Source: a virus. Taken from it: a stretch of DNA of 58,230 nt. This document shows positions 1 through 58,230 of the stretch, one piece after another. A program made the position numbers and the translations under genes. The notes beneath the pieces were generated by a model. It saw only the letters and a list, made by a program, of their open reading frames with translations. It did not search any database and was not told where the DNA came from. The stretch spans positions 1 to 58,230 of the IMG/VR virus record IMGVR_UViG_3300009034_000044. One strand, written 5' to 3'. How positions within the stretch are numbered: the stretch's first letter is position 1; every line of letters starts with the position of its first letter.

Positions 1-69
1 TCCTAAATGTGTGTATTCGTAATCGCAATTATTTTTTGTCCAATATTTACAAGTTTTACATGTATTCAT
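1..69 (-). CDS. Small zinc-ribbon-like protein, split by the window ends
   Basis: The start codon is at 69-67 and overlaps the stop of the upstream gene (ATGA). Twenty-three codons run off the left edge. If the molecule is circular, the frame continues through 58230-58201 for nine more codons to a TGA, giving a 32-residue protein. The N-terminus carries a CxxCxxW motif (residues 4-9) and a further Cys at 15, so metal binding is plausible. The stop would lie 20 nt inside the next gene (Cas4/RecB-like nuclease), as expected for tightly packed phage genes. Function unknown. Confidence 0.6.
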   Translation of the reverse strand, partial: MNTCKTCKYWTKNNCDYEYTHLG

Positions 70-311
70 TTATACACATCTCCATTTTCTTTGATTTTTT
101 TGTCTTCATATGGAGCTACCACTCTACGATAAAGTTCCAATTTACATCCTTCCAATGCTCCCAATACATCATTAAGTGTACTATATGATAGAATATGTTT
201 TCTTATATATTGCGTAATAAGAGATGTAATCTGAAAATTAAGCTCTCCTGCATTATCGGGAACTGAACCACTAAGTAATGGTACTCGTTTTTCTTTTCTT
301 ATATATGGCAT
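66..311 (-). CDS. Conserved phage protein, DUF6899-like
   Basis: 81 residues. It begins MPYIRKEKR and carries the block YSTLNDVLGALEGCKLELYRR followed by VAPYEDKKIKENGDVY (residues about 43-80). From memory this is the signature of a widespread small phage family (DUF6899) of unknown function. It lies in a run of overlapping small minus-strand genes; its stop overlaps the next start by 4 nt, which implies coupled translation. I cannot assign a biochemical role. Confidence 0.75.
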   Translation of the reverse strand: MPYIRKEKRVPLLSGSVPDNAGELNFQITSLITQYIRKHILSYSTLNDVLGALEGCKLELYRRVVAPYEDKKIKENGDVYK

Positions 312-323
312 CTTTTTTTCCTT

Positions 324-551
324 TTATCCCATACAATGTTTAAGATATTTTAGTAAATAGTTAAAGGCTTGAACCCTGCCCTGATTACGATATATAGAAT
401 TAACATTTTCTTCTATATCGTTATCATCCCTTGCTTCATTTAACATAGCTTGAACTAATTTCATAACTATGAAAACTGTATTGGGGTCTTTTTTGGCTTT
501 TAAGTCTGCAATGATTTTTCTGATATCTACATCTCCACCTATTACTGGCAT
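324..551 (-). CDS. Hypothetical helical protein
   Basis: 75 residues starting MPVIGGDVDIRKI; the start at 551 was chosen because AGGAGGAG lies just upstream, although the frame stays open further 5'. The protein looks all-helical and slightly acidic, and ends YLLKYLKHCMG. Its start overlaps the end of the preceding membrane-protein gene by 10 nt. No family recognised. Confidence 0.6.
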   Translation of the reverse strand: MPVIGGDVDIRKIIADLKAKKDPNTVFIVMKLVQAMLNEARDDNDIEENVNSIYRNQGRVQAFNYLLKYLKHCMG

Positions 552-727
552 TTCTCCTCCTCTTTTACTTGCTTTATAATTACTCCGATTGAAACAAATA
601 TCAATATTACTATCTGAACTAAAAATGGAATTGCAAACAGTTCCCAACTATCACCCTTAACAGATACTTTTCCTGCTATCCACATTAAAATACCATTAAT
701 TAATACTACTAAACTTAAACTTAACAT
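542..727 (-). CDS. Small membrane protein with two predicted transmembrane helices
   Basis: 61 residues starting MLSLSLVVLING; AAAGGAG stands 6-7 nt upstream of this ATG, so I prefer it to the longer open frame. Two hydrophobic segments (about residues 3-20 and 29-51) flank a short GKVSVKGDSW loop, and the tail is charged (KQVKEEEKCQ). Probably an inner-membrane protein; function unknown. It overlaps both neighbours in a compact operon. Confidence 0.6.
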   Translation of the reverse strand: MLSLSLVVLINGILMWIAGKVSVKGDSWELFAIPFLVQIVILIFVSIGVIIKQVKEEEKCQ

Positions 728-869
728 TGCCTTCTCCTTTCTCTTGTTTGATTTTGTACTCCATTCCAGTTTCCATACAATAAAGAATTTCTTCATTGGA
801 ATAATTCATGCATGGAGTAAGCTTTTCTCTTTTGCTAATTAAAAATTCTCTATATTGTTCAGGTGTCAT
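696..869 (-). CDS. Hypothetical protein, first gene of the promoter-proximal operon
   Basis: 57 residues (MTPEQYREFLISKREK...). The start follows AAGGATAAGAA and lies about 10 nt downstream of the predicted transcription start of the strong promoter at 887-916. The 3' end overlaps the next gene by 32 nt in another frame. No recognised family. It is the first gene of the leftward operon that runs across the genome join into the nuclease and repair genes. Confidence 0.5.
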   Translation of the reverse strand: MTPEQYREFLISKREKLTPCMNYSNEEILYCMETGMEYKIKQEKGEGNVKFKFSSIN

Positions 870-886
870 TTCTTATCCTTTTCGAT

Positions 887-916
887 ATTATAGCATAACC
901 GATTTACTTTTGTCAA
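887..916 (-). promoter_or_regulatory. Sigma70-type promoter
   Basis: On the minus strand: TTGACA (916-911), an 18-bp spacer ending TGC, TATAAT (892-887). Both hexamers are perfect and there is an extended -10 TGn. Predicted start near 880, with the first ATG at 869. It would drive the genes from 869 leftward and across the join. Confidence 0.85.
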
Positions 917-930
917 GAGAAAAAAATACT

Positions 931-1020
931 GAGAAGGGAGGGAATTTAACCCCCATTAACTCACTATCACCCTTCACTATACTTCGATGCATCTCCATAT
1001 AGCTACTCGGCTACCTTCCC
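931..1020 (-). tRNA. tRNA-like element with long variable region, isotype unresolved
   Basis: 90 nt with an acceptor stem (GGGAAGG with CCTTCTC, one G-T pair), TA at positions 8-9, and a T arm GGGGG-TTAAATT-CCCTC. The length suggests a class II tRNA with a long variable arm. I could not fold a convincing anticodon stem, and no CCA is encoded (AGTA follows), unlike the neighbouring tRNAs. It lies 2 nt from tRNA-Pro at the 3' end of the array and is followed by a T-rich run. Either a decayed tRNA or an unusual one. Confidence 0.4.
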
Positions 1021-1022
1021 TA

Positions 1023-1098
1023 TGGTCAGGGAGGTAGGACTTGAACCCACGACCACTCCGTTCCAGGCGGAGGACTCTACCAACTGAGCTACTCCCTG
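1023..1098 (-). tRNA. tRNA-Pro (anticodon TGG)
   Basis: 76 nt, full cloverleaf with encoded ACCA. Acceptor CAGGGAG/CTCCCTG gives the C1-G72 pair typical of bacterial tRNA-Pro. Anticodon stem CTCCG/CGGAG holds the loop CCTGGAA; T loop TTCAAGT. Residue 33 is C instead of the near-universal U. Its 5' end abuts the 3' end of tRNA-His with no spacer. Confidence 0.85.
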
Positions 1099-1172
1099 TG
1101 GTGGGAAGGGAGAGAATTGAACTCTCATCAAACGAGCCACAATCGTTCCGCTTACCATTAGCATACCTTCCC
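1099..1172 (-). tRNA. tRNA-His (anticodon GTG)
   Basis: 74 nt with encoded CCA. Acceptor GGGAAGG/CCTTCCC, anticodon stem AACGA/TCGTT with loop TTGTGGC, T arm GAGAG/CTCTC. A G stands at position -1 (1173), as needed for histidyl-tRNA identity, but the discriminator is A rather than the usual bacterial C. Confidence 0.85.
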
Positions 1173-1175
1173 CAT

Positions 1176-1252
1176 TGGCGATGCTGGAGGGATTTGAACC
1201 CTCATCCTCCAGCTTGACAAGCTGGTGCTTTGTCCAGTTAAGCAACAGCACC
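1176..1252 (-). tRNA. tRNA-Asp (anticodon GTC)
   Basis: 77 nt with encoded GCCA. Acceptor GGTGCTG/CAGCATC, anticodon stem CCAGC/GCTGG with loop TTGTCAA, T arm GAGGG/CCCTC. The G73 discriminator is normal for Asp. Separated from tRNA-His by 3 nt. Confidence 0.9.
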
Positions 1253-1254
1253 TT

Positions 1255-1332
1255 TGGTGAAGCCAGTGGGACTCGAACCCACGCATCAGGGTTGAAAGCC
1301 CTGCTTCCCTTGCCTTTTAGGAGTATGGCTTC
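1255..1332 (-). tRNA. tRNA-Glu (anticodon TTC)
   Basis: 78 nt with encoded ACCA. Acceptor GAAGCCA/TGGCTTC, anticodon stem CAGGG/CCCTG with loop CTTTCAA, T arm GTGGG/CCCAC. The D arm is slightly irregular (CTCC against GGGA). Isotype rests on the anticodon; A73 rather than G73 is atypical for Glu. Confidence 0.85.
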
Positions 1333-1333
1333 T

Positions 1334-1579
1334 TTATACAGGTATAAGTTTACCATGTTTATGTCGTGCCATTAATTCATCTAAATACGAATAAATATCA
1401 ATAAGACAATCCCTTTCAAATACAGTTTGACATACAGGAAAGAAAGCATATTTTCTCCATCGTGGATACCACTTTATAATACCTATCAAAAATCCTTCTT
1501 CTTTTGTAATGACCTCATATACGTTTGTTTTTGGTTTTACTTCTATTAACCTAAATTCAATCCACTTAGCCTTAGCCAC
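1334..1579 (-). CDS. Conserved hypothetical protein inside the tRNA array
   Basis: 81 residues with a GTG start (1579-1577) preceded by AGGAGAGG. Contains KTNVYEVITKEEGFLIG and IIKWYPRWRKYAFFP, an arrangement I associate with small phage proteins of unknown function. The stop lies 2 nt from the 5' end of tRNA-Glu, so the messenger is interleaved with the tRNAs. The start overlaps the stop of the frame at 1572-1709 (GTGGCTAA). Confidence 0.65.
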   Translation of the reverse strand: MAKAKWIEFRLIEVKPKTNVYEVITKEEGFLIGIIKWYPRWRKYAFFPVCQTVFERDCLIDIYSYLDELMARHKHGKLIPV

Positions 1580-1709
1580 GACCTCTCCTTTTTTCTCTTG
1601 GTGTTAAATTATACTTTGCTCCTGCGAGCTTGCCATGATTCCTACCACTACACACACACTTACAAAATACAATAGAACTCTTTGCGTAATGACAGTTAGC
1701 ATTACAAAC
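1572..1709 (-). CDS. Cysteine/histidine-rich small phage protein without a canonical start
   Basis: This frame encodes a CNANCHYAK segment, then FCKCVCSGRNHGKL, resembling a common small phage family with a Cys3-His metal site. It ends in a TAA that overlaps the GTG of the next gene, which supports real coupled translation. No ATG, GTG or TTG starts this frame after the tRNA-Tyr gene. The obvious AAAGGAG site instead serves ATG 1703-1701 in another frame, encoding a 32-residue hydrophobic peptide (MLTVITQRVLLYFVS...). The boundary at 1709 is only the first codon after the ribosome site. A frameshift, an unusual start or decay are all possible. Confidence 0.4.
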   Translation of the reverse strand, partial: VCNANCHYAKSSIVFCKCVCSGRNHGKLAGAKYNLTPREKRRGRG

Positions 1710-1750
1710 TCCTTTCTTTTCTTTTTTATGTTTTATGATTTTATTTTTTT

Positions 1751-1841
1751 TGGTCGGAAGGGTAGGATTTGAACCTACGATGTTCAGCACATAGGCAACA
1801 GATTTACAGTCTGCTTGCTTCATCCCCTTGCATACCTTCCG
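1751..1841 (-). tRNA. tRNA-Tyr (anticodon GTA), class II
   Basis: 91 nt with encoded ACCA. Anticodon stem GCAGA/TCTGT with loop CTGTAAA, a long variable arm of about 19 nt, T arm GTAGG/CCTAC. The acceptor is CGGAAGG/CCTTCCG, so the first pair is C1-G72. Bacterial tRNA-Tyr normally has G1-C72, while C1-G72 is the archaeal/eukaryotic identity pair; the long variable arm is nevertheless bacterial. Confidence 0.9.
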
Positions 1842-1902
1842 TTTTGTACATCCTTATACAATTCCTTGTATAGATTTTACAATTTCTTGTACGGTTTTAA
1901 TA

Positions 1903-1992
1903 TGGTGGAGATGAGGGGAGTTGAACCCCTGTCCAAAAGTAGTTACAATATGTTTCCATATGCCTTGCTTATGTCGAATCCCTTACATCCCC
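1903..1992 (-). ncRNA. tmRNA-like RNA reduced to the tRNA-like domain
   Basis: 90 nt. The 5' end GGGGATGTAAGGGATTCGAC matches the conserved tmRNA start (GGGGnUG...GGAUUCGAC) and the 3' end matches the tmRNA finish (TGGACAGGGGTTCAACTCC, then CCTCATCTCCACCA). Acceptor GGGGATG/CATCTCC (one G-T pair) and T arm AGGGG/CCCCT are intact and CCA is encoded. Where a normal tmRNA has about 250 nt of pseudoknots and the tag frame, only some 40 nt remain, capped by ATATG-GAAA-CATAT with a GNRA tetraloop. It fits no ordinary tRNA D arm. It is the promoter-proximal member of the array. Confidence 0.7.
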
Positions 1993-1995
1993 TTT

Positions 1996-2035
1996 TAAAA
2001 AAAATAATAAGAGGGGATTTACCTGATACCCCTCT
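1996..2035 (-). terminator. Rho-independent terminator or attenuator in the tRNA leader
   Basis: On the minus strand the stem AGAGGGG (2035-2029) pairs with CCCCTCT (2016-2010) around a 12-nt loop, followed by TATTATTTTTTTT. It lies between the promoter at 2072-2100 and the tmRNA-like gene, so it would either produce a roughly 60-nt RNA or attenuate the array. The 3' arm can alternatively pair with the AAAAGGGG at the tmRNA-like 5' end. Confidence 0.7.
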
Positions 2036-2071
2036 ATAGTTCTGTGGGTTTTGCCCTTACATATTATTCAT

Positions 2072-2100
2072 ATAATATCATAAATGAATAAAATTTGCAA
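2072..2100 (-). promoter_or_regulatory. Sigma70-type promoter for the tRNA/tmRNA-like array
   Basis: Minus strand TTGCAA (2100-2095), 17-bp spacer, TATTAT (2077-2072). Predicted start near 2065. It is the only promoter-like sequence found between the late operon and the tRNA array. Confidence 0.65.
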
Positions 2101-2127
2101 GATAAAAATTTACATATTTATATATAA

Positions 2128-2226
2128 TTAATTATTTATATAACAAAGTATCATATCCCATTCCCAAGGCAATACAGGCTCATCAATAATTTCCTCTGGC
2201 TCTATCACTAAGGAATCGAACCTCAT
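2128..2226 (-). CDS. Possible 32-residue peptide at the end of the late operon
   Basis: MRFDSLVIEPEEIIDEPVLPWEWDMI...; acidic and tryptophan-containing. The ATG lies directly after the stop of the upstream gene (TTAATATG) with only a weak AAAAAAGA ribosome site. No family known; supported mainly by position and tight spacing. Confidence 0.35.
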   Translation of the reverse strand: MRFDSLVIEPEEIIDEPVLPWEWDMILCYINN

Positions 2227-2227
2227 A

Positions 2228-2401
2228 TTAATCTTTTTTGGGTTCTGGAAGTCCCTTGCCCTTACCTTTACCTTTATAGGTTCTCCAAAATCCATAAGCC
2301 CTGCCTATAGCTTCTTTCGCTGAAATCCCTTCTTTACGAAATTCACTTATAGCTCTGGAAATGAACTTTTGTTTAGATTCTTTTTTTCCTGGTCTTGGCA
2401 T
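2228..2401 (-). CDS. Small basic protein with C-terminal GLPEP motif
   Basis: 57 residues starting MPRPGKKESKQKFI, followed by SRAISEFRKEGISAKEAIGRAYG and an ending GKGKGKGLPEPKKD. The helical segment with conserved-looking AIGRAYGFW resembles small modules that phages place near head genes. The GLPEP tail recurs in other proteins of this operon. Role unknown, perhaps a virion or packaging accessory protein. Confidence 0.6.
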   Translation of the reverse strand: MPRPGKKESKQKFISRAISEFRKEGISAKEAIGRAYGFWRTYKGKGKGKGLPEPKKD

Positions 2402-2402
2402 T

Positions 2403-2630
2403 TTAGGGAATTAATCCTTTCTTTCTTAATCTTTCTATTGCCCTTTCAGATTCTTCTAATTCACCAAATGTAGATTTTAGTTTTGGTTCAATCTCAGGTA
2501 ATCCACCTTTCTTTGGTAACTTAGTAACTGGTTTGCGTTGTACATGTTCTACATCTTCAAGGGCTTTCTTAATTTTTGCTGCTCGCTTACGAAATATATT
2601 AACAACATTTTTATTTTCATTATTTGGCAT
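2403..2630 (-). CDS. Small basic late protein
   Basis: 75 residues. The start at 2630 (MPNNENKNVVNIF) follows AGGAGG about 10 nt upstream; the frame is open further but without a site. Rich in Lys, with KKGGLPEIEPK in the middle and a charged helix ending RLRKKGLIP. Overlaps the end of the preceding gene by 11 nt. No family recognised. Confidence 0.6.
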   Translation of the reverse strand: MPNNENKNVVNIFRKRAAKIKKALEDVEHVQRKPVTKLPKKGGLPEIEPKLKSTFGELEESERAIERLRKKGLIP

Positions 2631-2982
2631 TTTTTTGTTTCCTCCTTTTTCTTTTCTTTGCTTCTTTAAGTTCTTCAACTTCTACATTATATTTATAAAT
2701 TTTTATTATAGCTCCTATAGGAATCTTTAAAAGTTGATTGCCTGTTCTTTCTATTGATATTTCTTTAGGGTGATTAACTTCCCATGTTTGTTGTAAATAA
2801 ATAATTTTATCTTCTATTCTTAATATAAATCCTGGTGTCATAAATTCACATGAACCTACACGATAACCTAAATCAAGATTTCCAAAATAAGTAATGTCTA
2901 CCCAATGGACAAGAGTTAATGTATCTGGAACATGACCTTCTTTTAGTAATTCTATTGTTTCATCATCTTTTTTAATAGACAT
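2620..2982 (-). CDS. Hypothetical late protein
   Basis: 120 residues with GAGGATAAGAAA before the ATG. The first 100 residues look beta-rich (HVPDTLTLVHWVDITYFGN, FMTPGFILRIEDKIIYL) and the tail is a strongly basic KKRKRRKQKNAK stretch. No family recognised. A basic tail could bind nucleic acid, but this is inference only. Confidence 0.6.
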   Translation of the reverse strand: MSIKKDDETIELLKEGHVPDTLTLVHWVDITYFGNLDLGYRVGSCEFMTPGFILRIEDKIIYLQQTWEVNHPKEISIERTGNQLLKIPIGAIIKIYKYNVEVEELKEAKKRKRRKQKNAK

Positions 2983-2994
2983 TTTCTTATCCTC

Positions 2995-3207
2995 TTATTT
3001 CTTTTTTCTTGCTTTATATTTCTTTTTTACAGTTCTCCAATAAGCTGCACCAGCTACCGCTTCAGGGTCTCTTACTTTATCTTTTTTAGCAGCAGCTTGC
3101 CTTTTAATTCTTTCAAAAGTTGCTGGTTTCATGATAGCACCAGGTTTCTGTTTTTCTCTCCATTCCAATACTGGTTCGGGTAAACCCTTTGTTTTTTTAT
3201 TTGCCAT
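2995..3207 (-). CDS. Small basic phage protein with N-terminal GLPEP motif
   Basis: 70 residues: MANKKTKGLPEPVLEW, then MKPATFERIKRQAAAKK and DPEAVAGAAYWRTVKKKYK. The second half matches a module I recall in many phages (MKPxTFxxI...DPxxVAGAAYW) of unknown role. AGGAGGATAAAA precedes the ATG. Confidence 0.65.
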   Translation of the reverse strand: MANKKTKGLPEPVLEWREKQKPGAIMKPATFERIKRQAAAKKDKVRDPEAVAGAAYWRTVKKKYKARKKK

Positions 3208-3231
3208 TTTTATCCTCCTTTTTTAATAATC

Positions 3232-4395
3232 TTATTCTATTATTTCCATAGCAAACCAAGCCCTATCCTGGTCATTGGCAAACGCCAAATTACCACCTGA
3301 ACTTTGATAAACATAAAGTAGGAAATAATCACCACCAGTAACCGTTAGAACAGCAGAGGAAATATTATTGTCTGATGTATCTTGTGCTGATTGCACAGTT
3401 ATACCCATTCCAATAAAATCATTGTTTCCATTCTTCTGCATGAACAATGCTCTTGTACCAGTAGAATTATTTGCCCAATTGCCATTAGCAGTAAGCCTTA
3501 CTTTAGTAACTCCTGCTGGAACGTAAAGTCTGTCCGTATTTGAAACAATACTATGAATATTATCTGTATCATATTCGTCAGCGTGCCAATTTATTATTAT
3601 TGGAGTACTATTAGGAATCGTGGAAACACCAAGCCTTTTTACTAATGCTCCCCTAAATGCAGGTTTCCTTGCCCATAGAATCCTTGAGCCAGCATCCAAT
3701 CCAGCGTAACCATTTGCCTGGTCTTTATTAGCTACTTGCTCTAAATCTGCTGCATGTTTGGTATCAACTGTATCAGCATCCTTACCAGTTAAGGTAGCTG
3801 GAATACGAGCTAAGGGTACTAAACTGCCAGCATCCAGACCACAATACCCACTTGCAGCATCCTTCTCCGATTCTTTCTGATAGCCTGTATGGGGGTCTAC
3901 TGCACCCTCATGGGTAGTTATCTTATTATCTATCTCTGTCTGAATATCTGCAAAGTGTTTTGTGTCAACCGAGTCGGCATCCTTACCTATTAAGGGAGTA
4001 GGAATTTGTGCTAAAGGTACATCTGCTGCTCCGTCTAATCCGCAATAACCATTAACCTGATTCTTTTCTGATTCCTTTTGATAACCAATATGAGGGTCTC
4101 CTGCTGCTTCATGGGCTGGTACGGGGTCAGTCGGACTTCCATGGGTATGGTCTCCTCTACTGGCTTTTGAAGAACTACCAGGAGCAGGGGATATTCCAAA
4201 AGTAGTCTCATCCTCAACTGTATCCTCTAAACCACTTACACCAGAAGAAGATGCAACAGTAACATCCACTCTGTCGTTTGCTTGATTATCATCAACAGTA
4301 AGGGTTATATTAGAACCAGTAATGAAATTTATTGTTCTTCGTGTTCCTTTTAATATTGTATTTAATAATACTGAAAACGGTCTGTAAATAATCAT
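3232..4395 (-). CDS. Repeat-containing tail fibre/appendage protein
   Basis: 387 residues. After an N-terminal beta segment come two or more copies of a roughly 60-residue unit containing DPHxGYQKESEK, GYCGLDxG, VPLA(Q/R)IP and GKDADxVDTKH. The C-terminal 150 residues (RLYVPAGVTKVRLTANGN, FMQKNGNNDFIG, GGDYFLLYVYQSSGG) look like a C1q/TNF-type jelly roll often found at fibre tips. Likely a trimeric surface fibre or receptor-binding protein. No catalytic motif seen. Confidence 0.65.
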   Translation of the reverse strand: MIIYRPFSVLLNTILKGTRRTINFITGSNITLTVDDNQANDRVDVTVASSSGVSGLEDTVEDETTFGISPAPGSSSKASRGDHTHGSPTDPVPAHEAAGDPHIGYQKESEKNQVNGYCGLDGAADVPLAQIPTPLIGKDADSVDTKHFADIQTEIDNKITTHEGAVDPHTGYQKESEKDAASGYCGLDAGSLVPLARIPATLTGKDADTVDTKHAADLEQVANKDQANGYAGLDAGSRILWARKPAFRGALVKRLGVSTIPNSTPIIINWHADEYDTDNIHSIVSNTDRLYVPAGVTKVRLTANGNWANNSTGTRALFMQKNGNNDFIGMGITVQSAQDTSDNNISSAVLTVTGGDYFLLYVYQSSGGNLAFANDQDRAWFAMEIIE

Positions 4396-4397
4396 AT

Positions 4398-4721
4398 TTA
4401 TTCCTCCTTGTAATAAATAATAGATATTTTTGTATTATGAGATGTAGCCTTTACTCCTCTAAATCCAGCTATCTCTGCATAATTTTCAAAAGTAATACTA
4501 TCCCCTTGATAACCTGTAGTATAGTATTCTAAATAATGTTGACAATGGGCTGATGTTGGATTACCAGAATCTATCCTAAATTGAATGGATTCTGATTCTA
4601 CAACCATATCTGCACTAATTACACTCTCACATCCCAAGAAATACCAAACTCCTCTGCTTAGGAGCATTATATCAGTTTCGCTTGTAAATAAAATAACTTC
4701 AGTTCCGTATGGGACTCTCAT
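4398..4721 (-). CDS. Hypothetical late protein, possibly fibre-associated
   Basis: 107 residues, beta-rich, starting MRVPYGTEVILFTSE and ending KISIIYYKEE. It sits 2 nt from the fibre-like gene and may be its accessory or chaperone. No family recognised. Confidence 0.55.
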   Translation of the reverse strand: MRVPYGTEVILFTSETDIMLLSRGVWYFLGCESVISADMVVESESIQFRIDSGNPTSAHCQHYLEYYTTGYQGDSITFENYAEIAGFRGVKATSHNTKISIIYYKEE

Positions 4722-4730
4722 TTATTTTCC

Positions 4731-5429
4731 TTATGGTAATCCTTTTCTCTTTCCTTTTAAATATTTAATTTCAGCTTCGGCTACCTCTTTTATGTCTTTA
4801 TAAATATGCTTAAATAATTTTGGTTCTTCATTTTCAATAAACACAACCAATGGATGTTTTCTTCCGTAAACTTTCCATTTCGTTGCTGTTTCTGCAACTA
4901 ATTCTTCTTTGTTAAATATACCAACATCTAAAGATAATCTATCTGCTTTTTTAAGAGTTCCCTTTTTAATATTAGGATATATTTTACCCCTTGCTTTTTC
5001 ATAAAAATTTTTAGCATGTTGCAATTCATGTAATACAGTAGCTTCAGGTGGTCGCCCTGTATAAGCATATTTACTAATATCCTGTAGGTAAACACTTTCC
5101 TTGTGATATAATCCCCTCCATGCTTTTGCACCTGGCTTTTTTGCCAATACCTTTTCTTTTGCAAGTAAATCTTCTATTGGTTTTATTCCTTTTAATTGCT
5201 TTTTAAATACTGGTTCTGACAATCCTCTAAAAGTAGGCTTTACTGCTTGACGATACACTGACCTCCAAAGACTTATTAAGTCTCTATATGCCTTTCCTCT
5301 TGCTCCTATTTTCATTAAACCAGCAGCAAGTGGGTCTAAACTAACATCATAATATATTGTTTTAGCTATTTTTTTTGCTGGTTCAGGAAGTCCTTTTATT
5401 GGGAACTCTGGTTTTTTAATAATTGGCAT
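4731..5429 (-). CDS. Zincin-like metallopeptidase in the virion operon
   Basis: 232 residues. A VLHELQHAKNFYEK segment (around residues 130-143) provides an HExxH zinc motif, and EELVAETATKW downstream could supply the third ligand. The N-terminus has FPIKGLPEPAKKIAK and the C-terminus ends KGKRKGLP. It abuts the 1,624-residue gene (shared nucleotide 5429), so it may be an ejected or virion-associated protease. Phage internal proteins often carry such enzymatic modules. Substrate unknown. Confidence 0.55.
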   Translation of the reverse strand: MPIIKKPEFPIKGLPEPAKKIAKTIYYDVSLDPLAAGLMKIGARGKAYRDLISLWRSVYRQAVKPTFRGLSEPVFKKQLKGIKPIEDLLAKEKVLAKKPGAKAWRGLYHKESVYLQDISKYAYTGRPPEATVLHELQHAKNFYEKARGKIYPNIKKGTLKKADRLSLDVGIFNKEELVAETATKWKVYGRKHPLVVFIENEEPKLFKHIYKDIKEVAEAEIKYLKGKRKGLP

Positions 5430-8400
5430 TATTCCCTACCTTCCATTTCTCTTTCTTGTTCTTCAGCTTCCCTATATCCCCTAACTTGTCTACGAATAGC
5501 AGTTATATCTAATCGCATACCTCTTGCTCTTGCATCGTCTATAAGTTTTTTTACATCTCCATGTCTACGTTCTTCTATTGCCCTACCAATTTGTCTATGT
5601 ATTCCAGCCTTATATTTCCTAACCATTCTTGCACTTTCTTTTATTGCCATTAAAGCAGCATAAAATTCTGATGGTGTAGCAGTAGTAAATCCAAGAGCAT
5701 ATAAAAACTTTTCTTTTTCATCCATCTTCTTGGGCATTTCATTATAAACTTCCAATGCTCTCTTTCTAAGTTCAAGTGGTAATCTTTTAATATCTTCTCT
5801 GGTTATTTTGGGCTTACCAAAAATAGTTTCTGTACTAAATCCCATAGCATGTTTAACCATAGTTGGAGAGTTCCTTCTAATAAAGTTTTCCCAATCTACG
5901 CCTTCTTCGGCTAATGCTAATTTAATATTATATATACTGCCCTTCACTAAAGGAATACCAGCAATGTCAAACAGTTCTGGAGAACCAAAAGTAATAGAAC
6001 CTTCTACTCCTACCATAGATGGTAATCCCTTTGTTAAAGTATTTATTGTAGCTTCTCCATATTTATTCTTTAAAGTTCTTAGTGTTTCTCTTTTTGATAA
6101 TTCCCAATCGTGTACTCCTACTATTTTTTTCATGGCAAAATCTACTGCCTCAACAATAAACCCCATACCATAAATACCACCTAAACCACCAAGAGCTAAT
6201 CTTGTAGATATTGCTCCAGCAAAAGCCTTTTTATGGGGATATAAATCCTTTAAGAAGTTCAAGTCATTAAATACATAACTCTTAAAGACAAATCCCATTG
6301 CTCTCCATCCCCTACCTATAATCGGTCTATTTTCTTTACCATACATCCATTGAGTTTTACTAATAAAATCTACTACATAATCAAAAAGAACTTCTCCCCT
6401 TAATCCTCTCCTTGTACCAATTTCTACAGCAGTTAAGGCAGAATGAATCCTATTAGATTTTTCTGAAGCAGTAGATAATACATTTAAAAATCTTCCGATT
6501 TTACTTTTGCCAATAATTTCAAGATTTCTTAAGGATTCAAGTTCTCCTCTGTCATGGAGTTTTATAATAACATCTTTATCAGTAGCACTAAAAATATTAG
6601 AGCTTTTAATTAGGTTTCTTGTGGTTTCTCCCTTTAGTCTTCCCCTGACAAATTCCTTATAAAAATTCAACTCCTTAAGCTGGCTTCTTAATACAATACC
6701 TCCACCACCATCTCCAGCTTCTTTTATAGCTCTCCATACAGTAGTAGCTCCTCTCTGAGATAAGTTAAGCAAAGCAAATGATGGCTTAAGAGATAAGTTC
6801 CAATTATAAATAATATTCCTTACAAGAAAATTCATATTACCTTCATAGTCCCTTCTACCTAAATAATAATCTACAAGATTTTTAGCATATATTTGCTTTT
6901 CTTCTGGAACATTATCTATTAAATCCTGTATATGTCTTGCTCTTGCTCTCCTGACAAAAGAACGTGGAAATGTTTCTGCATATCTTTCTATTACATAATG
7001 AATATCTGTAGAAAATCCCTTTATACCTTCTCTTGGAGCTAACCTACCCCTTGCCCAAATTTCAAGATAAGCACCATGAAGTACATCTTCTAATTCTTTT
7101 ACTGTCTCTGGTGCAATATCTTTCGATTTAAGTAAATTTCTCATGCGTGGTAAATCATGAATCATTTCTAATAACTCAGGAAATTTAAATCCATATTTTC
7201 TCTTTACATCAAACATACCTAACTTTGCGTTTGGCAGTTGTTCCATTAATTCTGTTGTTCTCTTTTTAGCTGCCTTAACTGATTCAAAGTTTTCAGCCCA
7301 AATAATTTTCTTACTTTCATCTCTTGCATATACAACGTAATCTCCCTCTCCCCTTACTAATGGGAAATAAAAAGCTCTTGTATGTTTACTAATATAATCA
7401 TTTATGTAATCTTCTGTTTTCTCAAATCCCTGTGCTTTTGCTATTGCATCAAATGCACTTGCATTTTCTTTTAATTCCTTTTTAAACTGTTCCATCATCC
7501 ACTTTGTATTTTCAAATACCCTTTCTACCATAGCTCTTTCTTTTGGATTAAGCCTCTCCCAACCAACAGGAGTTTGTTTTACAGTAGTTTTATAAATTGC
7601 ATCTGTCATATCTTGAGATGGTTTATAGCGTTTTAAAAATTCATTCTTTCTTAAAAATTCATGTTGTATTTCTGCTGTTCGTTGAGATACTTTTCTTAAT
7701 CCTTTAGTTACAAAAGATATATCTTTATCCCATACTGGAACTTTTACCCATTGACCTATCTTATATTTAATATAAGGGAAAAATCCTAATTGCTTTGCCA
7801 TATCATTAACTAATACTTCTCTTTCCTTATTAGGAACAGACTTGAATACATCACTTGCTGCTTCTACATTTTTATTCATAAAGCCCATAAATTTGTCTTT
7901 CATATCTCCAAATCTTTCCTTAAGTGAATATTCTTGTCTTAAAAATAAATCATGTTCTGGAGTACCAGAAGTATGGTCATTGACAACATATCCTTCTCTT
8001 GTTTCTTTTAATGGCTCTTGAGCTTCCATGCTTATTTCTCTAAATGCCCTAAGAATCTTAGGAAGTTCTAATGTAACACCATCTGTTCCATAATATTCTA
8101 CAAATCTTTTTCTGAAACTTTCAATGGTAGTATGTCCTTCATTATATATTTGCTTTCCAATTTCTCTAACCTGATGGTACATTAATTTACCACCAAAAGG
8201 TTCTCCAGTAAATGTATTATATAAATCATTCACTCTTTCTCTAAAACTTGCAAAAGTGCTTTTTAATATATCTCTTTCGGCTGTAGCTTCTTTTGGAAGA
8301 AATCTTTCAAGTCTAAGTTCTTGCATCGTTAAGACTTCATGGATAGCATCTAATTGAGTTCCTTTTTTAAATTCCTGCATTAATTGTGTAGTTGCTTGTC

Positions 8401-10303
8401 TTTGCATATTGGTAAATACTAAATCACCAAATTTATCTGCACTTATACTACCTATTATTTTGGGTGCTATTGGAAGTGGTTTTTGTGTAGCTGGATTTGC
8501 CTTATTTAAAAAATCTATAACATCTCTTGTTAAATAAGGATATGTACCATGAAGCAATCTAAGATTAACATCTCCTTTTGAAAGCATCTCCTTAAAATCT
8601 ACTATACCTTCTTCTCCTTTACGAGCTAATCCAATGAGGGTTCTTACTAAATTTCTGGTCTCTATATTTTTAATTTCATGGGATACTACTTCTCCCTGTG
8701 GCACTTTTTCTGATATAGTTATCGGAATCTTTCCAGAAGTAAATACCTTACCAGGCTCAATGTCTCCTGTCATAGATAAGTATGTAATTTTTGCCCTTAT
8801 CTGAGCTACTTCATCTGCTTTTATATGTTCTATTGGTTTTCCACTTAACGCTTTAAAAGGCTCTTTCCAGATAGTTTCCTTTGAAGTAGTTCCTGGAACA
8901 ACTTCTATAGATATTGGTTTTTTAGGATGTATTCCATATTTAGCAGCTATTACCTTATCTTCGGCAGTATATAGCATAGGCTCTTTTTCTTTGAGAAGTT
9001 CAGCCCAACTCCTCTCTATTCTACTCATATCAGCAGGAATATCCTCTACTTGCAAGACCTCTCCTATTTTTTTCTTAGGAATAGCTTCCCTTCTTTCCAA
9101 CTCCTTCATAGCAATAAATTTACTTTTATCAATTGCTTTATCAAATCCTTCAAAGTCTATTATTTCATTTTTATCTATTCTCTCTTTTCCATAATATCTA
9201 AACGCTTCTACTATTTCCCAATTTTGTGGATTAGTTCTTATTAATCTATTAACAACTATATTTAATGCAGTTAATCTTTTTTCTGGTGTAATCTCTGGAC
9301 TTTTCAATGCTCCTTCAATGTCAAATCTAAACCCTTGTGGAATCTTAGCTTCTTCTGTTCTTACAGACCTCATTCCTTTAGTAATTACACTACTTCCTAC
9401 TCCAGCTAAAAAGAAAGAACCAAAACCTATAAACATATGTTGAAGTCTTTCTTCAAGTGATTCTGCTGGTTGTAATAATCCAGCACCACCACCTAAAGCA
9501 GAAGTTCTGCCCAACTCTACAGCAGCCCTCATGGTTTTTTCTCCCTTAGTTAATATCTCACCTTTACTTATTTTTTCAAACATCCTTCCTACTGCTGGTA
9601 TGTGAGCAGCCATTCTTTCTAATACAGCAGCACCACCTTCAAAGGCTGAAAACATAGCACCATACTTAAACAGGTTTACTAATCTGGTTTCGTGTTCTTC
9701 TGGTTTAGCTCCTAATCCATAAACAGCACCAGTAAGTCCACCCCTTGCTAAAGCAGATACTACTCCTACTGATGGTATAGCTGCCCTTGCTACCTTTGTT
9801 ATTGGTAACACACCAAAACCAAATCCAAGTAGATAAGAGGCAGTTGTAATGGCTTTTCTTGTCATACTTGCATCTGCTGCTGTCTCTACAGCAGGAACAT
9901 AATTCCAAGAAAGTCCTTTAATGAATTGAGTAGGTATATCTGCATATTCGCCATAAAGGGATTTCATTATACCCATATAACCTTCAGACTTCTTTAAGTC
10001 TTCTCCGACTTGTTCTAATCCAGGCAATCCAGCAGCTTTACCTAAATATGAATATGCTCCACCTAATAATTTGGGGAGTCTTTGAGTAATGCCAGGTTTG
10101 GGTAATTGGTCTTCAGATATTTCTCTGGCGTTCTGTACTTCTTCAGGACTATACCCTTTTAGTTCTTCCTCCGTTAATTCCCTAAATCTTGGAGCTATAG
10201 AGGAAGTTCTATAAAAATCTTCATCAGATATTGTCTCTGCTGCTTCTAATTGCTCTGGACTATACGCTTTTAGTTCTTCCTCTGTTAATTCTCTGAATGG
10301 CAT
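5429..10303 (-). CDS. Giant putative internal virion/ejection protein
   Basis: 1,624 residues, by far the largest gene. The N-terminus has a tandem duplication of FRELTEEELKxYSPE followed by a short acidic stretch (about residues 3-34 and 39-70). A glycine/alanine-rich hydrophobic region follows (residues about 150-310), then long charged helices, and a Gly/Ala-rich membrane-like segment near residues 1,360-1,400. The C-terminus is strongly helical and charged. Size, membrane-like segments and position among tail genes fit an ejection protein of podoviruses that delivers DNA across the envelope. No enzymatic motif is certain. Assignment is by architecture and context. Confidence 0.6.
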   Translation of the reverse strand: MPFRELTEEELKAYSPEQLEAAETISDEDFYRTSSIAPRFRELTEEELKGYSPEEVQNAREISEDQLPKPGITQRLPKLLGGAYSYLGKAAGLPGLEQVGEDLKKSEGYMGIMKSLYGEYADIPTQFIKGLSWNYVPAVETAADASMTRKAITTASYLLGFGFGVLPITKVARAAIPSVGVVSALARGGLTGAVYGLGAKPEEHETRLVNLFKYGAMFSAFEGGAAVLERMAAHIPAVGRMFEKISKGEILTKGEKTMRAAVELGRTSALGGGAGLLQPAESLEERLQHMFIGFGSFFLAGVGSSVITKGMRSVRTEEAKIPQGFRFDIEGALKSPEITPEKRLTALNIVVNRLIRTNPQNWEIVEAFRYYGKERIDKNEIIDFEGFDKAIDKSKFIAMKELERREAIPKKKIGEVLQVEDIPADMSRIERSWAELLKEKEPMLYTAEDKVIAAKYGIHPKKPISIEVVPGTTSKETIWKEPFKALSGKPIEHIKADEVAQIRAKITYLSMTGDIEPGKVFTSGKIPITISEKVPQGEVVSHEIKNIETRNLVRTLIGLARKGEEGIVDFKEMLSKGDVNLRLLHGTYPYLTRDVIDFLNKANPATQKPLPIAPKIIGSISADKFGDLVFTNMQRQATTQLMQEFKKGTQLDAIHEVLTMQELRLERFLPKEATAERDILKSTFASFRERVNDLYNTFTGEPFGGKLMYHQVREIGKQIYNEGHTTIESFRKRFVEYYGTDGVTLELPKILRAFREISMEAQEPLKETREGYVVNDHTSGTPEHDLFLRQEYSLKERFGDMKDKFMGFMNKNVEAASDVFKSVPNKEREVLVNDMAKQLGFFPYIKYKIGQWVKVPVWDKDISFVTKGLRKVSQRTAEIQHEFLRKNEFLKRYKPSQDMTDAIYKTTVKQTPVGWERLNPKERAMVERVFENTKWMMEQFKKELKENASAFDAIAKAQGFEKTEDYINDYISKHTRAFYFPLVRGEGDYVVYARDESKKIIWAENFESVKAAKKRTTELMEQLPNAKLGMFDVKRKYGFKFPELLEMIHDLPRMRNLLKSKDIAPETVKELEDVLHGAYLEIWARGRLAPREGIKGFSTDIHYVIERYAETFPRSFVRRARARHIQDLIDNVPEEKQIYAKNLVDYYLGRRDYEGNMNFLVRNIIYNWNLSLKPSFALLNLSQRGATTVWRAIKEAGDGGGGIVLRSQLKELNFYKEFVRGRLKGETTRNLIKSSNIFSATDKDVIIKLHDRGELESLRNLEIIGKSKIGRFLNVLSTASEKSNRIHSALTAVEIGTRRGLRGEVLFDYVVDFISKTQWMYGKENRPIIGRGWRAMGFVFKSYVFNDLNFLKDLYPHKKAFAGAISTRLALGGLGGIYGMGFIVEAVDFAMKKIVGVHDWELSKRETLRTLKNKYGEATINTLTKGLPSMVGVEGSITFGSPELFDIAGIPLVKGSIYNIKLALAEEGVDWENFIRRNSPTMVKHAMGFSTETIFGKPKITREDIKRLPLELRKRALEVYNEMPKKMDEKEKFLYALGFTTATPSEFYAALMAIKESARMVRKYKAGIHRQIGRAIEERRHGDVKKLIDDARARGMRLDITAIRRQVRGYREAEEQEREMEGRE

Positions 10304-10314
10304 CTTATACCTCT

Positions 10315-11268
10315 TTATTCATATATTCCATATCTTCCAGATGGAGTCCTTACTAATTTAGTTTCTGGAGATATATATCCACCTGACGGTGCAATCCCAA
10401 ATTCCTTCCAATATCTTTTTTCTATTTCTTGCTTTCTTTCCATATATTCTTCTTCAGTTATATAATACCTTTCTGCTTCTAACTTTGCTATTTCTCTATT
10501 TTTATCATCCGTCATTTCCAATCCTTTTCTTTTAGCTGCTTCCAATTCCATTCTTTCCTCAAGAGTTGCTGGTAATGCTCCAGTTTCTTTTCTTATTTTC
10601 TCTGTCTCTGCCTTCACTTTCTCTAATTCTGCTGCTTCAGCCTCTCTCGTAATGCCAATTCCACTTACTCCAGCAAGTAATAATGGCATTGTTTCAATTA
10701 TAGCCTGTAATTCTGCTGTAGCACCAGTTAATCTTCTTCCTTTAGCAAATCCAGATTCTATATCTAAAGCAAGTTTTTCCGACCTTTCCAGTAATTTACC
10801 TATTACTTCCCTGTAATACGATTCTGGAGTAGCTCCTGCTTCTGGAAGTCCTCTGGTTGGAACATACCCAAATCCTCCTCTTGTAAGTTCTGCCTGAGTT
10901 GGTATATCTTCCTCTCTATAAATCTTACCCTCTGCTCTTTCTTCTCCAATAGGAGGAACTCCCTTACCCCCTACATCAACATATTCAAATGCTTGTTTCA
11001 TGTATTCTGGAACTTCTCCTGAAACAAGAGGAGTAACAACTTCAGGCGTAGGTGTAGTAACAGGAAGTGTCATATCTCTTACTTCTTTGGGTGCAGTAGG
11101 AACAGCTTTAGGAGCAGCTTCTTCTTTGTAATAAGGAGATGGAACAAATCCTGGTAATCCTTTCTTGACAATACCAGTTACTTTAGGAATTGCTTCTTTA
11201 GCAACTCTTAACCTTTTCTCTCTCCTTAGCCTTGCTTCTTCTTCTGTTACAAATAAACCATTTGGCAT
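10315..11268 (-). CDS. Helical virion protein with Pro-rich N-terminus
   Basis: 317 residues. The first 150 are Pro/Thr/Val-rich (VKKGLPGFVPSPYY, PTRGLPEAG), and the rest is long charged helices (EAEAAELEKVKAETEKIRK, LEERMELEAAKRKGLE). It lies 12 nt upstream of the giant protein gene. Probably a partner in the ejection complex; no family recognised. Confidence 0.55.
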   Translation of the reverse strand: MPNGLFVTEEEARLRREKRLRVAKEAIPKVTGIVKKGLPGFVPSPYYKEEAAPKAVPTAPKEVRDMTLPVTTPTPEVVTPLVSGEVPEYMKQAFEYVDVGGKGVPPIGEERAEGKIYREEDIPTQAELTRGGFGYVPTRGLPEAGATPESYYREVIGKLLERSEKLALDIESGFAKGRRLTGATAELQAIIETMPLLLAGVSGIGITREAEAAELEKVKAETEKIRKETGALPATLEERMELEAAKRKGLEMTDDKNREIAKLEAERYYITEEEYMERKQEIEKRYWKEFGIAPSGGYISPETKLVRTPSGRYGIYE

Positions 11269-11287
11269 TTTATATCAACCTCCTTTC

Positions 11288-12409
11288 TTAACCTATTTGT
11301 TCGATTGATGCAGCTATAGCATTAATTCCAGATAATGCTCCAGCTACTTTATTTGATAATACACTTACTATGCCTTGCATGTTTTGAACTCTTGCATTAA
11401 CTTCAGCATTAAATGCTAAAATCTGTCCCTTTGCTCTCTCTACAGCAGTTTCAAGTGTTAATCTATCAGCTTCAAGTTGATTTGCCTGTCCTCTCTGAGC
11501 AACTTCATTTGCACTTATTAAAGCATTTAATCTCGATGTCCATGCTTTAATGTCTGCTTCGTAAATGCCAATTTTAACTTCTTGGTCTTTAAAGGCTCTT
11601 TGGAGTTCAAATCCATATTTAGCTAATAGCTCTTTATGGTTTTCTATTTCTAATCTTAAAGCCTCATATTGAGCTACAGCAACATCTCTAAGCACTTTAA
11701 CTTTCATATCTAAGAAACCAAATTGTTCCTTTGCTAATTCTATGCCTTTAGTCATAGCAAAATCCCTTGCTGTTCTGTATAGGTCTGCTCTTTTAATAGA
11801 TATGTCTCTGTTTATGTCTCCTAATGCATCTTGAACATCTTCAATAGATTTCTCTACCATCTTAATAAATGCACCTTGAGGTATTGGCATACCATAAGCA
11901 GCAAATTGCCTTTTTAGTTCCTCTATGCTTGTATTGGATTTCCATGTTTCCCTATCTCTTGCCCTATCCCATAATGCTTCTTCGTCTGATGGGTCTATAC
12001 CATAACCACCTTCAAGTAAATCTGTTCTAACTTTTCCAGTTACTATATCTATAATATCTAATGCTTCATTAATTCTATCTGGTATAAGTGCTATTACACT
12101 TACCATATTTTGAATACTATTTTGCAATAAAGTAGTGTCTACAGGTGCAAAGGAAGGTGGAAACCCAAGGGAATATTCTCCTAATTCTCTTGGTCTGTCT
12201 GGTACTTCAGTTTGAAGTAAATTCAATACTTCATATATTCTTGTACTTACACTAATATACTCAGTATATGGAACAGTATTCATAAATGTAAATGAATCTG
12301 CCAAACCAGTAACTTCTGCTATTTCAGCATCCAATCTTTCTATTGCTTCACTAACACTTTCGTTAGCATAATCTTTTGCATCATTTATAAGTACACTTGG
12401 GTCTGCCAT
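11288..12409 (-). CDS. Helical coiled-coil virion/tail protein
   Basis: 373 residues, nearly all predicted helix with heptad-like stretches (ASVNEAIERLDAEIAE-like start region, DQEVKIGIYEADIKAWTSRL, VERAKGQILAFNAEVNARV). No enzymatic motif. Start abuts the 705-residue tail gene (12409/12410). Context suggests a structural or ejection role. Confidence 0.55.
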   Translation of the reverse strand: MADPSVLINDAKDYANESVSEAIERLDAEIAEVTGLADSFTFMNTVPYTEYISVSTRIYEVLNLLQTEVPDRPRELGEYSLGFPPSFAPVDTTLLQNSIQNMVSVIALIPDRINEALDIIDIVTGKVRTDLLEGGYGIDPSDEEALWDRARDRETWKSNTSIEELKRQFAAYGMPIPQGAFIKMVEKSIEDVQDALGDINRDISIKRADLYRTARDFAMTKGIELAKEQFGFLDMKVKVLRDVAVAQYEALRLEIENHKELLAKYGFELQRAFKDQEVKIGIYEADIKAWTSRLNALISANEVAQRGQANQLEADRLTLETAVERAKGQILAFNAEVNARVQNMQGIVSVLSNKVAGALSGINAIAASIEQIG

Positions 12410-14527
12410 TTATTCTCTACCTCCTTTATGCAGCCCTATTGCTGCAAAATCTTTAAAATCGAAATTCTCTTTATTTATAAAATCCTGATAATTATCTTCA
12501 GTAATTGTAAATTCCCTATGATAACCTATCGGAAGTCCTTCATATCCTATATTAATGAGTCCAATAATTCTTTCATTTCCTTTAGAAAATTCCTGATATC
12601 CATTCCATAAATCAACAATTACATAAGTATATAACATAAAATATTGATTCAAATGACAAGAAATGTAGTTAATGCTACTTCCGCTATAAATACCATTTGC
12701 AAAGGTAAAATTATATGGAATCGTAATATAACTTACAGTTCCACCATTTATACAATAAGCAATTTCATGTTTATCAGTTGTGCTAAATGTAATATTATCA
12801 CTTAAAATCACATCAGAATCATATACACTTTGACCGCTTCTGCTTAAATTATAATTTTGATACTTATATATCATTATAAATGTATCCTTTTTTGTATCAT
12901 AATCATAATCCTCAGCACATATAAAAATGTCTCCACTCAGAGTTGAAGAAAAATCTAATGGAATACCTTTACCCCCACCTGGTAAATCTACAAATCCTTC
13001 ATAATCTATTCTTGATTCTGATGGTAATGGTGAAGGTGCTTTTTCATCTCCATATGTAACTGATAGTTCATAAAAAGCTCTATATACACTTTCATTTTGA
13101 TAGCTCGAATTATTAATAAAGTCTCTTACAAGTATATTTTTAAAATACAAACTTGTAGTAAAATCTACATTACCAGTAGAAGTTAGAGCATTATATTCAG
13201 TTGTAGCTTCAGTTGTTATTGACCTCCAAGTAAATCCAGTATAATCTATAAACCAACCTTTACTAAAACCAGAAGTAGATGCAACTTTTCCTCCAGCACT
13301 TATATTACTACTTGTTGGTTCTGTATAAAGTGTATGCACAGAACCATAATCGGCAGTAGCTAATATTTCTAATCTTCCTGTAAGTGTGTCTTCATCTGTA
13401 TCAAAAACAGGAGTCCATGTTGTTGTAGATACAGTATTACCAGTAGCAGGGTCAGTTGTATAATCTACCTCTTGTTCATAATCTATTACACGCCCTGAAG
13501 AAACAGAATATGTTGGTATTGCTATACCCAATGGGTCATTTTTTATTTCAATTCTTGTTTCGTACCTTAAAAACCAATCATAGTTAAATTTATCTTGATA
13601 TAATCCAATGCTATTCTTATCTAATACTTCAAAAGTTTTTTCGTCTACTGTTTTAGTTACAGTTGTAGCCCATCTCCTACCAGCACTTTTTAGTTCAGTA
13701 TTGGGATAAGGAGTATAAGGAAGATATCTAAAAGTACCTTTTATATATTCTGATTGTACGTCAAAATATTGTGGTGTATAATAATATATATTACCTGGAA
13801 TTGCATAAAAGCCATGACCAGACTTAGTATATCCCTGTCTCATTCCATAATATTTAATATTTCCAACATATGTATCTGTATCATAAAGAGGTATAATAGT
13901 TTCTAAATTATGTTTCGATAAGTTTGGGTACGATTGAACTGTCAATAGTGTAGAATCAAATCTAACTTCCATCTCATCTTCTGAAAATGTATATACTTTA
14001 GGTGTTAATGTCAAATTTTCATCCTCATCAACACCAATATCCATAAATACAGCATCCTTACGATTATTGTGTATAAGGAAAAGACTAAGTATTGGTATCT
14101 CCTTTTCTATCCTTATCCAATCATATCCCCTAACTGATTGAATATAAATATCTGTATCACCTATTACATATCTTTTATTTGAAATAGGTGTTCCACCAAT
14201 ATACATACGCCTTTTCATTTGAGATAGTTTGTTCTTGGCAAAACCTAAATATTCATGTCCACCATCCCCAACTATATCAACACGAACATTTTTAGTTGAT
14301 ATCATTTTTTCCTGTAAATCAGCTATTCCTGTTCTTGTTTTTATTAGTTCGTTTTCTATATCAAATCTCTCTAATGGGTCAGCAGTAATTGCATTAAAAG
14401 ACAATACGCCAAGTTCTGCTTTTAAAAAATAAAGCCTAACAGCATCAATTCTTCTTTGAAGCCTCATAAACTCTATTTCTTCTTGTAACTTTTTTATATT
14501 GTCGAAAATGCTTTTGCTAATATCCAT
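12410..14527 (-). CDS. Large tail/appendage protein
   Basis: 705 residues. An N-terminal coiled coil of about 60 residues (NIKKLQEEIEFMRLQ) is followed by a long Tyr/Thr/Asp-rich beta domain (ITGRLEILATADYG, SDVILSDNITF). The helical start plus beta-rich body is typical of fibre or tailspike-like proteins. No lyase or hydrolase motif recognised. Start and stop overlap neighbours by a few nucleotides. Confidence 0.55.
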   Translation of the reverse strand: MDISKSIFDNIKKLQEEIEFMRLQRRIDAVRLYFLKAELGVLSFNAITADPLERFDIENELIKTRTGIADLQEKMISTKNVRVDIVGDGGHEYLGFAKNKLSQMKRRMYIGGTPISNKRYVIGDTDIYIQSVRGYDWIRIEKEIPILSLFLIHNNRKDAVFMDIGVDEDENLTLTPKVYTFSEDEMEVRFDSTLLTVQSYPNLSKHNLETIIPLYDTDTYVGNIKYYGMRQGYTKSGHGFYAIPGNIYYYTPQYFDVQSEYIKGTFRYLPYTPYPNTELKSAGRRWATTVTKTVDEKTFEVLDKNSIGLYQDKFNYDWFLRYETRIEIKNDPLGIAIPTYSVSSGRVIDYEQEVDYTTDPATGNTVSTTTWTPVFDTDEDTLTGRLEILATADYGSVHTLYTEPTSSNISAGGKVASTSGFSKGWFIDYTGFTWRSITTEATTEYNALTSTGNVDFTTSLYFKNILVRDFINNSSYQNESVYRAFYELSVTYGDEKAPSPLPSESRIDYEGFVDLPGGGKGIPLDFSSTLSGDIFICAEDYDYDTKKDTFIMIYKYQNYNLSRSGQSVYDSDVILSDNITFSTTDKHEIAYCINGGTVSYITIPYNFTFANGIYSGSSINYISCHLNQYFMLYTYVIVDLWNGYQEFSKGNERIIGLINIGYEGLPIGYHREFTITEDNYQDFINKENFDFKDFAAIGLHKGGRE

Positions 14528-16497
14528 TATGCTTTTCTCGATAGAGTTTCTACATCTGCTTCCATTACATCTATTTCAAAATCAGCACCAGCAGTATTGT
14601 AGAATTTTAATGTATAATATTTGCCTTTAATTCCCTTCCCGAACTTCACCCTTGAAGGATGAAATTTATTTTGGGTATCTGTTAAATCATAAGTATATTC
14701 AGTTCCATCATCTGCTGTAACCTTTAATTGATAAGTTCCATTTGCTTTCATGCCTAAAAACATATCTATTACTCTCTTAAGTTTATCAACACCCATTTTT
14801 AACTTACCAGTTGCTACTTTAGCATCTATATTTACCGCATCATCTTTTGTTCCTTCAAGCAAATAAATACCACTTGAAGAAGCACCTAAATATAGATTTC
14901 CAAATTTACAGAAACTTTCATAACCATAACTCGTATATTTTGAAAGTGCTGTATTCCTTGTATTCATAACAAATACATCAAACGTAGCTGCTGGTATAAT
15001 AAGACCAGATGCAGTTAATTTCAATGAAGGTAATACAAGCAAGGCATTTCCTTCAATATCAAGTTTAATTATTCCTGCACCATATCCAGTTATAGCTGGC
15101 AATGTCATTTGAACATTTCCAACTACTCCAGTTATTCCTTCTGCTGTTATTCCTATAGGTGGTAATGTTAAAATTGCACTACCTACTTTTGATACATCTC
15201 CAATACCTACCATAGTTAACATTGGTAATGTTAATTCTGCTTCACCAACTTTACCAACTATAGCAGTAGCTTCTATAGTCAACATTGGTAATGTTACATT
15301 AACAATAGAAAGTGCTGGAGTTGTTGCAGATATTATTAAACTCGGTAATGTTACATCTACATTACCCAACGCACCAGCAATTCCAGTAGCTTGTATGGTA
15401 AATACTGGTAAATCAGCAAGCATAACATGTGTTATTACATCAGCAAATGCATTTATCTCAAGCATTGGAAGATGCGTCATTACCCAATTTGTCCAGTAAC
15501 CACCAGCACCAATTTGCAACAATGGAAGCGTTTCTATAACATATGGAGCATATGCTGTAATTGTGGATGCTGGCAATGTTACATCTACTGAACCAGAACC
15601 ACCAGCAAGTGCTGGTATATATCCCAAAACCCAATAATCAATATTTAAACTCGATACTTTACCTTCAAATATATTACTTTCCAATGGAACAATATATGCA
15701 CCATTAAAATAATTACCACTATGATAGTGTATTTCACTAATACCGTCTTTTCTTAAATCAAATGTTCCTGCTGCTTCACCTACCTGTACTTCAATTATAG
15801 CAGCACCAGTACCAGCAGGAGGAGAGTCACCACTTAAGTCTCTATTTTGATATATGCCTGTAGAAGTACATGATACATCATAACCAGTATCTTTTGGAGT
15901 TCCAGTAAGGACATATCCTACTATATATACACTTGCACCGAAATTAAATTCTTTCCATATTTGACAAATCCTACTTGCATCTACTCCAACTATAGTCCAA
16001 AAATGTTGCTCAGTTGCAATTGGCTGTCTTGTATCTCCAGAACCCTTTCGTCTAAAATTCATTCCATTAGTAGATGTACTGTGTATTTCAAGAATTGCAA
16101 ATTGAGAACCAACTGGAACATAACTTGATAAGTCTATATCTAACCATCCAGTTCCAGGTGGAGTTACATTTGTACCAGTAGTAATCCATCCTGCTTCAGT
16201 TGATGTTAAATATCCACATAACCAATAGTGAGCATTTGCGTGGCTTTTGTATAGTTCTATTTTGCTATTAGAATTACATCCAACATATACTGGAGCTTGG
16301 TTATAAAGTTGCTGTAATATCCTATTATCTCCTGAACCTACTTTTCTTGCTCCAGTTCTCGCATTTGGGGCATCATTTGCAGTTCTAATAATAACAACTG
16401 CATTGGTAGGAACTCCCTGCGAAGTTAAGTCTACTTCTTGCCAGCCTGTAGTTGCTGGTGGGGTAATTTCTATATATGTATCAAAAAATACAGCCAT
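14527..16497 (-). CDS. Repeat-rich tail fibre-like protein
   Basis: 656 residues. The centre (about residues 300-510) contains eight or so degenerate repeats of around 25-30 residues built on (V/L)TLPxLTIxAxG with intervening GxVG motifs, suggesting a beta-helix or stacked-sheet shaft. N-terminal part is beta-rich (TGWQEVDLTSQGVP and TGWLDIDLSSYVP, two related copies). C-terminus YTLKFYNTAGADFEIDV. Probably a trimeric fibre; immediately downstream of a strong terminator-like hairpin. Confidence 0.6.
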   Translation of the reverse strand: MAVFFDTYIEITPPATTGWQEVDLTSQGVPTNAVVIIRTANDAPNARTGARKVGSGDNRILQQLYNQAPVYVGCNSNSKIELYKSHANAHYWLCGYLTSTEAGWITTGTNVTPPGTGWLDIDLSSYVPVGSQFAILEIHSTSTNGMNFRRKGSGDTRQPIATEQHFWTIVGVDASRICQIWKEFNFGASVYIVGYVLTGTPKDTGYDVSCTSTGIYQNRDLSGDSPPAGTGAAIIEVQVGEAAGTFDLRKDGISEIHYHSGNYFNGAYIVPLESNIFEGKVSSLNIDYWVLGYIPALAGGSGSVDVTLPASTITAYAPYVIETLPLLQIGAGGYWTNWVMTHLPMLEINAFADVITHVMLADLPVFTIQATGIAGALGNVDVTLPSLIISATTPALSIVNVTLPMLTIEATAIVGKVGEAELTLPMLTMVGIGDVSKVGSAILTLPPIGITAEGITGVVGNVQMTLPAITGYGAGIIKLDIEGNALLVLPSLKLTASGLIIPAATFDVFVMNTRNTALSKYTSYGYESFCKFGNLYLGASSSGIYLLEGTKDDAVNIDAKVATGKLKMGVDKLKRVIDMFLGMKANGTYQLKVTADDGTEYTYDLTDTQNKFHPSRVKFGKGIKGKYYTLKFYNTAGADFEIDVMEADVETLSRKA

Positions 16498-16507
16498 TTT
16501 TATTCCT

Positions 16508-16572
16508 TAAAAAGACAAAAAGGTGGTATCAGATATAGAAGTATTGTTTGAACCAACATACCAACACCACCT
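16508..16572 (-). terminator. Terminator-like hairpin within the late operon
   Basis: Minus strand AGGTGGT (16572-16566) pairs with ACCACCT (16527-16521), followed by TTTTTGTCTTTTT. It lies between the CBM-like gene and the 656-residue fibre gene, so it probably sets relative expression through partial termination. Confidence 0.65.
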
Positions 16573-16587
16573 ATATTAATCTTAATT

Positions 16588-17475
16588 TTATTGTGCTGGT
16601 ACTGTAAGTTGGAATGTACTAATTGAAATTACCGCACTTAATGCTACATATGTTGAACCCATATTAAGTTCAGCACCAGATGTACCGACAGAACCATCTA
16701 TCCTTTCATCTGTAGTTGAACTTCCACCACCATCTCCAGGAGCTATAAGTCTAAAAGAAAGAGCATCAGCACCAGGGTTATATACTCCTGAGCCTGACCA
16801 TGTTTCTGTAGATTTTTTGGATAATGTTCCGTTTGATGCATCGTCAAAAGACAATCCAACAGCAGCACCATCCGAATAAATAGTAACGAGTAAATTTCCT
16901 ACTGGAGCATTATCTGCTAAAGCTGGCTGAGTTCCACTATATAGCTTTACAAATCCTTTGTGGAATATATCTTGTAAAGCCCTTGAAAGAGAAATTAATT
17001 TTATAGTATCAAATCCAAAGAATTTTGCGGTATCACTTGTGTCACTATTCTGCAAAGTAAATCTATGTGTAGTAGCAGTAGCTTTAAATACTATCAATCC
17101 AGCTACGTCTGCATAAAACTCTACCCATGCAGCAGATTGTGTCATATCTGCTGATTCAAATATGGCATCTTCATCTGCTACCGTTCCAACCATTACCCTT
17201 CCACCAGAAGCACCACCAGTATTTTTTCCATATGCATACATAACATACATATGGTCAACCTTCATCGTAGTAATATCCTGATATGCCTTTGCTACATTGG
17301 CACTATTAGTTAGAACCTTTAAATGGTTTCCAGATTGCCCACCAGACTCACTTGACAATACTGCATTAATTGCTGTCCATCCAGTAGTATCAGTAGTAAA
17401 TTCCCCATTAGTAATCTTATTAAGGTTGATTCCAGCAAGTTTATTTCTAAGTCCTGTACTTAGCCTAAGAGCCAT
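16588..17475 (-). CDS. Tail protein with galactose-binding-like domain
   Basis: 295 residues. The N-terminal 165 residues (ITNGEFTTDTTGWTAINA, MYVMYAYGKN, RFTLQNSDTSDTAKFFGFD) look like a carbohydrate-binding jelly roll of the CBM4/9 kind. A second beta domain follows (VKLYSGTQPALADNAPVG, LSFDDASNGTLSKKS). Probably a surface-exposed virion protein that contacts host glycans. Confidence 0.6.
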   Translation of the reverse strand: MALRLSTGLRNKLAGINLNKITNGEFTTDTTGWTAINAVLSSESGGQSGNHLKVLTNSANVAKAYQDITTMKVDHMYVMYAYGKNTGGASGGRVMVGTVADEDAIFESADMTQSAAWVEFYADVAGLIVFKATATTHRFTLQNSDTSDTAKFFGFDTIKLISLSRALQDIFHKGFVKLYSGTQPALADNAPVGNLLVTIYSDGAAVGLSFDDASNGTLSKKSTETWSGSGVYNPGADALSFRLIAPGDGGGSSTTDERIDGSVGTSGAELNMGSTYVALSAVISISTFQLTVPAQ

Positions 17476-17486
17476 GTTTTTACCTC

Positions 17487-18734
17487 CTATTCATATATTT
17501 TTTCAGAATTTTCTGCATCTATAAAAGATACAATAAATTGATTTATTCCTCTTGATTGACGGAATAAACTTGTTCCAGTTTTGGTTTCTGGAAAAGAAAA
17601 ATGTTTATCTGTTAAATTTTCAAATTTTCCACCATCAGTTCCCATACATATACCCTCTGGAGAAACCCATAAAGCAACTTGCTCTGGCAATCCCTTTCCT
17701 ATTAATTCACCAGATACATATTGTTTAGTACCTTTTAAAGCTCCATAACCAGCTACAGTAGTTTTCTTAAATGGTGGATTATCTCCTTTTAAAAATATTG
17801 TTTCGTTATCAGTTGCTACAAACAATCCATCGTCAACAACAGCTATTAACTGCACGTTCTCATCAAACATTGAATAATTTAAACGTGGCTTATATAGTTC
17901 ATAGGCAAATGGCTCAGAATACCATATAACATTATTCTTTGCTATATAAATTCTTGCATTGTAATGTTCGATTATATCTCCAGCAGGAATTTTATCAAGC
18001 TCTGTTCCTATAAATGGTAATTGAGACCTAAGCCTATTACTGATAATGTCTATGGTTGATGTATCACTTGCAACCTTATCATAAAAATATAAAACATATC
18101 CATTAGGAGTAGATAAATAAACATCAATATATTGAACAGTTGGGTCATTAGATTGGATTATGTTTTTTATTCTTATTCCAGAATTTGCGGTCAAAGTAAT
18201 TGTATTTTTTGTTGAACCAGAAACTTGACCATCGCTTCTAACATAGGCAATAGCAAATTGATAATCTCCTGCTTTCATGAATCCGCTTATTGTTTCAAAT
18301 TCGGGAGCAGGAGGTATGTTTAATCCCCAAGACCTTGCTTGTCTATTTTCTATTATGCCAGTATCTATTCCGTCAGAGTAATATACCTTACCAAGTAAGG
18401 ATAAATATTCCATTCTTGCTCTTAGGGAAGTTAAGTTAGACCTTAGAGTGTCATTAGAATAATCAGGAAATAGTCTCTTTAAGTTCGTTCCTTGCCTGTA
18501 AAGACAAATCTCTCCATCACTCCAAAGGGAATGAATATTTCCTGTTACTTGTTTAGTAGCTCCTTGCCTTCTTCTAACATGAAATTCATCTGTTATATCT
18601 ATGTTTTCAGCTTCAGATAAAAATGTTTCAGTTACTCCAGTTCTACCTACAAATTCAGTTTTTGCAAAGTCATGTAAAGGAAGAAGGTTATTAAGCCCTA
18701 ATAGTCTCCTGAGAGCCAAAACCATTCTTTGCAT
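17487..18734 (-). CDS. Tail nozzle-like protein
   Basis: 415 residues. The opening has DITDEFHVRRRQGATKQ, followed by SLWSDGEICLYRQGTNLKRL and AGDYQFAIAYVRSDGQVSG. This beta-propeller-like pattern (start-of-gene model, DNA-tail stabilising nozzle) matches tail hub/nozzle proteins of P22- and T7-type phages as I know them. It sits among adaptor, capsid and fibre genes, as expected. Family assignment is from pattern memory. Confidence 0.6.
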   Translation of the reverse strand: MQRMVLALRRLLGLNNLLPLHDFAKTEFVGRTGVTETFLSEAENIDITDEFHVRRRQGATKQVTGNIHSLWSDGEICLYRQGTNLKRLFPDYSNDTLRSNLTSLRARMEYLSLLGKVYYSDGIDTGIIENRQARSWGLNIPPAPEFETISGFMKAGDYQFAIAYVRSDGQVSGSTKNTITLTANSGIRIKNIIQSNDPTVQYIDVYLSTPNGYVLYFYDKVASDTSTIDIISNRLRSQLPFIGTELDKIPAGDIIEHYNARIYIAKNNVIWYSEPFAYELYKPRLNYSMFDENVQLIAVVDDGLFVATDNETIFLKGDNPPFKKTTVAGYGALKGTKQYVSGELIGKGLPEQVALWVSPEGICMGTDGGKFENLTDKHFSFPETKTGTSLFRQSRGINQFIVSFIDAENSEKIYE

Positions 18735-18736
18735 TA

Positions 18737-18970
18737 TTATTCCTCTGATGTTGGTTCAGCAGCCTCACCAAATGCTATACCATATTCATCGTCAGGAGTT
18801 TCTATTTCTCCTAATGCTTCTCTAATAATTTTAATAGCATCGTCTTCAGTTTCAGCAGTATATTTCAACTCTGGTTTATATATCTCATGACCTTCTTCAT
18901 CCTTCTTAGGTTTACAAGGTACTTCAACTATATAAGTTCCATCACTTGCTTTTTCTACGCTAATTCTCAT
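18737..18970 (-). CDS. Small acidic late protein
   Basis: 77 residues (MRISVEKASDGTYIVEVPCK...), with a basic/aromatic beta start, a helix (TEDDAIKIIREALGEI) and an acidic tail ending EPTSEE. Lies 2 nt upstream of the nozzle gene. Function unknown. Confidence 0.6.
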   Translation of the reverse strand: MRISVEKASDGTYIVEVPCKPKKDEEGHEIYKPELKYTAETEDDAIKIIREALGEIETPDDEYGIAFGEAAEPTSEE

Positions 18971-18998
18971 TTATGCCTCCATGTTCTATATTATACTA

Positions 18999-20420
18999 TT
19001 AATCTGTTTGTATCGTTTTTACTGAACTACCATTATAATATTTAAAAACATGAGCAGCAGAATCATACCAAAAATCACCTTCAGTTGAAGAATCATTATC
19101 CATAGCTGCAAGTGGAAATCTTATGTGTGCATGAGATGCTTTGGCTATAAAATTACCCATATCAATAATTGCGGTAACAGCTTCACGATTAGAAGCCCAG
19201 TTTGTTGATTTAAAATCTAACAATGCATCTGCTTTTGCAAAAGAACCCATAAATTCTTCAGTTTCTATTCTACAACCTACATATAAAGTACCAGGGACAA
19301 CAGCAGTTTTTACTCTAATCTGACCTCCTATTATACTGCCAATAGAAGTTGGAGTACCTTCAGAACATGCTTCAAAAAATGCACCCCTTATCGTAAGAAC
19401 TGTAGTAGCATCTTTTGCGATAGCTTCAGATTGGACACCTGTACAAGTTCCACCATATAAATTTGCAAACGAAATTCCCTGAAAAAATCCACCCCTTGCT
19501 TCTCCTGTAACTGCTCCTACTGCTTTATGTTCTGCCCTTCCTCTGATAGCTATTAATTCACCAGTTGTTTTTGCAGATTTTGCGATTACATAACATGCTT
19601 CCTTCACATTAGCAGCATAATCAATAACCATATATAATTGCCTATCGGCAGATGTAGGTGTAACCTGTATATCAATCGCCCTGGTTGTTCCAGCATTATC
19701 AAATTTAATTCCAGTTGCCACAGGAGCATCAAAGTGAACTCCAGTTGTAATTATACCTGTAGTATTAAAATATAAACCAACGGTAAACGATGTTTCGGCA
19801 GCACCCCAAGTTGTATCCTTTACTTTAATAGCAGCACCAGATAAAACTCCACTACCAAATTTTTCAGATTCAACAAGTAATGGAATAAAATCAGTTCCAG
19901 GTGCTACAGAACTTTTAATCCTAACATGTAATCCATACATATTAGTAATGCTTGTAGGTGTACCCTCTGAATCACAAGCAACCATCGCACCACGAATGGT
20001 AGTAACGGTACTTGTATCTTTGGCTATAGCTTCTGCATAGAGAGCATTTACAGTACCAGCGTATAAAGCTGCATATGCGATTCCTTGTGCGTGTACGCCA
20101 CGAATTTCAGCAGTAGATGCACCAGCAGCTTTAGCTTGTCCCCTTGCTCTGAGTGCAGTAGTATCTCCGCTTGTTTTTGCTGAACTTGATATAATATATG
20201 CAGCTTCCTTATTATTAGTCCCATAATCAATATCCATGTATAATTGCCTATCAGCAATATTGGGTGTAACTTGAATATCTATAGCTCTTTGAGTTATGGC
20301 ATTTGTCACTTTAAAAGCATTTGCATTAGCTCCAAAGTTTAAAACGCCATTTACAGTCGCTATTTTATTTAGCTTATCTATGCTAAATAATTCTACTAAA
20401 CCTTTTAATCTATTAAGCAT
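18999..20420 (-). CDS. Virion protein with internal duplication
   Basis: 473 residues. Two related halves: each has RAIDIQVTP-x-ADRQLYM followed by NxKEAxYxIxxSAKT, GxxxFFQGIxxAxLYxGT-like and IRGAxxxxxSEGTPTSI. The C-terminus is YNGSSVKTIQTD, a form common at the end of phage head-fibre proteins. Probably a decoration or fibre protein. Another gene in this operon (33754-34758) has a similar Gly/Ala/Ile-rich plan. Confidence 0.55.
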   Translation of the reverse strand: MLNRLKGLVELFSIDKLNKIATVNGVLNFGANANAFKVTNAITQRAIDIQVTPNIADRQLYMDIDYGTNNKEAAYIISSSAKTSGDTTALRARGQAKAAGASTAEIRGVHAQGIAYAALYAGTVNALYAEAIAKDTSTVTTIRGAMVACDSEGTPTSITNMYGLHVRIKSSVAPGTDFIPLLVESEKFGSGVLSGAAIKVKDTTWGAAETSFTVGLYFNTTGIITTGVHFDAPVATGIKFDNAGTTRAIDIQVTPTSADRQLYMVIDYAANVKEACYVIAKSAKTTGELIAIRGRAEHKAVGAVTGEARGGFFQGISFANLYGGTCTGVQSEAIAKDATTVLTIRGAFFEACSEGTPTSIGSIIGGQIRVKTAVVPGTLYVGCRIETEEFMGSFAKADALLDFKSTNWASNREAVTAIIDMGNFIAKASHAHIRFPLAAMDNDSSTEGDFWYDSAAHVFKYYNGSSVKTIQTD

Positions 20421-20442
20421 TTTTTATTTCCTCCTTTAAATT

Positions 20443-21426
20443 TTAAAAACCAAAAGCTCTTGGTCTCATTCTTGAATTTGGTATATGCCTTCTTCTATTC
20501 ATTTCTGTTTTAGCGGAAGGTCTTTCTCCAAATTTCTTTGTAAAAGTTTGGTCAAACAAAACAGCTTTAGTTAAATCCATAGTTTCTGCATCCTGTTTCC
20601 TGTAAGCCAGATGCAGTATCCAATCCACCAAATCAGCATGATATACTGCTGGTATTTCTGGAGATAAAGCTGTATCACCTACAGCAAGTTCTATTTTAGG
20701 TAATCGCTGCACTACCATCCATAAAACATCACTTGTATCTGGTGGAGCTATTAATTTAATAAAGCCATTGTCTTCAATGTAAGAAAAAACATAACCTGAA
20801 GGAAGCGTTTCCCATGAATCATAATACCATAATGAATCAAAATCAACAGTTCCTATGTCGTAGTCAACAATAGTTATGTCTGCATCCAAAGCCCAAAGAG
20901 TTTTTTGTCTTAATGGGTAGTTTAAACTTTCAGGTCTTGCTCTCATTACCATTAAAGTTTTTGGATGCAATTTATAAGTATGAACATCAGCCCTTAACGG
21001 TAGCCTACAAACTGTCCTTGTGGCTTCAATTACTGCACTCACATTTAATTCGTCTTGTAGGGTTTCCAATACAGTAATATCTGTATCTGTAACATTTGAT
21101 ATAGTATAATCGCCATCATTTAAAACAGTTCCAGACACATTTATTGTATCATCTCTTTCAAATGTATTTACTTCTGATTCTATTGACGCAAGAAGAAAAC
21201 CACCAGTAGCTTTTGTTATTTTCTTTGTACTGTTAGCAAAGGAAATATTGCTATTTCCAGTTAACTTTACTTGAGATGGATATGTAACTATAAGGTAGCC
21301 TCTCCTGCAAGCCTCTTTTTGTGCATCATTAAGATAAGCCATAAGCTCTGCATCTGACCACTTATAAGGTTGATTTTCATCATCAAGTTGATATCTTGAT
21401 AATGTTAAAATTTGTGCATTTGTCAT
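20443..21426 (-). CDS. Head-tail adaptor protein
   Basis: 327 residues. The N-terminus (ILTLSRYQLDDENQPYKW, SDAELMAYLNDAQKEACRRG) matches adaptor proteins that sit under the portal in podoviruses (DUF6682-like, from memory). The remainder is beta-rich with aromatic residues and ends RRRHIPNSRMRPRAFGF. The position between capsid and nozzle genes supports this. Confidence 0.7.
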   Translation of the reverse strand: MTNAQILTLSRYQLDDENQPYKWSDAELMAYLNDAQKEACRRGYLIVTYPSQVKLTGNSNISFANSTKKITKATGGFLLASIESEVNTFERDDTINVSGTVLNDGDYTISNVTDTDITVLETLQDELNVSAVIEATRTVCRLPLRADVHTYKLHPKTLMVMRARPESLNYPLRQKTLWALDADITIVDYDIGTVDFDSLWYYDSWETLPSGYVFSYIEDNGFIKLIAPPDTSDVLWMVVQRLPKIELAVGDTALSPEIPAVYHADLVDWILHLAYRKQDAETMDLTKAVLFDQTFTKKFGERPSAKTEMNRRRHIPNSRMRPRAFGF

Positions 21427-21432
21427 AATTTC

Positions 21433-21789
21433 CTATTTATCAAGAATACGGAAATTAAATCTTGGAACGTCTTTGCGATTTTCCTCTCCAGTTGCAGGAT
21501 TCATGTCTATTTTTGTAACGATAGCAGTTTGTAGTACATGAACAACCGATTCAGGAACGTCTACTGCGATACCCCTCTTAATGGAATAAGGATAACCATT
21601 GACGCTTACAAAAACCCTTCCTTGATTCTCATCCCCTTCTTGTTCTTCAATGATAATTTTTACTTTTTTGGATTTTTCTGGTTTTGGTTCTGCTATTGGG
21701 TTGGGTACATCTTTCTTTTCAGGTTCTTCCTGCTTATCGGCTTTGGGTAAATTAGCAAAAACGTCATGCTCTTTAGATTTGTCTTCCAT
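21433..21789 (-). CDS. Hypothetical head-region protein
   Basis: 118 residues. The first 50 are charged and Pro/Glu/Lys-rich, followed by a beta domain (VKIIIEEQEGDENQGRVFVS, VNGYPYSIKRGIAVDVPES) and RFNFRILDK at the end. The region after residue 60 resembles small conserved proteins adjacent to N4-gp56 capsids. An RNA hairpin set lies directly upstream of its ribosome site. Confidence 0.6.
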   Translation of the reverse strand: MEDKSKEHDVFANLPKADKQEEPEKKDVPNPIAEPKPEKSKKVKIIIEEQEGDENQGRVFVSVNGYPYSIKRGIAVDVPESVVHVLQTAIVTKIDMNPATGEENRKDVPRFNFRILDK

Positions 21790-21799
21790 CTAATTCCTC

Positions 21800-21880
21800 C
21801 TGTTTTTAAGCCATAAGCAGTTACTCATGGCTCGATTTTTTCGATTTAAAAAGCAGGGAGTGTAGTCTATGTAACTCCCC
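21800..21880 (-). promoter_or_regulatory. Structured RNA element, copy 1, upstream of a head gene
   Basis: In transcript order on the minus strand: GGGAGT/ACTCCC hairpin (21879-21856), the mini-stem TCGA-AAAAA-TCGA (21844-21832), and AGCCAT/ATGGCT hairpin (21832-21809), then AGGAGGAATTAG before the start at 21789. The same order and the CGAAAAAATCG motif recur at 24562-24640. The outer pair changes T-A to C-G between copies, suggesting conserved structure. Confidence 0.55.
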
Positions 21881-21914
21881 GACCTCCCTTTTTATAGACG
21901 GAGTCTTTTTTATC

Positions 21915-22214
21915 TTACCTAACCGCAACGTAAAAACAGGTTTCCCCATTTCCATTGATACCGTCAGTACCTATTGTAAATCCCTGATAATCAGTATCGT
22001 ATTGAGATATACCATTCGATGTAACCCTGGAAAGTGTGCTGTTATCATCCTTAAGTCCATGTCCAGCAGCCATTCCTTCCCACCATTCCATTGTTGCAGG
22101 ATTTGTAGCATCGAGATTGTATATTTTTATATATCTTGGCTTAAAACCACACCTTACGTTTATAGCTACACCAGTACCTTCAAAAGTACCAACTGCATGA
22201 ATTTCTTGTAGCAT
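21915..22214 (-). CDS. Probable head decoration-type protein
   Basis: 99 residues, beta-rich (EIHAVGTFEGTGVAINVRCG, PRYIKIYNLDATNPATMEWWEG, CFYVAVR). I recall similar small proteins beside N4-gp56 capsid genes. No experimental role is implied by the sequence. Start at 22214 follows AGGAGGAAAAC. Confidence 0.55.
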   Translation of the reverse strand: MLQEIHAVGTFEGTGVAINVRCGFKPRYIKIYNLDATNPATMEWWEGMAAGHGLKDDNSTLSRVTSNGISQYDTDYQGFTIGTDGINGNGETCFYVAVR

Positions 22215-22246
22215 TGTTTTCCTCCTATATTAGTCTTAAAAATTTA

Positions 22247-22492
22247 TTACGCATCCAATACTGCTTTAACTGCTACCAATTTGGCATACCTATCAGCACC
22301 TAATATAGCAGCACCCATATCATCAAGATGTCCAAGAATAGTAGAAAGAGTAGATTTTTCAGCAGCAGTAATTGCTTTAACTCCCCTTTCATCAGGGTTA
22401 GTAACGGATGTTTTTAGAAAATTATCAATCTCACTTAACATTAAGTCTACTCCATCCAAAAGCGACTGTTTACAAGTTTCAGCAATAGTCAT
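22247..22492 (-). CDS. Small helical head-region protein
   Basis: 81 residues, all predicted helix (QSLLDGVDLMLSEIDNFL, KAITAAEKSTLSTILGHLDD, YAKLVAVKAVLDA). Located directly after the capsid gene with AGGAGGAAAT before the ATG. Possibly a capsid accessory protein; no family recognised. Confidence 0.55.
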   Translation of the reverse strand: MTIAETCKQSLLDGVDLMLSEIDNFLKTSVTNPDERGVKAITAAEKSTLSTILGHLDDMGAAILGADRYAKLVAVKAVLDA

Positions 22493-22514
22493 TTTTTATT
22501 TCCTCCTGTATTTT

Positions 22515-22556
22515 GGGGTAGTCTTGGGATTCATAAAATAAACCTTGCACTACCCC
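22515..22556 (-). promoter_or_regulatory. Hairpin between capsid gene and downstream gene
   Basis: GGGGTAGT (22556-22549 in the minus sense) pairs perfectly with ACTACCCC (22522-22515), 8 bp with a 26-nt loop. It lacks a downstream U-tract on the minus strand (AAAATACAGGAGG follows). It could stabilise the capsid mRNA 3' end or mark a processing site. Confidence 0.55.
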
Positions 22557-22574
22557 AGGATTATATTTTTAATA

Positions 22575-23579
22575 TTATAGTGCTGTTACTGCACATTCAA
22601 GTCTTGCCATCCACGCATCATTAAGAATAAGTGCTGTCTGCATGGTCTTCCAACCAATACTTCCTCTCTGTCCTAAAGGGTCAGACTTAGAAGGTGTTGG
22701 ATTAATAACCGTAGGTGCGATAGCAAATTTACCCTTAAGGGCTATAACACAATAAGCGTTTCTTGCGATATAAAGAACTGGATAAACATCAGCACTTACA
22801 CCAGTTGTAGAAACCATTGCTACACCACTACCAGCATATGCTCCACCAGTATCAGCCCAAGGCTCAAAAATCTGAGTTAATAGATACCTACAATTTTCAA
22901 CTGCTCCAACTTCCATCTCATAAGGAGTTACCTGACCATAATCTTTTACATCTATAAATCCAGGTATTGCTCTAATATCAGATTCCATATCGGTATGTGC
23001 AATAGCTATATAAGAAGGTAGCACAGCTTCAGTATTGAAGTTCGGAGTTGACCTAACAATCTGTGTTATTTGCATAGCATATTGTTTCTTAAATGCCCTT
23101 GTAATAGCTCTTTGCTTTGCAAGGGATATGGGTACATTAACATGACTTCTCTGAGTACCATTAGCCCAAAATACGTTAGTTCCAGCTTTTATATAACCAA
23201 ACCTAACAGTTTCGATTGTCATAGCAGCCTGTTCACCAAGTAAACCAGTGAACTCTTTAAGAACAGGGTCTTCATGAGTATCAGCTACTATATCGGTAAT
23301 CTCAATAATACTACCATACTGTTTAAGAATAGCAGTAATATCTACATAATTAGGCTTGATGCTTGTAGGGGTTACACCCTCAACAAGCGGAGTTGTTGCC
23401 AATGGAAGATGCTCGTACCTACGAAACTTCATTGACTGTGTTTTATGCATAGGTAATTCCTTAGCTTGTCCGAATTTCTCGATAACAAGATAAGGCATAC
23501 CACGTTTTAAAAGTTCAACCACTACATATGCAGCAGTTCTTGGAGAAATATCTCCGTATAGGGTTACTGTTCCTGCCAT
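22575..23579 (-). CDS. Major capsid protein, N4-gp56 type
   Basis: 334 residues. Features of the N4-gp56 capsid family (HK97 fold) include MKFRRYEHLPLATTPL(VEG)VTP in the N-arm, YGSIIEITDIVADTHEDPV, a helix with GLLGEQAAMTIETVRFGYI, the AIAHTDMESDIRAIPGFI stretch, YGQVTPYEMEVGAVENCRYLL and ISPTVI-like C-terminus with PLGQRGSIGWKTMQTALILNDAWMARLECA. Preceded by the scaffold gene (17 nt apart), as usual. This is the best identified structural protein. Confidence 0.9.
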   Translation of the reverse strand: MAGTVTLYGDISPRTAAYVVVELLKRGMPYLVIEKFGQAKELPMHKTQSMKFRRYEHLPLATTPLVEGVTPTSIKPNYVDITAILKQYGSIIEITDIVADTHEDPVLKEFTGLLGEQAAMTIETVRFGYIKAGTNVFWANGTQRSHVNVPISLAKQRAITRAFKKQYAMQITQIVRSTPNFNTEAVLPSYIAIAHTDMESDIRAIPGFIDVKDYGQVTPYEMEVGAVENCRYLLTQIFEPWADTGGAYAGSGVAMVSTTGVSADVYPVLYIARNAYCVIALKGKFAIAPTVINPTPSKSDPLGQRGSIGWKTMQTALILNDAWMARLECAVTAL

Positions 23580-23595
23580 AGTATTTGCCTCCTAT

Positions 23596-24546
23596 TTATT
23601 TACCAGGCTTAACTGCTTCCTCAAATGCAGATTCATAATCTTCAGCTTTTTTAACATCGCCTCCGATTGCTCTTTTCTTCGATTTAACAGTTTCCATTTC
23701 TTTTAATTTTCTTTCTTTTTCCAATCTTGCTTTCTCTTTTGTCTCGTCTTTGTCTTTATTGTCTTCATCAACTTCTTCTGTATTTGGTTTAATTCCTTTA
23801 GCAGCCTTAAAATCAGTAATTAAATCCACAACTTCCTCAACTTCACCTTCTTCAATTATTTCTTTGTAAGTTTTTTTCTTTGCAGGAGATAGGGTTTCTA
23901 CCCAATCTAAAATATCCTTTTTCTGATATTCCTTACCATAATCAGGATGTGATTCCATAATTGCACCTTGATGTGCTTTTGTATCTTCTGTAAGTTTCTC
24001 CTGTATTAAACTATTAACTGCCTTTATGGGTAAATCGTAAGTATCAGCTATTTCCTTAACTAAATCCTCTCTGAACTTCTTTAATTCTCTTGCCCTGATT
24101 TTGGCTTCATTTTTATGTATATAGTCATATTCTTCTTTATACTTATCTAATTCAGGGTCAGGCTGCTCCTCCTCTGGTTTAGGTGTAGAATCTACCTCTT
24201 TGTCCTTTTCATCTACAGGTTTTTCCTTCTCTTTTAGTTTTTTCTCTAAATCTCTCTTGTCTGTTTCTGATTTGTCATACATTCCCTGTAGGCTTTTGTA
24301 CTTTTGGACAACTTCTTCGTAAGTGTCTTCCTTTGTGTCGTCAGTGTCTTTGTCTTTATCCTTATCTTCAGTCTCATCTTTAGTATCACTTTCAGGCTTA
24401 TCACTTACGTCTTCTTCACCGACCTTTGGTTTAGCATCCTTATTAGGGTCGGGAGTCTCGGTGTCTTTACCACCATCTCCTTCACCCGATGCTATGTTAT
24501 CAAAAATTTCCTCAAAAGTTACGTCTTTTTCGTCTTTTTCTGACAT
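23596..24546 (-). CDS. Scaffold protein
   Basis: 316 residues, extremely charged: a D/E/K-rich low-complexity N-terminal half (DKDKDKDTDDTKEDTYEE), a central helical part (LKKFREDLVKEIADTYDLP, KAYKEIIEEGEVEEVVDLI-like) and a Lys/Glu-rich end. Composition, length and its place directly before the capsid gene are typical of capsid scaffolds. Assigned by composition and synteny rather than by a specific motif. Confidence 0.75.
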   Translation of the reverse strand: MSEKDEKDVTFEEIFDNIASGEGDGGKDTETPDPNKDAKPKVGEEDVSDKPESDTKDETEDKDKDKDTDDTKEDTYEEVVQKYKSLQGMYDKSETDKRDLEKKLKEKEKPVDEKDKEVDSTPKPEEEQPDPELDKYKEEYDYIHKNEAKIRARELKKFREDLVKEIADTYDLPIKAVNSLIQEKLTEDTKAHQGAIMESHPDYGKEYQKKDILDWVETLSPAKKKTYKEIIEEGEVEEVVDLITDFKAAKGIKPNTEEVDEDNKDKDETKEKARLEKERKLKEMETVKSKKRAIGGDVKKAEDYESAFEEAVKPGK

Positions 24547-24561
24547 TTCTCCTCCAAAAAT

Positions 24562-24640
24562 AAAGGACTATAAGTTTAGGGAGCAATCTCCCTTCTTATA
24601 GTCCCGATTTTTTCGGTAACTAAAATGGGAGTAGGGGTTT
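24562..24640 (-). promoter_or_regulatory. Structured RNA element, copy 2, upstream of scaffold
   Basis: Minus-strand order: GGGAGT-bearing hairpin region (around 24653-24626), mini-stem CCGA-AAAAA-TCGG (24616-24604), then a 10-bp perfect stem GGACTATAAG/CTTATAGTCC (24604-24595 with 24574-24565) containing an inner GGGAG/CTCCC, followed by TTTATTTTT and GGAGGAG before the scaffold start. The last hairpin looks like a terminator sitting on the ribosome site, so it may attenuate or process the capsid messenger. Parallels copy 1. Confidence 0.6.
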
Positions 24641-24699
24641 TAATGCCTACCCCTCTCCAAACCTACTTCCGTACCCCAAAAACGTTGCCCTGCACTATT

Positions 24700-24888
24700 T
24701 CATGCATCACTGACAACATCCTCTTTCGTGCCTCCCCTCCGTTTAGGGTCTCTTAATATCGTTTCTTCTTTTTTAATATAAGTAATTTTACCGTTTTGAA
24801 AGACCAGATTAACCTTCCCAAAGAAATTCTTTGGTTTTATTAATCGTTCCCTAATTAATATATCTCTTATCTCATCTAAGTATAACAT
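24700..24888 (-). CDS. Small conserved protein, DUF2292-like
   Basis: 62 residues. The middle VNLVFQNGKITYIKKEETI resembles DUF2292 proteins (a short beta hairpin with NGKI). The ATG directly follows the TATAAT of the promoter at 24889-24917, so this gene is most likely read from the upstream operon transcript, not from that promoter. Function unknown. Confidence 0.5.
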   Translation of the reverse strand: MLYLDEIRDILIRERLIKPKNFFGKVNLVFQNGKITYIKKEETILRDPKRRGGTKEDVVSDA

Positions 24889-24917
24889 ATTATAACATAC
24901 TTTCTGATTTTTTACAA
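24889..24917 (-). promoter_or_regulatory. Internal sigma70-type promoter before the capsid genes
   Basis: Minus strand TTGTAA (24917-24912), 17-bp spacer, TATAAT (24894-24889). Placed after the portal gene, it would boost scaffold and capsid expression. The ATG of the next gene lies immediately after the -10, ahead of the expected start of transcription. Confidence 0.6.
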
Positions 24918-24918
24918 G

Positions 24919-26901
24919 TTATTCTTTTACTGCCTTAAGGATATCCAAATCAGCATCTTTTAAGGTTTTTTCAGCTTTTGCTTCCATATGTTTAGCCTTA
25001 GCTAAGTCATATATAATTTTGGCTTCAGCAGTAGCTTTAGCTAAAGCCTCAGCGTTAGCATCCCTTTGTGATGCCAAAAATGCCTGGACTTCTTCTTCAG
25101 TTCTAATAAAATCTTTAGGCTTTAAATAAAATACTCTTGCTCTTTCCTTTAAAAATTCACCAGTTTTAACATAAACTCTTTCTTCTGGTGTTAAGGTAGT
25201 AGCAAAATAATTAAGGGCGTGCATTTTAAGTTCATTCAAAACAAGACTCGTAGAACCTTTAGCCTTTATATTAAAATCACCCTTAATATCTTCATTGGGA
25301 TTAAATTCCATATTCCAATTATATAATGCATATATAACTCCTTCATTACATTTGTCGTAAGATTTTATTATATCTCTAATACTAACAGTAGAAGATTGCC
25401 ATTTCAAAGATGCTTCTCCTAATGTTTGCTTTTGAGATTTGTCTGGTTCTGTATGCATCCAAAGTGGAATAGATATTTCTACGTCTCCTAAGTAAAATGC
25501 TTTCTCTAATATTGTAAGTAAATCTGCTATATGAGAATTAAAGGTAACTGGTCTTACTGCTGGTGATTGAGCTTCTGCGAGCCTACCTCCTCTTTTCCAA
25601 ATTCTGTCAGGAGCTACATCTTCAATATCTTCATCGGGAGATAGTAAGTCTGTATTAACTTCCATCATAGCACCAGAAACCTTAGCTGCATTATTTAACG
25701 TAGCTCTCATAGCACCACAAATAGTTAACTGAGTGTCTCTAATTATTTTTGGTAATCCAGTTCCAAATATACTTGTTTCATCCTTATCATAATAAAATAA
25801 AAAATAAGGTAAGTGTTTTACTGGTAAAGTACCATGAGAAATTTTTATAACCTTACTTCCAATTATCCAAATATTTACAAGAAATTCTATATCTAATTGG
25901 TCGTCAGGAATATCCTTGCCAGCTTTTCTTAAATCTTCTCCGTCTATAAATCCCCACCTTTCCAGTATTTCATATTTTCCTATGCGTGTTTCTTGGCTCT
26001 TTGCCTTGTCTATAGTTTCAAGTTGCAGTTCCCAATCTTTATAAGTAGCATTACCCTTTGGATGGTCTTTTATATATTCACGAATAGTATCTGAGAAAAA
26101 ATCTTCTCTTAGGGTCAGTTTCCTTAATTGATGTTTATTTAATATATGCCTTTCCCATACAAAATCACAATCTTCAAGTTCACATGCTGACATATCTGGA
26201 TACCAATCCCAAACTCTAACATTTGCAATATCAGGTAATCTCTTACTAACAATAATTGATTTCCATCCCTCTGTCGTTTCTTCGTAATCACCTTCTTCTA
26301 TTGTTTGTGATAAGACTCCTTTTGCTATTCCAGTTCCAAAACGAACCCCACTTTTTATTATATCTTCTTGTGTTTCGTTATATTTTATTTCAGTTAATTG
26401 GTCTTCAATTTGCTTATCCATCTTTTCGCAACGTGCTTTTGCATATTCATTAATTTTTTCTTCTAATTCTTCTTTTGTAACTTCTTCTGGTTTTACCATA
26501 GTACCAGTAGATTGAGTTTGCATTAATGCTTTTTGTTGTTTTATTGCTGTTAAAGTTTCAACAATTTCTCCTAAAACTGCCTTTGATAAGTTTGGTTTAG
26601 GAGTTGGTTCTATTGCGTAATTTTTATCGTTTTCGGGTAATAGCATAGAATTTAACTTTGAACGTAATATAATTTCCTTAGAACGTGTATATTTAGGATA
26701 AACCCTTGATGCATTTTTAGGTATCTTCAAAAGAACATCAGGGTCATATAGTCCCTTACTTTGTCTTAAGTTTTCCAACCATTCATTTTCCTTATCCTTT
26801 CTCCACTTTTCATTATCATCAAATTCACTTTCATATTTCAATCCTAAAGCTGATATAATCGTTTGAATATCATAACCTAATTCCTTAAATTCCAATTTCA
26901 T
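24919..26901 (-). CDS. Portal protein
   Basis: 660 residues. An N-terminal helical region (YPKYTRSKEIILRSKLNSML), a central part with VRFGTGIAKGVLSQTIEEG, RVWDWYPDMSACELEDC, and a stem/crown region with LLTILEKAFYLGDV and DLAKAKHMEAKAEKTL at the C-terminus are typical of podovirus portals. TerL, ATP-grasp and scaffold surround it. Length is in the range of P22-type portals. Start follows AAAGGAGGTAA. Confidence 0.8.
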   Translation of the reverse strand: MKLEFKELGYDIQTIISALGLKYESEFDDNEKWRKDKENEWLENLRQSKGLYDPDVLLKIPKNASRVYPKYTRSKEIILRSKLNSMLLPENDKNYAIEPTPKPNLSKAVLGEIVETLTAIKQQKALMQTQSTGTMVKPEEVTKEELEEKINEYAKARCEKMDKQIEDQLTEIKYNETQEDIIKSGVRFGTGIAKGVLSQTIEEGDYEETTEGWKSIIVSKRLPDIANVRVWDWYPDMSACELEDCDFVWERHILNKHQLRKLTLREDFFSDTIREYIKDHPKGNATYKDWELQLETIDKAKSQETRIGKYEILERWGFIDGEDLRKAGKDIPDDQLDIEFLVNIWIIGSKVIKISHGTLPVKHLPYFLFYYDKDETSIFGTGLPKIIRDTQLTICGAMRATLNNAAKVSGAMMEVNTDLLSPDEDIEDVAPDRIWKRGGRLAEAQSPAVRPVTFNSHIADLLTILEKAFYLGDVEISIPLWMHTEPDKSQKQTLGEASLKWQSSTVSIRDIIKSYDKCNEGVIYALYNWNMEFNPNEDIKGDFNIKAKGSTSLVLNELKMHALNYFATTLTPEERVYVKTGEFLKERARVFYLKPKDFIRTEEEVQAFLASQRDANAEALAKATAEAKIIYDLAKAKHMEAKAEKTLKDADLDILKAVKE

Positions 26902-26924
26902 TTACCTCCTTTCTATTTATAATT

Positions 26925-27071
26925 TTATATAGTATTTTCCCACCAACAATATCCACAATAAAAACATGTATATTGAATTATTTTCAGTCCAGCGATGTTA
27001 AGAATCTTCTCATCTTTCCACCATAATTTATTGGTGCAATGACCACACTTATGATTAATCTTACATATCAA
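26925..27071 (-). CDS. Small double zinc-ribbon protein, probable TTG start
   Basis: 48 residues from a TTG at 27071-27069: ICKINHKCGHCTNKLWWKD and YTCFYCGYCWWENTI, i.e. CxxHxCxxC-like and CxxCxxC clusters typical of zinc ribbons. GGGAGG stands 10 nt upstream of the TTG, and the gene overlaps the ATP-grasp stop by 11 nt. Located between ATP-grasp and portal genes. Function unknown. Confidence 0.5.
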   Translation of the reverse strand: MICKINHKCGHCTNKLWWKDEKILNIAGLKIIQYTCFYCGYCWWENTI

Positions 27072-28314
27072 TTCCGTATTTCCTCCCTTCTGGAATTAAT
27101 TTTTCACATATCTCTCTTAATCCAGATATAGTATATGTAGCTTCTTTTATCTTTATTGACTCTGATATTTTTTCTATTGACTTTATACATTTTTCTATAT
27201 TATTACCGATAGCTATAATACTACATATGCCCATAAAACCAGGTAGAGCATAATACGAATCATTAATCTTACAAGCCATTCTTAATTTTATCCATTTTCT
27301 ATGTTTATTATTAAATCTAATTTCAGTCCAATGTTTTTCAGCCCAATCAGATTCAACAGATATTCCAACACCATAATCTGCTATTGCCTTTAGGTCTATT
27401 AATTTTCCTTCTGCTGCGTGCCACATAAACTCAGAAAGATTATCATACAGTTCAAGTGCAACTGCTGTAGGAACTGGCATGGGACATCTTATTGTAGGGT
27501 CTATTAAATATCCCTTATTGTCTTTAGTAACTATTGCTTCAGTTGAAAAAAATGTTCTACCATTTAATTTTTTCAAAATAGAACTTAATTTATCATTTAT
27601 TTCTTTGAGTGCAGATGGTAATTCATTATATGAAACTACCTTGCCTATATATCCAGTTCCCCTTCTTTCATATCCAACCATAGAAATGTTTGGATATTTT
27701 CCATCAACAACAAATCCATCATATCCAGGTTCTATTCCTTCTATCATGTCCTCAACAACAAATTCCATAGTATCAGCCTTTCCTCCGCAAGCCAACAGCA
27801 ATTCACCCAAATACTGTGCTTCTGTGCTATCATATTCTTCGTGAATGAAGGTTTCTAAGTCTCCACGAAATAAATTTAACTTTACTACTAAGTTCTTTTT
27901 TGATTTTAAATAGTCTATTAAATTTTGGAATCCCTTAATGTGAACGCAATGCTGTAATGGCATCTTTACTTTACTCATTAATTGTTTCATTTTCCATCTA
28001 TTGTTTTCAAGAATCTCTGCCCTTCCAGCACCAAATACTCTATATCCTTTTTGTCTTAAAAACTCTACCTTATCTGAGCAATAAGTATCTGGAAAAACTA
28101 TTAAATCAGCTTTATCAACATTATCCCAAAAACTCGATATTCTTGTTATTCCCTCAAGACCCTCTCCTATTAAAGAAAGGGTTGATTTTGGAAAAGCATT
28201 TTCCCAAGGAACGTAATATAATGTTTTACCAAAATCCCCTGCCAATCTCACAGCAAGCTCTGTCTGAAGACCAAAATCATAAAATAAAACTGTTTTGTTT
28301 TTCAAGGCTATCAT
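27061..28314 (-). CDS. ATP-grasp ligase-like protein in the packaging module
   Basis: 417 residues. An N-terminal Rossmann-like part (VLFYDFGLQTELAVRLAGDFG, ADLIVFPDTYCSDKVEFLR) is followed by ENNRWKMKQLMSKVKMP, a Lys-containing NLVVKLNLFRGD strand, FVVEDMIEGIEPGYDGFV, and an acidic metal-binding region (KGYLIDPTIRCPMP). This order matches ATP-grasp enzymes such as GAR synthetase-like ligases. It lies 1 nt from TerL and just before the portal. The substrate is unknown; such proteins join a carboxylate to an amine or thiol using ATP. Confidence 0.65.
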   Translation of the reverse strand: MIALKNKTVLFYDFGLQTELAVRLAGDFGKTLYYVPWENAFPKSTLSLIGEGLEGITRISSFWDNVDKADLIVFPDTYCSDKVEFLRQKGYRVFGAGRAEILENNRWKMKQLMSKVKMPLQHCVHIKGFQNLIDYLKSKKNLVVKLNLFRGDLETFIHEEYDSTEAQYLGELLLACGGKADTMEFVVEDMIEGIEPGYDGFVVDGKYPNISMVGYERRGTGYIGKVVSYNELPSALKEINDKLSSILKKLNGRTFFSTEAIVTKDNKGYLIDPTIRCPMPVPTAVALELYDNLSEFMWHAAEGKLIDLKAIADYGVGISVESDWAEKHWTEIRFNNKHRKWIKLRMACKINDSYYALPGFMGICSIIAIGNNIEKCIKSIEKISESIKIKEATYTISGLREICEKLIPEGRKYGIDM

Positions 28315-28315
28315 T

Positions 28316-29728
28316 TTATAGTCCTACATGCGTTGGAGGCTCATATGGTGGTCTCCGTCTTGTTGGTCTTACATTAGCCATTCTTTTAATTTGTTCTTGT
28401 ATATATAATGCTGCATATTGCAAGGCATCATGTATATGGCTATAAAAGTTTTTCTTAGGATTTCCCAACTTATCTTTTATATATCCCTTTCCAAATCCAT
28501 TTCTTATTGTCTCACATTCTTCAGCATTTAATTGTAAAGACGGAACTCCCAAATCACATAATTGAGTAAGGAAATGCTCAACAGCACCTACTCTCGCAAC
28601 AGGAGAATTTGTTCGTGCTGGCTCAATAATAAAACCAGGAAATTCTTCGTGTAAAATATTATAACAAGTAATCTCATTTGCTGCACTTCTATCCCTACCT
28701 GTGGGGTCTCCAGTTATTATTATCTTATATCCATGATATTTAGTTGCAATCAATGGCTTTAAAATATTTCTTACAAACCTCTGTACTCCCATTGATGTAC
28801 TTACATATTCCTCAAGAACATTAAAGTGACCCATTGGTGTAACTTGTACAATTACAGCACATGGGGTTAATCCAAAATCCATTCCTATTATTAATGGTCT
28901 TCCAGGTACAGCATATAGTTTTGATTTTGCAGTATGAAGACTATCGGAATATGTATGCTCATATACAAGTTCGCCTTCTCTTACAAATCCATATTCATTG
29001 TCTATATATACCTTAATCCAATCAGGGTCTTTTCCTTGTATTAAGTTTTCATAATAATTTTCTGGCAACCATATTACATTTTCTGCTTCTGGAGAACGAC
29101 CAGATGGTTGAATAAACTGCTCTGCATTTTCTGGCTTATCTTTCTCAAAATAATTAAACCACCAACTACCTTCCTCTGGAGAATTTGTATCCAATATTAA
29201 TTGTGGTAAGGTACATCCACCATCTTTCTTTGCTGGAAATCTTCCAAGGGCAGGGTCTAAATTATCAAAAATAACTTTTGGAATTTCCCTTGCTTCATTT
29301 ATCCAAGCACCAGACAACTCCATAGACAAAAGATTTCTAACGTCTTTTGGTTTATCTAATGCTCTAAAACTAAATTCTATCTCAGTATCTTCAAATGCAG
29401 TTATGTAATAATCGTGGGTTGTAATTTTAAAAGTTCCAAAGTGTTCTTCTGGCAACCATTCAAGAACTTTTCTTATAGAACTATCTTTAAGTTGAGCATA
29501 AGTATTTCTCACAATAGCCCATCTTGACCTTCTAATCCCATCCCTGGGGTCGGGTGCTTGATTAAGTCCATTTTTTAATAGTTTCTGAACACAAACAGAA
29601 GACTTTCCAGAACCCCTACAGCCACGAACTGCAATTATTCTTTTATCGCAATTATAAAAACGATATAGCGTTGGAGCATCTTCAAAAGAATAATTAATCT
29701 CCACTGGTTTCTGACTCAATTCTTCCAT
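28316..29728 (-). CDS. terL: Terminase large subunit
   Basis: 470 residues. Walker A GCRGSGKS (about residues 36-43), Walker B-like segment LSGAWINEAREI with catalytic Glu, then a nuclease domain with IIGMDFGLTPCAVIV (first Asp), IIITGDPTGRDRS (second Asp) and HIHDALQYAALYI (third Asp). This is the ATP-driven DNA packaging motor that cuts and translocates DNA at the portal. Overlaps the probable small-subunit gene by 35 nt. Confidence 0.92.
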   Translation of the reverse strand: MEELSQKPVEINYSFEDAPTLYRFYNCDKRIIAVRGCRGSGKSSVCVQKLLKNGLNQAPDPRDGIRRSRWAIVRNTYAQLKDSSIRKVLEWLPEEHFGTFKITTHDYYITAFEDTEIEFSFRALDKPKDVRNLLSMELSGAWINEAREIPKVIFDNLDPALGRFPAKKDGGCTLPQLILDTNSPEEGSWWFNYFEKDKPENAEQFIQPSGRSPEAENVIWLPENYYENLIQGKDPDWIKVYIDNEYGFVREGELVYEHTYSDSLHTAKSKLYAVPGRPLIIGMDFGLTPCAVIVQVTPMGHFNVLEEYVSTSMGVQRFVRNILKPLIATKYHGYKIIITGDPTGRDRSAANEITCYNILHEEFPGFIIEPARTNSPVARVGAVEHFLTQLCDLGVPSLQLNAEECETIRNGFGKGYIKDKLGNPKKNFYSHIHDALQYAALYIQEQIKRMANVRPTRRRPPYEPPTHVGL

Positions 29729-30155
29729 GTACTTCTATTTCCTTCTTTTCTCCACTTGGAGCTATAATGTTTAATATTACTCCCTGTCTTTGGGTCGGTT
29801 GCTGTTTAATAGATTCTGTTTTTAATAGAGATATAAGCAACTTATAGTATTCACCCCTATTTTTAATACTATTCTTAATCCACGTTACCATTCCCTTAAC
29901 ACCACCGACCTTATAAAAAACTTCATAAAAATCAGACTTAATTTTTTTAGAATCTATTGCCTTAAGTAGTCCTTTTACTTTTTCTTCAACTTCCTTTTCT
30001 ACCTTATCGTCAACCGTTAAGGAAAGTTCATCTAATTTAGCACTAACTTCCTGGAGTTTTCTTTCTTTAATCTTTTCTGCCCTTGCCAATCTTGCTTTTT
30101 GAATATTTTTCTGTCTCCAGTTGTCTTGTGCTTTTTCTAACTTTTCTGTTTTCAA
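29694..30155 (-). CDS. Probable terminase small subunit
   Basis: 153 residues from a TTG start (30155-30153) with GGGGAG upstream; ATTGA overlap with the preceding stop. Mostly charged helix (RLARAEKIKERKLQEVSAKLDEL, EKEVEEKVKGLLKAID), possible coiled coil, C-terminal beta hairpin (GVILNIIAPSGEKKEIEV). Position directly before TerL is the main argument; no clear helix-turn-helix seen. Confidence 0.45.
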   Translation of the reverse strand: MKTEKLEKAQDNWRQKNIQKARLARAEKIKERKLQEVSAKLDELSLTVDDKVEKEVEEKVKGLLKAIDSKKIKSDFYEVFYKVGGVKGMVTWIKNSIKNRGEYYKLLISLLKTESIKQQPTQRQGVILNIIAPSGEKKEIEVHGRIESETSGD

Positions 30156-30427
30156 TGAAACTCTCCCCTTGATTCAATATGTACATCCCATTTTACATAT
30201 CTTACCCATTCAATTTTAGAGTCAGACATGCACTTATCAAAAAATTTAAAAAAGTTTATAACATCCTGATTAGTATAGGCACAAAATTCTATAACACTAC
30301 ATTCTTCCAAAACCCCATTCATGCTTTCATATGCTGGCATTAAAATATAATGGTCTAATGTCTTTTTTGCGATTTTAAGAACATATTGTGCTGAACTTTT
30401 ACTTGCTATTGTCTTGTAAAGGGTCAT
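30152..30427 (-). CDS. Hypothetical protein upstream of terminase
   Basis: 91 residues (MTLYKTIASKSSAQYVLKIAKK, then CVIEFCAYTNQDVINFFKFFD-like centre, WVRYVKWDVHIESRG). No family recognised. Overlaps both neighbours by one to four nucleotides in the operon. Confidence 0.55.
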   Translation of the reverse strand: MTLYKTIASKSSAQYVLKIAKKTLDHYILMPAYESMNGVLEECSVIEFCAYTNQDVINFFKFFDKCMSDSKIEWVRYVKWDVHIESRGEFH

Positions 30428-31296
30428 TAGTCGTCTTCCTCATCTTCCGTTAGTTCCCTTTCAAGTCTTTTCTTTTCACGTTCTTTAATTTTCTCACGTT
30501 TTTCGTGACATTCTTCTGGAGTTTTATGTTCATCATAAATAAAATTATAATAATTAACTTGTAGAAATCTGTAAATTCTATTAATCGGAATAAAATATCC
30601 CATATGAGTTATTGGATTTATTGAAAATCCAGATATGGTAACTGCAACTCTTGATGGGATTCCGATAAATTCATACAATCCATCATTTTCCTTTTCTTTA
30701 CCTGTACGATATATAGCACCACCAGAATTACCAAACATTGTCTGTGCATTAGACATCCAATATTTATAGTTTTCAATTTCATCATCCATACAAGTAATGC
30801 ATCCAGTTGTAGGAATTGGAGCATGACCCATTGCAGCACCACAAACAACAACATCATCAAATACATGGATGTTATTTACTTCCTTAACGTCATATATTTT
30901 TGCTACATGTGGCTGTTCCGTTTCCACATCTCTTAGTTTTAATAATGCCATATCTTCTTCTTCTATATACGCTACTATATCTGCTTCAACACCAAAACTT
31001 CCTACACAATGAGAAAAATTATTATATTTAAAAAACTCAACAGACACAGTTGCTCTTATATCTTTTTTGATGTCTTTACCTAAAATTGCGTTCCATGTTT
31101 TTTTAATTTCAATGGCATCTTCAATAACATGGTGATTAGTTAGAACATAAGTCTCTACTTCTCCTTTTGCGTTCTTTTTGCTATAAATAACTGTTCCACT
31201 ACCACCAGCCTTGTCTGTCCTTACCCTTACCGTTGGATAAAGAACTTGTTGATGAAGATTCTTAACATCGTGTTCTATACACTTACGTTCTGACAT
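30427..31296 (-). CDS. Trypsin-like serine protease
   Basis: 289 residues; start at 31296 chosen for AAGGAGGATAAGTAT upstream, shorter than the full open frame. Catalytic triad visible: His in YVLTNHHVIED, Asp in EEEDMALLKLR and Ser in MFGNSGGAIYRTG. No signal peptide is seen, so it probably acts in the cytoplasm or within the virion. Most phage prohead proteases belong to other folds, so this is notable. It sits between the lysis genes and the terminase. C-terminal tail is acidic (ERELTEDEEDD). Confidence 0.8.
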   Translation of the reverse strand: MSERKCIEHDVKNLHQQVLYPTVRVRTDKAGGSGTVIYSKKNAKGEVETYVLTNHHVIEDAIEIKKTWNAILGKDIKKDIRATVSVEFFKYNNFSHCVGSFGVEADIVAYIEEEDMALLKLRDVETEQPHVAKIYDVKEVNNIHVFDDVVVCGAAMGHAPIPTTGCITCMDDEIENYKYWMSNAQTMFGNSGGAIYRTGKEKENDGLYEFIGIPSRVAVTISGFSINPITHMGYFIPINRIYRFLQVNYYNFIYDEHKTPEECHEKREKIKEREKKRLERELTEDEEDD

Positions 31297-31300
31297 ATAC

Positions 31301-31435
31301 TTATCCTCCTTGTTCTTTTTTGGGATTATTACCACTCTTGGATAATATACTAATTTTAGACAATATATCAATTTTTATCTTTATATGTTCCAGCGTCTTT
31401 TTAATCTCAAATATTTCAACTTCAACTTTATTCAT
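31301..31435 (-). CDS. Small coiled-coil peptide of the lysis region
   Basis: 44 residues: MNKVEVEIFEIKKTLEHIKIKIDILSK.... Amphipathic helix with heptad-like Ile/Leu spacing and a short basic tail. Overlaps the stop of the preceding membrane-protein gene by 8 nt. Could be an accessory regulator of lysis; no family recognised. Confidence 0.5.
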   Translation of the reverse strand: MNKVEVEIFEIKKTLEHIKIKIDILSKISILSKSGNNPKKEQGG

Positions 31436-31667
31436 GTTCCATTAACCACGCCCTTATAAACTTATTAACTTCTTCTATCTTTTTTCTTAGTTCTCTTATG
31501 TCTTCTATTCTTGCATAATTAGTTAACATTTCTCTTTCTAATCTACTTAGTCCATTTGGTTTTTGCTTGTTAAATAAATTCTTTAATGCAATCTTAATTA
31601 TCTCCCAAGTTACAAGACCACCAAAAATCATTAACGCATAAGTAGCGTAGGTAATTGAATTATCCAT
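31428..31667 (-). CDS. Small membrane protein of the lysis cassette
   Basis: 79 residues. One transmembrane helix near residues 5-25 (YATYALMIFGGLVTWEIIKIAL), then a charged coiled coil (LSRLEREMLTNYARIEDIRELRKKIEEVNKFI). Overlaps the lysozyme gene by 8 nt. Topology fits a spanin-like or holin-regulator protein, but no lipobox or clear pairing partner is seen. Confidence 0.6.
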   Translation of the reverse strand: MDNSITYATYALMIFGGLVTWEIIKIALKNLFNKQKPNGLSRLEREMLTNYARIEDIRELRKKIEEVNKFIRAWLMEHE

Positions 31668-32127
31668 GTAAAAAAATCTCCCTTTCTGCCCTTCTTCTCC
31701 TTAATAATCCCTTAACAATTCTACCACCAGCCCTACACCATCTTGGAAATTCATCAGCAGCAGATTCATATTCTCCCCTGTTTAGTTTCATCCTTAATGT
31801 GCTTCTCTGCAATGCTCCTGCTCCTAAGTTAAAAGTAAAACTTATAAGTGCATCACGTTGACCTTGAGACAAGGGAACTTTAATGTATCTCGTAACTGCG
31901 TATTCATATACTCGTATATCTTTTTTTATGAGAACATCACCTTCTATTTTATTCATTGGTTCTTTAAAGATTTCACCTACTCTTAGTGCATGACCATAAC
32001 CAATACTTTTATAACCACCCAAACATATATAAATATAAGCTGCAAACCCTTCAAATGATTTTATAAAGTTTGCTCCTGCTTGAGATATGGTTGTGTTGAT
32101 ATAATTGAAAATGGTAGATATGGTCAT
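31660..32127 (-). CDS. Endolysin, phage lysozyme (glycoside hydrolase family 24)
   Basis: 155 residues. The catalytic Glu lies in FIKSFEGFAAYIYICLGG, followed by KSIGYGHALRVGE, and LSQGQRDALISFTFNLGAGAL in the helical half: the T4/P22-type lysozyme pattern that cleaves peptidoglycan between MurNAc and GlcNAc. An N-terminal stretch (STIFNYINTTISQAG) is not a convincing signal peptide, so it probably needs the neighbouring holin. Confidence 0.9.
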   Translation of the reverse strand: MTISTIFNYINTTISQAGANFIKSFEGFAAYIYICLGGYKSIGYGHALRVGEIFKEPMNKIEGDVLIKKDIRVYEYAVTRYIKVPLSQGQRDALISFTFNLGAGALQRSTLRMKLNRGEYESAADEFPRWCRAGGRIVKGLLRRRRAEREIFLHG

Positions 32128-32128
32128 G

Positions 32129-32566
32129 TTATTTTCTCATCCTCATAAATGCTCTCTGACCAAACCAGAACATAACAACAGCAGACAACAATTCAAAATC
32201 CCAATCTGTCCACAATTCTTCAAGAGGAACATCTGTGTATAAAAATGCATTAATTTTTAATGCAAGATAAAATCCCATAAAAGCATATGTTATAACTGGT
32301 CTAACAGAGCTTACTAAAAAATTAGCTAATCCATCAAGAAACCTAAAGCCAGTAATTTGAGGCTTTCCATAATCATATAAGTGCTGTGATTCTGCTACAT
32401 CTGCTTCAATCTGTGCTTCCTCTATCCTATATTTATGCTCCATGGTTCTGTGTCTAATTTGCATTTCAAGCAACAAAAGTTCTTGTTTCTTATCTGCCTT
32501 ATCCTGGAAAAACTTAAGGATAGTTGGAATTGCAGAACCTAATAATCCTATTATTGCTCCTATCAT
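32129..32566 (-). CDS. Holin, 3-TM family
   Basis: 145 residues. Hydrophobic N-terminal helix (IGAIIGLLGSAIPTILKFF), a long charged helix (KKQELLLLEMQIRHRTMEHKYRIEEAQIEA), and two more membrane segments (VITYAFMGFYLALKINAFLY; LLSAVVMFWFGQRAFM). This matches 3-TM phage holins. It directly precedes the lysozyme gene (1 nt apart), so it likely forms the pore releasing it. Confidence 0.8.
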   Translation of the reverse strand: MIGAIIGLLGSAIPTILKFFQDKADKKQELLLLEMQIRHRTMEHKYRIEEAQIEADVAESQHLYDYGKPQITGFRFLDGLANFLVSSVRPVITYAFMGFYLALKINAFLYTDVPLEELWTDWDFELLSAVVMFWFGQRAFMRMRK

Positions 32567-32567
32567 T

Positions 32568-32957
32568 TTATTCTTCTCCTAATCCCTCCAAAAACCTTTC
32601 AAGATTAACAATATCCTGAGCCGATAACTGTATTTTGTCAAGTAATTTAATGTCTGTAGCAATAAAAGATACTTCAACTTCTTCTTTCATTAATTCTCCA
32701 TATTCTTTGGCAAACTCTTTGGCATTTTCTGGTTTAACTTGAACATTTAATCCATCTGGAGTTTCTTCTCCATATCTCTTGACTAATTTTTGTCTGTTTT
32801 CTTCAAGTAGTTTATACTCAGCAATTATAGATTTAGCGAGTTTGGACAATCTATATGCTGTTTTAATCGGCAAGTCCTTTCCAATTAACTTAGCCAGGGA
32901 ATTTCTAATATCCTCCAATTCCCCTAAGCTGATTTTTTCAATCTTAATTTCTACCAT
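32568..32957 (-). CDS. Helical phage protein, DUF1617-like
   Basis: 129 residues. KLIGKDLPIKTAYRLSKLAK, EENRQKLVKRYGEE and a C-terminal helix (KIQLSAQDIVNLERFLEG) resemble small conserved phage proteins (DUF1617-like, from memory) that often lie beside lysis genes. Function unknown. Confidence 0.6.
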   Translation of the reverse strand: MVEIKIEKISLGELEDIRNSLAKLIGKDLPIKTAYRLSKLAKSIIAEYKLLEENRQKLVKRYGEETPDGLNVQVKPENAKEFAKEYGELMKEEVEVSFIATDIKLLDKIQLSAQDIVNLERFLEGLGEE

Positions 32958-32971
32958 TTTAACTTACCTCC

Positions 32972-33745
32972 TTAGTAAATTAAATATTTAGTGTTTAAAT
33001 AGCTATTAAGTTGGGCTACCTGTTCATCAGTAATAGCAACTGTATATATACCACACTCCGCAAGGTCGCCATAAAATGGTTTCCATGTAACCCCTGTTTT
33101 ACTATCGAATAAGTCAAACCAATCATAAATTGTATACCACAATGTAGTAGGGATAGGTGAGAGATATGTTAGTGTTCTCTCTATTCCATTACGCCAAACT
33201 CTTAATTTTGTAGCATCGGTACTTTGTGTTCCATCGTATACAACAACTACAATATTGAAAGCATTATTTACAAGAATATCAGATTCAACTCCGTGGTAAA
33301 CACCATTGTTGCATATATACTGGTACATATCATCTGTAGCACAAAAACCCATTTCAGTCCTATTCTTGCCATTATATCTTATGCCCATCAATATTTCCTC
33401 TGTACGTTCAATATCAGCGACAGATGCTACATAGAAAAATGTTGCCTTAGCTGTTCCTCCTATTTGCCCATACACATTATCATTCTGCATCCTATCGTCA
33501 ATGCCATCGGCTCTTACTATTGGCTTACTATTCAATATATTTGTTTTGTAAAGTGGCTGGTTATCTTCTTCAGTTTGTGTAAAATGAAAATTACCACCAC
33601 TTTCATCTTCCCATATTTCTATGGGGTCATTATCATTCAAGCCAACAATACCATCAGCACGCAACCATAAAACACATCCATCTATGTTGGTAGGAATAAA
33701 TCCGTTATCTGCTATAGTTGTTGTGCGACCAAATAAAGTAATCAT
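32972..33745 (-). CDS. LamG/concanavalin-like surface protein
   Basis: 257 residues. CVLWLRADGIVGLNDNDPIEIW, EDESGGNFHFTQ, RADGIDDRMQN and YTVAITDEQVAQLNSYLNTKY mark a LamG-like jelly roll. Such domains bind carbohydrates; the protein is probably a virion surface decoration. The ATG at 33745 is used rather than the upstream TTG that overlaps the previous stop. Confidence 0.7.
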   Translation of the reverse strand: MITLFGRTTTIADNGFIPTNIDGCVLWLRADGIVGLNDNDPIEIWEDESGGNFHFTQTEEDNQPLYKTNILNSKPIVRADGIDDRMQNDNVYGQIGGTAKATFFYVASVADIERTEEILMGIRYNGKNRTEMGFCATDDMYQYICNNGVYHGVESDILVNNAFNIVVVVYDGTQSTDATKLRVWRNGIERTLTYLSPIPTTLWYTIYDWFDLFDSKTGVTWKPFYGDLAECGIYTVAITDEQVAQLNSYLNTKYLIY

Positions 33746-33753
33746 TATATATA

Positions 33754-34758
33754 CTATGCCTCCTGAGTCCAAACTCCAGACCTACCTATTACTATCCATC
33801 CGTCTGCACTATCACCAACAAGTGTTACATAATCTCCTGCACCACTTGCACTTGTAATTTGTTTACCATCTCCTGTGGTTGCTCCATTAAGAATAATTCT
33901 ATCATTATCATTAGGGTCAATTATTATTGCATTTGCTCCAGTGGAATATACTGTAACTACACTTCCTACTGCAACTACTGGTAAGGTTATGGTTGCTACT
34001 GCTGTTACAAGTATCAAATATCCACGACATTGCTCTACTGTCAATAATTGACTTGCACCATAAGAGGTTACGTTAATACGAGAAGAACATGTTCCTTCAA
34101 ATACATTTTTAGAATTTGCACCAGCAGAATAAAGATTGTAATGTGCTGTGGCTTCGGATATAGTATTCTGTGCTTCGATATATAAACCATGGATAGTTCC
34201 TATGTTTCCAGTTATAGCACCATCTTTAGTTGGAGACTTAATTAATGAACCATATGCATTAACAATTGATATGTCTGTATGTCCAATATTTATTTCAAAC
34301 CTTCCAGCTATTGCAGATGATACTATTACTCCATGCATATCTGCCAAACCAGCTATCGCTTTATTTTCTGAACCAATCAATTCAGTAATAGTTCCAGAGC
34401 CAAATCCAGTTACCGTTGCTATAAGTTGACCACCTACTATTTTATCTGCATTTTTTATTCCACCAACAGCATAAAGACTTGCATAAATATATGCACCACT
34501 TACCTCATTGATATTTACTGTATCTGTACCAGTAAGGTAATTGGCTGATGCACCAAGCGTTGCACCCCTGGAATAAATATTTCCTGTTAATTTACTGGTA
34601 TCAGATATTGCATATATAGAATATAATCTGTCAATATCATTTTTTGCTGATATAAGAAAAAGCGGAGCATAATACAAATTCTGTATTGTATAACCACTTG
34701 GAAAATCATTTCCCAAAATTAATTTTTCTTGCGACCTATATATTATAGTTTCTACCAT
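33754..34758 (-). CDS. Head fibre/decoration-like protein
   Basis: 334 residues, Gly/Ala/Ile-rich beta repeats (SGAYIYASLYAVGGIKN, GQLIATVTGFGSGTITEL, GRFEINIGHTDISIVNAYG) resembling the 473-residue protein at 18999-20420. The C-terminus has TITLPVVAVGSVVTVYSTG, IIIDPNDNDRIILNG and a GYSVQ-like end, a common phage fibre tip pattern. Probably exposed on the virion. Confidence 0.55.
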   Translation of the reverse strand: MVETIIYRSQEKLILGNDFPSGYTIQNLYYAPLFLISAKNDIDRLYSIYAISDTSKLTGNIYSRGATLGASANYLTGTDTVNINEVSGAYIYASLYAVGGIKNADKIVGGQLIATVTGFGSGTITELIGSENKAIAGLADMHGVIVSSAIAGRFEINIGHTDISIVNAYGSLIKSPTKDGAITGNIGTIHGLYIEAQNTISEATAHYNLYSAGANSKNVFEGTCSSRINVTSYGASQLLTVEQCRGYLILVTAVATITLPVVAVGSVVTVYSTGANAIIIDPNDNDRIILNGATTGDGKQITSASGAGDYVTLVGDSADGWIVIGRSGVWTQEA

Positions 34759-34774
34759 TTTTCCACCACCTACC

Positions 34775-35128
34775 TTACATCATCTTCAAGAATGTAGGAG
34801 AAAATCCCACATACACTTTTGTAGTTCCTGTTTCAGTTAGGGCTGTAATATTTCCTCTAACATATTCTATAACCTTACCCTCTACATGATACATAGCTGC
34901 TTTTGCTGTTATTTCTCCAGCAGTAAGACCATGACTTGCCAGGGTAAACCAATGACTTCCATTAAGAGAACCCTCTAAGTCAACAGTCATTGCTGTTACA
35001 GAACCTCCACTATTAGTCCACCATATCTGAACAGTATATTTATTGAGAAACTTGATGCGTTGACCATCTCCAACACGATAGGCAAGACCAGCACCAGTTG
35101 CCTCTACTCCATCTAAAAGTAAAACCAT
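34775..35128 (-). CDS. Small beta-sandwich virion protein
   Basis: 117 residues: KYTVQIWWTNSGGSVTAM, TVDLEGSLNGSHWFTLASHG, VIEYVRGNITALTETGTTK. The DLEGSxNGxxWF pattern is frequent in small phage structural proteins. Likely a decoration protein. Confidence 0.6.
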   Translation of the reverse strand: MVLLLDGVEATGAGLAYRVGDGQRIKFLNKYTVQIWWTNSGGSVTAMTVDLEGSLNGSHWFTLASHGLTAGEITAKAAMYHVEGKVIEYVRGNITALTETGTTKVYVGFSPTFLKMM

Positions 35129-35131
35129 TTT

Positions 35132-35341
35132 TTAAGTACCTCCTTTAATTTTATCAAGTGGAATCGCTTTTTCCCAACGCCATCCACATTCACAAACTAC
35201 ATCGTAGTTGTAATATATACTTCTATGTATTTGTCTTTTACAAAGTGGACATGTCATTATAACATTTATTCCAATTTGCATATTACACGATTCATGTACT
35301 TCCTTACAAATCTTTTTTGTAAATTCTATTACTCTACTCAT
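35132..35341 (-). CDS. Zinc-ribbon protein
   Basis: 69 residues with MTCPLCKRQIHR and VVCECGWRWEKAIP, i.e. CxxC...CxC, a zinc-ribbon. N-terminal half is helical. Placed second in the late operon; could be a regulator, but no DNA-binding family is recognised. Confidence 0.6.
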   Translation of the reverse strand: MSRVIEFTKKICKEVHESCNMQIGINVIMTCPLCKRQIHRSIYYNYDVVCECGWRWEKAIPLDKIKGGT

Positions 35342-35344
35342 TTA

Positions 35345-35593
35345 TTAAACCTTACCATCTATAATCTTAATTACATCTTTTAAAAGAAACCTACATTTAA
35401 TTTCTATTAAATCTTTCATGGCATCTATAGCTCTATCCCTATCTGTGTCCGTAGCCATGAGACCTCCAAACCTGAAACAATAAATATAGTATTCGTTATG
35501 TAATTTTCGGATTTTGATTTTGAACTTACGCCCAAGAACGGTTATATAGATATGTTCTATTTGACAGGGTTTATCGTTAGGGATGTCCTTCAT
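35345..35593 (-). CDS. First gene of the late operon, leaderless
   Basis: 82 residues. EHIYITVLGRKFKIKIRKLHNE and YCFRFGGLMATDTDRDRAIDAM; probably a small alpha/beta protein. The ATG at 35593 lies 8 nt from the -10 of the promoter at 35602-35630, so the messenger would start at or within a few nucleotides of the ATG. No family recognised. Confidence 0.6.
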   Translation of the reverse strand: MKDIPNDKPCQIEHIYITVLGRKFKIKIRKLHNEYYIYCFRFGGLMATDTDRDRAIDAMKDLIEIKCRFLLKDVIKIIDGKV

Positions 35594-35601
35594 AATACCT
35601 T

Positions 35602-35630
35602 ATTATAGCATATCCACAAAATATTTACAA
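35602..35630 (-). promoter_or_regulatory. Sigma70-type promoter of the late operon
   Basis: Minus strand TTGTAA (35630-35625), 17-bp spacer, TATAAT (35607-35602). Only 8 nt separate the -10 from the ATG at 35593, so transcription would start next to the start codon. Confidence 0.7.
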
Positions 35631-35728
35631 GTATTATTATAAGCGTATGTATGCACAACATGGGCATTGTAAACCTTTAAGGTTTCCGTTGTAAACCTTA
35701 TATCATATAAGTCAAAAACCATTTTCTT

Positions 35729-36083
35729 TACACACGTTTATGTGAAGTGTACCCGATATGGACATAAAATCAATAGGTTAAACGCTGCCTATATTTCAGT
35801 CATATATGTGAAAGCACCCGAAAACCCTGAAATATCAAGGAGTTACGGAGAAAATAACCTATTCCTATATATATCTTATTATAATATATATAGTATATAT
35901 AGGGATTAAAAACCTATTATAGCGTAAAGTATTGTTATTAAACGATTTACAGGCACAGTTCACACGTTTATGTGAATAACCTCAAGGGCTACAGAAGACT
36001 TCACCCATTTATGTGAAAACAGAGGGTATCGTAACTACTGGATATATAAGGGAGAATAGACCAACTTCAGCCATTTATGTGAA
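35729..36083. repeat. Five 18-bp TTCA-N10-TGAA elements (family A)
   Basis: Copies at 35729-35746, 35795-35812, 35959-35976, 36000-36017 and 36066-36083. Consensus TTCACnCrTTTATGTGAA; the right half TATGTGAA is invariant, the left half gives partial dyad symmetry. All have the same orientation. Start-to-start spacing is 66, 164, 41 and 66 bp. They flank the AT-rich inverted repeat. Candidates for iterons of a replication initiator or operators of a regulator. Confidence 0.8.
35864..35903. repeat. AT-rich inverted repeat, possible DNA-unwinding element
   Basis: CCTATATATA (35864-35873) and TATATATAGG (35894-35903) flank a 20-bp AT-only core. Placed in the gap between the second and third family A elements. 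Resembles an unwinding element, by analogy with iteron origins. Confidence 0.6.
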
Positions 36084-36545
36084 ATGGATATAAGAGTGTT
36101 TTTGACAAAATGGCTATTGCAAGTGAGGAGGACATAGATATGTAATCGCCCCCTCTTTTGAAAGCTACGCCCCCCTCCCCATGCAAAAAAATAAGTATTG
36201 TTTTTGACATCGTGACCATGCCTGAATTAATAAACATACTTAAAAAGGTAAATAATATATATGTTATATATACTCTTAAGGATAAATATAGTAATGATTA
36301 TATATACTATAAATACAGTAATTACGATTAATATAGTCAACCGTAAAGATGGCATGGTTTATGCTAAGGTCATAGATTGTGATTTAAGTGGAATGATGAT
36401 TGCACACGTCATAGACTACCAGAATGACCACATTCTTTCATTATTTTATTCTTTCAAGTAAGATTGTAAGACAGTAAGATTTATAACATACTGTAATTAT
36501 TCTATTATATAATGTTTATAATCTATTAATGATTTTATTATACTA

Positions 36546-36656
36546 TGTAATCGGTTACATATATTGTGTAATTCATTACATACTGTTTTATCCTTATATT
36601 ACAATCGGTTACGACATAGTGTGTAATTGGTTACATAGTCTATGTAATCCGTTACA
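36546..36656. repeat. Five TGTAAT-N2-RTTACA palindromes (family B)
   Basis: 36546-36559 (TGTAATCGGTTACA), 36567-36580 (TGTAATTCATTACA), 36600-36613 (degenerate left half), 36622-36635 (TGTAATTGGTTACA) and 36643-36656 (TGTAATCCGTTACA). Spacing 21, 33, 22 and 21 bp, i.e. near whole helical turns. Centres lie about 115-215 bp upstream of the predicted start at the -24/-12 promoter, where enhancer-binding proteins usually bind. Confidence 0.85.
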
Positions 36657-36740
36657 TAGTATACTTATGTCTTGATACTGGCGACAATAAAATATCCCAT
36701 GTTATCAAGAGGTTATCTATTTTGGCACAATAAATAATCT

Positions 36741-36755
36741 TGGCACGATGTTTGC
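36741..36755 (+). promoter_or_regulatory. Sigma54-type promoter P1
   Basis: TGGCACGATGTTTGC, an exact match to the TGGCACG-N4-TTGC consensus, with GG at 36742-36743 and GC at 36754-36755 (correct 12-bp step). Predicted start near 36767; first ATG at 36787 with GGAAGGTGG upstream. Confidence 0.7.
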
Positions 36756-36786
36756 TTACATAAATATAATGGAAGGTGGTGATAAA

Positions 36787-36987
36787 ATGAAGTATATATG
36801 GAATTACCGACATGATATTAAGGTCAATATATCAACCGTTAAGCAATTTACGGTTAGCGAGGTTTACTACGGAGCTAAAATAATTTATGAGGTTAGGGCA
36901 TGGTACAATACAAATGACTATCACACGATAGACAAATTTGAAAGTATAACGGATGCTTATGACCTTATAGACACGATAGCAATTTAA
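36787..36987 (+). CDS. First rightward gene, hypothetical
   Basis: 66 residues from ATG 36787 (MKYIWNYRHDIKVN...), preceded by GGAAGGTGGTGATAAA. Contains VYYGAKIIYEVRAWYNTNDYH and a helical DAYDLIDTIAI tail. First gene after the sigma54-like promoter P1. No family recognised. Confidence 0.6.
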   Translation: MKYIWNYRHDIKVNISTVKQFTVSEVYYGAKIIYEVRAWYNTNDYHTIDKFESITDAYDLIDTIAI

Positions 36988-37133
36988 TAAGGAGATTGAC
37001 AATATAACGGATGTTAAAATAGCGAAAGTATTTACTATAAATACTATTTATACTGTAAATATAATATAATGTATAGATACTCCATTAGTCGAACATTTAA
37101 TTTAAATGACTATGTAGTGGACTTCCAAAAGTA

Positions 37134-37147
37134 TGTAATAGATTACA
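37134..37147. repeat. Sixth family B palindrome, upstream of promoter P2
   Basis: TGTAATAGATTACA, perfect dyad. Its centre lies about 90 bp upstream of the predicted start at P2, repeating the arrangement at P1. Confidence 0.75.
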
Positions 37148-37203
37148 TATATTTTAATATAATTATTACTCATGTATTCTTTAATATCAAGGATTTGTCA
37201 ATC

Positions 37204-37219
37204 TGGCATGAAGTTTGCT
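37204..37219 (+). promoter_or_regulatory. Sigma54-type promoter P2
   Basis: TGGCATGAAGTTTGCT: GG at 37205-37206 and GC at 37217-37218, correct spacing. It is similar to P1 from the -24 box to the ATG region (TTTGCTTAYATAAATA). Predicted start near 37230, only 2 nt before the ATG at 37232. Confidence 0.65.
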
Positions 37220-37231
37220 TATATAAATAAC

Positions 37232-37675
37232 ATGGATGTGAATACAGCTATAAAAACTCCGATTTTAACAGCATCACATGCTATGGAGATTATTGATTTA
37301 TTGTCTAAAGAGTTTGATATCGAGACACCTAAGTTAATAATGAAAGCTCATATATATACTTCTGCTGATTATGTAAATAATACCATTAAAATAGATAATA
37401 CAAAATATGGATACTTTCAATATGCATTGTCTATGGAAGATATTATTCTTCATGAGTTTACTCACATCTTAACGTGGGTGAAGAATAAAAATGATATGAT
37501 TAAAACTACTGGTAATTACTATGAAGGTTACAGAGTAAGATATTTACATCATGGTAAGGCATTTCAAAGAAATCTACTGTTAGTGATTAAAGCATGGTAT
37601 AAAGATATCAATAAATATAACTGGAAAAACGAATACATCGCCATTGCTAAAGCATATAAAAACAATAAAATTTAG
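37232..37675 (+). CDS. SprT-like zinc metallopeptidase
   Basis: 147 residues. IILHEFTHILTWVKN supplies HExxH and YLHHGKAFQRNLL a further His, the SprT-like layout. I start at 37232, next to the predicted transcription start; an alternative MKFAYINNM start lies 24 nt upstream inside the promoter. SprT/Spartan-like enzymes cleave proteins on DNA, but the phage target is unknown. Confidence 0.65.
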   Translation: MDVNTAIKTPILTASHAMEIIDLLSKEFDIETPKLIMKAHIYTSADYVNNTIKIDNTKYGYFQYALSMEDIILHEFTHILTWVKNKNDMIKTTGNYYEGYRVRYLHHGKAFQRNLLLVIKAWYKDINKYNWKNEYIAIAKAYKNNKI

Positions 37676-37689
37676 TGGAGGTTTAGTAT

Positions 37690-37947
37690 ATGTATATAGT
37701 GAAAAAAAGAAATGTCATTGTAGTGCATGATAAGAAATTTACTTATCATTTTATACTTAACAGTAAGAAATCAGATAACGGTTTTACTCATGGTTTTCTA
37801 CATGGTATAATAGACTATAAAAACAAGATATTCTATACCACTAAAGAAAATCACTTTTATAATAATGACATTATACGGAGGATGTACACAGTTGTAGAAT
37901 ATAACAAAATGAGATTGCTTGACCTATATAATAAAGGTTTAAAGTAG
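37690..37947 (+). CDS. Hypothetical early protein
   Basis: 85 residues starting MYIVKKRNVIVVHDKKF; GTGGAGG lies upstream. Beta-rich start, Lys/Asn-rich middle, helical end. Its stop overlaps the GTG start of the radical SAM gene. No family recognised. Confidence 0.6.
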   Translation: MYIVKKRNVIVVHDKKFTYHFILNSKKSDNGFTHGFLHGIIDYKNKIFYTTKENHFYNNDIIRRMYTVVEYNKMRLLDLYNKGLK

Positions 37948-39134
37948 TGAAAATAACCTTTTGTCAATTCCATAACAACCTCATTAACGGAAGTTATCAA
38001 GATACTATAGCTGATAGATATTATAATGGTATGTATCAGTATAAGCACAATGATGGTTACTATAAAACCTCAGAGTTTTTTGAATTACCGTTATGGATAG
38101 CTGAAATTAATGGAAGTTTAACCAGTGGTTATGATACTGAATTATTAATAATTGATAACGTAGACAATGCCATAAATCGATTAAATAATAGTGGTAGTGA
38201 TTACATACTCTTTTCAGTATTGGATGTCAATAAAAGATATATTAAGGATATAATCAAAAGATATACTGGTAACGGTTTATTTTGTATTGGTGGCTATGTA
38301 GATTTTACATACTTCAACGGTTTATTGGTAAAGGTATTTAATACCGTTAAACAGTTTATTGAATCATTAGGTATAGAATACCACTATAACTTAGATTATA
38401 AGCTATTCAGAGGTTACAAGACAATACCACGTTTAACTTTAAGTTATGGATGCCTTAACAGATGTAAATTTTGTACCGTAGAAAAAACCATAACTGAGGT
38501 TACTATAGATAACATACTAAAACAAGTTAATGCATTTCATATACTTGATTTTAAATTGGTATATATAAATGATAAAACTTTTGGTCAAGCTAATAATTAC
38601 CATTTATTACATACATTATTTGAAATGATAAAAAGTTATAATAAAGAGTTTAAAGGTTTTATAATTCAAACTACATGTATACAGCTATTAGATATTAACT
38701 TTCAAAATATGCTCCATAGTGGTATTATATATGCTGTAGAAATTGGAATAGAAACATTTAACAATGACTTGTTATATAGTTTAGATAAACCTCAAACAGA
38801 AGATGTTATTATAGAAGCTATAGCAGTTTTAAAAGATAATAATGTCCATATCATACCTAACATTATAATAGGTATCATAAATGAAAATAGAGATACTTAT
38901 AATAAAACCCTTAACCTTATAAAACAGTATCAAGAGGATATATACTTTTTGAATATATATAATTTAGCTGTATATCTTGATACTCCACTTGCTAAGGACA
39001 TTAACGTACTAAACGACAATGACCTTAACGAAAACATAACCAATAAAAGTTTTTATACTGAAAAACAAATGGAAGATAACGAATACTTTTATAATGAAAT
39101 ATTTAAAATTGGTATAGAGATTTTAAACCGTTAA
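37947..39134 (+). CDS. Radical SAM protein, B12-binding-like N-terminus
   Basis: 395 residues from a GTG. LSYGCLNRCKFCTVEK gives the CxxxCxxC motif for a [4Fe-4S] cluster, at about residues 168-175. The preceding region (NSGSDYILFSVLDVN, GNGLFCIGGYVDF) resembles the cobalamin-binding domain of B12-dependent radical SAM enzymes but without a clear DxHxxG motif. The core (YAVEIGIETFNNDLLYSLDKP, IIPNIIIGIINENRDTYNK) follows the usual TIM-barrel pattern. Substrate unknown; likely modifies RNA, protein or a small molecule. Confidence 0.75.
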   Translation: MKITFCQFHNNLINGSYQDTIADRYYNGMYQYKHNDGYYKTSEFFELPLWIAEINGSLTSGYDTELLIIDNVDNAINRLNNSGSDYILFSVLDVNKRYIKDIIKRYTGNGLFCIGGYVDFTYFNGLLVKVFNTVKQFIESLGIEYHYNLDYKLFRGYKTIPRLTLSYGCLNRCKFCTVEKTITEVTIDNILKQVNAFHILDFKLVYINDKTFGQANNYHLLHTLFEMIKSYNKEFKGFIIQTTCIQLLDINFQNMLHSGIIYAVEIGIETFNNDLLYSLDKPQTEDVIIEAIAVLKDNNVHIIPNIIIGIINENRDTYNKTLNLIKQYQEDIYFLNIYNLAVYLDTPLAKDINVLNDNDLNENITNKSFYTEKQMEDNEYFYNEIFKIGIEILNR

Positions 39135-39149
39135 ACTTGAAATAGCAAG
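39131..39149 (+). repeat. 19-bp direct repeat, copy 1
   Basis: TTAAACTTGAAATAGCAAG, identical to 42583-42601. It starts in the stop region of the radical SAM gene and contains a small CTTG/CAAG stem. Confidence 0.7.
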
Positions 39150-39268
39150 GACAAAATATAATTATGAAATTTTATTGTATTGCTAAAAATTCAATTATAA
39201 ATAAGAATAAAGCTATTAATTACTGTATTAAAATAAAGAAATGTAAAAATTGGAGGATAAAATAATAC

Positions 39269-39297
39269 TTGACAAAATGTTTAAAAAATGCTACATT
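39269..39297 (+). promoter_or_regulatory. Sigma70-type promoter with a leaderless start
   Basis: TTGACA (39269-39274), 17-bp spacer ending TGC, TACATT (39292-39297). Six nucleotides (AAAACT) then ATG 39304, so the transcript would start at or next to the ATG. Confidence 0.7.
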
Positions 39298-39303
39298 AAA
39301 ACT

Positions 39304-39429
39304 ATGATTAAAAAAATACTGAGGTTAGCAATAATAATTTTGATAGCTGTAACGGTTACAGTTTGCACTTTAACTGTAGAATCATATATAAGCTATAACA
39401 TTATTAAAGTAGATTTATTGGAACATTAA
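39304..39429 (+). CDS. Small single-pass membrane protein
   Basis: 41 residues: MIKKILRLAIIILIAVTVTVCTL..., one transmembrane helix at about residues 7-27 and a short charged tail. The ATG coincides with the predicted start of transcription. No family recognised. Confidence 0.55.
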   Translation: MIKKILRLAIIILIAVTVTVCTLTVESYISYNIIKVDLLEH

Positions 39430-39431
39430 AA

Positions 39432-39710
39432 ATGAAAAGTTTTAAATTATATACAGAGCATAGAGATAACTTAATTGAGCTTGCAAGGTTTTATTTTAAT
39501 GAGTTTACAGTATATAATAAAACTGGTAATGATTCCATTGTTGGTTTATGGAATAATGAAATAGAGCAAACTTCCATAATAGAAATAATAATGAATGATA
39601 CTATAATTAATGAAAGTTTGATATGTAAGTTAATAAATGATATCAAAAGAGTAAATAATCAACAAATGGTATTACTAACTATAACAGATATGGAAGTTAT
39701 ATATGGATAA
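39432..39710 (+). CDS. Hypothetical early protein
   Basis: 92 residues starting MKSFKLYTEHRDNL. Alpha/beta, with helices around LIELARFYFNEF and LICKLINDIKRV. Starts 2 nt after the previous stop with a weak ribosome site, and overlaps the next gene by 8 nt. No family recognised. Confidence 0.55.
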   Translation: MKSFKLYTEHRDNLIELARFYFNEFTVYNKTGNDSIVGLWNNEIEQTSIIEIIMNDTIINESLICKLINDIKRVNNQQMVLLTITDMEVIYG

Positions 39711-40326
39711 CCTAATCAAAATATTTAATCAAGCTAACAGCTATGAAGTAGAAAAGGGTTTAACGTGGTATAGTGACGTTAATCAAACTTTAATAGAGCT
39801 TGCTAAAAAGTATGGCGTTAAACCTGAAATAGCACATGCAGTTTGTTCTGCATTATCGCCACGCTGTATATGGAATCAAAATTTGATAGATACTGAAAAG
39901 GTTTTAAGGTGGTATAAAGATAAAAAATCACTTAAACAAGGAATAGTAAATAAAACTTTACCATCTGTAACTACATATAAACGCAATCTTAAAAAAGCCA
40001 TAGATATATTAAAAACTGGTAACGTAGAAGTATTTAAAACTTGTAAAACTTTTAATTTCTTTAAAAATATAAGTGAACCATTTAATAATGATTATGTAAC
40101 GGTTGACGGTCACGCCATTAATGCTTACTATAATAAATTGGGTATTGTAGAAAATAAACATTTTACACCTAAATATTATAATGAGATAGCAACTAAATAT
40201 AAAAAAGGAGCTAAGAAATTTAATATATTAGCATGTCAATTTCAAGCTATAATCTGGTTAACATTTAAAAGAATACATAACATAAAAGTTAACTGGCGTG
40301 AATATCAAACCAATTTGCCATTTTAG
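39703..40326 (+). CDS. DUF7178-like helical protein
   Basis: 207 residues. AVCSALSPRCIWNQNLIDTEKVL, then TYKRNLKKAIDILKTG, FFKNISEP and VTVDGHAINAYY follow the pattern of a phage family (DUF7178, from memory) with a helix-hairpin-helix-glycosylase-like fold. VDGHA could hold an active-site Asp/His, but no catalysis is established. Preceded by an 8-nt overlap with the previous gene. Confidence 0.6.
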   Translation: MDNLIKIFNQANSYEVEKGLTWYSDVNQTLIELAKKYGVKPEIAHAVCSALSPRCIWNQNLIDTEKVLRWYKDKKSLKQGIVNKTLPSVTTYKRNLKKAIDILKTGNVEVFKTCKTFNFFKNISEPFNNDYVTVDGHAINAYYNKLGIVENKHFTPKYYNEIATKYKKGAKKFNILACQFQAIIWLTFKRIHNIKVNWREYQTNLPF

Positions 40327-40338
40327 GAGATTTAAAAT

Positions 40339-40419
40339 ATGATAGAATCTATATTTAGTACGATTGGTTATTTAACATTAATAATATTTATATTTTACCT
40401 TGCTAATAATGGAGGATAA
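40339..40419 (+). CDS. 26-residue membrane peptide
   Basis: MIESIFSTIGYLTLIIFIFYLANNGG. AGGAGATTTAAAAT upstream; one hydrophobic helix. The stop region provides GGAGGATAAA for the next gene. Confidence 0.45.
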   Translation: MIESIFSTIGYLTLIIFIFYLANNGG

Positions 40420-40420
40420 A

Positions 40421-40579
40421 ATGAGATTAGTTATAGCTGAGTTTGATAGTAAAAAAGTTTTAATAGATAGAAAAATAACTATTAAAGAGGGTATCGAATT
40501 ACAGTTTCCTGTAAAACCTGAATCAATAAGAATTTGTTTTACTGATGAGAAAACTGTAGTATTGCTTTTAAAGAGTTAA
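40421..40579 (+). CDS. Hypothetical small early protein
   Basis: 52 residues (MRLVIAEFDSKKVLIDRK...), predicted beta-rich, with GGAGG 6 nt before the ATG. No family recognised. Confidence 0.55.
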   Translation: MRLVIAEFDSKKVLIDRKITIKEGIELQFPVKPESIRICFTDEKTVVLLLKS

Positions 40580-40586
40580 AAAAAAC

Positions 40587-40615
40587 TTGACAAATATTTT
40601 TGAATCTGTTATATT
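40587..40615 (+). promoter_or_regulatory. Sigma70-type promoter, same layout as 39269-39297
   Basis: TTGACA (40587-40592), 17-bp spacer, TATATT (40610-40615), followed by AAAACTATG. The stretch ATTAAAACTATG is shared with the promoter at 39269-39297. Confidence 0.7.
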
Positions 40616-40621
40616 AAAACT

Positions 40622-41230
40622 ATGGAGGATAGGCACATGTTACAAGAAATCATAGAAACTATATCAAATGGACATGTACCGTCATATTGGATTAATAACT
40701 ATGGTGTACCCACTAAAGGTAATTGTAGAATAGCACATATTGAAAACTGGTTAAAAAAGTTTTCTATAGAAATTGTTAACCCTAACATGCGAAATAAAAT
40801 TAACCCATCTTATTGTGGCGGTGTAATATACTTACCTGAAATAAATTATGTACCGAACATAGAACAATATTATATTGGAGCTTTTCACGAAATTATTCAC
40901 TATATCGGTGACATGAAGCACGACATTTATTTTAAAAATGCATGGAGTAACGAAAGACAACATGCTCAAGAAGAAATAATAGCACAGATTGGAGCTTTAA
41001 TTTTAGTTAAGAAGTTTAATTTAAAATTACAAAAAGAAACTTTAATAAATGAATATGCTTATCTTAAATTGTATCTCAAAAAATATACCTTACCCAATCT
41101 AAAGCAATATTTATTTTTTGATAGAGATGGGAACGAATATTATATAGAAGACTTAAGAAAATGTTATAGCATAGCTCTTGAGAGAATAAATTATATTATC
41201 CTTAATCAAGATACGGTGACATATACATGA
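40622..41230 (+). CDS. Zincin-like metallopeptidase (ArdC C-terminal-like)
   Basis: 202 residues. IGAFHEIIHYIGDM gives HExxH and QEEIIAQIGALILV follows 25-35 residues later, the layout of zincin domains in ArdC-type antirestriction proteins. The N-terminal ssDNA-binding domain of ArdC is missing. ATG 40622 is at the predicted transcription start; an in-frame ATG at 40637 follows GGAGG and may be used instead. Target unknown. Confidence 0.6.
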   Translation: MEDRHMLQEIIETISNGHVPSYWINNYGVPTKGNCRIAHIENWLKKFSIEIVNPNMRNKINPSYCGGVIYLPEINYVPNIEQYYIGAFHEIIHYIGDMKHDIYFKNAWSNERQHAQEEIIAQIGALILVKKFNLKLQKETLINEYAYLKLYLKKYTLPNLKQYLFFDRDGNEYYIEDLRKCYSIALERINYIILNQDTVTYT

Positions 41231-41457
41231 TATGGAAAATTTTAACAATACATTTATTGATATTGCTATCCTTAGCAATCTTTATAGTATATCAAGAAGT
41301 TAAAGAAGATGATATGCATAAATGTAAGCAATCTGGTATTGAAGAATTTTGGAGTAATACGTTAAACCAAACTAAGGAGGGTAAAACTTTTTTCTATAAT
41401 GGATTTGAAATCATACCACGTTTAGACGGTGGTATAACAATTAGAAAGGAGAAGTAA
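41227..41457 (+). CDS. Small membrane-anchored protein
   Basis: 76 residues. N-terminal transmembrane helix (ILTIHLLILLSLAIFIVY, residues 4-21), then a soluble part with HKCKQSGIEEFWSN and FFYNGFEIIPRLDGG. Overlaps the previous stop (ATGA). No family recognised. Confidence 0.55.
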   Translation: MIWKILTIHLLILLSLAIFIVYQEVKEDDMHKCKQSGIEEFWSNTLNQTKEGKTFFYNGFEIIPRLDGGITIRKEK

Positions 41458-41619
41458 ATGAGAAGAACAGTAACAATAAAAGTTTATATTAAGTTTGAAG
41501 GTATATTACCACACTGGACTGAAAAAGATTTTAAAAACTACATAGAAGAAGTTCTTGAATTAGATAATGGAGATTGTATTACAAAACTTGAAATTGTAGC
41601 AGATGCTAAAGAGGATTAA
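41458..41619 (+). CDS. Hypothetical small early protein
   Basis: 53 residues (MRRTVTIKVYIKFEGILPHW...). Pattern beta-helix-beta resembling a small ferredoxin-like fold; related in layout to the gene at 44622-44786. AAAGGAGAAGTAA upstream. Confidence 0.55.
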   Translation: MRRTVTIKVYIKFEGILPHWTEKDFKNYIEEVLELDNGDCITKLEIVADAKED

Positions 41620-41621
41620 TT

Positions 41622-41837
41622 ATGAAAAAAAATACATTCATATTAATAGATTTCAGAAAAGAATTTTTATCACCTATAGAATATAGCATTACAAAATGTT
41701 TTAAGATAGTGAGTGTTACTAATTCTATAGGTTGGATAGTTGGCGATTTTTTAACAGAAATGGAGGTTAATACCCTCAACTGTAATCAAGATATAACAAT
41801 TAAAATAATCGACAGACCTAAGTTAAGGTTGGGTTAA
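41622..41837 (+). CDS. Hypothetical small early protein
   Basis: 71 residues (MKKNTFILIDFRKEF...), predicted alpha/beta. GAGGATTAATT before the ATG. No family recognised. Confidence 0.5.
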   Translation: MKKNTFILIDFRKEFLSPIEYSITKCFKIVSVTNSIGWIVGDFLTEMEVNTLNCNQDITIKIIDRPKLRLG

Positions 41838-41848
41838 GGAAATAAAAA

Positions 41849-42037
41849 ATGTTATACAATGAAGATAATATAGACAATGTGTATGACACCTACACTGAAA
41901 GAATACTATTATCAGAAGATTACCAGAACTGTATTTACAGAGACAAAAGAGGTAATTGTTACTTTGAAGGTACAAGGTGTTGGCATGTATGGACATGTCC
42001 AATAGGATATGAAAGAAAAAAGGAGACTAAACAATGA
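41849..42037 (+). CDS. Cysteine-rich microprotein
   Basis: 62 residues. C-terminal half carries NCIYRDKRGNCYFEGTRCWH and TCPIGYERKK: four cysteines plus a His in a spacing suited to a metal site. The N-terminus is acidic. Overlaps the next start (ATGA). Confidence 0.55.
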   Translation: MLYNEDNIDNVYDTYTERILLSEDYQNCIYRDKRGNCYFEGTRCWHVWTCPIGYERKKETKQ

Positions 42038-42228
42038 AAAGAAAAGATGAAAAGAAAAGCGTAGTATTACATTACAATGATAGGGGTTATGATTGCAAAG
42101 TGGAGGTTATTTTTTATAAACGTGGTGCTGTGGCATTAACTGATTATACTTTTGGTGGAGATAGTTTTATATACCTTTATCCTAAACAAGCAAAGGAGTT
42201 AAGAAATTTATTAAAGGTGACAGAATAA
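42034..42228 (+). CDS. Hypothetical small early protein
   Basis: 64 residues with basic start (MKRKDEKKSVVLHYN), beta strands (CKVEVIFYKRGAVALTDYTFG) and a short helix (YPKQAKELRNLLK). AAGGAG upstream. No family recognised. Confidence 0.5.
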   Translation: MKRKDEKKSVVLHYNDRGYDCKVEVIFYKRGAVALTDYTFGGDSFIYLYPKQAKELRNLLKVTE

Positions 42229-42238
42229 GGAGGATTAA

Positions 42239-42418
42239 ATGAAAACAGCAACAGATAAACTTGTAAATCTATTAATTAAAACAAGGAATCGGTTAATAGA
42301 AAAATATCCTGCACGTCATTATGCTCATGTTCAGGTATGGGCTAAGTTTTGGAATCTGGTAAGATGTGTAGAAGAAATAGAAAGAATTAATATTAATTGG
42401 GATAAGGAGATTAAATGA
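42239..42418 (+). CDS. Hypothetical helical early protein
   Basis: 59 residues (MKTATDKLVNLLIKTRNRL...), all helical with HYAHVQVWAKFWNLVRCVEEI. AAGGAGGATTAA upstream; stop overlaps the next start. Confidence 0.5.
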   Translation: MKTATDKLVNLLIKTRNRLIEKYPARHYAHVQVWAKFWNLVRCVEEIERININWDKEIK

Positions 42419-42582
42419 AAAAAGAAAAACATAAATTAATTATAATATCTTTGCATGATGCTCAAGCTACATGTTCTTGTGGACATTGGTATCTATGCCA
42501 TACAGGTGAACTAACAAAAGAAGAAATAAAATTACAACATGAAATTCACAAGGGAGGAGGTTATTTAAAGCCACTCTTTTAA
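42415..42582 (+). CDS. Small zinc-binding-like protein
   Basis: 55 residues: ATCSCGHWYLCHTGELTKEE followed by LQHEIHKGGG. The CxCGxW...CH...H...H pattern matches small phage zinc ribbons. ATGA overlap with the upstream gene. Confidence 0.55.
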   Translation: MKKEKHKLIIISLHDAQATCSCGHWYLCHTGELTKEEIKLQHEIHKGGGYLKPLF

Positions 42583-42601
42583 TTAAACTTGAAATAGCAA
42601 G
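42583..42601 (+). repeat. 19-bp direct repeat, copy 2
   Basis: TTAAACTTGAAATAGCAAG identical to 39131-39149. It follows the stop at 42582 and precedes the promoter at 42615 by 14 bp. Confidence 0.7.
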
Positions 42602-42614
42602 CTAAAAAAAGGGG

Positions 42615-42643
42615 TTGACATTTTAAATGAAATATGCTATACT
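42615..42643 (+). promoter_or_regulatory. Sigma70-type promoter
   Basis: TTGACA (42615-42620), 17-bp spacer ending TGC, TATACT (42638-42643). Predicted start near 42650; the transcript has AAAAAGGAGG before ATG 42665. Confidence 0.8.
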
Positions 42644-42664
42644 CTAAAAAGGAGGACAGGAAAA

Positions 42665-42856
42665 ATGAAGAAAAGAACTAAAAGTTTTAATCTAAAAGGA
42701 CTGAGGGTGATAATTAGAAGGAGTGACTTCAATCAACATGGAGCAACTATTGGGTCTGGTGGTACACTATATGATTATATTGCAAATCAGTTTAAAATTA
42801 ATCCTACTATAGATGATGATATAGAAATAATAATTACTAAAGCTGAAATAGTTTAA
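42665..42856 (+). CDS. Hypothetical small early protein
   Basis: 63 residues (MKKRTKSFNLKGLRVIIRRSDF...), basic N-terminal half with beta strands, then an acidic DDDIEIIITKAEIV end. First gene after the promoter at 42615. No family recognised. Confidence 0.55.
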   Translation: MKKRTKSFNLKGLRVIIRRSDFNQHGATIGSGGTLYDYIANQFKINPTIDDDIEIIITKAEIV

Positions 42857-42867
42857 AAGGAGAAAAA

Positions 42868-43230
42868 ATGAGTAAAGAAAAAACAGATAACGAACTTTGG
42901 TATTCAACATATAAAAGATATTCAAAGCTACTTGAAATAGCTAACTTGCTACGCCTTGCAATAAGTGAAGATGGTTGTGAAACTTTAAATGTTCCTTCTT
43001 GTGAGTTTTGTAAAAAGTACGATTGCTGTGATTTTAATTCAAAAGGCAATAGCAAGAAAACGTGTCCCATAGAAAAAGAATGGGGTAGATGTGGGGATGA
43101 ACACTCTCTATGGAATGGTATATATAATGCAGTAGATACATTACAATTAAAAATAGCAATATGTAAGCAATATGTACTACAAAAGCATATTATAAACATA
43201 AGATACGAAAAGGTAAAAAGAAATGAGTAG
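42868..43230 (+). CDS. Cysteine-rich early protein
   Basis: 120 residues. Helical start, then CEFCKKYDCCDFN, KKTCPIEKEWGRCGDEHSLWNGIYNA: six to seven cysteines with CxxC pairs. The IEKEWGRCGDEHSLWN segment recurs in spirit in other Cys-rich genes here. Probably metal-binding. AAAAGGAGAAAAA upstream. Confidence 0.55.
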   Translation: MSKEKTDNELWYSTYKRYSKLLEIANLLRLAISEDGCETLNVPSCEFCKKYDCCDFNSKGNSKKTCPIEKEWGRCGDEHSLWNGIYNAVDTLQLKIAICKQYVLQKHIINIRYEKVKRNE

Positions 43231-43351
43231 AGATTATACATTAAGATTTGTTCAAAGCAGAATGGACAGAGCAAAGATAGGAAAGAGAGCAAGAGTTAAG
43301 GGATTCAGGACAATAAAACCTATAAAGGTTTATAAGAAGAAAGGAGGATAA
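43223..43351 (+). CDS. Small basic protein
   Basis: 42 residues: MSRDYTLRFVQSRMDRAKIGKR..., Arg/Lys-rich with no acidic tail. Overlaps the previous stop by 8 nt and ends KKGG in the next ribosome site (AAAGGAGGATAA). May bind nucleic acid. Confidence 0.5.
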   Translation: MSRDYTLRFVQSRMDRAKIGKRARVKGFRTIKPIKVYKKKGG

Positions 43352-43356
43352 GTACA

Positions 43357-43590
43357 ATGCCAAAAGAACTTCAAGAACTTTGGTCGAGTGGTCTTACCTC
43401 ACGTTATGAATGTGAAGAATGTGCTGAATGTCCACACTTCGATGGCGAGTGTACTTTAGGATATTGTAGATATGTAAAAAGACACCCCATTGCATTAGAT
43501 GATGATGAAGCCTATGATTTAAATGACGTAGACAAAAAGAAAAGGTACGATAAAAAATATTACAGAGAACATAAGGGAAGAAAGGAGTAA
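43357..43590 (+). CDS. Cysteine-rich microprotein
   Basis: 77 residues. YECEECAECPHFDGECTLGYC has five to six cysteines in CxxCxxC-like spacing, followed by an acidic DDDEAYDLND and a basic tail. Likely a metal-bound ribbon. Function unknown. Confidence 0.55.
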   Translation: MPKELQELWSSGLTSRYECEECAECPHFDGECTLGYCRYVKRHPIALDDDEAYDLNDVDKKKRYDKKYYREHKGRKE

Positions 43591-43592
43591 AC

Positions 43593-43943
43593 GTGGGCAG
43601 ACCAAAAGGCTCGAAAAACAAAAAGAAAGTTAATTCAGAAATTCATGTGACTGAGGACAAAACTAAGGTACAAGGTAGGTTTGATAAAGTTAATGATAAG
43701 GTAATTCTATATTGCTTCAAGGAAGATAACTGGAAAAATTTAGAAGTCTGTAATGCTTTTTGTTCTGCAAGTAAGAAAAATAAATGTTCTTCATATAGAC
43801 TATTGCAAGGCAATCCAATTAGAGTTAGGAAAACCAAAAGAGAAATGGATATAGAGAGAGATATAGAAAAAGACTGTGAAGGTACAAAAGGACAAGATAG
43901 GGAAAATTATATAATAGAAACAGGAGGAAGGAGAATAATATGA
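43593..43943 (+). CDS. AT-hook-like basic protein
   Basis: 116 residues from a GTG preceded by AAAGGAG. N-terminal GRPKGSKNKKK matches an AT-hook (minor-groove binding), then ICNAFCSASKKNKCSSYRLL-type cysteines and an acidic/basic tail. Possibly binds AT-rich DNA such as the control region. Overlaps next start by 4 nt. Confidence 0.55.
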   Translation: MGRPKGSKNKKKVNSEIHVTEDKTKVQGRFDKVNDKVILYCFKEDNWKNLEVCNAFCSASKKNKCSSYRLLQGNPIRVRKTKREMDIERDIEKDCEGTKGQDRENYIIETGGRRII

Positions 43944-44308
43944 GAAAGACATATAAATGGTTTAAAATTAAAACAGAAAAAGGAGTAGTAAAGTATGAGA
44001 GCATAAGACGTGCAGAAAATTTAAAAGAAGCGTGGGATAAGACTTTAAAGAAGTGGAGATTAAATGCTAAAGGTTATCAACCAATAGATTGCGTTACTAC
44101 TTGTGGTTTATGTAATATATTCTTTTCGGATTGTATAGATTGTCCTATTCAGGTTGATACTGGTCAAATAGTATGTAAAGCAAATACATATTATAATAAA
44201 TGGTGTGATGCATGGAAGAAAGTTCCCTCTAATCGTAGAGGGATGATAAATTGTGCAAAATTGGAATTAAGCTATCTTGAAAATTTAAAAAGAAAGGAGA
44301 AAAAATAA
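43940..44308 (+). CDS. Cysteine-rich early protein
   Basis: 122 residues. Core VTTCGLCNIFFSDCIDCPIQ and IVCKANTYYNKWCDAWKKVP: at least six cysteines with CxxC pairs, like a cluster of microproteins in this operon. Basic flanks. No known family. Confidence 0.55.
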   Translation: MRKTYKWFKIKTEKGVVKYESIRRAENLKEAWDKTLKKWRLNAKGYQPIDCVTTCGLCNIFFSDCIDCPIQVDTGQIVCKANTYYNKWCDAWKKVPSNRRGMINCAKLELSYLENLKRKEKK

Positions 44309-44499
44309 TGAATGAAAAAACCAGTAATCAAGTTTCTATATGGAACGCTAATCATCCTTCCAGAATGACAGCAATATATATATTGGAAACGCTTATGGAT
44401 GAAGGCTGTATTCCAGACATTAAGGGAATGGCATGGTATAAGGCAGAAGATATAATAACAGAAATAGTTGAGGCAAGAAAAGAAAATGTCAAATCATAA
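44308..44499 (+). CDS. Hypothetical small early protein
   Basis: 63 residues (MNEKTSNQVSIWNANHPSRM...), helical with YILETLMDEGCIPDIKGMA. One-nucleotide overlap with the upstream gene. No family recognised. Confidence 0.5.
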   Translation: MNEKTSNQVSIWNANHPSRMTAIYILETLMDEGCIPDIKGMAWYKAEDIITEIVEARKENVKS

Positions 44500-44620
44500 T
44501 CATAACCACAAATTTAATTTGAAAGAAACAGTTACAGTTTTAGGTATAGTTATAGTGTTAATGTTATTTGCTATGGCTTCTAATTGCATGGAAAATATAA
44601 ACTATTTCAAGGGAGGGTAA
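44486..44620 (+). CDS. Small membrane protein with His-rich N-terminus
   Basis: 44 residues: MSNHNHNHKFNLKETVTVLG, then a transmembrane helix (IVIVLMLFAMASNCM). Starts inside the preceding gene and ends with GGGAGGGTAA, the ribosome site of the next. Function unknown. Confidence 0.45.
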   Translation: MSNHNHNHKFNLKETVTVLGIVIVLMLFAMASNCMENINYFKGG

Positions 44621-44621
44621 T

Positions 44622-44786
44622 GTGGAAAATAAAATTATTATAAATATAAGAGTGGAATATATAGGTAAGGGTAAAGAAGCGTTTCCTGAAATAGATGATT
44701 TTTTTTCTAAACTCAAAGAAATGGATAAAATAGAAAAAGTTAATATTACTCTTGGTGATTATGCAATTACAAAAATAAAAAAGTAG
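44622..44786 (+). CDS. Hypothetical small early protein, GTG start
   Basis: 54 residues from GTG 44622 after GGGAGGGTAAT. IIINIRVEYIGKGKEAFPEID and KVNITLGDYAITKI suggest a small beta-alpha-beta fold like the gene at 41458-41619. Confidence 0.5.
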   Translation: MENKIIINIRVEYIGKGKEAFPEIDDFFSKLKEMDKIEKVNITLGDYAITKIKK

Positions 44787-44804
44787 AAAGGAGGTAATTA
44801 AATA

Positions 44805-44924
44805 ATGGCTATTATAGGTTGTCTATTGATAGGTGCAGGGATAATAAAGAACAATACATCCCTTACAATAGTAGGAATAATTTGTATAGCTCTTGAGTTA
44901 GTACATGAGGGGATAATAAAATGA
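44805..44924 (+). CDS. Small two-helix membrane peptide
   Basis: 39 residues: MAIIGCLLIGAGIIKNNTSL then TIVGIICIALELVHEG. Two short hydrophobic segments. GGAGGTAATTAAATA upstream; ATGA overlap with the next gene. Confidence 0.5.
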   Translation: MAIIGCLLIGAGIIKNNTSLTIVGIICIALELVHEGIIK

Positions 44925-45115
44925 AAAGAGAAAATCAGGTTTTCAAGGGAAAGTTAAAAGACAAAGAACTATATTTAATAGAAGATGCTCTTGTTTGTCT
45001 TAAGGAAAAATATGAAGACATCACAGCTAACAACAAAAAGATAAAAAATATTGAAAGATTAATTCTCAAATTATACGAAAACTTTTCAGAAGTATATGCA
45101 AAAAAATTAAAGTAA
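44921..45115 (+). CDS. Hypothetical helical early protein
   Basis: 64 residues, strongly charged helix (LKDKELYLIEDALVCLKEKYED, NIERLILKLYENF). GAGGGGATAATA upstream. No family recognised. Confidence 0.5.
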   Translation: MKRENQVFKGKLKDKELYLIEDALVCLKEKYEDITANNKKIKNIERLILKLYENFSEVYAKKLK

Positions 45116-45128
45116 GGAAGGTTAAAGT

Positions 45129-45374
45129 ATGGCAGAGAAATATAATAAGAAAATAATAATTCAAAAGGTTGTATCTCATGTATGTGCCGATGCTATTGCA
45201 GAGATAGGAAATAGCCATCTTACATTTTTGGTTAGGCAGTATCTTCTATTAAAGGTAGATGCTAATGCTGTTGACATAGACAAGATTCTTCCATCGGAAA
45301 TGTTAGAAGCCAGAGATAACTTAGTTACAAAGTTGAAAAGTATGGTACTTCCAACAAAACAAAAGGAGGAATAA
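45129..45374 (+). CDS. Hypothetical helical early protein
   Basis: 81 residues with HVCADAIAEIGNSHLTFLVRQ and VDIDKILPSEMLEARDNLVTK. Start after AAGGAAGGTTAAAGT. Overlaps the next gene by 1 nt. No family recognised. Confidence 0.5.
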   Translation: MAEKYNKKIIIQKVVSHVCADAIAEIGNSHLTFLVRQYLLLKVDANAVDIDKILPSEMLEARDNLVTKLKSMVLPTKQKEE

Positions 45375-45679
45375 TGTATAGTGTATTTGTATATGAGATT
45401 CATGAGTATCTGGACTTAGAGGGAGAACAAGCTATAATTAAATGGTTTATGACATTACTGTATGATGATGATGGTTACTTCCGCTATATAAGCACTCTCC
45501 GTAGGGAGATATCTGAGTATCCATTACAATTTGATATTATAGAGTATAATGAATTTAGTGACCGATATCAATTCCATCTTGGTTGGTATGGTATGGTAGA
45601 GGCAGACCATTTGAGAACAAAAATTTATAAGGATGGTAAACTTATTTGTGAAGAAGATACCATACCTGAAAGGAGATAA
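45374..45679 (+). CDS. Hypothetical acidic early protein
   Basis: 101 residues, rich in Asp/Glu/Tyr (YLDLEGEQAIIKWFMTLLYDDDG, YQFHLGWYGMVEADHLR). AAAGGAGGAATA upstream. No recognised family; acidic small proteins in early operons often bind host enzymes (inference). Confidence 0.5.
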   Translation: MYSVFVYEIHEYLDLEGEQAIIKWFMTLLYDDDGYFRYISTLRREISEYPLQFDIIEYNEFSDRYQFHLGWYGMVEADHLRTKIYKDGKLICEEDTIPERR

Positions 45680-45681
45680 GA

Positions 45682-45822
45682 ATGAAGACAAGAATATTCA
45701 ATAAAGAACTTTTAGTAACTGCAAAGGAATTTCATTTTCTTTCAATCGGAAACTATATAGTTTATTATGCTATTAAGGATGGTTATCATGTAATAGTTAT
45801 GGCAACAGAAAAAATAAAATAA
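45682..45822 (+). CDS. Hypothetical small early protein
   Basis: 46 residues (MKTRIFNKELLVTAKEFHF...). Beta-rich; AAAGGAGATAAGA upstream. No family recognised. Confidence 0.5.
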   Translation: MKTRIFNKELLVTAKEFHFLSIGNYIVYYAIKDGYHVIVMATEKIK

Positions 45823-45835
45823 GGAGGATGTCCTA

Positions 45836-46108
45836 ATGAGAGTAAAAATAGTAGAAGAAGAACTTGGAGGTTTTAAACCAATAACGCTTTCTCTAACATT
45901 TGAAACACAAGAAGAAGTAGATAGATTCTATGCTGTATGTAATTTCAGTCCACTCTCCCCTTACTTTGTAGGACACGATGAAATTAGGGATGCAATAAGA
46001 GCTTACTTTCCAAAAAAAGTTATAAATGGTTGGAATTACTATCCTGCTAATTCTTATCATGATGAAATAGTAAAACATGTTAGACAATATTATGGAAGGG
46101 AGAAATAA
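45836..46108 (+). CDS. Hypothetical early protein
   Basis: 90 residues. ITLSLTFETQEEVDRFYAVCN followed by SPYFVGHDEIRDAIRAYF looks like an alpha/beta fold with a conserved-looking FETxEE-type strand-helix. AAGGAGGATGTCCTA upstream. Confidence 0.5.
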   Translation: MRVKIVEEELGGFKPITLSLTFETQEEVDRFYAVCNFSPLSPYFVGHDEIRDAIRAYFPKKVINGWNYYPANSYHDEIVKHVRQYYGREK

Positions 46109-46110
46109 AT

Positions 46111-46377
46111 ATGTATATTAGGAGAGATACTTTACAAATCGAACAAGGATACTATGAAGTATGGCGAAAGGAATTTCACATTGCAAAAGCAGACATATAT
46201 ATTGTGGGTTCTTATAGATATTCTAACTTCACAAGTAGTTATTATGCTATAGTTACAGTTACAATTATCGAAGAAAGTGGTGGTGGCTCTGGAACAATAA
46301 TAGCTACGGACAGTTTTACTTTTTCTGATGGTGCAGAACAATGGTTATGGAATTTATATAATGATAAGGAGAAATAA
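46111..46377 (+). CDS. Hypothetical early protein
   Basis: 88 residues, beta-rich (GYYEVWRKEFHIAKADIYIVG, SYYAIVTVTIIEESGG). GGAGAAATAAAT upstream. One-nucleotide overlap with the next gene. No family recognised. Confidence 0.5.
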   Translation: MYIRRDTLQIEQGYYEVWRKEFHIAKADIYIVGSYRYSNFTSSYYAIVTVTIIEESGGGSGTIIATDSFTFSDGAEQWLWNLYNDKEK

Positions 46378-46577
46378 TGGAAACAAGAAAAAAATATTTA
46401 GTTATTGACAGAAATGAAGATTTCCACACAGTATTATTGAATGACAATGAATACGAACAATTTATAGAAGATTCTTGGGACTTTCATGGAGAAACACCAC
46501 CAATATTATTACTGGCAAAAGATGTAGCAAAAGTATTAAAGGGTAAACCAAAACAAATAGGCATTGAGGAGGATTAA
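46377..46577 (+). CDS. Hypothetical small acidic early protein
   Basis: 66 residues (METRKKYLVIDRNEDFHTVL...), acidic centre and a helical end. Follows AAGGAGAAATA. No family recognised. Confidence 0.5.
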   Translation: METRKKYLVIDRNEDFHTVLLNDNEYEQFIEDSWDFHGETPPILLLAKDVAKVLKGKPKQIGIEED

Positions 46578-46651
46578 TGGAAATAGGTATGGTTATTCTG
46601 GTAGGTATATTATTATTGAGTATGTTGCTTTACAAAATAGGAGGATTATGA
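46577..46651 (+). CDS. 24-residue membrane peptide
   Basis: MEIGMVILVGILLLSMLLYKIGGL; a single hydrophobic helix. GAGGAGGATTA upstream and AGGAGGATT at its end serve both neighbours. Confidence 0.45.
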   Translation: MEIGMVILVGILLLSMLLYKIGGL

Positions 46652-46652
46652 A

Positions 46653-46883
46653 ATGAAATTTGTGGATAAAATAGATACCTTAGCTCATGAAAAAAGATTG
46701 ATAGGATTTACACTTACCGTTGAAGAAGCAGAAGATTTACTTGAATTGTATGATATTTTTAGTAAGCGGTATTACGAAAAGCAAACTCATGGTGCTATAA
46801 CTCCCACACAAGAAGAAATCTACAGAAGAATAAATAAATTAATTGAAGACACTACTGATTATCTTGTAGATTCTATCGGATAA
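46653..46883 (+). CDS. Hypothetical helical early protein
   Basis: 76 residues with EEAEDLLELYDIFSKRYYEK and QEEIYRRINKLIEDTTDYL; all helical and acidic. AGGAGGATTATGAA upstream. No family recognised. Confidence 0.5.
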   Translation: MKFVDKIDTLAHEKRLIGFTLTVEEAEDLLELYDIFSKRYYEKQTHGAITPTQEEIYRRINKLIEDTTDYLVDSIG

Positions 46884-46896
46884 GGAGGTAAGTAAA

Positions 46897-47100
46897 ATGA
46901 AAGATGGTTTATATCTACAAAGGGATGAGGTTGCTATCTATAAAGATGGAAAACTTCATGCAATTACCAGAGTAGTCGGAGAGACAGTAGAGTTTCTTAA
47001 GTTACTTAAAAAGTTTTTTCCTAATAGTAACATTACTGTATTGTCTTTTGAGCATACAGATGAAGGTAAAGTAAACAAAGACTATCCATTGGAGGGATAA
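46897..47100 (+). CDS. Hypothetical small early protein
   Basis: 67 residues (MKDGLYLQRDEVAIYKDGK...), alpha/beta. AAGGAGGTAAGTAAA upstream. No family recognised. Confidence 0.5.
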   Translation: MKDGLYLQRDEVAIYKDGKLHAITRVVGETVEFLKLLKKFFPNSNITVLSFEHTDEGKVNKDYPLEG

Positions 47101-47101
47101 A

Positions 47102-47368
47102 ATGACAAAGAAGAAAAAAGAAGGAAAGAAAGAGTATATTGTAGTAGACTTGGAAGGAGAAAATATTTACAAAAATCTAACTAAAGAAGAATTAATTCAG
47201 ACATTGGAAAAAATAAAACAAGAATATATACTTGATGCTGATTCAGACAAAAAAACAATTGATAGATTAAACCAAGAATTAAAAAAAGAATCAATACTGG
47301 TTATAAAGGGAAAGGTAATAAAAGTAATTGTTGACCAGCAACCTCTAACAGTTATCGAGTTTGCTTAA
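47102..47368 (+). CDS. Last rightward gene, hypothetical
   Basis: 88 residues: basic start (MTKKKKEGKKEYIVVDLEG), central helices (LTKEELIQTLEKIKQEYILD) and a beta end (KGKVIKVIVDQQPLTVIEFA). Its 3' end overlaps the 3' end of the leftward HNH gene by 24 bp, so the two operons converge here. No clear terminator stem was seen at the junction. Confidence 0.55.
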   Translation: MTKKKKEGKKEYIVVDLEGENIYKNLTKEELIQTLEKIKQEYILDADSDKKTIDRLNQELKKESILVIKGKVIKVIVDQQPLTVIEFA

Positions 47369-47830
47369 ATGTTTTGGTCTTTTGGGAGCAGTTATGTTTA
47401 ATTCTTTTAGTTTTGATAATAACTGTTCCTCTATTTTTTTATATTTCAATTCAATATTAGTAGCAGAAGATTTACTTTCTTTATTTAATTTATTAAATTT
47501 TTCCATTCCTATTTTTGCCACAATTAAACTCAATAAAGTTTCAGGTTCTTTCCTTAATCTCCAATGATGGCAATAGTAACATAGTTTCATTCCATTGTCA
47601 GGATTCCATCTTACATTCTTACCTTTATGAAATATATGGTGTGCATCCATCTTTCCTTCTATCTTCTTACACCATTGACATCCTTCATCCCTTACATGGA
47701 TAAGTAATTTCCACAATTTATCGAGCCACTTCTCATAAACCTGTTTTAAGCTCTTAACATTATTAACTTTACCTCTTTTACTAACAATAACTAATTCTTC
47801 AAGAGCTTTTTTTAATTTACTTTTTACCAT
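47345..47830 (-). CDS. HNH endonuclease-like protein
   Basis: 161 residues. GCQWCKKIEGKMDAHHIF, then NPDNGMKLCYYCHHWRL form an HNH motif with zinc-binding CxxC pairs (about residues 50-90), similar to the NinG/recombination-type nucleases. Basic N-terminus and a coiled-coil C-terminus. Its place at the end of the leftward repair operon fits a DNA processing role. Free-standing homing nuclease is the alternative. Confidence 0.7.
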   Translation of the reverse strand: MVKSKLKKALEELVIVSKRGKVNNVKSLKQVYEKWLDKLWKLLIHVRDEGCQWCKKIEGKMDAHHIFHKGKNVRWNPDNGMKLCYYCHHWRLRKEPETLLSLIVAKIGMEKFNKLNKESKSSATNIELKYKKIEEQLLSKLKELNITAPKRPKHLSKLDNC

Positions 47831-48318
47831 ATACAGAGTTTTTTCTCCAATTTATAGGCTATTGTTTCGTGAATAACTCTATCTTCAATCCCCTTTAGGA
47901 ACACTATAACATGAACAAGTTCGTGGGTTAGGGTAGAATTTTCATATACATCTTGAGATACATGTATTTTAAATGGAACAGAATAATAAGATTTCATCCT
48001 CCATGTACAGCCCACTATTCCCTGAACATTACCACAAACAAGAGCAATGATTATTTGAAAATTATATACATGTATTGTCACTACGTTTTTTTGGACAGGT
48101 TTATATTTAAGGTACTTAGCTATTTCTTTCATGCACCTATCTACCCTATCTTCGATTATAGTAACTGTTTTTTCTGTGCCTTTTGCTCCTTTGATGGTAG
48201 CATAGTCAGTATATATATTTTCTGCTTGAACATTAGATATTAATATAGATAATAAAATAAGAATTGAACAGAAAACATAAAATCCTTTCCTTGTATATTT
48301 TGGTATAAAATTTTTCAT
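47824..48318 (-). CDS. Secreted zincin-like metallopeptidase
   Basis: 164 residues. Signal peptide: KYTRKGFYVFCSILILLSILISNVQA (residues 7-32), with an ALA-type cleavage site near VQA-EN. STLTHELVHVIVFLKG provides HExxH (about residues 127-131) and RVIHETIAYKLEK further His/Glu. Probably acts in the periplasm or outside the cell; overlaps the HNH gene by 7 nt. Substrate unknown. Confidence 0.6.
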   Translation of the reverse strand: MKNFIPKYTRKGFYVFCSILILLSILISNVQAENIYTDYATIKGAKGTEKTVTIIEDRVDRCMKEIAKYLKYKPVQKNVVTIHVYNFQIIIALVCGNVQGIVGCTWRMKSYYSVPFKIHVSQDVYENSTLTHELVHVIVFLKGIEDRVIHETIAYKLEKKLCIW

Positions 48319-48462
48319 CTATGCCTCCTTAATTAATATTTCCAATTCATTTACCTTTTTGATAATTTCATCAACATTATAAATATCATTTCCTATAATA
48401 ACCAAATTGAAAAGTTCATTAAGTAATTTTAATGCATTAGCTTTATCAAATTCAGTAAACAT
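48319..48462 (-). CDS. Hypothetical helical small protein
   Basis: 47 residues (MFTEFDKANALKLLNELFN...), all helical. AGGAATTAATT upstream; ends in the ribosome site of the secreted zincin (AAGGAGGCATAG). No family recognised. Confidence 0.5.
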   Translation of the reverse strand: MFTEFDKANALKLLNELFNLVIIGNDIYNVDEIIKKVNELEILIKEA

Positions 48463-48464
48463 AA

Positions 48465-48692
48465 TTAATTCCTTATACCTATTACCTTTGCTGTGTCTAT
48501 GAAGTCAAGAGAATGTCCCTTATATGTAGCTTGTACATTTCCAAAATTACCATACCACCATAATCCCTGTCTTGTAAAAGCAGATTCCATATCTTCCCAT
48601 AAATCTTCTACAATATCAGCGTCAAATTCAATATATATTTCATTACCATTTAATAAAATAAATGTAAAAGTTTCTCTTTCTATAGCCATCAC
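48465..48692 (-). CDS. Hypothetical small protein
   Basis: 75 residues with acidic IEFDADIVEDLWEDMESAF and WWYGNFGNVQATYKGHSLDF. One-nucleotide overlap with the upstream gene. No family recognised. Confidence 0.5.
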   Translation of the reverse strand: MMAIERETFTFILLNGNEIYIEFDADIVEDLWEDMESAFTRQGLWWYGNFGNVQATYKGHSLDFIDTAKVIGIRN

Positions 48693-48910
48693 TAAATCTC
48701 CTTAAGTTTTTTAATTATATTTTTTCGGACTTCCATCACATCTGTATTTATATAAATAGTATCACCATCTATTTCTACTGATTTAATATCAACAGCAAAT
48801 CCTTCAGAATCAACCCATACTCTAATTGGCAAGTCCCTTACACCTACAGATACGGTTTCAAGTAACTCTTGAAATTCACCAACAGTAATTATTGCTCCTT
48901 TTGTTTTCAT
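48692..48910 (-). CDS. Hypothetical conserved phage protein
   Basis: 72 residues. ITVGEFQELLETVSVGVRDLPIRV-type N-terminus with WVDSEGFAVDIKSVEIDGD resembles small phage proteins that start with ITVGEL..LP..V. Function unknown. Overlaps the previous stop (ATGA). Confidence 0.55.
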   Translation of the reverse strand: MKTKGAIITVGEFQELLETVSVGVRDLPIRVWVDSEGFAVDIKSVEIDGDTIYINTDVMEVRKNIIKKLKEI

Positions 48911-49368
48911 ACTAACCCCCTTGTTGATTTAATAAGTTTCTCTAAGTATTCTTCTGCTCCTTCTTCTGTTTTAAAAACAACATGAGAGGCTTCTAAGGGA
49001 AAGCAATGCTGGTGGATGTTATTATCTTCCATAGCAAGAATAATATGCTTACCAAAAATAGCTGCTGCTGTTATTTCTGATACACATCCAATAGAAACTT
49101 CATCAGCTTCCATTAGATTACAGTAAACAATATCTGTTATTCTAACCATCCAGATATCTCTACCAAAAATAGCATGATTAGTAGAACAGGGAACATTATC
49201 ATATCCTACAGATTTAAACTCTTTCTCACATCTTAATTCTTCTTTTCCTACCATTGGATGTAGAGTTTCCACTCCTAATGCAGCAAATTTCTTAGTAATT
49301 CTTTTGTAGTATTTTACCACTTCATTAAAACTTCTACCTGAGATGGGTCTGGCAAAATAAATTTTCAT
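48907..49368 (-). CDS. Nucleoside 2-deoxyribosyltransferase-like protein
   Basis: 153 residues. IYFARPISGRSFNEVVKYYKRI start, then DIWMVRITDIVYCNLMEADEVSIGCVSEI with an Asp and Glu expected for catalysis, and FGKHIILAME. This layout matches the nucleoside deoxyribosyltransferase superfamily, which moves deoxyribose between bases or hydrolyses nucleotides. Together with the dATP/dGTP diphosphohydrolase-like gene it points to nucleotide pool remodelling. Confidence 0.65.
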   Translation of the reverse strand: MKIYFARPISGRSFNEVVKYYKRITKKFAALGVETLHPMVGKEELRCEKEFKSVGYDNVPCSTNHAIFGRDIWMVRITDIVYCNLMEADEVSIGCVSEITAAAIFGKHIILAMEDNNIHQHCFPLEASHVVFKTEEGAEEYLEKLIKSTRGLV

Positions 49369-49421
49369 TTTACTTACCTCCTATCTCCTTTAACTTCTCT
49401 TTAATTTCCTCCCCAATCATA

Positions 49422-50261
49422 CTAATCCTCTCTCCCAAAATCATCTTCATCTGATGTTAATTCATCAAGATGTTGTAAGTCAATTTTTTCTACTAAATAG
49501 TTTCCCTTCTTAAATAAGGTAATCTTTTTATTCATCACTCCCCTCCCTCTGTTAGCAGTTATTTTTAAGATAGCTTCATTCTCTTTATTTTTAGAACGCC
49601 AGATATAAAATACATTATCAGCTTCCTGTTCAATAAAAGAACTATCTCTAACATCTCCTGTATCTAATTCTTGGTCTGGTTTTATCTTATGAGTATGAGC
49701 CACAATAAAAATAGTAATCTCTAAATCTACTGCCCACCGTTTTAATGTCCTCATAACTCTACCAATCTCCAGTGATGGATGAGTTTTTATCATAATATCA
49801 GCAAGAAAATGAAGATGGTCTATGAAGATAACTTTAATATTAAACTTAGCCTTAGCTTCCTTTATTCTATCGTATATCCAATCAAGATTTTTATCTTTTA
49901 ATATTTTTGGCATATAAAAATGGGGTAAGTCTTCTCCAAACTGAAAAAGAAACTGCATAACAGGTACTTCATAAGTAAACCAAAGACATGGAACTTGAGA
50001 TTCGGAAAAATGACATGTTAGTGTTTGGCAAAAAAGAGTTTTCCCATGCTTGGTAATTCCAGATACAACACATACTTCACCACCTAAAAAACCTCCTATT
50101 AATTCATTTAATGTAGGAAATTTTGTTTTATGATAAACAAGATTTTTATATTTCTCCTTTAATTCTTCCTTTAATTGATGTGAAGAAACAACCTCATCCA
50201 GACCTGAATATATACTTAAGTCTTGGGAAGCATTAAATGGGTCATTGTATAAATCTTCCAT
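49422..50261 (-). CDS. DnaB/RecA-fold replicative helicase, core domain only
   Basis: 279 residues. Walker A SGITKHGKT (about residues 67-75), Walker B VIFIDHLHFL, then HTHKI and FIEQEADNVFYIWRSKN match the DnaB C-terminal/RecA-like core. The DnaB N-terminal domain is missing, so it may need partners. Encoded next to the initiator, as in many small phages. Likely unwinds DNA at the fork. Confidence 0.75.
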   Translation of the reverse strand: MEDLYNDPFNASQDLSIYSGLDEVVSSHQLKEELKEKYKNLVYHKTKFPTLNELIGGFLGGEVCVVSGITKHGKTLFCQTLTCHFSESQVPCLWFTYEVPVMQFLFQFGEDLPHFYMPKILKDKNLDWIYDRIKEAKAKFNIKVIFIDHLHFLADIMIKTHPSLEIGRVMRTLKRWAVDLEITIFIVAHTHKIKPDQELDTGDVRDSSFIEQEADNVFYIWRSKNKENEAILKITANRGRGVMNKKITLFKKGNYLVEKIDLQHLDELTSDEDDFGRED

Positions 50262-50263
50262 AT

Positions 50264-50716
50264 CTATTCCTCTTTAAACCCTTGCTTTAATATTTGTTTT
50301 TTTATTTTTAACCAAAATTTTTTATTTTGTGGATACAATTCCTCAGCTATATCTTTAGCTAAAAACTCATGCTTGTTGCTATAATACGCCACATCACTTG
50401 CTTTACAATCTACATAAGCTATGCTCCATTTACCATTTTTTAAAAAATCTATATAATGAACAATTTCATGGGCTAAGAGATGCTTTAGCCATATTAAATT
50501 CTTTATTACTGGCTTTCTAATATATATTATTGGAGCAATGAGATTCCATTGAAACAGCCCATCAAAACCATCTAAATCAGTTTTTGTCAATTTTATCCTT
50601 ATTGTTTTAGGTTTTTTGAATTGTAATCTTTTACATACATTATCTACAATGCTATTAATTTCTTTATTGCTTACTGGAAAGATTTTTGGTTTTTTTATTC
50701 TCATGTTTCTCTCCAA
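50264..50716 (-). CDS. SprT/zincin-like metallopeptidase
   Basis: 150 residues. KHLLAHEIVHYIDFLKNG gives HExxH; HEFLAKDIAEELY follows. Starts after AACAT at 50716, overlapping the initiator gene by 16 nt. Sits between helicase and initiator, so a role in DNA-protein repair is possible. Substrate unknown. Confidence 0.55.
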   Translation of the reverse strand: MERNMRIKKPKIFPVSNKEINSIVDNVCKRLQFKKPKTIRIKLTKTDLDGFDGLFQWNLIAPIIYIRKPVIKNLIWLKHLLAHEIVHYIDFLKNGKWSIAYVDCKASDVAYYSNKHEFLAKDIAEELYPQNKKFWLKIKKQILKQGFKEE

Positions 50717-51291
50717 TCTCTTATGTAAGTTAAGTTATCATTCCATCTTTTATCCCCTATAAAATTATGAGGAGATGGTACATATTTTCCATTGTTCTTT
50801 TTCCATTCTTCTGAAGTTTTAAATTTCCCTACTTGAGATATAATAAAGTTAGATAATTCTTCATCGGGATTTAATTTCTTCCATTCCCTTGAAGCATTAA
50901 CCAGTTGTATCTTTTTAGGATAAACTTTCCAGAACTCCCAAAATAATTTAGGTGCTATTATTTTCTGAGATTTCTTTTGTTTTAAAATAGTTTCCTCTTT
51001 TGTCTTTTTTGTTTTAGCAAATTTCCATTTTGAGGTATCAGGATTAAGAGTAACAACAGTTATTTTATGTTTACCTTTTCTTTGGCAAACAATAATATTT
51101 CTTTTTTCTAAAACTACCAGAGCTTGCCAAGCACTATTAATATGAATATTGGTTGCATAGGCTATTTCATTTAGAGATAGAAAACTTTCATGGAACATGC
51201 AGTACAAAAGTATTTTCCATTCAACACCAGATAATGATAACTTTGCAAAAGCCTCCATTATATTTTTGGTAATAATTATTTCTTTTTGCAT
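50701..51291 (-). CDS. Replication initiator, O/DnaD-like
   Basis: 196 residues. Residues about 15-80 form a winged helix (LSLNEIAYATNIHINSAWQALV, LEKRNIIVCQRKGKHKI). The C-terminus FWEFWKVYPKKIQLVNASREWKK and VPSPHNFIGDKRWND matches the C-terminal domain of lambda-O/DnaD-type phage replication proteins. Likely loads the helicase. The family A elements (35.7-36.1 kb) are candidate binding sites. Confidence 0.75.
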   Translation of the reverse strand: MQKEIIITKNIMEAFAKLSLSGVEWKILLYCMFHESFLSLNEIAYATNIHINSAWQALVVLEKRNIIVCQRKGKHKITVVTLNPDTSKWKFAKTKKTKEETILKQKKSQKIIAPKLFWEFWKVYPKKIQLVNASREWKKLNPDEELSNFIISQVGKFKTSEEWKKNNGKYVPSPHNFIGDKRWNDNLTYIRDWRET

Positions 51292-51482
51292 CGCATATAA
51301 AATGTTCCCTTACCAGAGCAAACAAAACATTTATCTTCTTTATGTCTTTTACTTGTTACATATAATACCTGACACTTAGAACATCTCTTAACTTCTCCAC
51401 CTTCAACCTTAGCTACAAAAGATAACCAATAATATATAGAAGCCTCATATTCATTATTAGGAACGACTTTTGAGGTATTCAT
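51276..51482 (-). CDS. Zinc-ribbon protein
   Basis: 68 residues from ATG 51482; a longer in-frame start exists at 51515, inside the previous gene. RCSKCQVLYVTSKRHKEDKCFVCSG carries two CxxC pairs. Overlaps the initiator gene by 16 nt. Function unknown. Confidence 0.55.
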   Translation of the reverse strand: MNTSKVVPNNEYEASIYYWLSFVAKVEGGEVKRCSKCQVLYVTSKRHKEDKCFVCSGKGTFYMRCKKK

Positions 51483-52143
51483 GTAGGTATCCACTTGAAT
51501 TAAATATGATTCCATTTAATGCATCTTCTATAGATACTTGAGTCCAGTTTTCTGGAAATACAGCAAGTGGTTTAGTGCGTATATGAGTTACCTCTCCTTT
51601 ATCTGTTTTTTCTCTATAAACATAATACCCTCTATGTAAAGCCCACCAATCTGCAAAATGTCTCCATGCAGATTTCATATATACTTTTTTATCTATTCCT
51701 TTTTGCCAATTATCACTATCCCTGTATGTTCCGTCTGATTGTATTCTATGTTTATGTAAATACTTAGCATAAGAATGTAAGGTCAATGGAGATAAAAATC
51801 CATCATAATCTAATTTGGTCGTGTCTTTATCTCTGGTTGCTCCAGTTGAAAATTTTCTCATACCTATATAATCTCTATCTCCTCCAGTTTGATATTTTCT
51901 TGTATCGGAAATAGGAGTATAGTCATATTCCATTTCTAATTCTCTACAGTTAAATGATGTATTTTGACAGTTAGGGCAAAATTTAGGAGCATTATATATA
52001 TCACTAATAATGCCTAATGTGCAGGATGTACATATATACAATGCCTCTCTTATGTTAGACTTACCCTTAGCTACAGAGCTACATTGCCCACATAAATCAC
52101 TTTTTTCTTCACATTGTTTAACTTTACACAATCTACATCTCAT
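51457..52143 (-). CDS. dATP/dGTP diphosphohydrolase-like protein with N-terminal zinc ribbons
   Basis: 228 residues. Residues 1-75 hold two ribbon-like modules (CRLCKVKQCEEKSDLCGQC and YICTSCTLGII...FCPNCQN). The C-terminal 140 residues (FSTGATRDKDTTKLDYDGF, YLHKHRIQSDGTYRDSDNW, QKGI, SAWRHFADWWALHRG) match the phage dATP/dGTP diphosphohydrolase N-terminal family (DUF5664/MazZ-like, from memory). It would convert dATP and dGTP to dAMP/dGMP. No PurZ gene is seen, so base replacement is not supported. Confidence 0.65.
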   Translation of the reverse strand: MRCRLCKVKQCEEKSDLCGQCSSVAKGKSNIREALYICTSCTLGIISDIYNAPKFCPNCQNTSFNCRELEMEYDYTPISDTRKYQTGGDRDYIGMRKFSTGATRDKDTTKLDYDGFLSPLTLHSYAKYLHKHRIQSDGTYRDSDNWQKGIDKKVYMKSAWRHFADWWALHRGYYVYREKTDKGEVTHIRTKPLAVFPENWTQVSIEDALNGIIFNSSGYLHEYLKSRS

Positions 52144-52144
52144 A

Positions 52145-52393
52145 TTATATGCCTCCCTTTTTTAAGTTTACATAATCTTCCAATGCCTTACCAGTTAAAA
52201 ATCCTTTATCTCCCATCTCAAGGAAAATCTTTACTCTATCAGCAGGAAAAAGAATTACATCTGGTTTCCTCTTATTCCTTGAGAGAATATCCTTCTTTAA
52301 ATTACCACGTTTATCTGTCCAGTAATCATAAAGACAAGGTAAATCTTCCCTACTCTTTCGGGGTTTCGATTTCTTTAATTTTGATTCCTTCAT
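52145..52393 (-). CDS. Hypothetical basic protein
   Basis: 82 residues. Basic start (KESKLKKSKPRKSREDLPC), then YDYWTDKRGNLKKDIL and a helical ILFPADRVKIFLEMGDKG. Overlaps the upstream gene by 44 nt. No family recognised. Confidence 0.5.
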   Translation of the reverse strand: MKESKLKKSKPRKSREDLPCLYDYWTDKRGNLKKDILSRNKRKPDVILFPADRVKIFLEMGDKGFLTGKALEDYVNLKKGGI

Positions 52394-52574
52394 TTGGTTT
52401 ATTCGCTACAAATTGTTCTATGGGTTTTACTGAAATAGCTCCACATTTAATACATTGACTCAACATTCCCCATGCTGGTTCATTGCCTTCTGGCTTTTCT
52501 TCTACGCCTATCAACACAGAAGAAACAGGTCTTGGCACACAAACATGTTTTATTGTCTTTTTAATTTTATACAT
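52350..52574 (-). CDS. Hypothetical small protein with a CxxC motif
   Basis: 74 residues. Basic start, SQCIKCGAISVKPIEQF in the middle and an acidic end. Possible single zinc ribbon. No family recognised. Confidence 0.5.
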   Translation of the reverse strand: MYKIKKTIKHVCVPRPVSSVLIGVEEKPEGNEPAWGMLSQCIKCGAISVKPIEQFVANKPNEGIKIKEIETPKE

Positions 52575-52925
52575 TTAAATCTCCATTTCACAATGTCCGC
52601 AGACACATTCTTCTATTTCTAAAGCCCATTTCTCTGGTACTTCTTCTGGTTTAAATTTATGTAATTCAATAACATCATCTACGTCACAATCACAAGTTCT
52701 TACCATTCTTTCCATTAATATAAGTTTACCTGTAACGACTTTTCTTATGTAGTATAATTTAGTATGATTGTCTTCTAAGTTTGTCCAATCTATTTCATAA
52801 TCATCATTTGCTCCTCTACCTCTTACATTACCAAGAATATATACTCTATATGGTATCTCGAAAGTTCGCAAGGTATCAAGAATACTATTCAATTCTGATA
52901 TTCTCGTACATTTATCCCATGACAT
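52575..52925 (-). CDS. Hypothetical protein
   Basis: 116 residues. ISELNSILDTLRTFEIPYRVY, EIDWTNLEDNHTKLYYIRK and RTCDCDVDD/CVCGHCEMEI at the end, with several cysteines that may bind metal. AGGAGAAGAAT upstream. No family recognised. Confidence 0.5.
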   Translation of the reverse strand: MSWDKCTRISELNSILDTLRTFEIPYRVYILGNVRGRGANDDYEIDWTNLEDNHTKLYYIRKVVTGKLILMERMVRTCDCDVDDVIELHKFKPEEVPEKWALEIEECVCGHCEMEI

Positions 52926-52926
52926 C

Positions 52927-53157
52927 TTATTCTTCTCCTATGGTCTTTTTATATTCTTCCATCGAAATATCTTCATTATATAAAAGATTCTCTATTTCAT
53001 CATTAACTTCCTTTTCAATAGATTCATTATTCTCTATAGCCCATAAATAGGGTGAATTGCAACAACCACAAGCACTAACATAAACTTTATGTTTTCTAAT
53101 TAATTCTGCATATTCTTTTAAAAAAGCTATAACCATTTCTTTGTATATAGTTTCCAT
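52927..53157 (-). CDS. Hypothetical acidic helical protein
   Basis: 76 residues, helical, with SACGCCNSPYLWAIENNE in the middle. AGGATAATATGG upstream. No family recognised. Confidence 0.5.
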   Translation of the reverse strand: METIYKEMVIAFLKEYAELIRKHKVYVSACGCCNSPYLWAIENNESIEKEVNDEIENLLYNEDISMEEYKKTIGEE

Positions 53158-53158
53158 A

Positions 53159-53413
53159 TTATCCTCCTAATAATTTAATGTTTATAAACATTGAAGTTAC
53201 TGTCCCCATTGCAGCACCTAAAGTATATGCTACTTTATGGAGATAGTTTCCCTTAACAGCTTTATTTACATTAAACATCCAGCAACAAGATATACCTATT
53301 GAAGCAAGAAATGCAGCTACAAAATTTTGTTTAGATATATAAAATATCTGTGAACTAATTAATCCTATCTGGATAAATGCTATGCAGAAAACTAAAATCA
53401 TTGATTCCACCAT
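53159..53413 (-). CDS. Small membrane protein with about three TM helices
   Basis: 84 residues. Hydrophobic segments near residues 4-22, 33-50 and 62-80 (SMILVFCIAFIQIGLISSQIF; AAFLASIGISCCWMFNV; VAYTLGAAMGTVTSMFINI). Overlaps the next upstream gene by 16 nt. Function unknown. Confidence 0.55.
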   Translation of the reverse strand: MVESMILVFCIAFIQIGLISSQIFYISKQNFVAAFLASIGISCCWMFNVNKAVKGNYLHKVAYTLGAAMGTVTSMFINIKLLGG

Positions 53414-53652
53414 GCATGTGGCATCTCTTTATCTTGTTGAGCTTCCTTTTCTTTATAATAAAAATCTAAAATATAAGCCATTTTTTCTAAATTTTGTTGT
53501 AATCCTTTTATTGCATATACTGAATTAAGAAGTAATTCAGATAGATAATTAAGTGTAGGTAAGGGCAATTCTTTTTTAGCTTTAACTTCTTTTTTAGAGG
53601 GATACTTTTTTTGGAGGATTTTGCTTTGTGTCTTCGGAGATTTCCTTGTCAC
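53398..53652 (-). CDS. Hypothetical protein with Pro/Trp-rich C-terminus
   Basis: 84 residues from GTG 53652 with AAGGAGGAAAAA directly upstream, preferred over the longer frame. Basic start (TRKSPKTQSKILQKKYPSKK), a helical centre and an ending KEMPHAWWNQ. No family recognised. Confidence 0.5.
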   Translation of the reverse strand: MTRKSPKTQSKILQKKYPSKKEVKAKKELPLPTLNYLSELLLNSVYAIKGLQQNLEKMAYILDFYYKEKEAQQDKEMPHAWWNQ

Positions 53653-53662
53653 TTTTTCCTCC

Positions 53663-53881
53663 TTAAATATTATTAAAGACTCCAGCAATTGCAAGTAAAA
53701 TATAGATTAACCATAAAGAACTTTGTGCATATTCTTTAATTCTAAAATTATAATATAACATTAGTGGATTCGACATAACCCATATTATGCTTGCGATTAA
53801 GGGTTCTCCTAATGATACATATGCACATCCTATTAAAGAACCTACTATACCCAAGGAAAGAATTGTTTTCTTTCCCTTCAT
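53663..53881 (-). CDS. Small membrane protein, two TM helices
   Basis: 72 residues. ILSLGIVGSLIGCAYVSLG and PLIASIIWVMSNPLMLYY, then a third weaker segment (SSLWLIYILLAIAGVFNN). One-nucleotide overlap with the RNA ligase gene. Function unknown. Confidence 0.55.
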   Translation of the reverse strand: MKGKKTILSLGIVGSLIGCAYVSLGEPLIASIIWVMSNPLMLYYNFRIKEYAQSSLWLIYILLAIAGVFNNI

Positions 53882-54921
53882 TATTCATCTCCATGTTTTA
53901 ATAAATATTTATTAGATACAGCCTTGAAAGAAACTCTACCCACTTTAGGATGATATGATTCTGGTATGGTTCTAAATACCAATCCTTCTCTTAATGTTAG
54001 TGGATTAATTTGAGAATATCCATCTGCCATGTTAAGTAAATCATTAATAGAATGATTTAAATAAAAATAATAGTTTAAAATTGGTACAGTGTAAAATCCA
54101 TAATCAGCACAGAACCTTTCCATACCTAATCCATCTAAATATTTACCAGTATTTATATTAAATACACTAAATATTTTATAGGCATAAGTATCGTTAGCAA
54201 AATTATATTTATTTTTTTGGATACCACTTCCTATAAGTTCTCCATGAATAGCCCAATTACCTTCTGTTTGATTAAGTTTTTTTTCGATATTTTCTCGTCT
54301 TGCTACTTTCCAATATGCATTATCAGGTGTCTCTTTTAAATCTAAATTTCTGGAGCATACACTAAACTCACCATCTTTTATATAGCAAGTCATAGATGTT
54401 CCATTTAGTTTCTCAGAAACATAAAATCTTTTTCCCTTACACCATTCAAGAAGATATTCAAGATTTTGTACACGTTCCTCATCTGTCTTAATAAGAAAAG
54501 ATGGATAGCTTCCCCTAACCAATCCTGATAAATGAGCAGGAATGTATGGCTCATATTTTTTAATTTCCAATAACTCTGTCACATCCATATGAACACAAAA
54601 ATCATATACAGGACTTTCTCTGGTATCGCTTTTATATTTCTTGCCTTCAAGTATTGATATCGGAAACGCTATACCTTGAGATAATTGTTTGCGTAATTTA
54701 ATAGTTTTAATTCTAAAATTTCTTGGTCTTAAAAATTCAAACTCTGGTTTCTCTGGAAGGATAGAATCAATTTCAACATATACACAACAATCTCCTGCTT
54801 TAAAATCACCTTTCCTGACTACTACTTGCCAACCATCTATTAAGGCTAACTCAATATTGTCAGCACCTAATATAGATACTATATCTTTAACAATTCTTAC
54901 GGTTGCTAATTTTCTTTCCAT
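53881..54921 (-). CDS. RNA ligase, Rnl (DRB0094)-type
   Basis: 346 residues. N-terminal OB-fold-like 100 residues (LATVRIVKDIVSILGADNIE, GDCCVYVEIDSILPE) and an adenylyltransferase domain with VSEKLNGTSMTCYI, where Lys171 is the expected nucleophile. CSRNLDLKETPDN, NWAIHGELIGSGIQK and YKIFSVFNINT are nucleotidyltransferase motifs. The C-terminal RTIPESYHPKVGRVSFKAVSNKYLLK fits ligase motif V. Expected to reseal broken RNA, for example tRNA cut by host defence nucleases. Confidence 0.8.
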   Translation of the reverse strand: MERKLATVRIVKDIVSILGADNIELALIDGWQVVVRKGDFKAGDCCVYVEIDSILPEKPEFEFLRPRNFRIKTIKLRKQLSQGIAFPISILEGKKYKSDTRESPVYDFCVHMDVTELLEIKKYEPYIPAHLSGLVRGSYPSFLIKTDEERVQNLEYLLEWCKGKRFYVSEKLNGTSMTCYIKDGEFSVCSRNLDLKETPDNAYWKVARRENIEKKLNQTEGNWAIHGELIGSGIQKNKYNFANDTYAYKIFSVFNINTGKYLDGLGMERFCADYGFYTVPILNYYFYLNHSINDLLNMADGYSQINPLTLREGLVFRTIPESYHPKVGRVSFKAVSNKYLLKHGDE

Positions 54922-54930
54922 TTTTATCTC

Positions 54931-56061
54931 CTATCTAAAGTCTATTGGCACAGCAAGAGACGATATAACCCTTTTCTTTGATGAGCCAAATAACCACTGA
55001 CAGGGCTGCGTTGATGTTCCATATAACTTAAAAGCATAATCATCGTGAGGTATCCAGCATCCATTAACCAATAACTCTGCGTTTGGTGAGAGAGCTATTC
55101 TGTCTGAACGATGTCTGTGACCAATAATATAAAGATTATATCCATCTGGTAAATTTATAAGTAACTCTTTGGCTTTACGTTCAGCATAGGAAGTGGTGTA
55201 CCCTTTGATAGTTTCTCCATGAGACATAAATATTTTATGTCCATAGTTATCTACGCTATAAAATCTACTATCAGGGATGTCAACCTTAATATTGCTATTA
55301 CCCTCAAGAGTCATTCCAAGTATTCTATATAAATGATATTCAAAGTTATTCTCCACAGGTTCTTCCTCTCTGGCATTTGTAACGCTTCTACCATGATTTC
55401 CCACTACACATTTAACTCTTGTTTCTGGAAAGTATTTAGATAAAATATTAATCATATCTGCTAACTCTGCTATTGCACTCCAAATTTGCTTTCCCACTGG
55501 CATTGAAATCATATTTTTTTGTCCCTCAAAAATCCTATCATTATCCACAATATCTCCAAGCAAAAAGACATTCAATGCTTCAAAATAATATCCGTTCTTC
55601 CACAGAGTAAGTAATCTCATTACACTTTCCAAATATAGTTTTTGAAAATCTAATCTTATTTCATTATTATATGTAATTATTTTCTGATTGTTTCTGGTAT
55701 CATACCATTCATTTACCTTCCCTATGTGCATATCAGATATAACAAGATTAAGTATTTCCTTTGACTTTTCTTTATTGTAGTTCTGTTTATATAAGGGAAA
55801 CCTTTTTTGAAGATAATCATTGGAAACCAATTCCTTTAATGTGGCTATAAATTCTTCTGTAGAAAGAGAAGGAACTATAGATTTTTTGAACTCAGAAGGG
55901 AGAGCCTTGTCTATAGTTTTATGTTCCTTAAGTCTTCTTATCTTGCCCACAACAGAATCAAGAGTTCTATTTAGAGTTTTTGCCATTTCTTGTGGACTTA
56001 ACTTTCCTAAGTTTTTTTCAAGATATTCAATTTCTTCTTCAATCCAAATATCTTTTACCAT
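54931..56061 (-). CDS. Metallophosphoesterase with N-terminal HTH domain
   Basis: 376 residues. Complete motifs: SDMHIGKVNEWYD (D.H), FLLGDIVDNDR (GD), CVVGNHGRSV (GNH), MSHGETIKG and YIIGHRHRSDR (GHxH), as in calcineurin-like phosphoesterases such as SbcD/Mre11-type nucleases. Residues 5-50 form a SANT/Myb- or GcrA-like helical DNA-binding segment (EEIEYLEKNLGKLSPQEMAK). A nuclease for DNA ends is most likely, but a nucleotide phosphatase cannot be excluded. Confidence 0.75.
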   Translation of the reverse strand: MVKDIWIEEEIEYLEKNLGKLSPQEMAKTLNRTLDSVVGKIRRLKEHKTIDKALPSEFKKSIVPSLSTEEFIATLKELVSNDYLQKRFPLYKQNYNKEKSKEILNLVISDMHIGKVNEWYDTRNNQKIITYNNEIRLDFQKLYLESVMRLLTLWKNGYYFEALNVFLLGDIVDNDRIFEGQKNMISMPVGKQIWSAIAELADMINILSKYFPETRVKCVVGNHGRSVTNAREEEPVENNFEYHLYRILGMTLEGNSNIKVDIPDSRFYSVDNYGHKIFMSHGETIKGYTTSYAERKAKELLINLPDGYNLYIIGHRHRSDRIALSPNAELLVNGCWIPHDDYAFKLYGTSTQPCQWLFGSSKKRVISSLAVPIDFR

Positions 56062-56678
56062 TTAAAATCCTCCCATTTAGTTCCTGAATATCTCTGCCAT
56101 ATAAGGGCATCGAGTTCAGCAACAGTTAGATTATATGCTTTAGCTATATTTTTAAATCTTACTTCATAAAAAAGATATTCATATTTGCATGTTGCATATC
56201 GAGTAGTAAAACCTAAAAATTTTAATATATGAGTATCAATAATGGCTAAGTCTTTATCACCTAAATTTCTAAGAAAATGAGATGCAGCCTTATAACCTAA
56301 GCCCTTTACTTCCTTAACTAAATATTCACGTTTATCATATGCAGAACATTCATTGCAAATAACAATATCATATATTATATCGAATTTTCTTTTCATCTCT
56401 ATGAGATATTTGGCTTTTTGATTGTAGAACCTTACTGGTTTAAGTATATCCAAAAAAAATTCCATTTCAAAATTACCAATATCCCTTGCGAGATAATAAA
56501 ATCCGATATCCTGCAACCTGTCTATAACTTTTCTATTATTTTTAAAGGTAGTTTGTGGAGCAGTAATACAGAAACATAAATCATAAAATATTTCTACTTT
56601 GGTTTTAGGTTTACCAAAGTTTTTAAAGGTTGCCTTAAGTCCTTCTCTTTCTTTTCTGGTTATTTTAAGTTCATGCAT
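56055..56678 (-). CDS. Ogg2-type N-glycosylase/DNA lyase
   Basis: 207 residues. The helix-hairpin-helix GLGYKAASHFLRNLG contains the expected catalytic Lys130, and LAIIDTHILKFLGF the activating Asp148. This matches the 8-oxoguanine glycosylase/AP lyase (Ogg2) family best known in archaea and thermophiles. It would excise oxidised guanine and cut the strand. Its presence between a nuclease and the phosphoesterase suggests a phage repair module. Confidence 0.75.
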   Translation of the reverse strand: MHELKITRKEREGLKATFKNFGKPKTKVEIFYDLCFCITAPQTTFKNNRKVIDRLQDIGFYYLARDIGNFEMEFFLDILKPVRFYNQKAKYLIEMKRKFDIIYDIVICNECSAYDKREYLVKEVKGLGYKAASHFLRNLGDKDLAIIDTHILKFLGFTTRYATCKYEYLFYEVRFKNIAKAYNLTVAELDALIWQRYSGTKWEDFKW

Positions 56679-56851
56679 CTGTCTTCTTTTAAACCATAGT
56701 ATTCCATTTCATTTTTGGTAAAATTACTTTCAACATAATCTGTACACTTTCCATCTTTTAAATAAGAACACCGCATACAGTGGATGCTACAATAATATAC
56801 TAATGCTCTTGGAACTTTAATCTTATAACTTTTTTCTGTAGATTTATGCAT
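56660..56851 (-). CDS. Cysteine-rich small protein
   Basis: 63 residues with YYCSIHCMRCSYLKDGKC and a later DRCMNLK; five to six cysteines in the middle, likely metal-binding. Overlaps the glycosylase start by 19 nt. Function unknown. Confidence 0.5.
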   Translation of the reverse strand: MHKSTEKSYKIKVPRALVYYCSIHCMRCSYLKDGKCTDYVESNFTKNEMEYYGLKEDRCMNLK

Positions 56852-57047
56852 CTACTCTCCCCTCTCCATCTTCGGTTGCGTATATTATATCTCCTATTTT
56901 CTTAAGCGTTTCTGGTAAGGAATTTTTTTGACAGTCAGTACATATAGCAACAAAATATACCTTATACTTATAACCCTGATTAGAGGGGGGTGTAAACGAT
57001 GCTACACTTATTGTTGATGTATTACAAAGTATGCATGGATTAGTCAT
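56844..57047 (-). CDS. Zinc-ribbon protein, leaderless
   Basis: 67 residues: MTNPCILCNTSTISVAS and FVAICTDCQKNSL, two CxxC pairs. The ATG at 57047 lies 7 nt after the TATAAT of the promoter at 57055, so the mRNA would start at or near it. No family recognised. Confidence 0.6.
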   Translation of the reverse strand: MTNPCILCNTSTISVASFTPPSNQGYKYKVYFVAICTDCQKNSLPETLKKIGDIIYATEDGEGRVDA

Positions 57048-57054
57048 TGTATGT

Positions 57055-57084
57055 ATTATACCATACTTAGATGGATTTTGTCAA
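57055..57084 (-). promoter_or_regulatory. Sigma70-type promoter of the repair genes
   Basis: Minus strand TTGACA (57084-57079), 18-bp spacer ending TGG, TATAAT (57060-57055). Seven nucleotides then ATG 57047. Confidence 0.85.
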
Positions 57085-57327
57085 GGGTTTTTTCTTAAAT
57101 TTTCCAGTTTCTTTAAAGTATTCTAAATCATATATTCCGAACATAATACCTATGTTATTGGTATAAAGTCCCTGCAATACCATATCTTTTTCTTCGTCAT
57201 TAAGTTCTACATTAGTAGCTCTTACAACCAGTGGTTTGCCTTTTATATCTATACTAAACCAATCATTACAAAATTGTCTTATTGTTACAGTTTGTCCCTT
57301 AAGTTTTCCTTTTAATATAATTGCCAT
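57067..57327 (-). CDS. Hypothetical beta-rich protein
   Basis: 86 residues. ILKGKLKGQTVTIRQFCNDWFSID suggests a small SH3/OB-type barrel; the C-terminus is basic and overlaps the -35 region of the following promoter. One-nucleotide overlap with the nuclease gene. Confidence 0.55.
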   Translation of the reverse strand: MAIILKGKLKGQTVTIRQFCNDWFSIDIKGKPLVVRATNVELNDEEKDMVLQGLYTNNIGIMFGIYDLEYFKETGKFKKKPLTKSI

Positions 57328-58220
57328 TATTCTTCTTCTCCTTCCTCCTCAACGTCTTGATTAGCTTGTTTCCATTGTTCATATTCTTCATACATATGAG
57401 GCTTGCACCATTTACTATACTTACATCTTGGTTCATAAACAACCTCATATTCAGCGAACTTAACTTTGTGACCTTTTCCTATTTTGCTATTAATATGCTT
57501 ATGTAAACCCCAATCAGTTTCAAATTCCCTACCTTCACCTTCATTGCAAGTATAGCAGAACGGTTTCACAACCATACTCTTTCTTTCTTTATAGCACATC
57601 CAAGGTTCACATTCGGGAAGGTGTTCTATGTTATGATTACTTAGGGCTAACAATAAATCATCTCTTAGTTTTAACAGTTCAGCTTTAGTTTCTTTTAATT
57701 CTTTATCAGTAAAGGTTACTTCATAACAAAAATAATCAGGTTCAGTATTTCTTCTATTTTTATCCATTAAAATAAGATACCACACAAACAACATCCCCCT
57801 GTTCCTGTTTTTCATGGCACAGTAAGCTCTTAATTGCTTTAGGTAATGTGAATACTTTTCTGCTTCCTGTCCTTCCTTTACTAAAAATCCACGTCTGGTA
57901 GTTTTCATTTCAGTAAGTAAATCTTTTACATTTGGCGTAGAAATATATGAGTCTGGAGTAAACCAAATCTGTTCCCATTCCTCAGCCTGTCCATGTTTCC
58001 AATTAGATATATATAAAAATACAGCTTCATGAGCTTGTCCAGATAACCAATAAATAACTTCTTTTTTAATAGGAGGTAGAGGCTTAATCTTTCTCCAATA
58101 TGCCTGTTTAGGAGAAAGTAAATCTGAGAGATGAATACCTTCTCTTTCTCTCTTACTAAATTCAGTTTGAATAGTTTTTAGGATATATTCTTCGATGGCT
58201 TCATTTCTTTTGATTTCCAT
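57327..58220 (-). CDS. Cas4/RecB-like PD-(D/E)XK nuclease
   Basis: 297 residues. HLSDLLSPKQAYWR opening, LSGQAHEAVFLYISN with the expected His, then WFTPDSYISTPN (Asp), LLTEMKTTRR (E-x-K) and YLKQLRAYCAMKNR helix: the RecB/Cas4 nuclease order. Later CEPWMCYKE, FCYTCNEG and CKYSKWC cysteines could hold a zinc or [4Fe-4S] site, as in Cas4 and AddB. Likely an exonuclease acting on DNA ends. The ribosome site AGGAGG is created only when the two window ends are joined. Confidence 0.75.
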   Translation of the reverse strand: MEIKRNEAIEEYILKTIQTEFSKREREGIHLSDLLSPKQAYWRKIKPLPPIKKEVIYWLSGQAHEAVFLYISNWKHGQAEEWEQIWFTPDSYISTPNVKDLLTEMKTTRRGFLVKEGQEAEKYSHYLKQLRAYCAMKNRNRGMLFVWYLILMDKNRRNTEPDYFCYEVTFTDKELKETKAELLKLRDDLLLALSNHNIEHLPECEPWMCYKERKSMVVKPFCYTCNEGEGREFETDWGLHKHINSKIGKGHKVKFAEYEVVYEPRCKYSKWCKPHMYEEYEQWKQANQDVEEEGEEE

Positions 58221-58230
58221 CTTTTATTCC
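58201..58230 (-). CDS. C-terminal part of the junction-spanning zinc-ribbon gene
   Basis: Codons GGA ATA AAA GAT GGA AAT CAA AAG AAA TGA on the minus strand complete the gene that starts at 69, if 1 and 58230 are adjacent. Confidence 0.6.
   Translation of the reverse strand, partial: GIKDGNQKK

Follow-up and report, generated by a model that had tools for sequence, protein, structure and literature searches.

Is the 90-nt RNA encoded by a viral genome at positions 1903–1992 a tmRNA that has kept its tRNA-like domain (TLD) and lost the rest, and what use might a phage make of such a molecule? The DNA analyzed (the window) is a 58,230-base IMG/VR virus record with terminase, portal/adaptor and capsid genes, from an AT-rich phage whose terminase has podovirus-like relatives. 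A first-pass annotation of this DNA had described the RNA as a tmRNA reduced to its TLD, closed by a short hairpin and encoding no tag, and had proposed that it could be alanylated and bind SmpB, as a decoy or inhibitor of host trans-translation or for ribosome rescue without tagging.

The RNA gene and its surroundings

Read on the minus strand, the gene consists of GGGGATG TAAGGGA TTCGAC, 38 nt, and GGAC AGGGG TTCAACT CCCCT CATCTCC ACCA. The Rfam tmRNA model (RF00023) matched it end to end, over model positions 1–374, with 72.4 bits (E 3.1e-26 for the whole window; gathering cut-off 47). The central mRNA-like domain and the pseudoknots were deleted in this alignment, and the 38 nt between the two halves contain no tag reading frame, resume codon or pseudoknots. 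Thus, the hallmarks of a full tmRNA were absent, in agreement with the claim that no tag is encoded, and those of the tmRNA TLD were present: an RF00023 score above the cut-off, G3:U70 with A73, a D-arm without a stem, the GGATTCGAC block, and GGAC preceding the T arm. On this sequence evidence, what remains of the tmRNA in this gene is its tRNA-like domain, as had been proposed. Its fold energy was not unusual when compared with shuffled sequences (z −1.0), so that the case for tmRNA identity rests on homology and covariation.

Three other identities were rejected: (i) an ordinary tRNA (RF00005; cloverleaf with D stem and anticodon arm), since ARAGORN makes no tRNA call here and Rfam assigns the gene to tmRNA, without a score as tRNA, (ii) a permuted two-piece tmRNA (RF04321), since this model reached 36.6 bits (cut-off 47), the halves are in standard order and no second piece was found, and (iii) a chance match, which is ruled out by the family model R1 and by covariation (see below). 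No tmRNA match above the cut-off other than that at 1903–1992 was found in the whole record. ARAGORN, a check suggested in the first-pass annotation, called five tRNAs in the window and neither a tRNA nor a tmRNA at the gene.

Table 1. The mini-tmRNA gene, its parts and adjacent elements (window positions).
Feature	Position	Strand	Basis
TLD-only (mini) tmRNA gene, 90 nt, with encoded CCA	1903–1992	−	RF00023 72.4 bits; R1 51.8 bits, E 3.9e-12
Acceptor stem, 5' strand GGGGATG; partner CATCTCC at 1907–1913; third pair G:U	1986–1992	−	sequence
D-loop block GGATTCGAC, equivalent to E. coli A15, U17, C18, G19, A20, C21	1973–1981	−	sequence
Short P2 arm (ATAAG/CTTTT plus C:G), internal loop, terminal hairpin	1935–1973	−	model alignment, fold
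ATATG-GAAA-CATAT hairpin capping the arm	1948–1961	−	sequence, fold
GGAC block, E. coli 332–335, including A334 contacted by SmpB Trp122	1931–1934	−	sequence; PMC8363625
T arm AGGGG TTCAACT CCCCT	1914–1930	−	sequence, model alignment
Discriminator A73 and encoded CCA	1903–1906	−	sequence
tRNA-Tyr(GUA), next gene downstream, same strand as mini-tmRNA	1751–1841	−	ARAGORN, Rfam
Terminator-like 7-bp hairpin (AGAGGGG/CCCCTCT) with T run, immediately upstream of mini-tmRNA	2010–2035	−	
Promoter-like TTGCAA-17-TATTAT, TG ahead of −10, upstream of mini-tmRNA	2072–2100	−	consensus scan

The short P2 arm occupies the place expected for the mRNA-like domain and pseudoknots. The capping hairpin is present as described in the first-pass annotation, on a P2 stem that is weak (5 of 6 pairs; minimum free energy of the arm −4.0 kcal/mol).

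The mini-tmRNA gene (46% GC; flanks 21–25% GC) forms a same-strand array with five tRNA genes, tRNA-Tyr being followed by those for Glu, Asp, His and Pro at 1023–1332. The array ends in an additional degenerate tRNA-like sequence (930–1020, minus strand) with an unusual T loop, TTAAATT, an Rfam tRNA score of 27.9 bits (cut-off 29) and no ARAGORN call. The promoter-like site upstream of the mini-tmRNA gene was obtained by consensus scan alone, and such matches were frequent in shuffles of the region as well. Between this site and the gene lies the terminator-like hairpin, possibly the end of an upstream transcript or an attenuator. The same phage encodes an RNA ligase (PF09414; 53881–54921, minus strand), and RNA ligase genes are also found near the tRNA arrays of phages LuckySocke and BRock. 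A radical SAM protein is encoded beside small unknown genes at 37947–39134 (plus strand). Searches with the terminase and a neighboring protein yielded only distant relatives, or fragments without the region, and no close relative covering the mini-tmRNA locus.

A family of phage mini-tmRNAs

Viral contigs of IMG/VR were scanned with a pattern composed of tmRNA D-loop and T-arm anchors separated by a short gap, which matched 28 of them, and with two relaxed patterns, which added others. When acceptor stems were required to form 6 or all 7 of their pairs and T stems 4 or all 5, and one false match had been taken out, there remained, among the matches listed, at least 120 distinct sequences including that of the window, i.e. 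at least 119 other phage mini-tmRNAs; these are a sample of viral sequences and not a census. Loci L005, L025, L032 and L165 were discarded as chance pattern matches lacking proper acceptor stems. ARAGORN "tmRNA" calls at L006, L158 and L117 were judged spurious, since they placed an implausible 5' domain a long way upstream or gave no credible tag; L007 and L027, also with such calls, are identical in sequence to L006.

Members of the family are 72–98 nt long, including the four tail bases (most ∼80 nt), with a short closed arm linking the two halves. The search for homologues suggested in the first-pass annotation thus found them, strongly covarying, in many phages, and neither their architecture nor the record itself points to a split tmRNA. 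The common arm consists of a P2 of 6–7 pairs, an A-rich asymmetric loop and a 3–4 bp hairpin. The predicted arm of the window RNA has a similar fold, but with a U-U mismatch in P2 and larger loops, because of which this RNA is to be regarded as a divergent member of the family.

The 120 sequences contain 35 different acceptor stems, with several types of pair at positions 4–6. G1:C72, G2:C71, G3:U70 and A73 were found in all 120; U70 was left free in every viral-contig pattern used to collect the set, and C71, C72 and A73 were imposed in two of the three. G:U occurs at pairs 4–7 in only 7 of 480 cells (1.5%), compared to 120 of 120 at pair 3. In an alignment of 38 members, 95.9% of cells pair and 17 of 21 pairs vary on both sides; the covariation score was 0.70, compared to 0.155 in shuffles and at most 0.17 with the partner slid. 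The covariance model R1, built without the window, recovered the window RNA (Table 1) and gave no more than 25.2 bits to the tRNAs of the window and no more than 38.1 bits to non-mini loci elsewhere. As far as its sequences tell, the family is under clear selection.

The conserved positions include those expected for alanine charging and SmpB binding. AlaRS recognizes tmRNA through the G3:U70 pair, A15, U17, C18 and G19 are SmpB-contact bases, Trp122 of SmpB enters a pocket of A15, U17 and A334 in ribosome structures, and replacement of G19 by C prevents SmpB binding (PMC8363625). The window RNA has A15, U17, C18, G19 and A334. G19 was kept in 98 of the 99 distinct sequences in which two D-loop bases were left free, many of this set stemming from a scan that imposed CG. 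Most scans required the GGAC block, which holds A334; in the others, most sequences keep it and eight deviate, some of them still with GGA. No SmpB gene was identified in 50 phage records or in the window, and therefore the SmpB of the host would be used. The earlier proposal that the RNA could be charged with alanine and bind SmpB is supported by these features.

Among the closest known systems is the TLD-only tmRNA of mycobacteriophage DS6A (tmRNA Website id 11587; PMC4131195, PMC11915505), which, like the window RNA, is phage-borne, has the standard order and contains little beyond the TLD. DS6A was reported as a single case and is compared here by description, whereas the gene of the window sits in a tRNA array of an AT-rich phage with a podovirus-like terminase. 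The hairpin-capped P2 arm, the strict G3:U70 and the breadth across phages are features of the present family that do not appear in the descriptions of DS6A consulted. The 2025 tmRNA database holds 97,179 tmRNAs, 79 of them from bacteriophages and nine classed as "standard, no CDS"; the forms named in that class are two plastid sequences and DS6A (PMC11915505).

Standard one-piece tmRNAs (RF00023) share with the window RNA the G3:U70 acceptor stem, the D-loop, the start of P2, GGAC, the T arm and CCA, but they are 300–400 nt long and carry a tag frame, a resume codon and pseudoknots, all absent from the 90-nt RNA. The CDS-less organellar tmRNAs (jakobid and oomycete mitochondria; Mallomonadaceae plastids, ∼65 bp) have likewise kept the TLD and lost the tag frame; however, the mitochondrial forms are usually permuted and function in an organelle with imported SmpB, alongside which they persist (PMC11915505), while the window RNA is a phage gene in standard order. 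In the permuted phage tmRNAs (RF04321) the TLD is also phage-encoded, but the halves are reversed and the coding piece is separate. The design of the window RNA is almost that of the Thermus thermophilus TLD fragment (5' 25 nt and 3' 34 nt joined by UUCG; PDB 2CZJ, PMC3929946), in which both ends of the TLD are joined by a short closed stem and which binds SmpB; that fragment is engineered and the window RNA natural. No report of a wide phage family of TLD-only tmRNAs was found in the literature searched, mostly open-access papers, and the size and common architecture of the family appear to be unreported.

Distribution in phage genomes

The mini-tmRNAs are frequently linked to head genes. At 14 viral loci the gene lies between those for the head maturation protease and the major capsid protein, on the same strand, and the same location was found in Pontimonas phage phiPsal1. 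An ARAGORN tRNA or tmRNA call was present within 600 bases at 29 of 147 loci, a few of these being tmRNA calls at the mini gene itself. Many loci are on contig fragments, where absences carry little weight.

A scan of 84,980 species genomes gave 90 matches, mostly 3' halves of full-length tmRNAs, dozens of which served as an internal control, and ∼11 real mini forms. Three of the latter (L220, L221 and L274) clearly adjoin phage head or packaging genes.

Six cultured phages carry a mini-tmRNA, namely Streptomyces phages LuckySocke, GiJojo, pSt2308, BRock and Alone3, and phiPsal1; in none of them is it annotated as a tmRNA. In GiJojo (L333, record positions 17023–17265) an annotated hypothetical protein, gp44, which may be spurious, overlaps the gene. 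Standard annotation thus overlooks mini-tmRNAs, as illustrated by the lack of an ARAGORN call in the window and by the protein annotated across the gene in GiJojo. Unannotated tmRNAs of other types were also encountered in cultured phages: a full-length one in Salinibacter phage SRUTV-1 (L336, 59–434; RF00023 80 bits) and permuted ones in several others (L337, L339–L345). BLAST matches in Pseudomonas, Xanthomonas, Stenotrophomonas, Achromobacter and other phages were rejected, as each of them belonged to a tRNA or to a tmRNA of permuted or full-length type.

A search of 40 records with RF00023 gave a tmRNA-model match in all of them, in 37 above the cut-off. A tmRNA other than a mini form exceeded the cut-off in one of the 40, a 123,582-base phage record (G026), in which the mini-tmRNA (L063, 46486–46567) is accompanied by a full-length tmRNA of 392 nt (L334, 77588–77979), also called by ARAGORN, with the unusual predicted tag SPEYRIRLLTNTKW. 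Another record (G042, 135,953 bases, of loci L105/L139) contains two mini-tmRNA genes, at 42520–42602 and 109671–109753.

Possible roles in trans-translation

The reading that we consider probable is that the mini-tmRNA acts as a charged, SmpB-bound competitor, which enters stalled ribosomes and blocks or replaces host tagging. Its expression, charging, binding to SmpB and the ribosome, and net effect on the host we infer as follows. The host AlaRS would charge the RNA with alanine, and host SmpB would bind its elbow, standing in for the anticodon arm. On ribosomes that have stalled on an mRNA lacking a stop codon, EF-Tu would then place the complex in the A site, in competition with host tmRNA. 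Since the mini-tmRNA has no resume codon, it could not add an ssrA tag, and the tagging and proteolysis of unfinished (phage) proteins would be blocked or replaced. Entry into the ribosome is plausible because a TLD fragment has been crystallized with SmpB and EF-Tu in the ribosomal A site (Neubauer 2012, as cited in PMC3929946 and PMC4151336), and because of the conserved bases.

A TLD-like RNA strongly inhibits tmRNA in Escherichia coli (Mao 2009, as cited in PMC4131195 and PMC11915505), and a similar TLD molecule is a strong inhibitor whether chargeable or not, perhaps via titration of SmpB (PMC4131195). Thus, a TLD does not have to be charged to inhibit tmRNA in E. coli. The invariance of the charging determinants in the phage family nevertheless suggests that peptidyl transfer is part of the natural role, which would go beyond SmpB titration. 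This raises the question of why charging should be conserved if an uncharged TLD already inhibits. Further observations speak against the competitor reading: the co-occurrence of a full-length tmRNA and a mini form in G026 is awkward for a simple inhibitor, the P2 stem of the window RNA is weak, with a loop atypical for the family, the searches yielded no close relative of this phage with the locus, and the GGAC block, imposed in most scans, is kept by most but not all members where it was free.

The absolute conservation of G3:U70 and A73 would be expected if the charged mini-tmRNA, together with SmpB, took over the nascent chain, added one or several alanines and released it, thereby replacing trans-translation without tagging. 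This role, which we consider rather unlikely, would also be in line with the full-length tmRNA retained by G026, with the persistence of CDS-less mitochondrial tmRNAs mentioned above, and with the template-free polyalanine synthesis by SmpB and a TLD fragment in vitro (Shimizu and Ueda 2006, as cited in PMC3929946). However, this polyalanine synthesis is known only in vitro and with an artificial fragment, none of 41 phage records encodes a peptidyl-tRNA hydrolase, and no release-factor partner was identified. In a more specific form, distinctly improbable in our estimate, phage mini-tmRNAs would be template-free alanine tailers, Ala-mini-tmRNA entering stalled ribosomes repeatedly with host SmpB and EF-Tu and adding untemplated alanines. 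Given the in vitro result, alanine tailing may be the most interesting of the alternatives: if true, it would be a phage counterpart of RqcH-type Ala tailing and would free stalled ribosomes without marking the product with the ssrA degradation tag.

It is very doubtful that the mini-tmRNA merely binds SmpB and starves host tmRNA, with charging irrelevant. The SmpB-contact bases are kept and TLD inhibition is independent of chargeability (PMC4131195), but such a sponge leaves unexplained why the alanine identity pair occurs in every sequence while G:U is so rare at the neighboring pairs. That the window RNA is a decayed, functionless remnant of a captured host tmRNA is highly implausible: its weak P2 and atypical arm, the degenerate tRNA in the same array and the lack of relatives covering the locus would fit, but neither the acceptor stem nor the T arm, D-loop block, GGAC or CCA shows any damage in a low-GC background, and selection on the family is clear. 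An origin as a by-product of integration, or as a replacement for a host tmRNA gene disrupted by it, has next to no probability. Integration at ssrA is common, and phages can bring tRNA genes of their own as substitutes for disrupted ones (PMC10865867), but an attP copy comprises only a 3' part while the window RNA has both halves, with a conserved arm between them. Moreover, an RNA that encodes no tag cannot stand in for tmRNA, and there is no integrase among the window proteins scanned.

The TLD-only phage tmRNA, formerly a single reported oddity (DS6A), is now represented by at least 120 distinct forms, which show strong selection for alanine charging elements, occur in phages of unrelated hosts and often lie beside the major capsid gene. 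The cultured Streptomyces phages and Pontimonas phage phiPsal1 make a phage role in trans-translation testable. The finding suggests that phages commonly target or make use of trans-translation, and many of them may interfere with this basic bacterial quality control or replace it.
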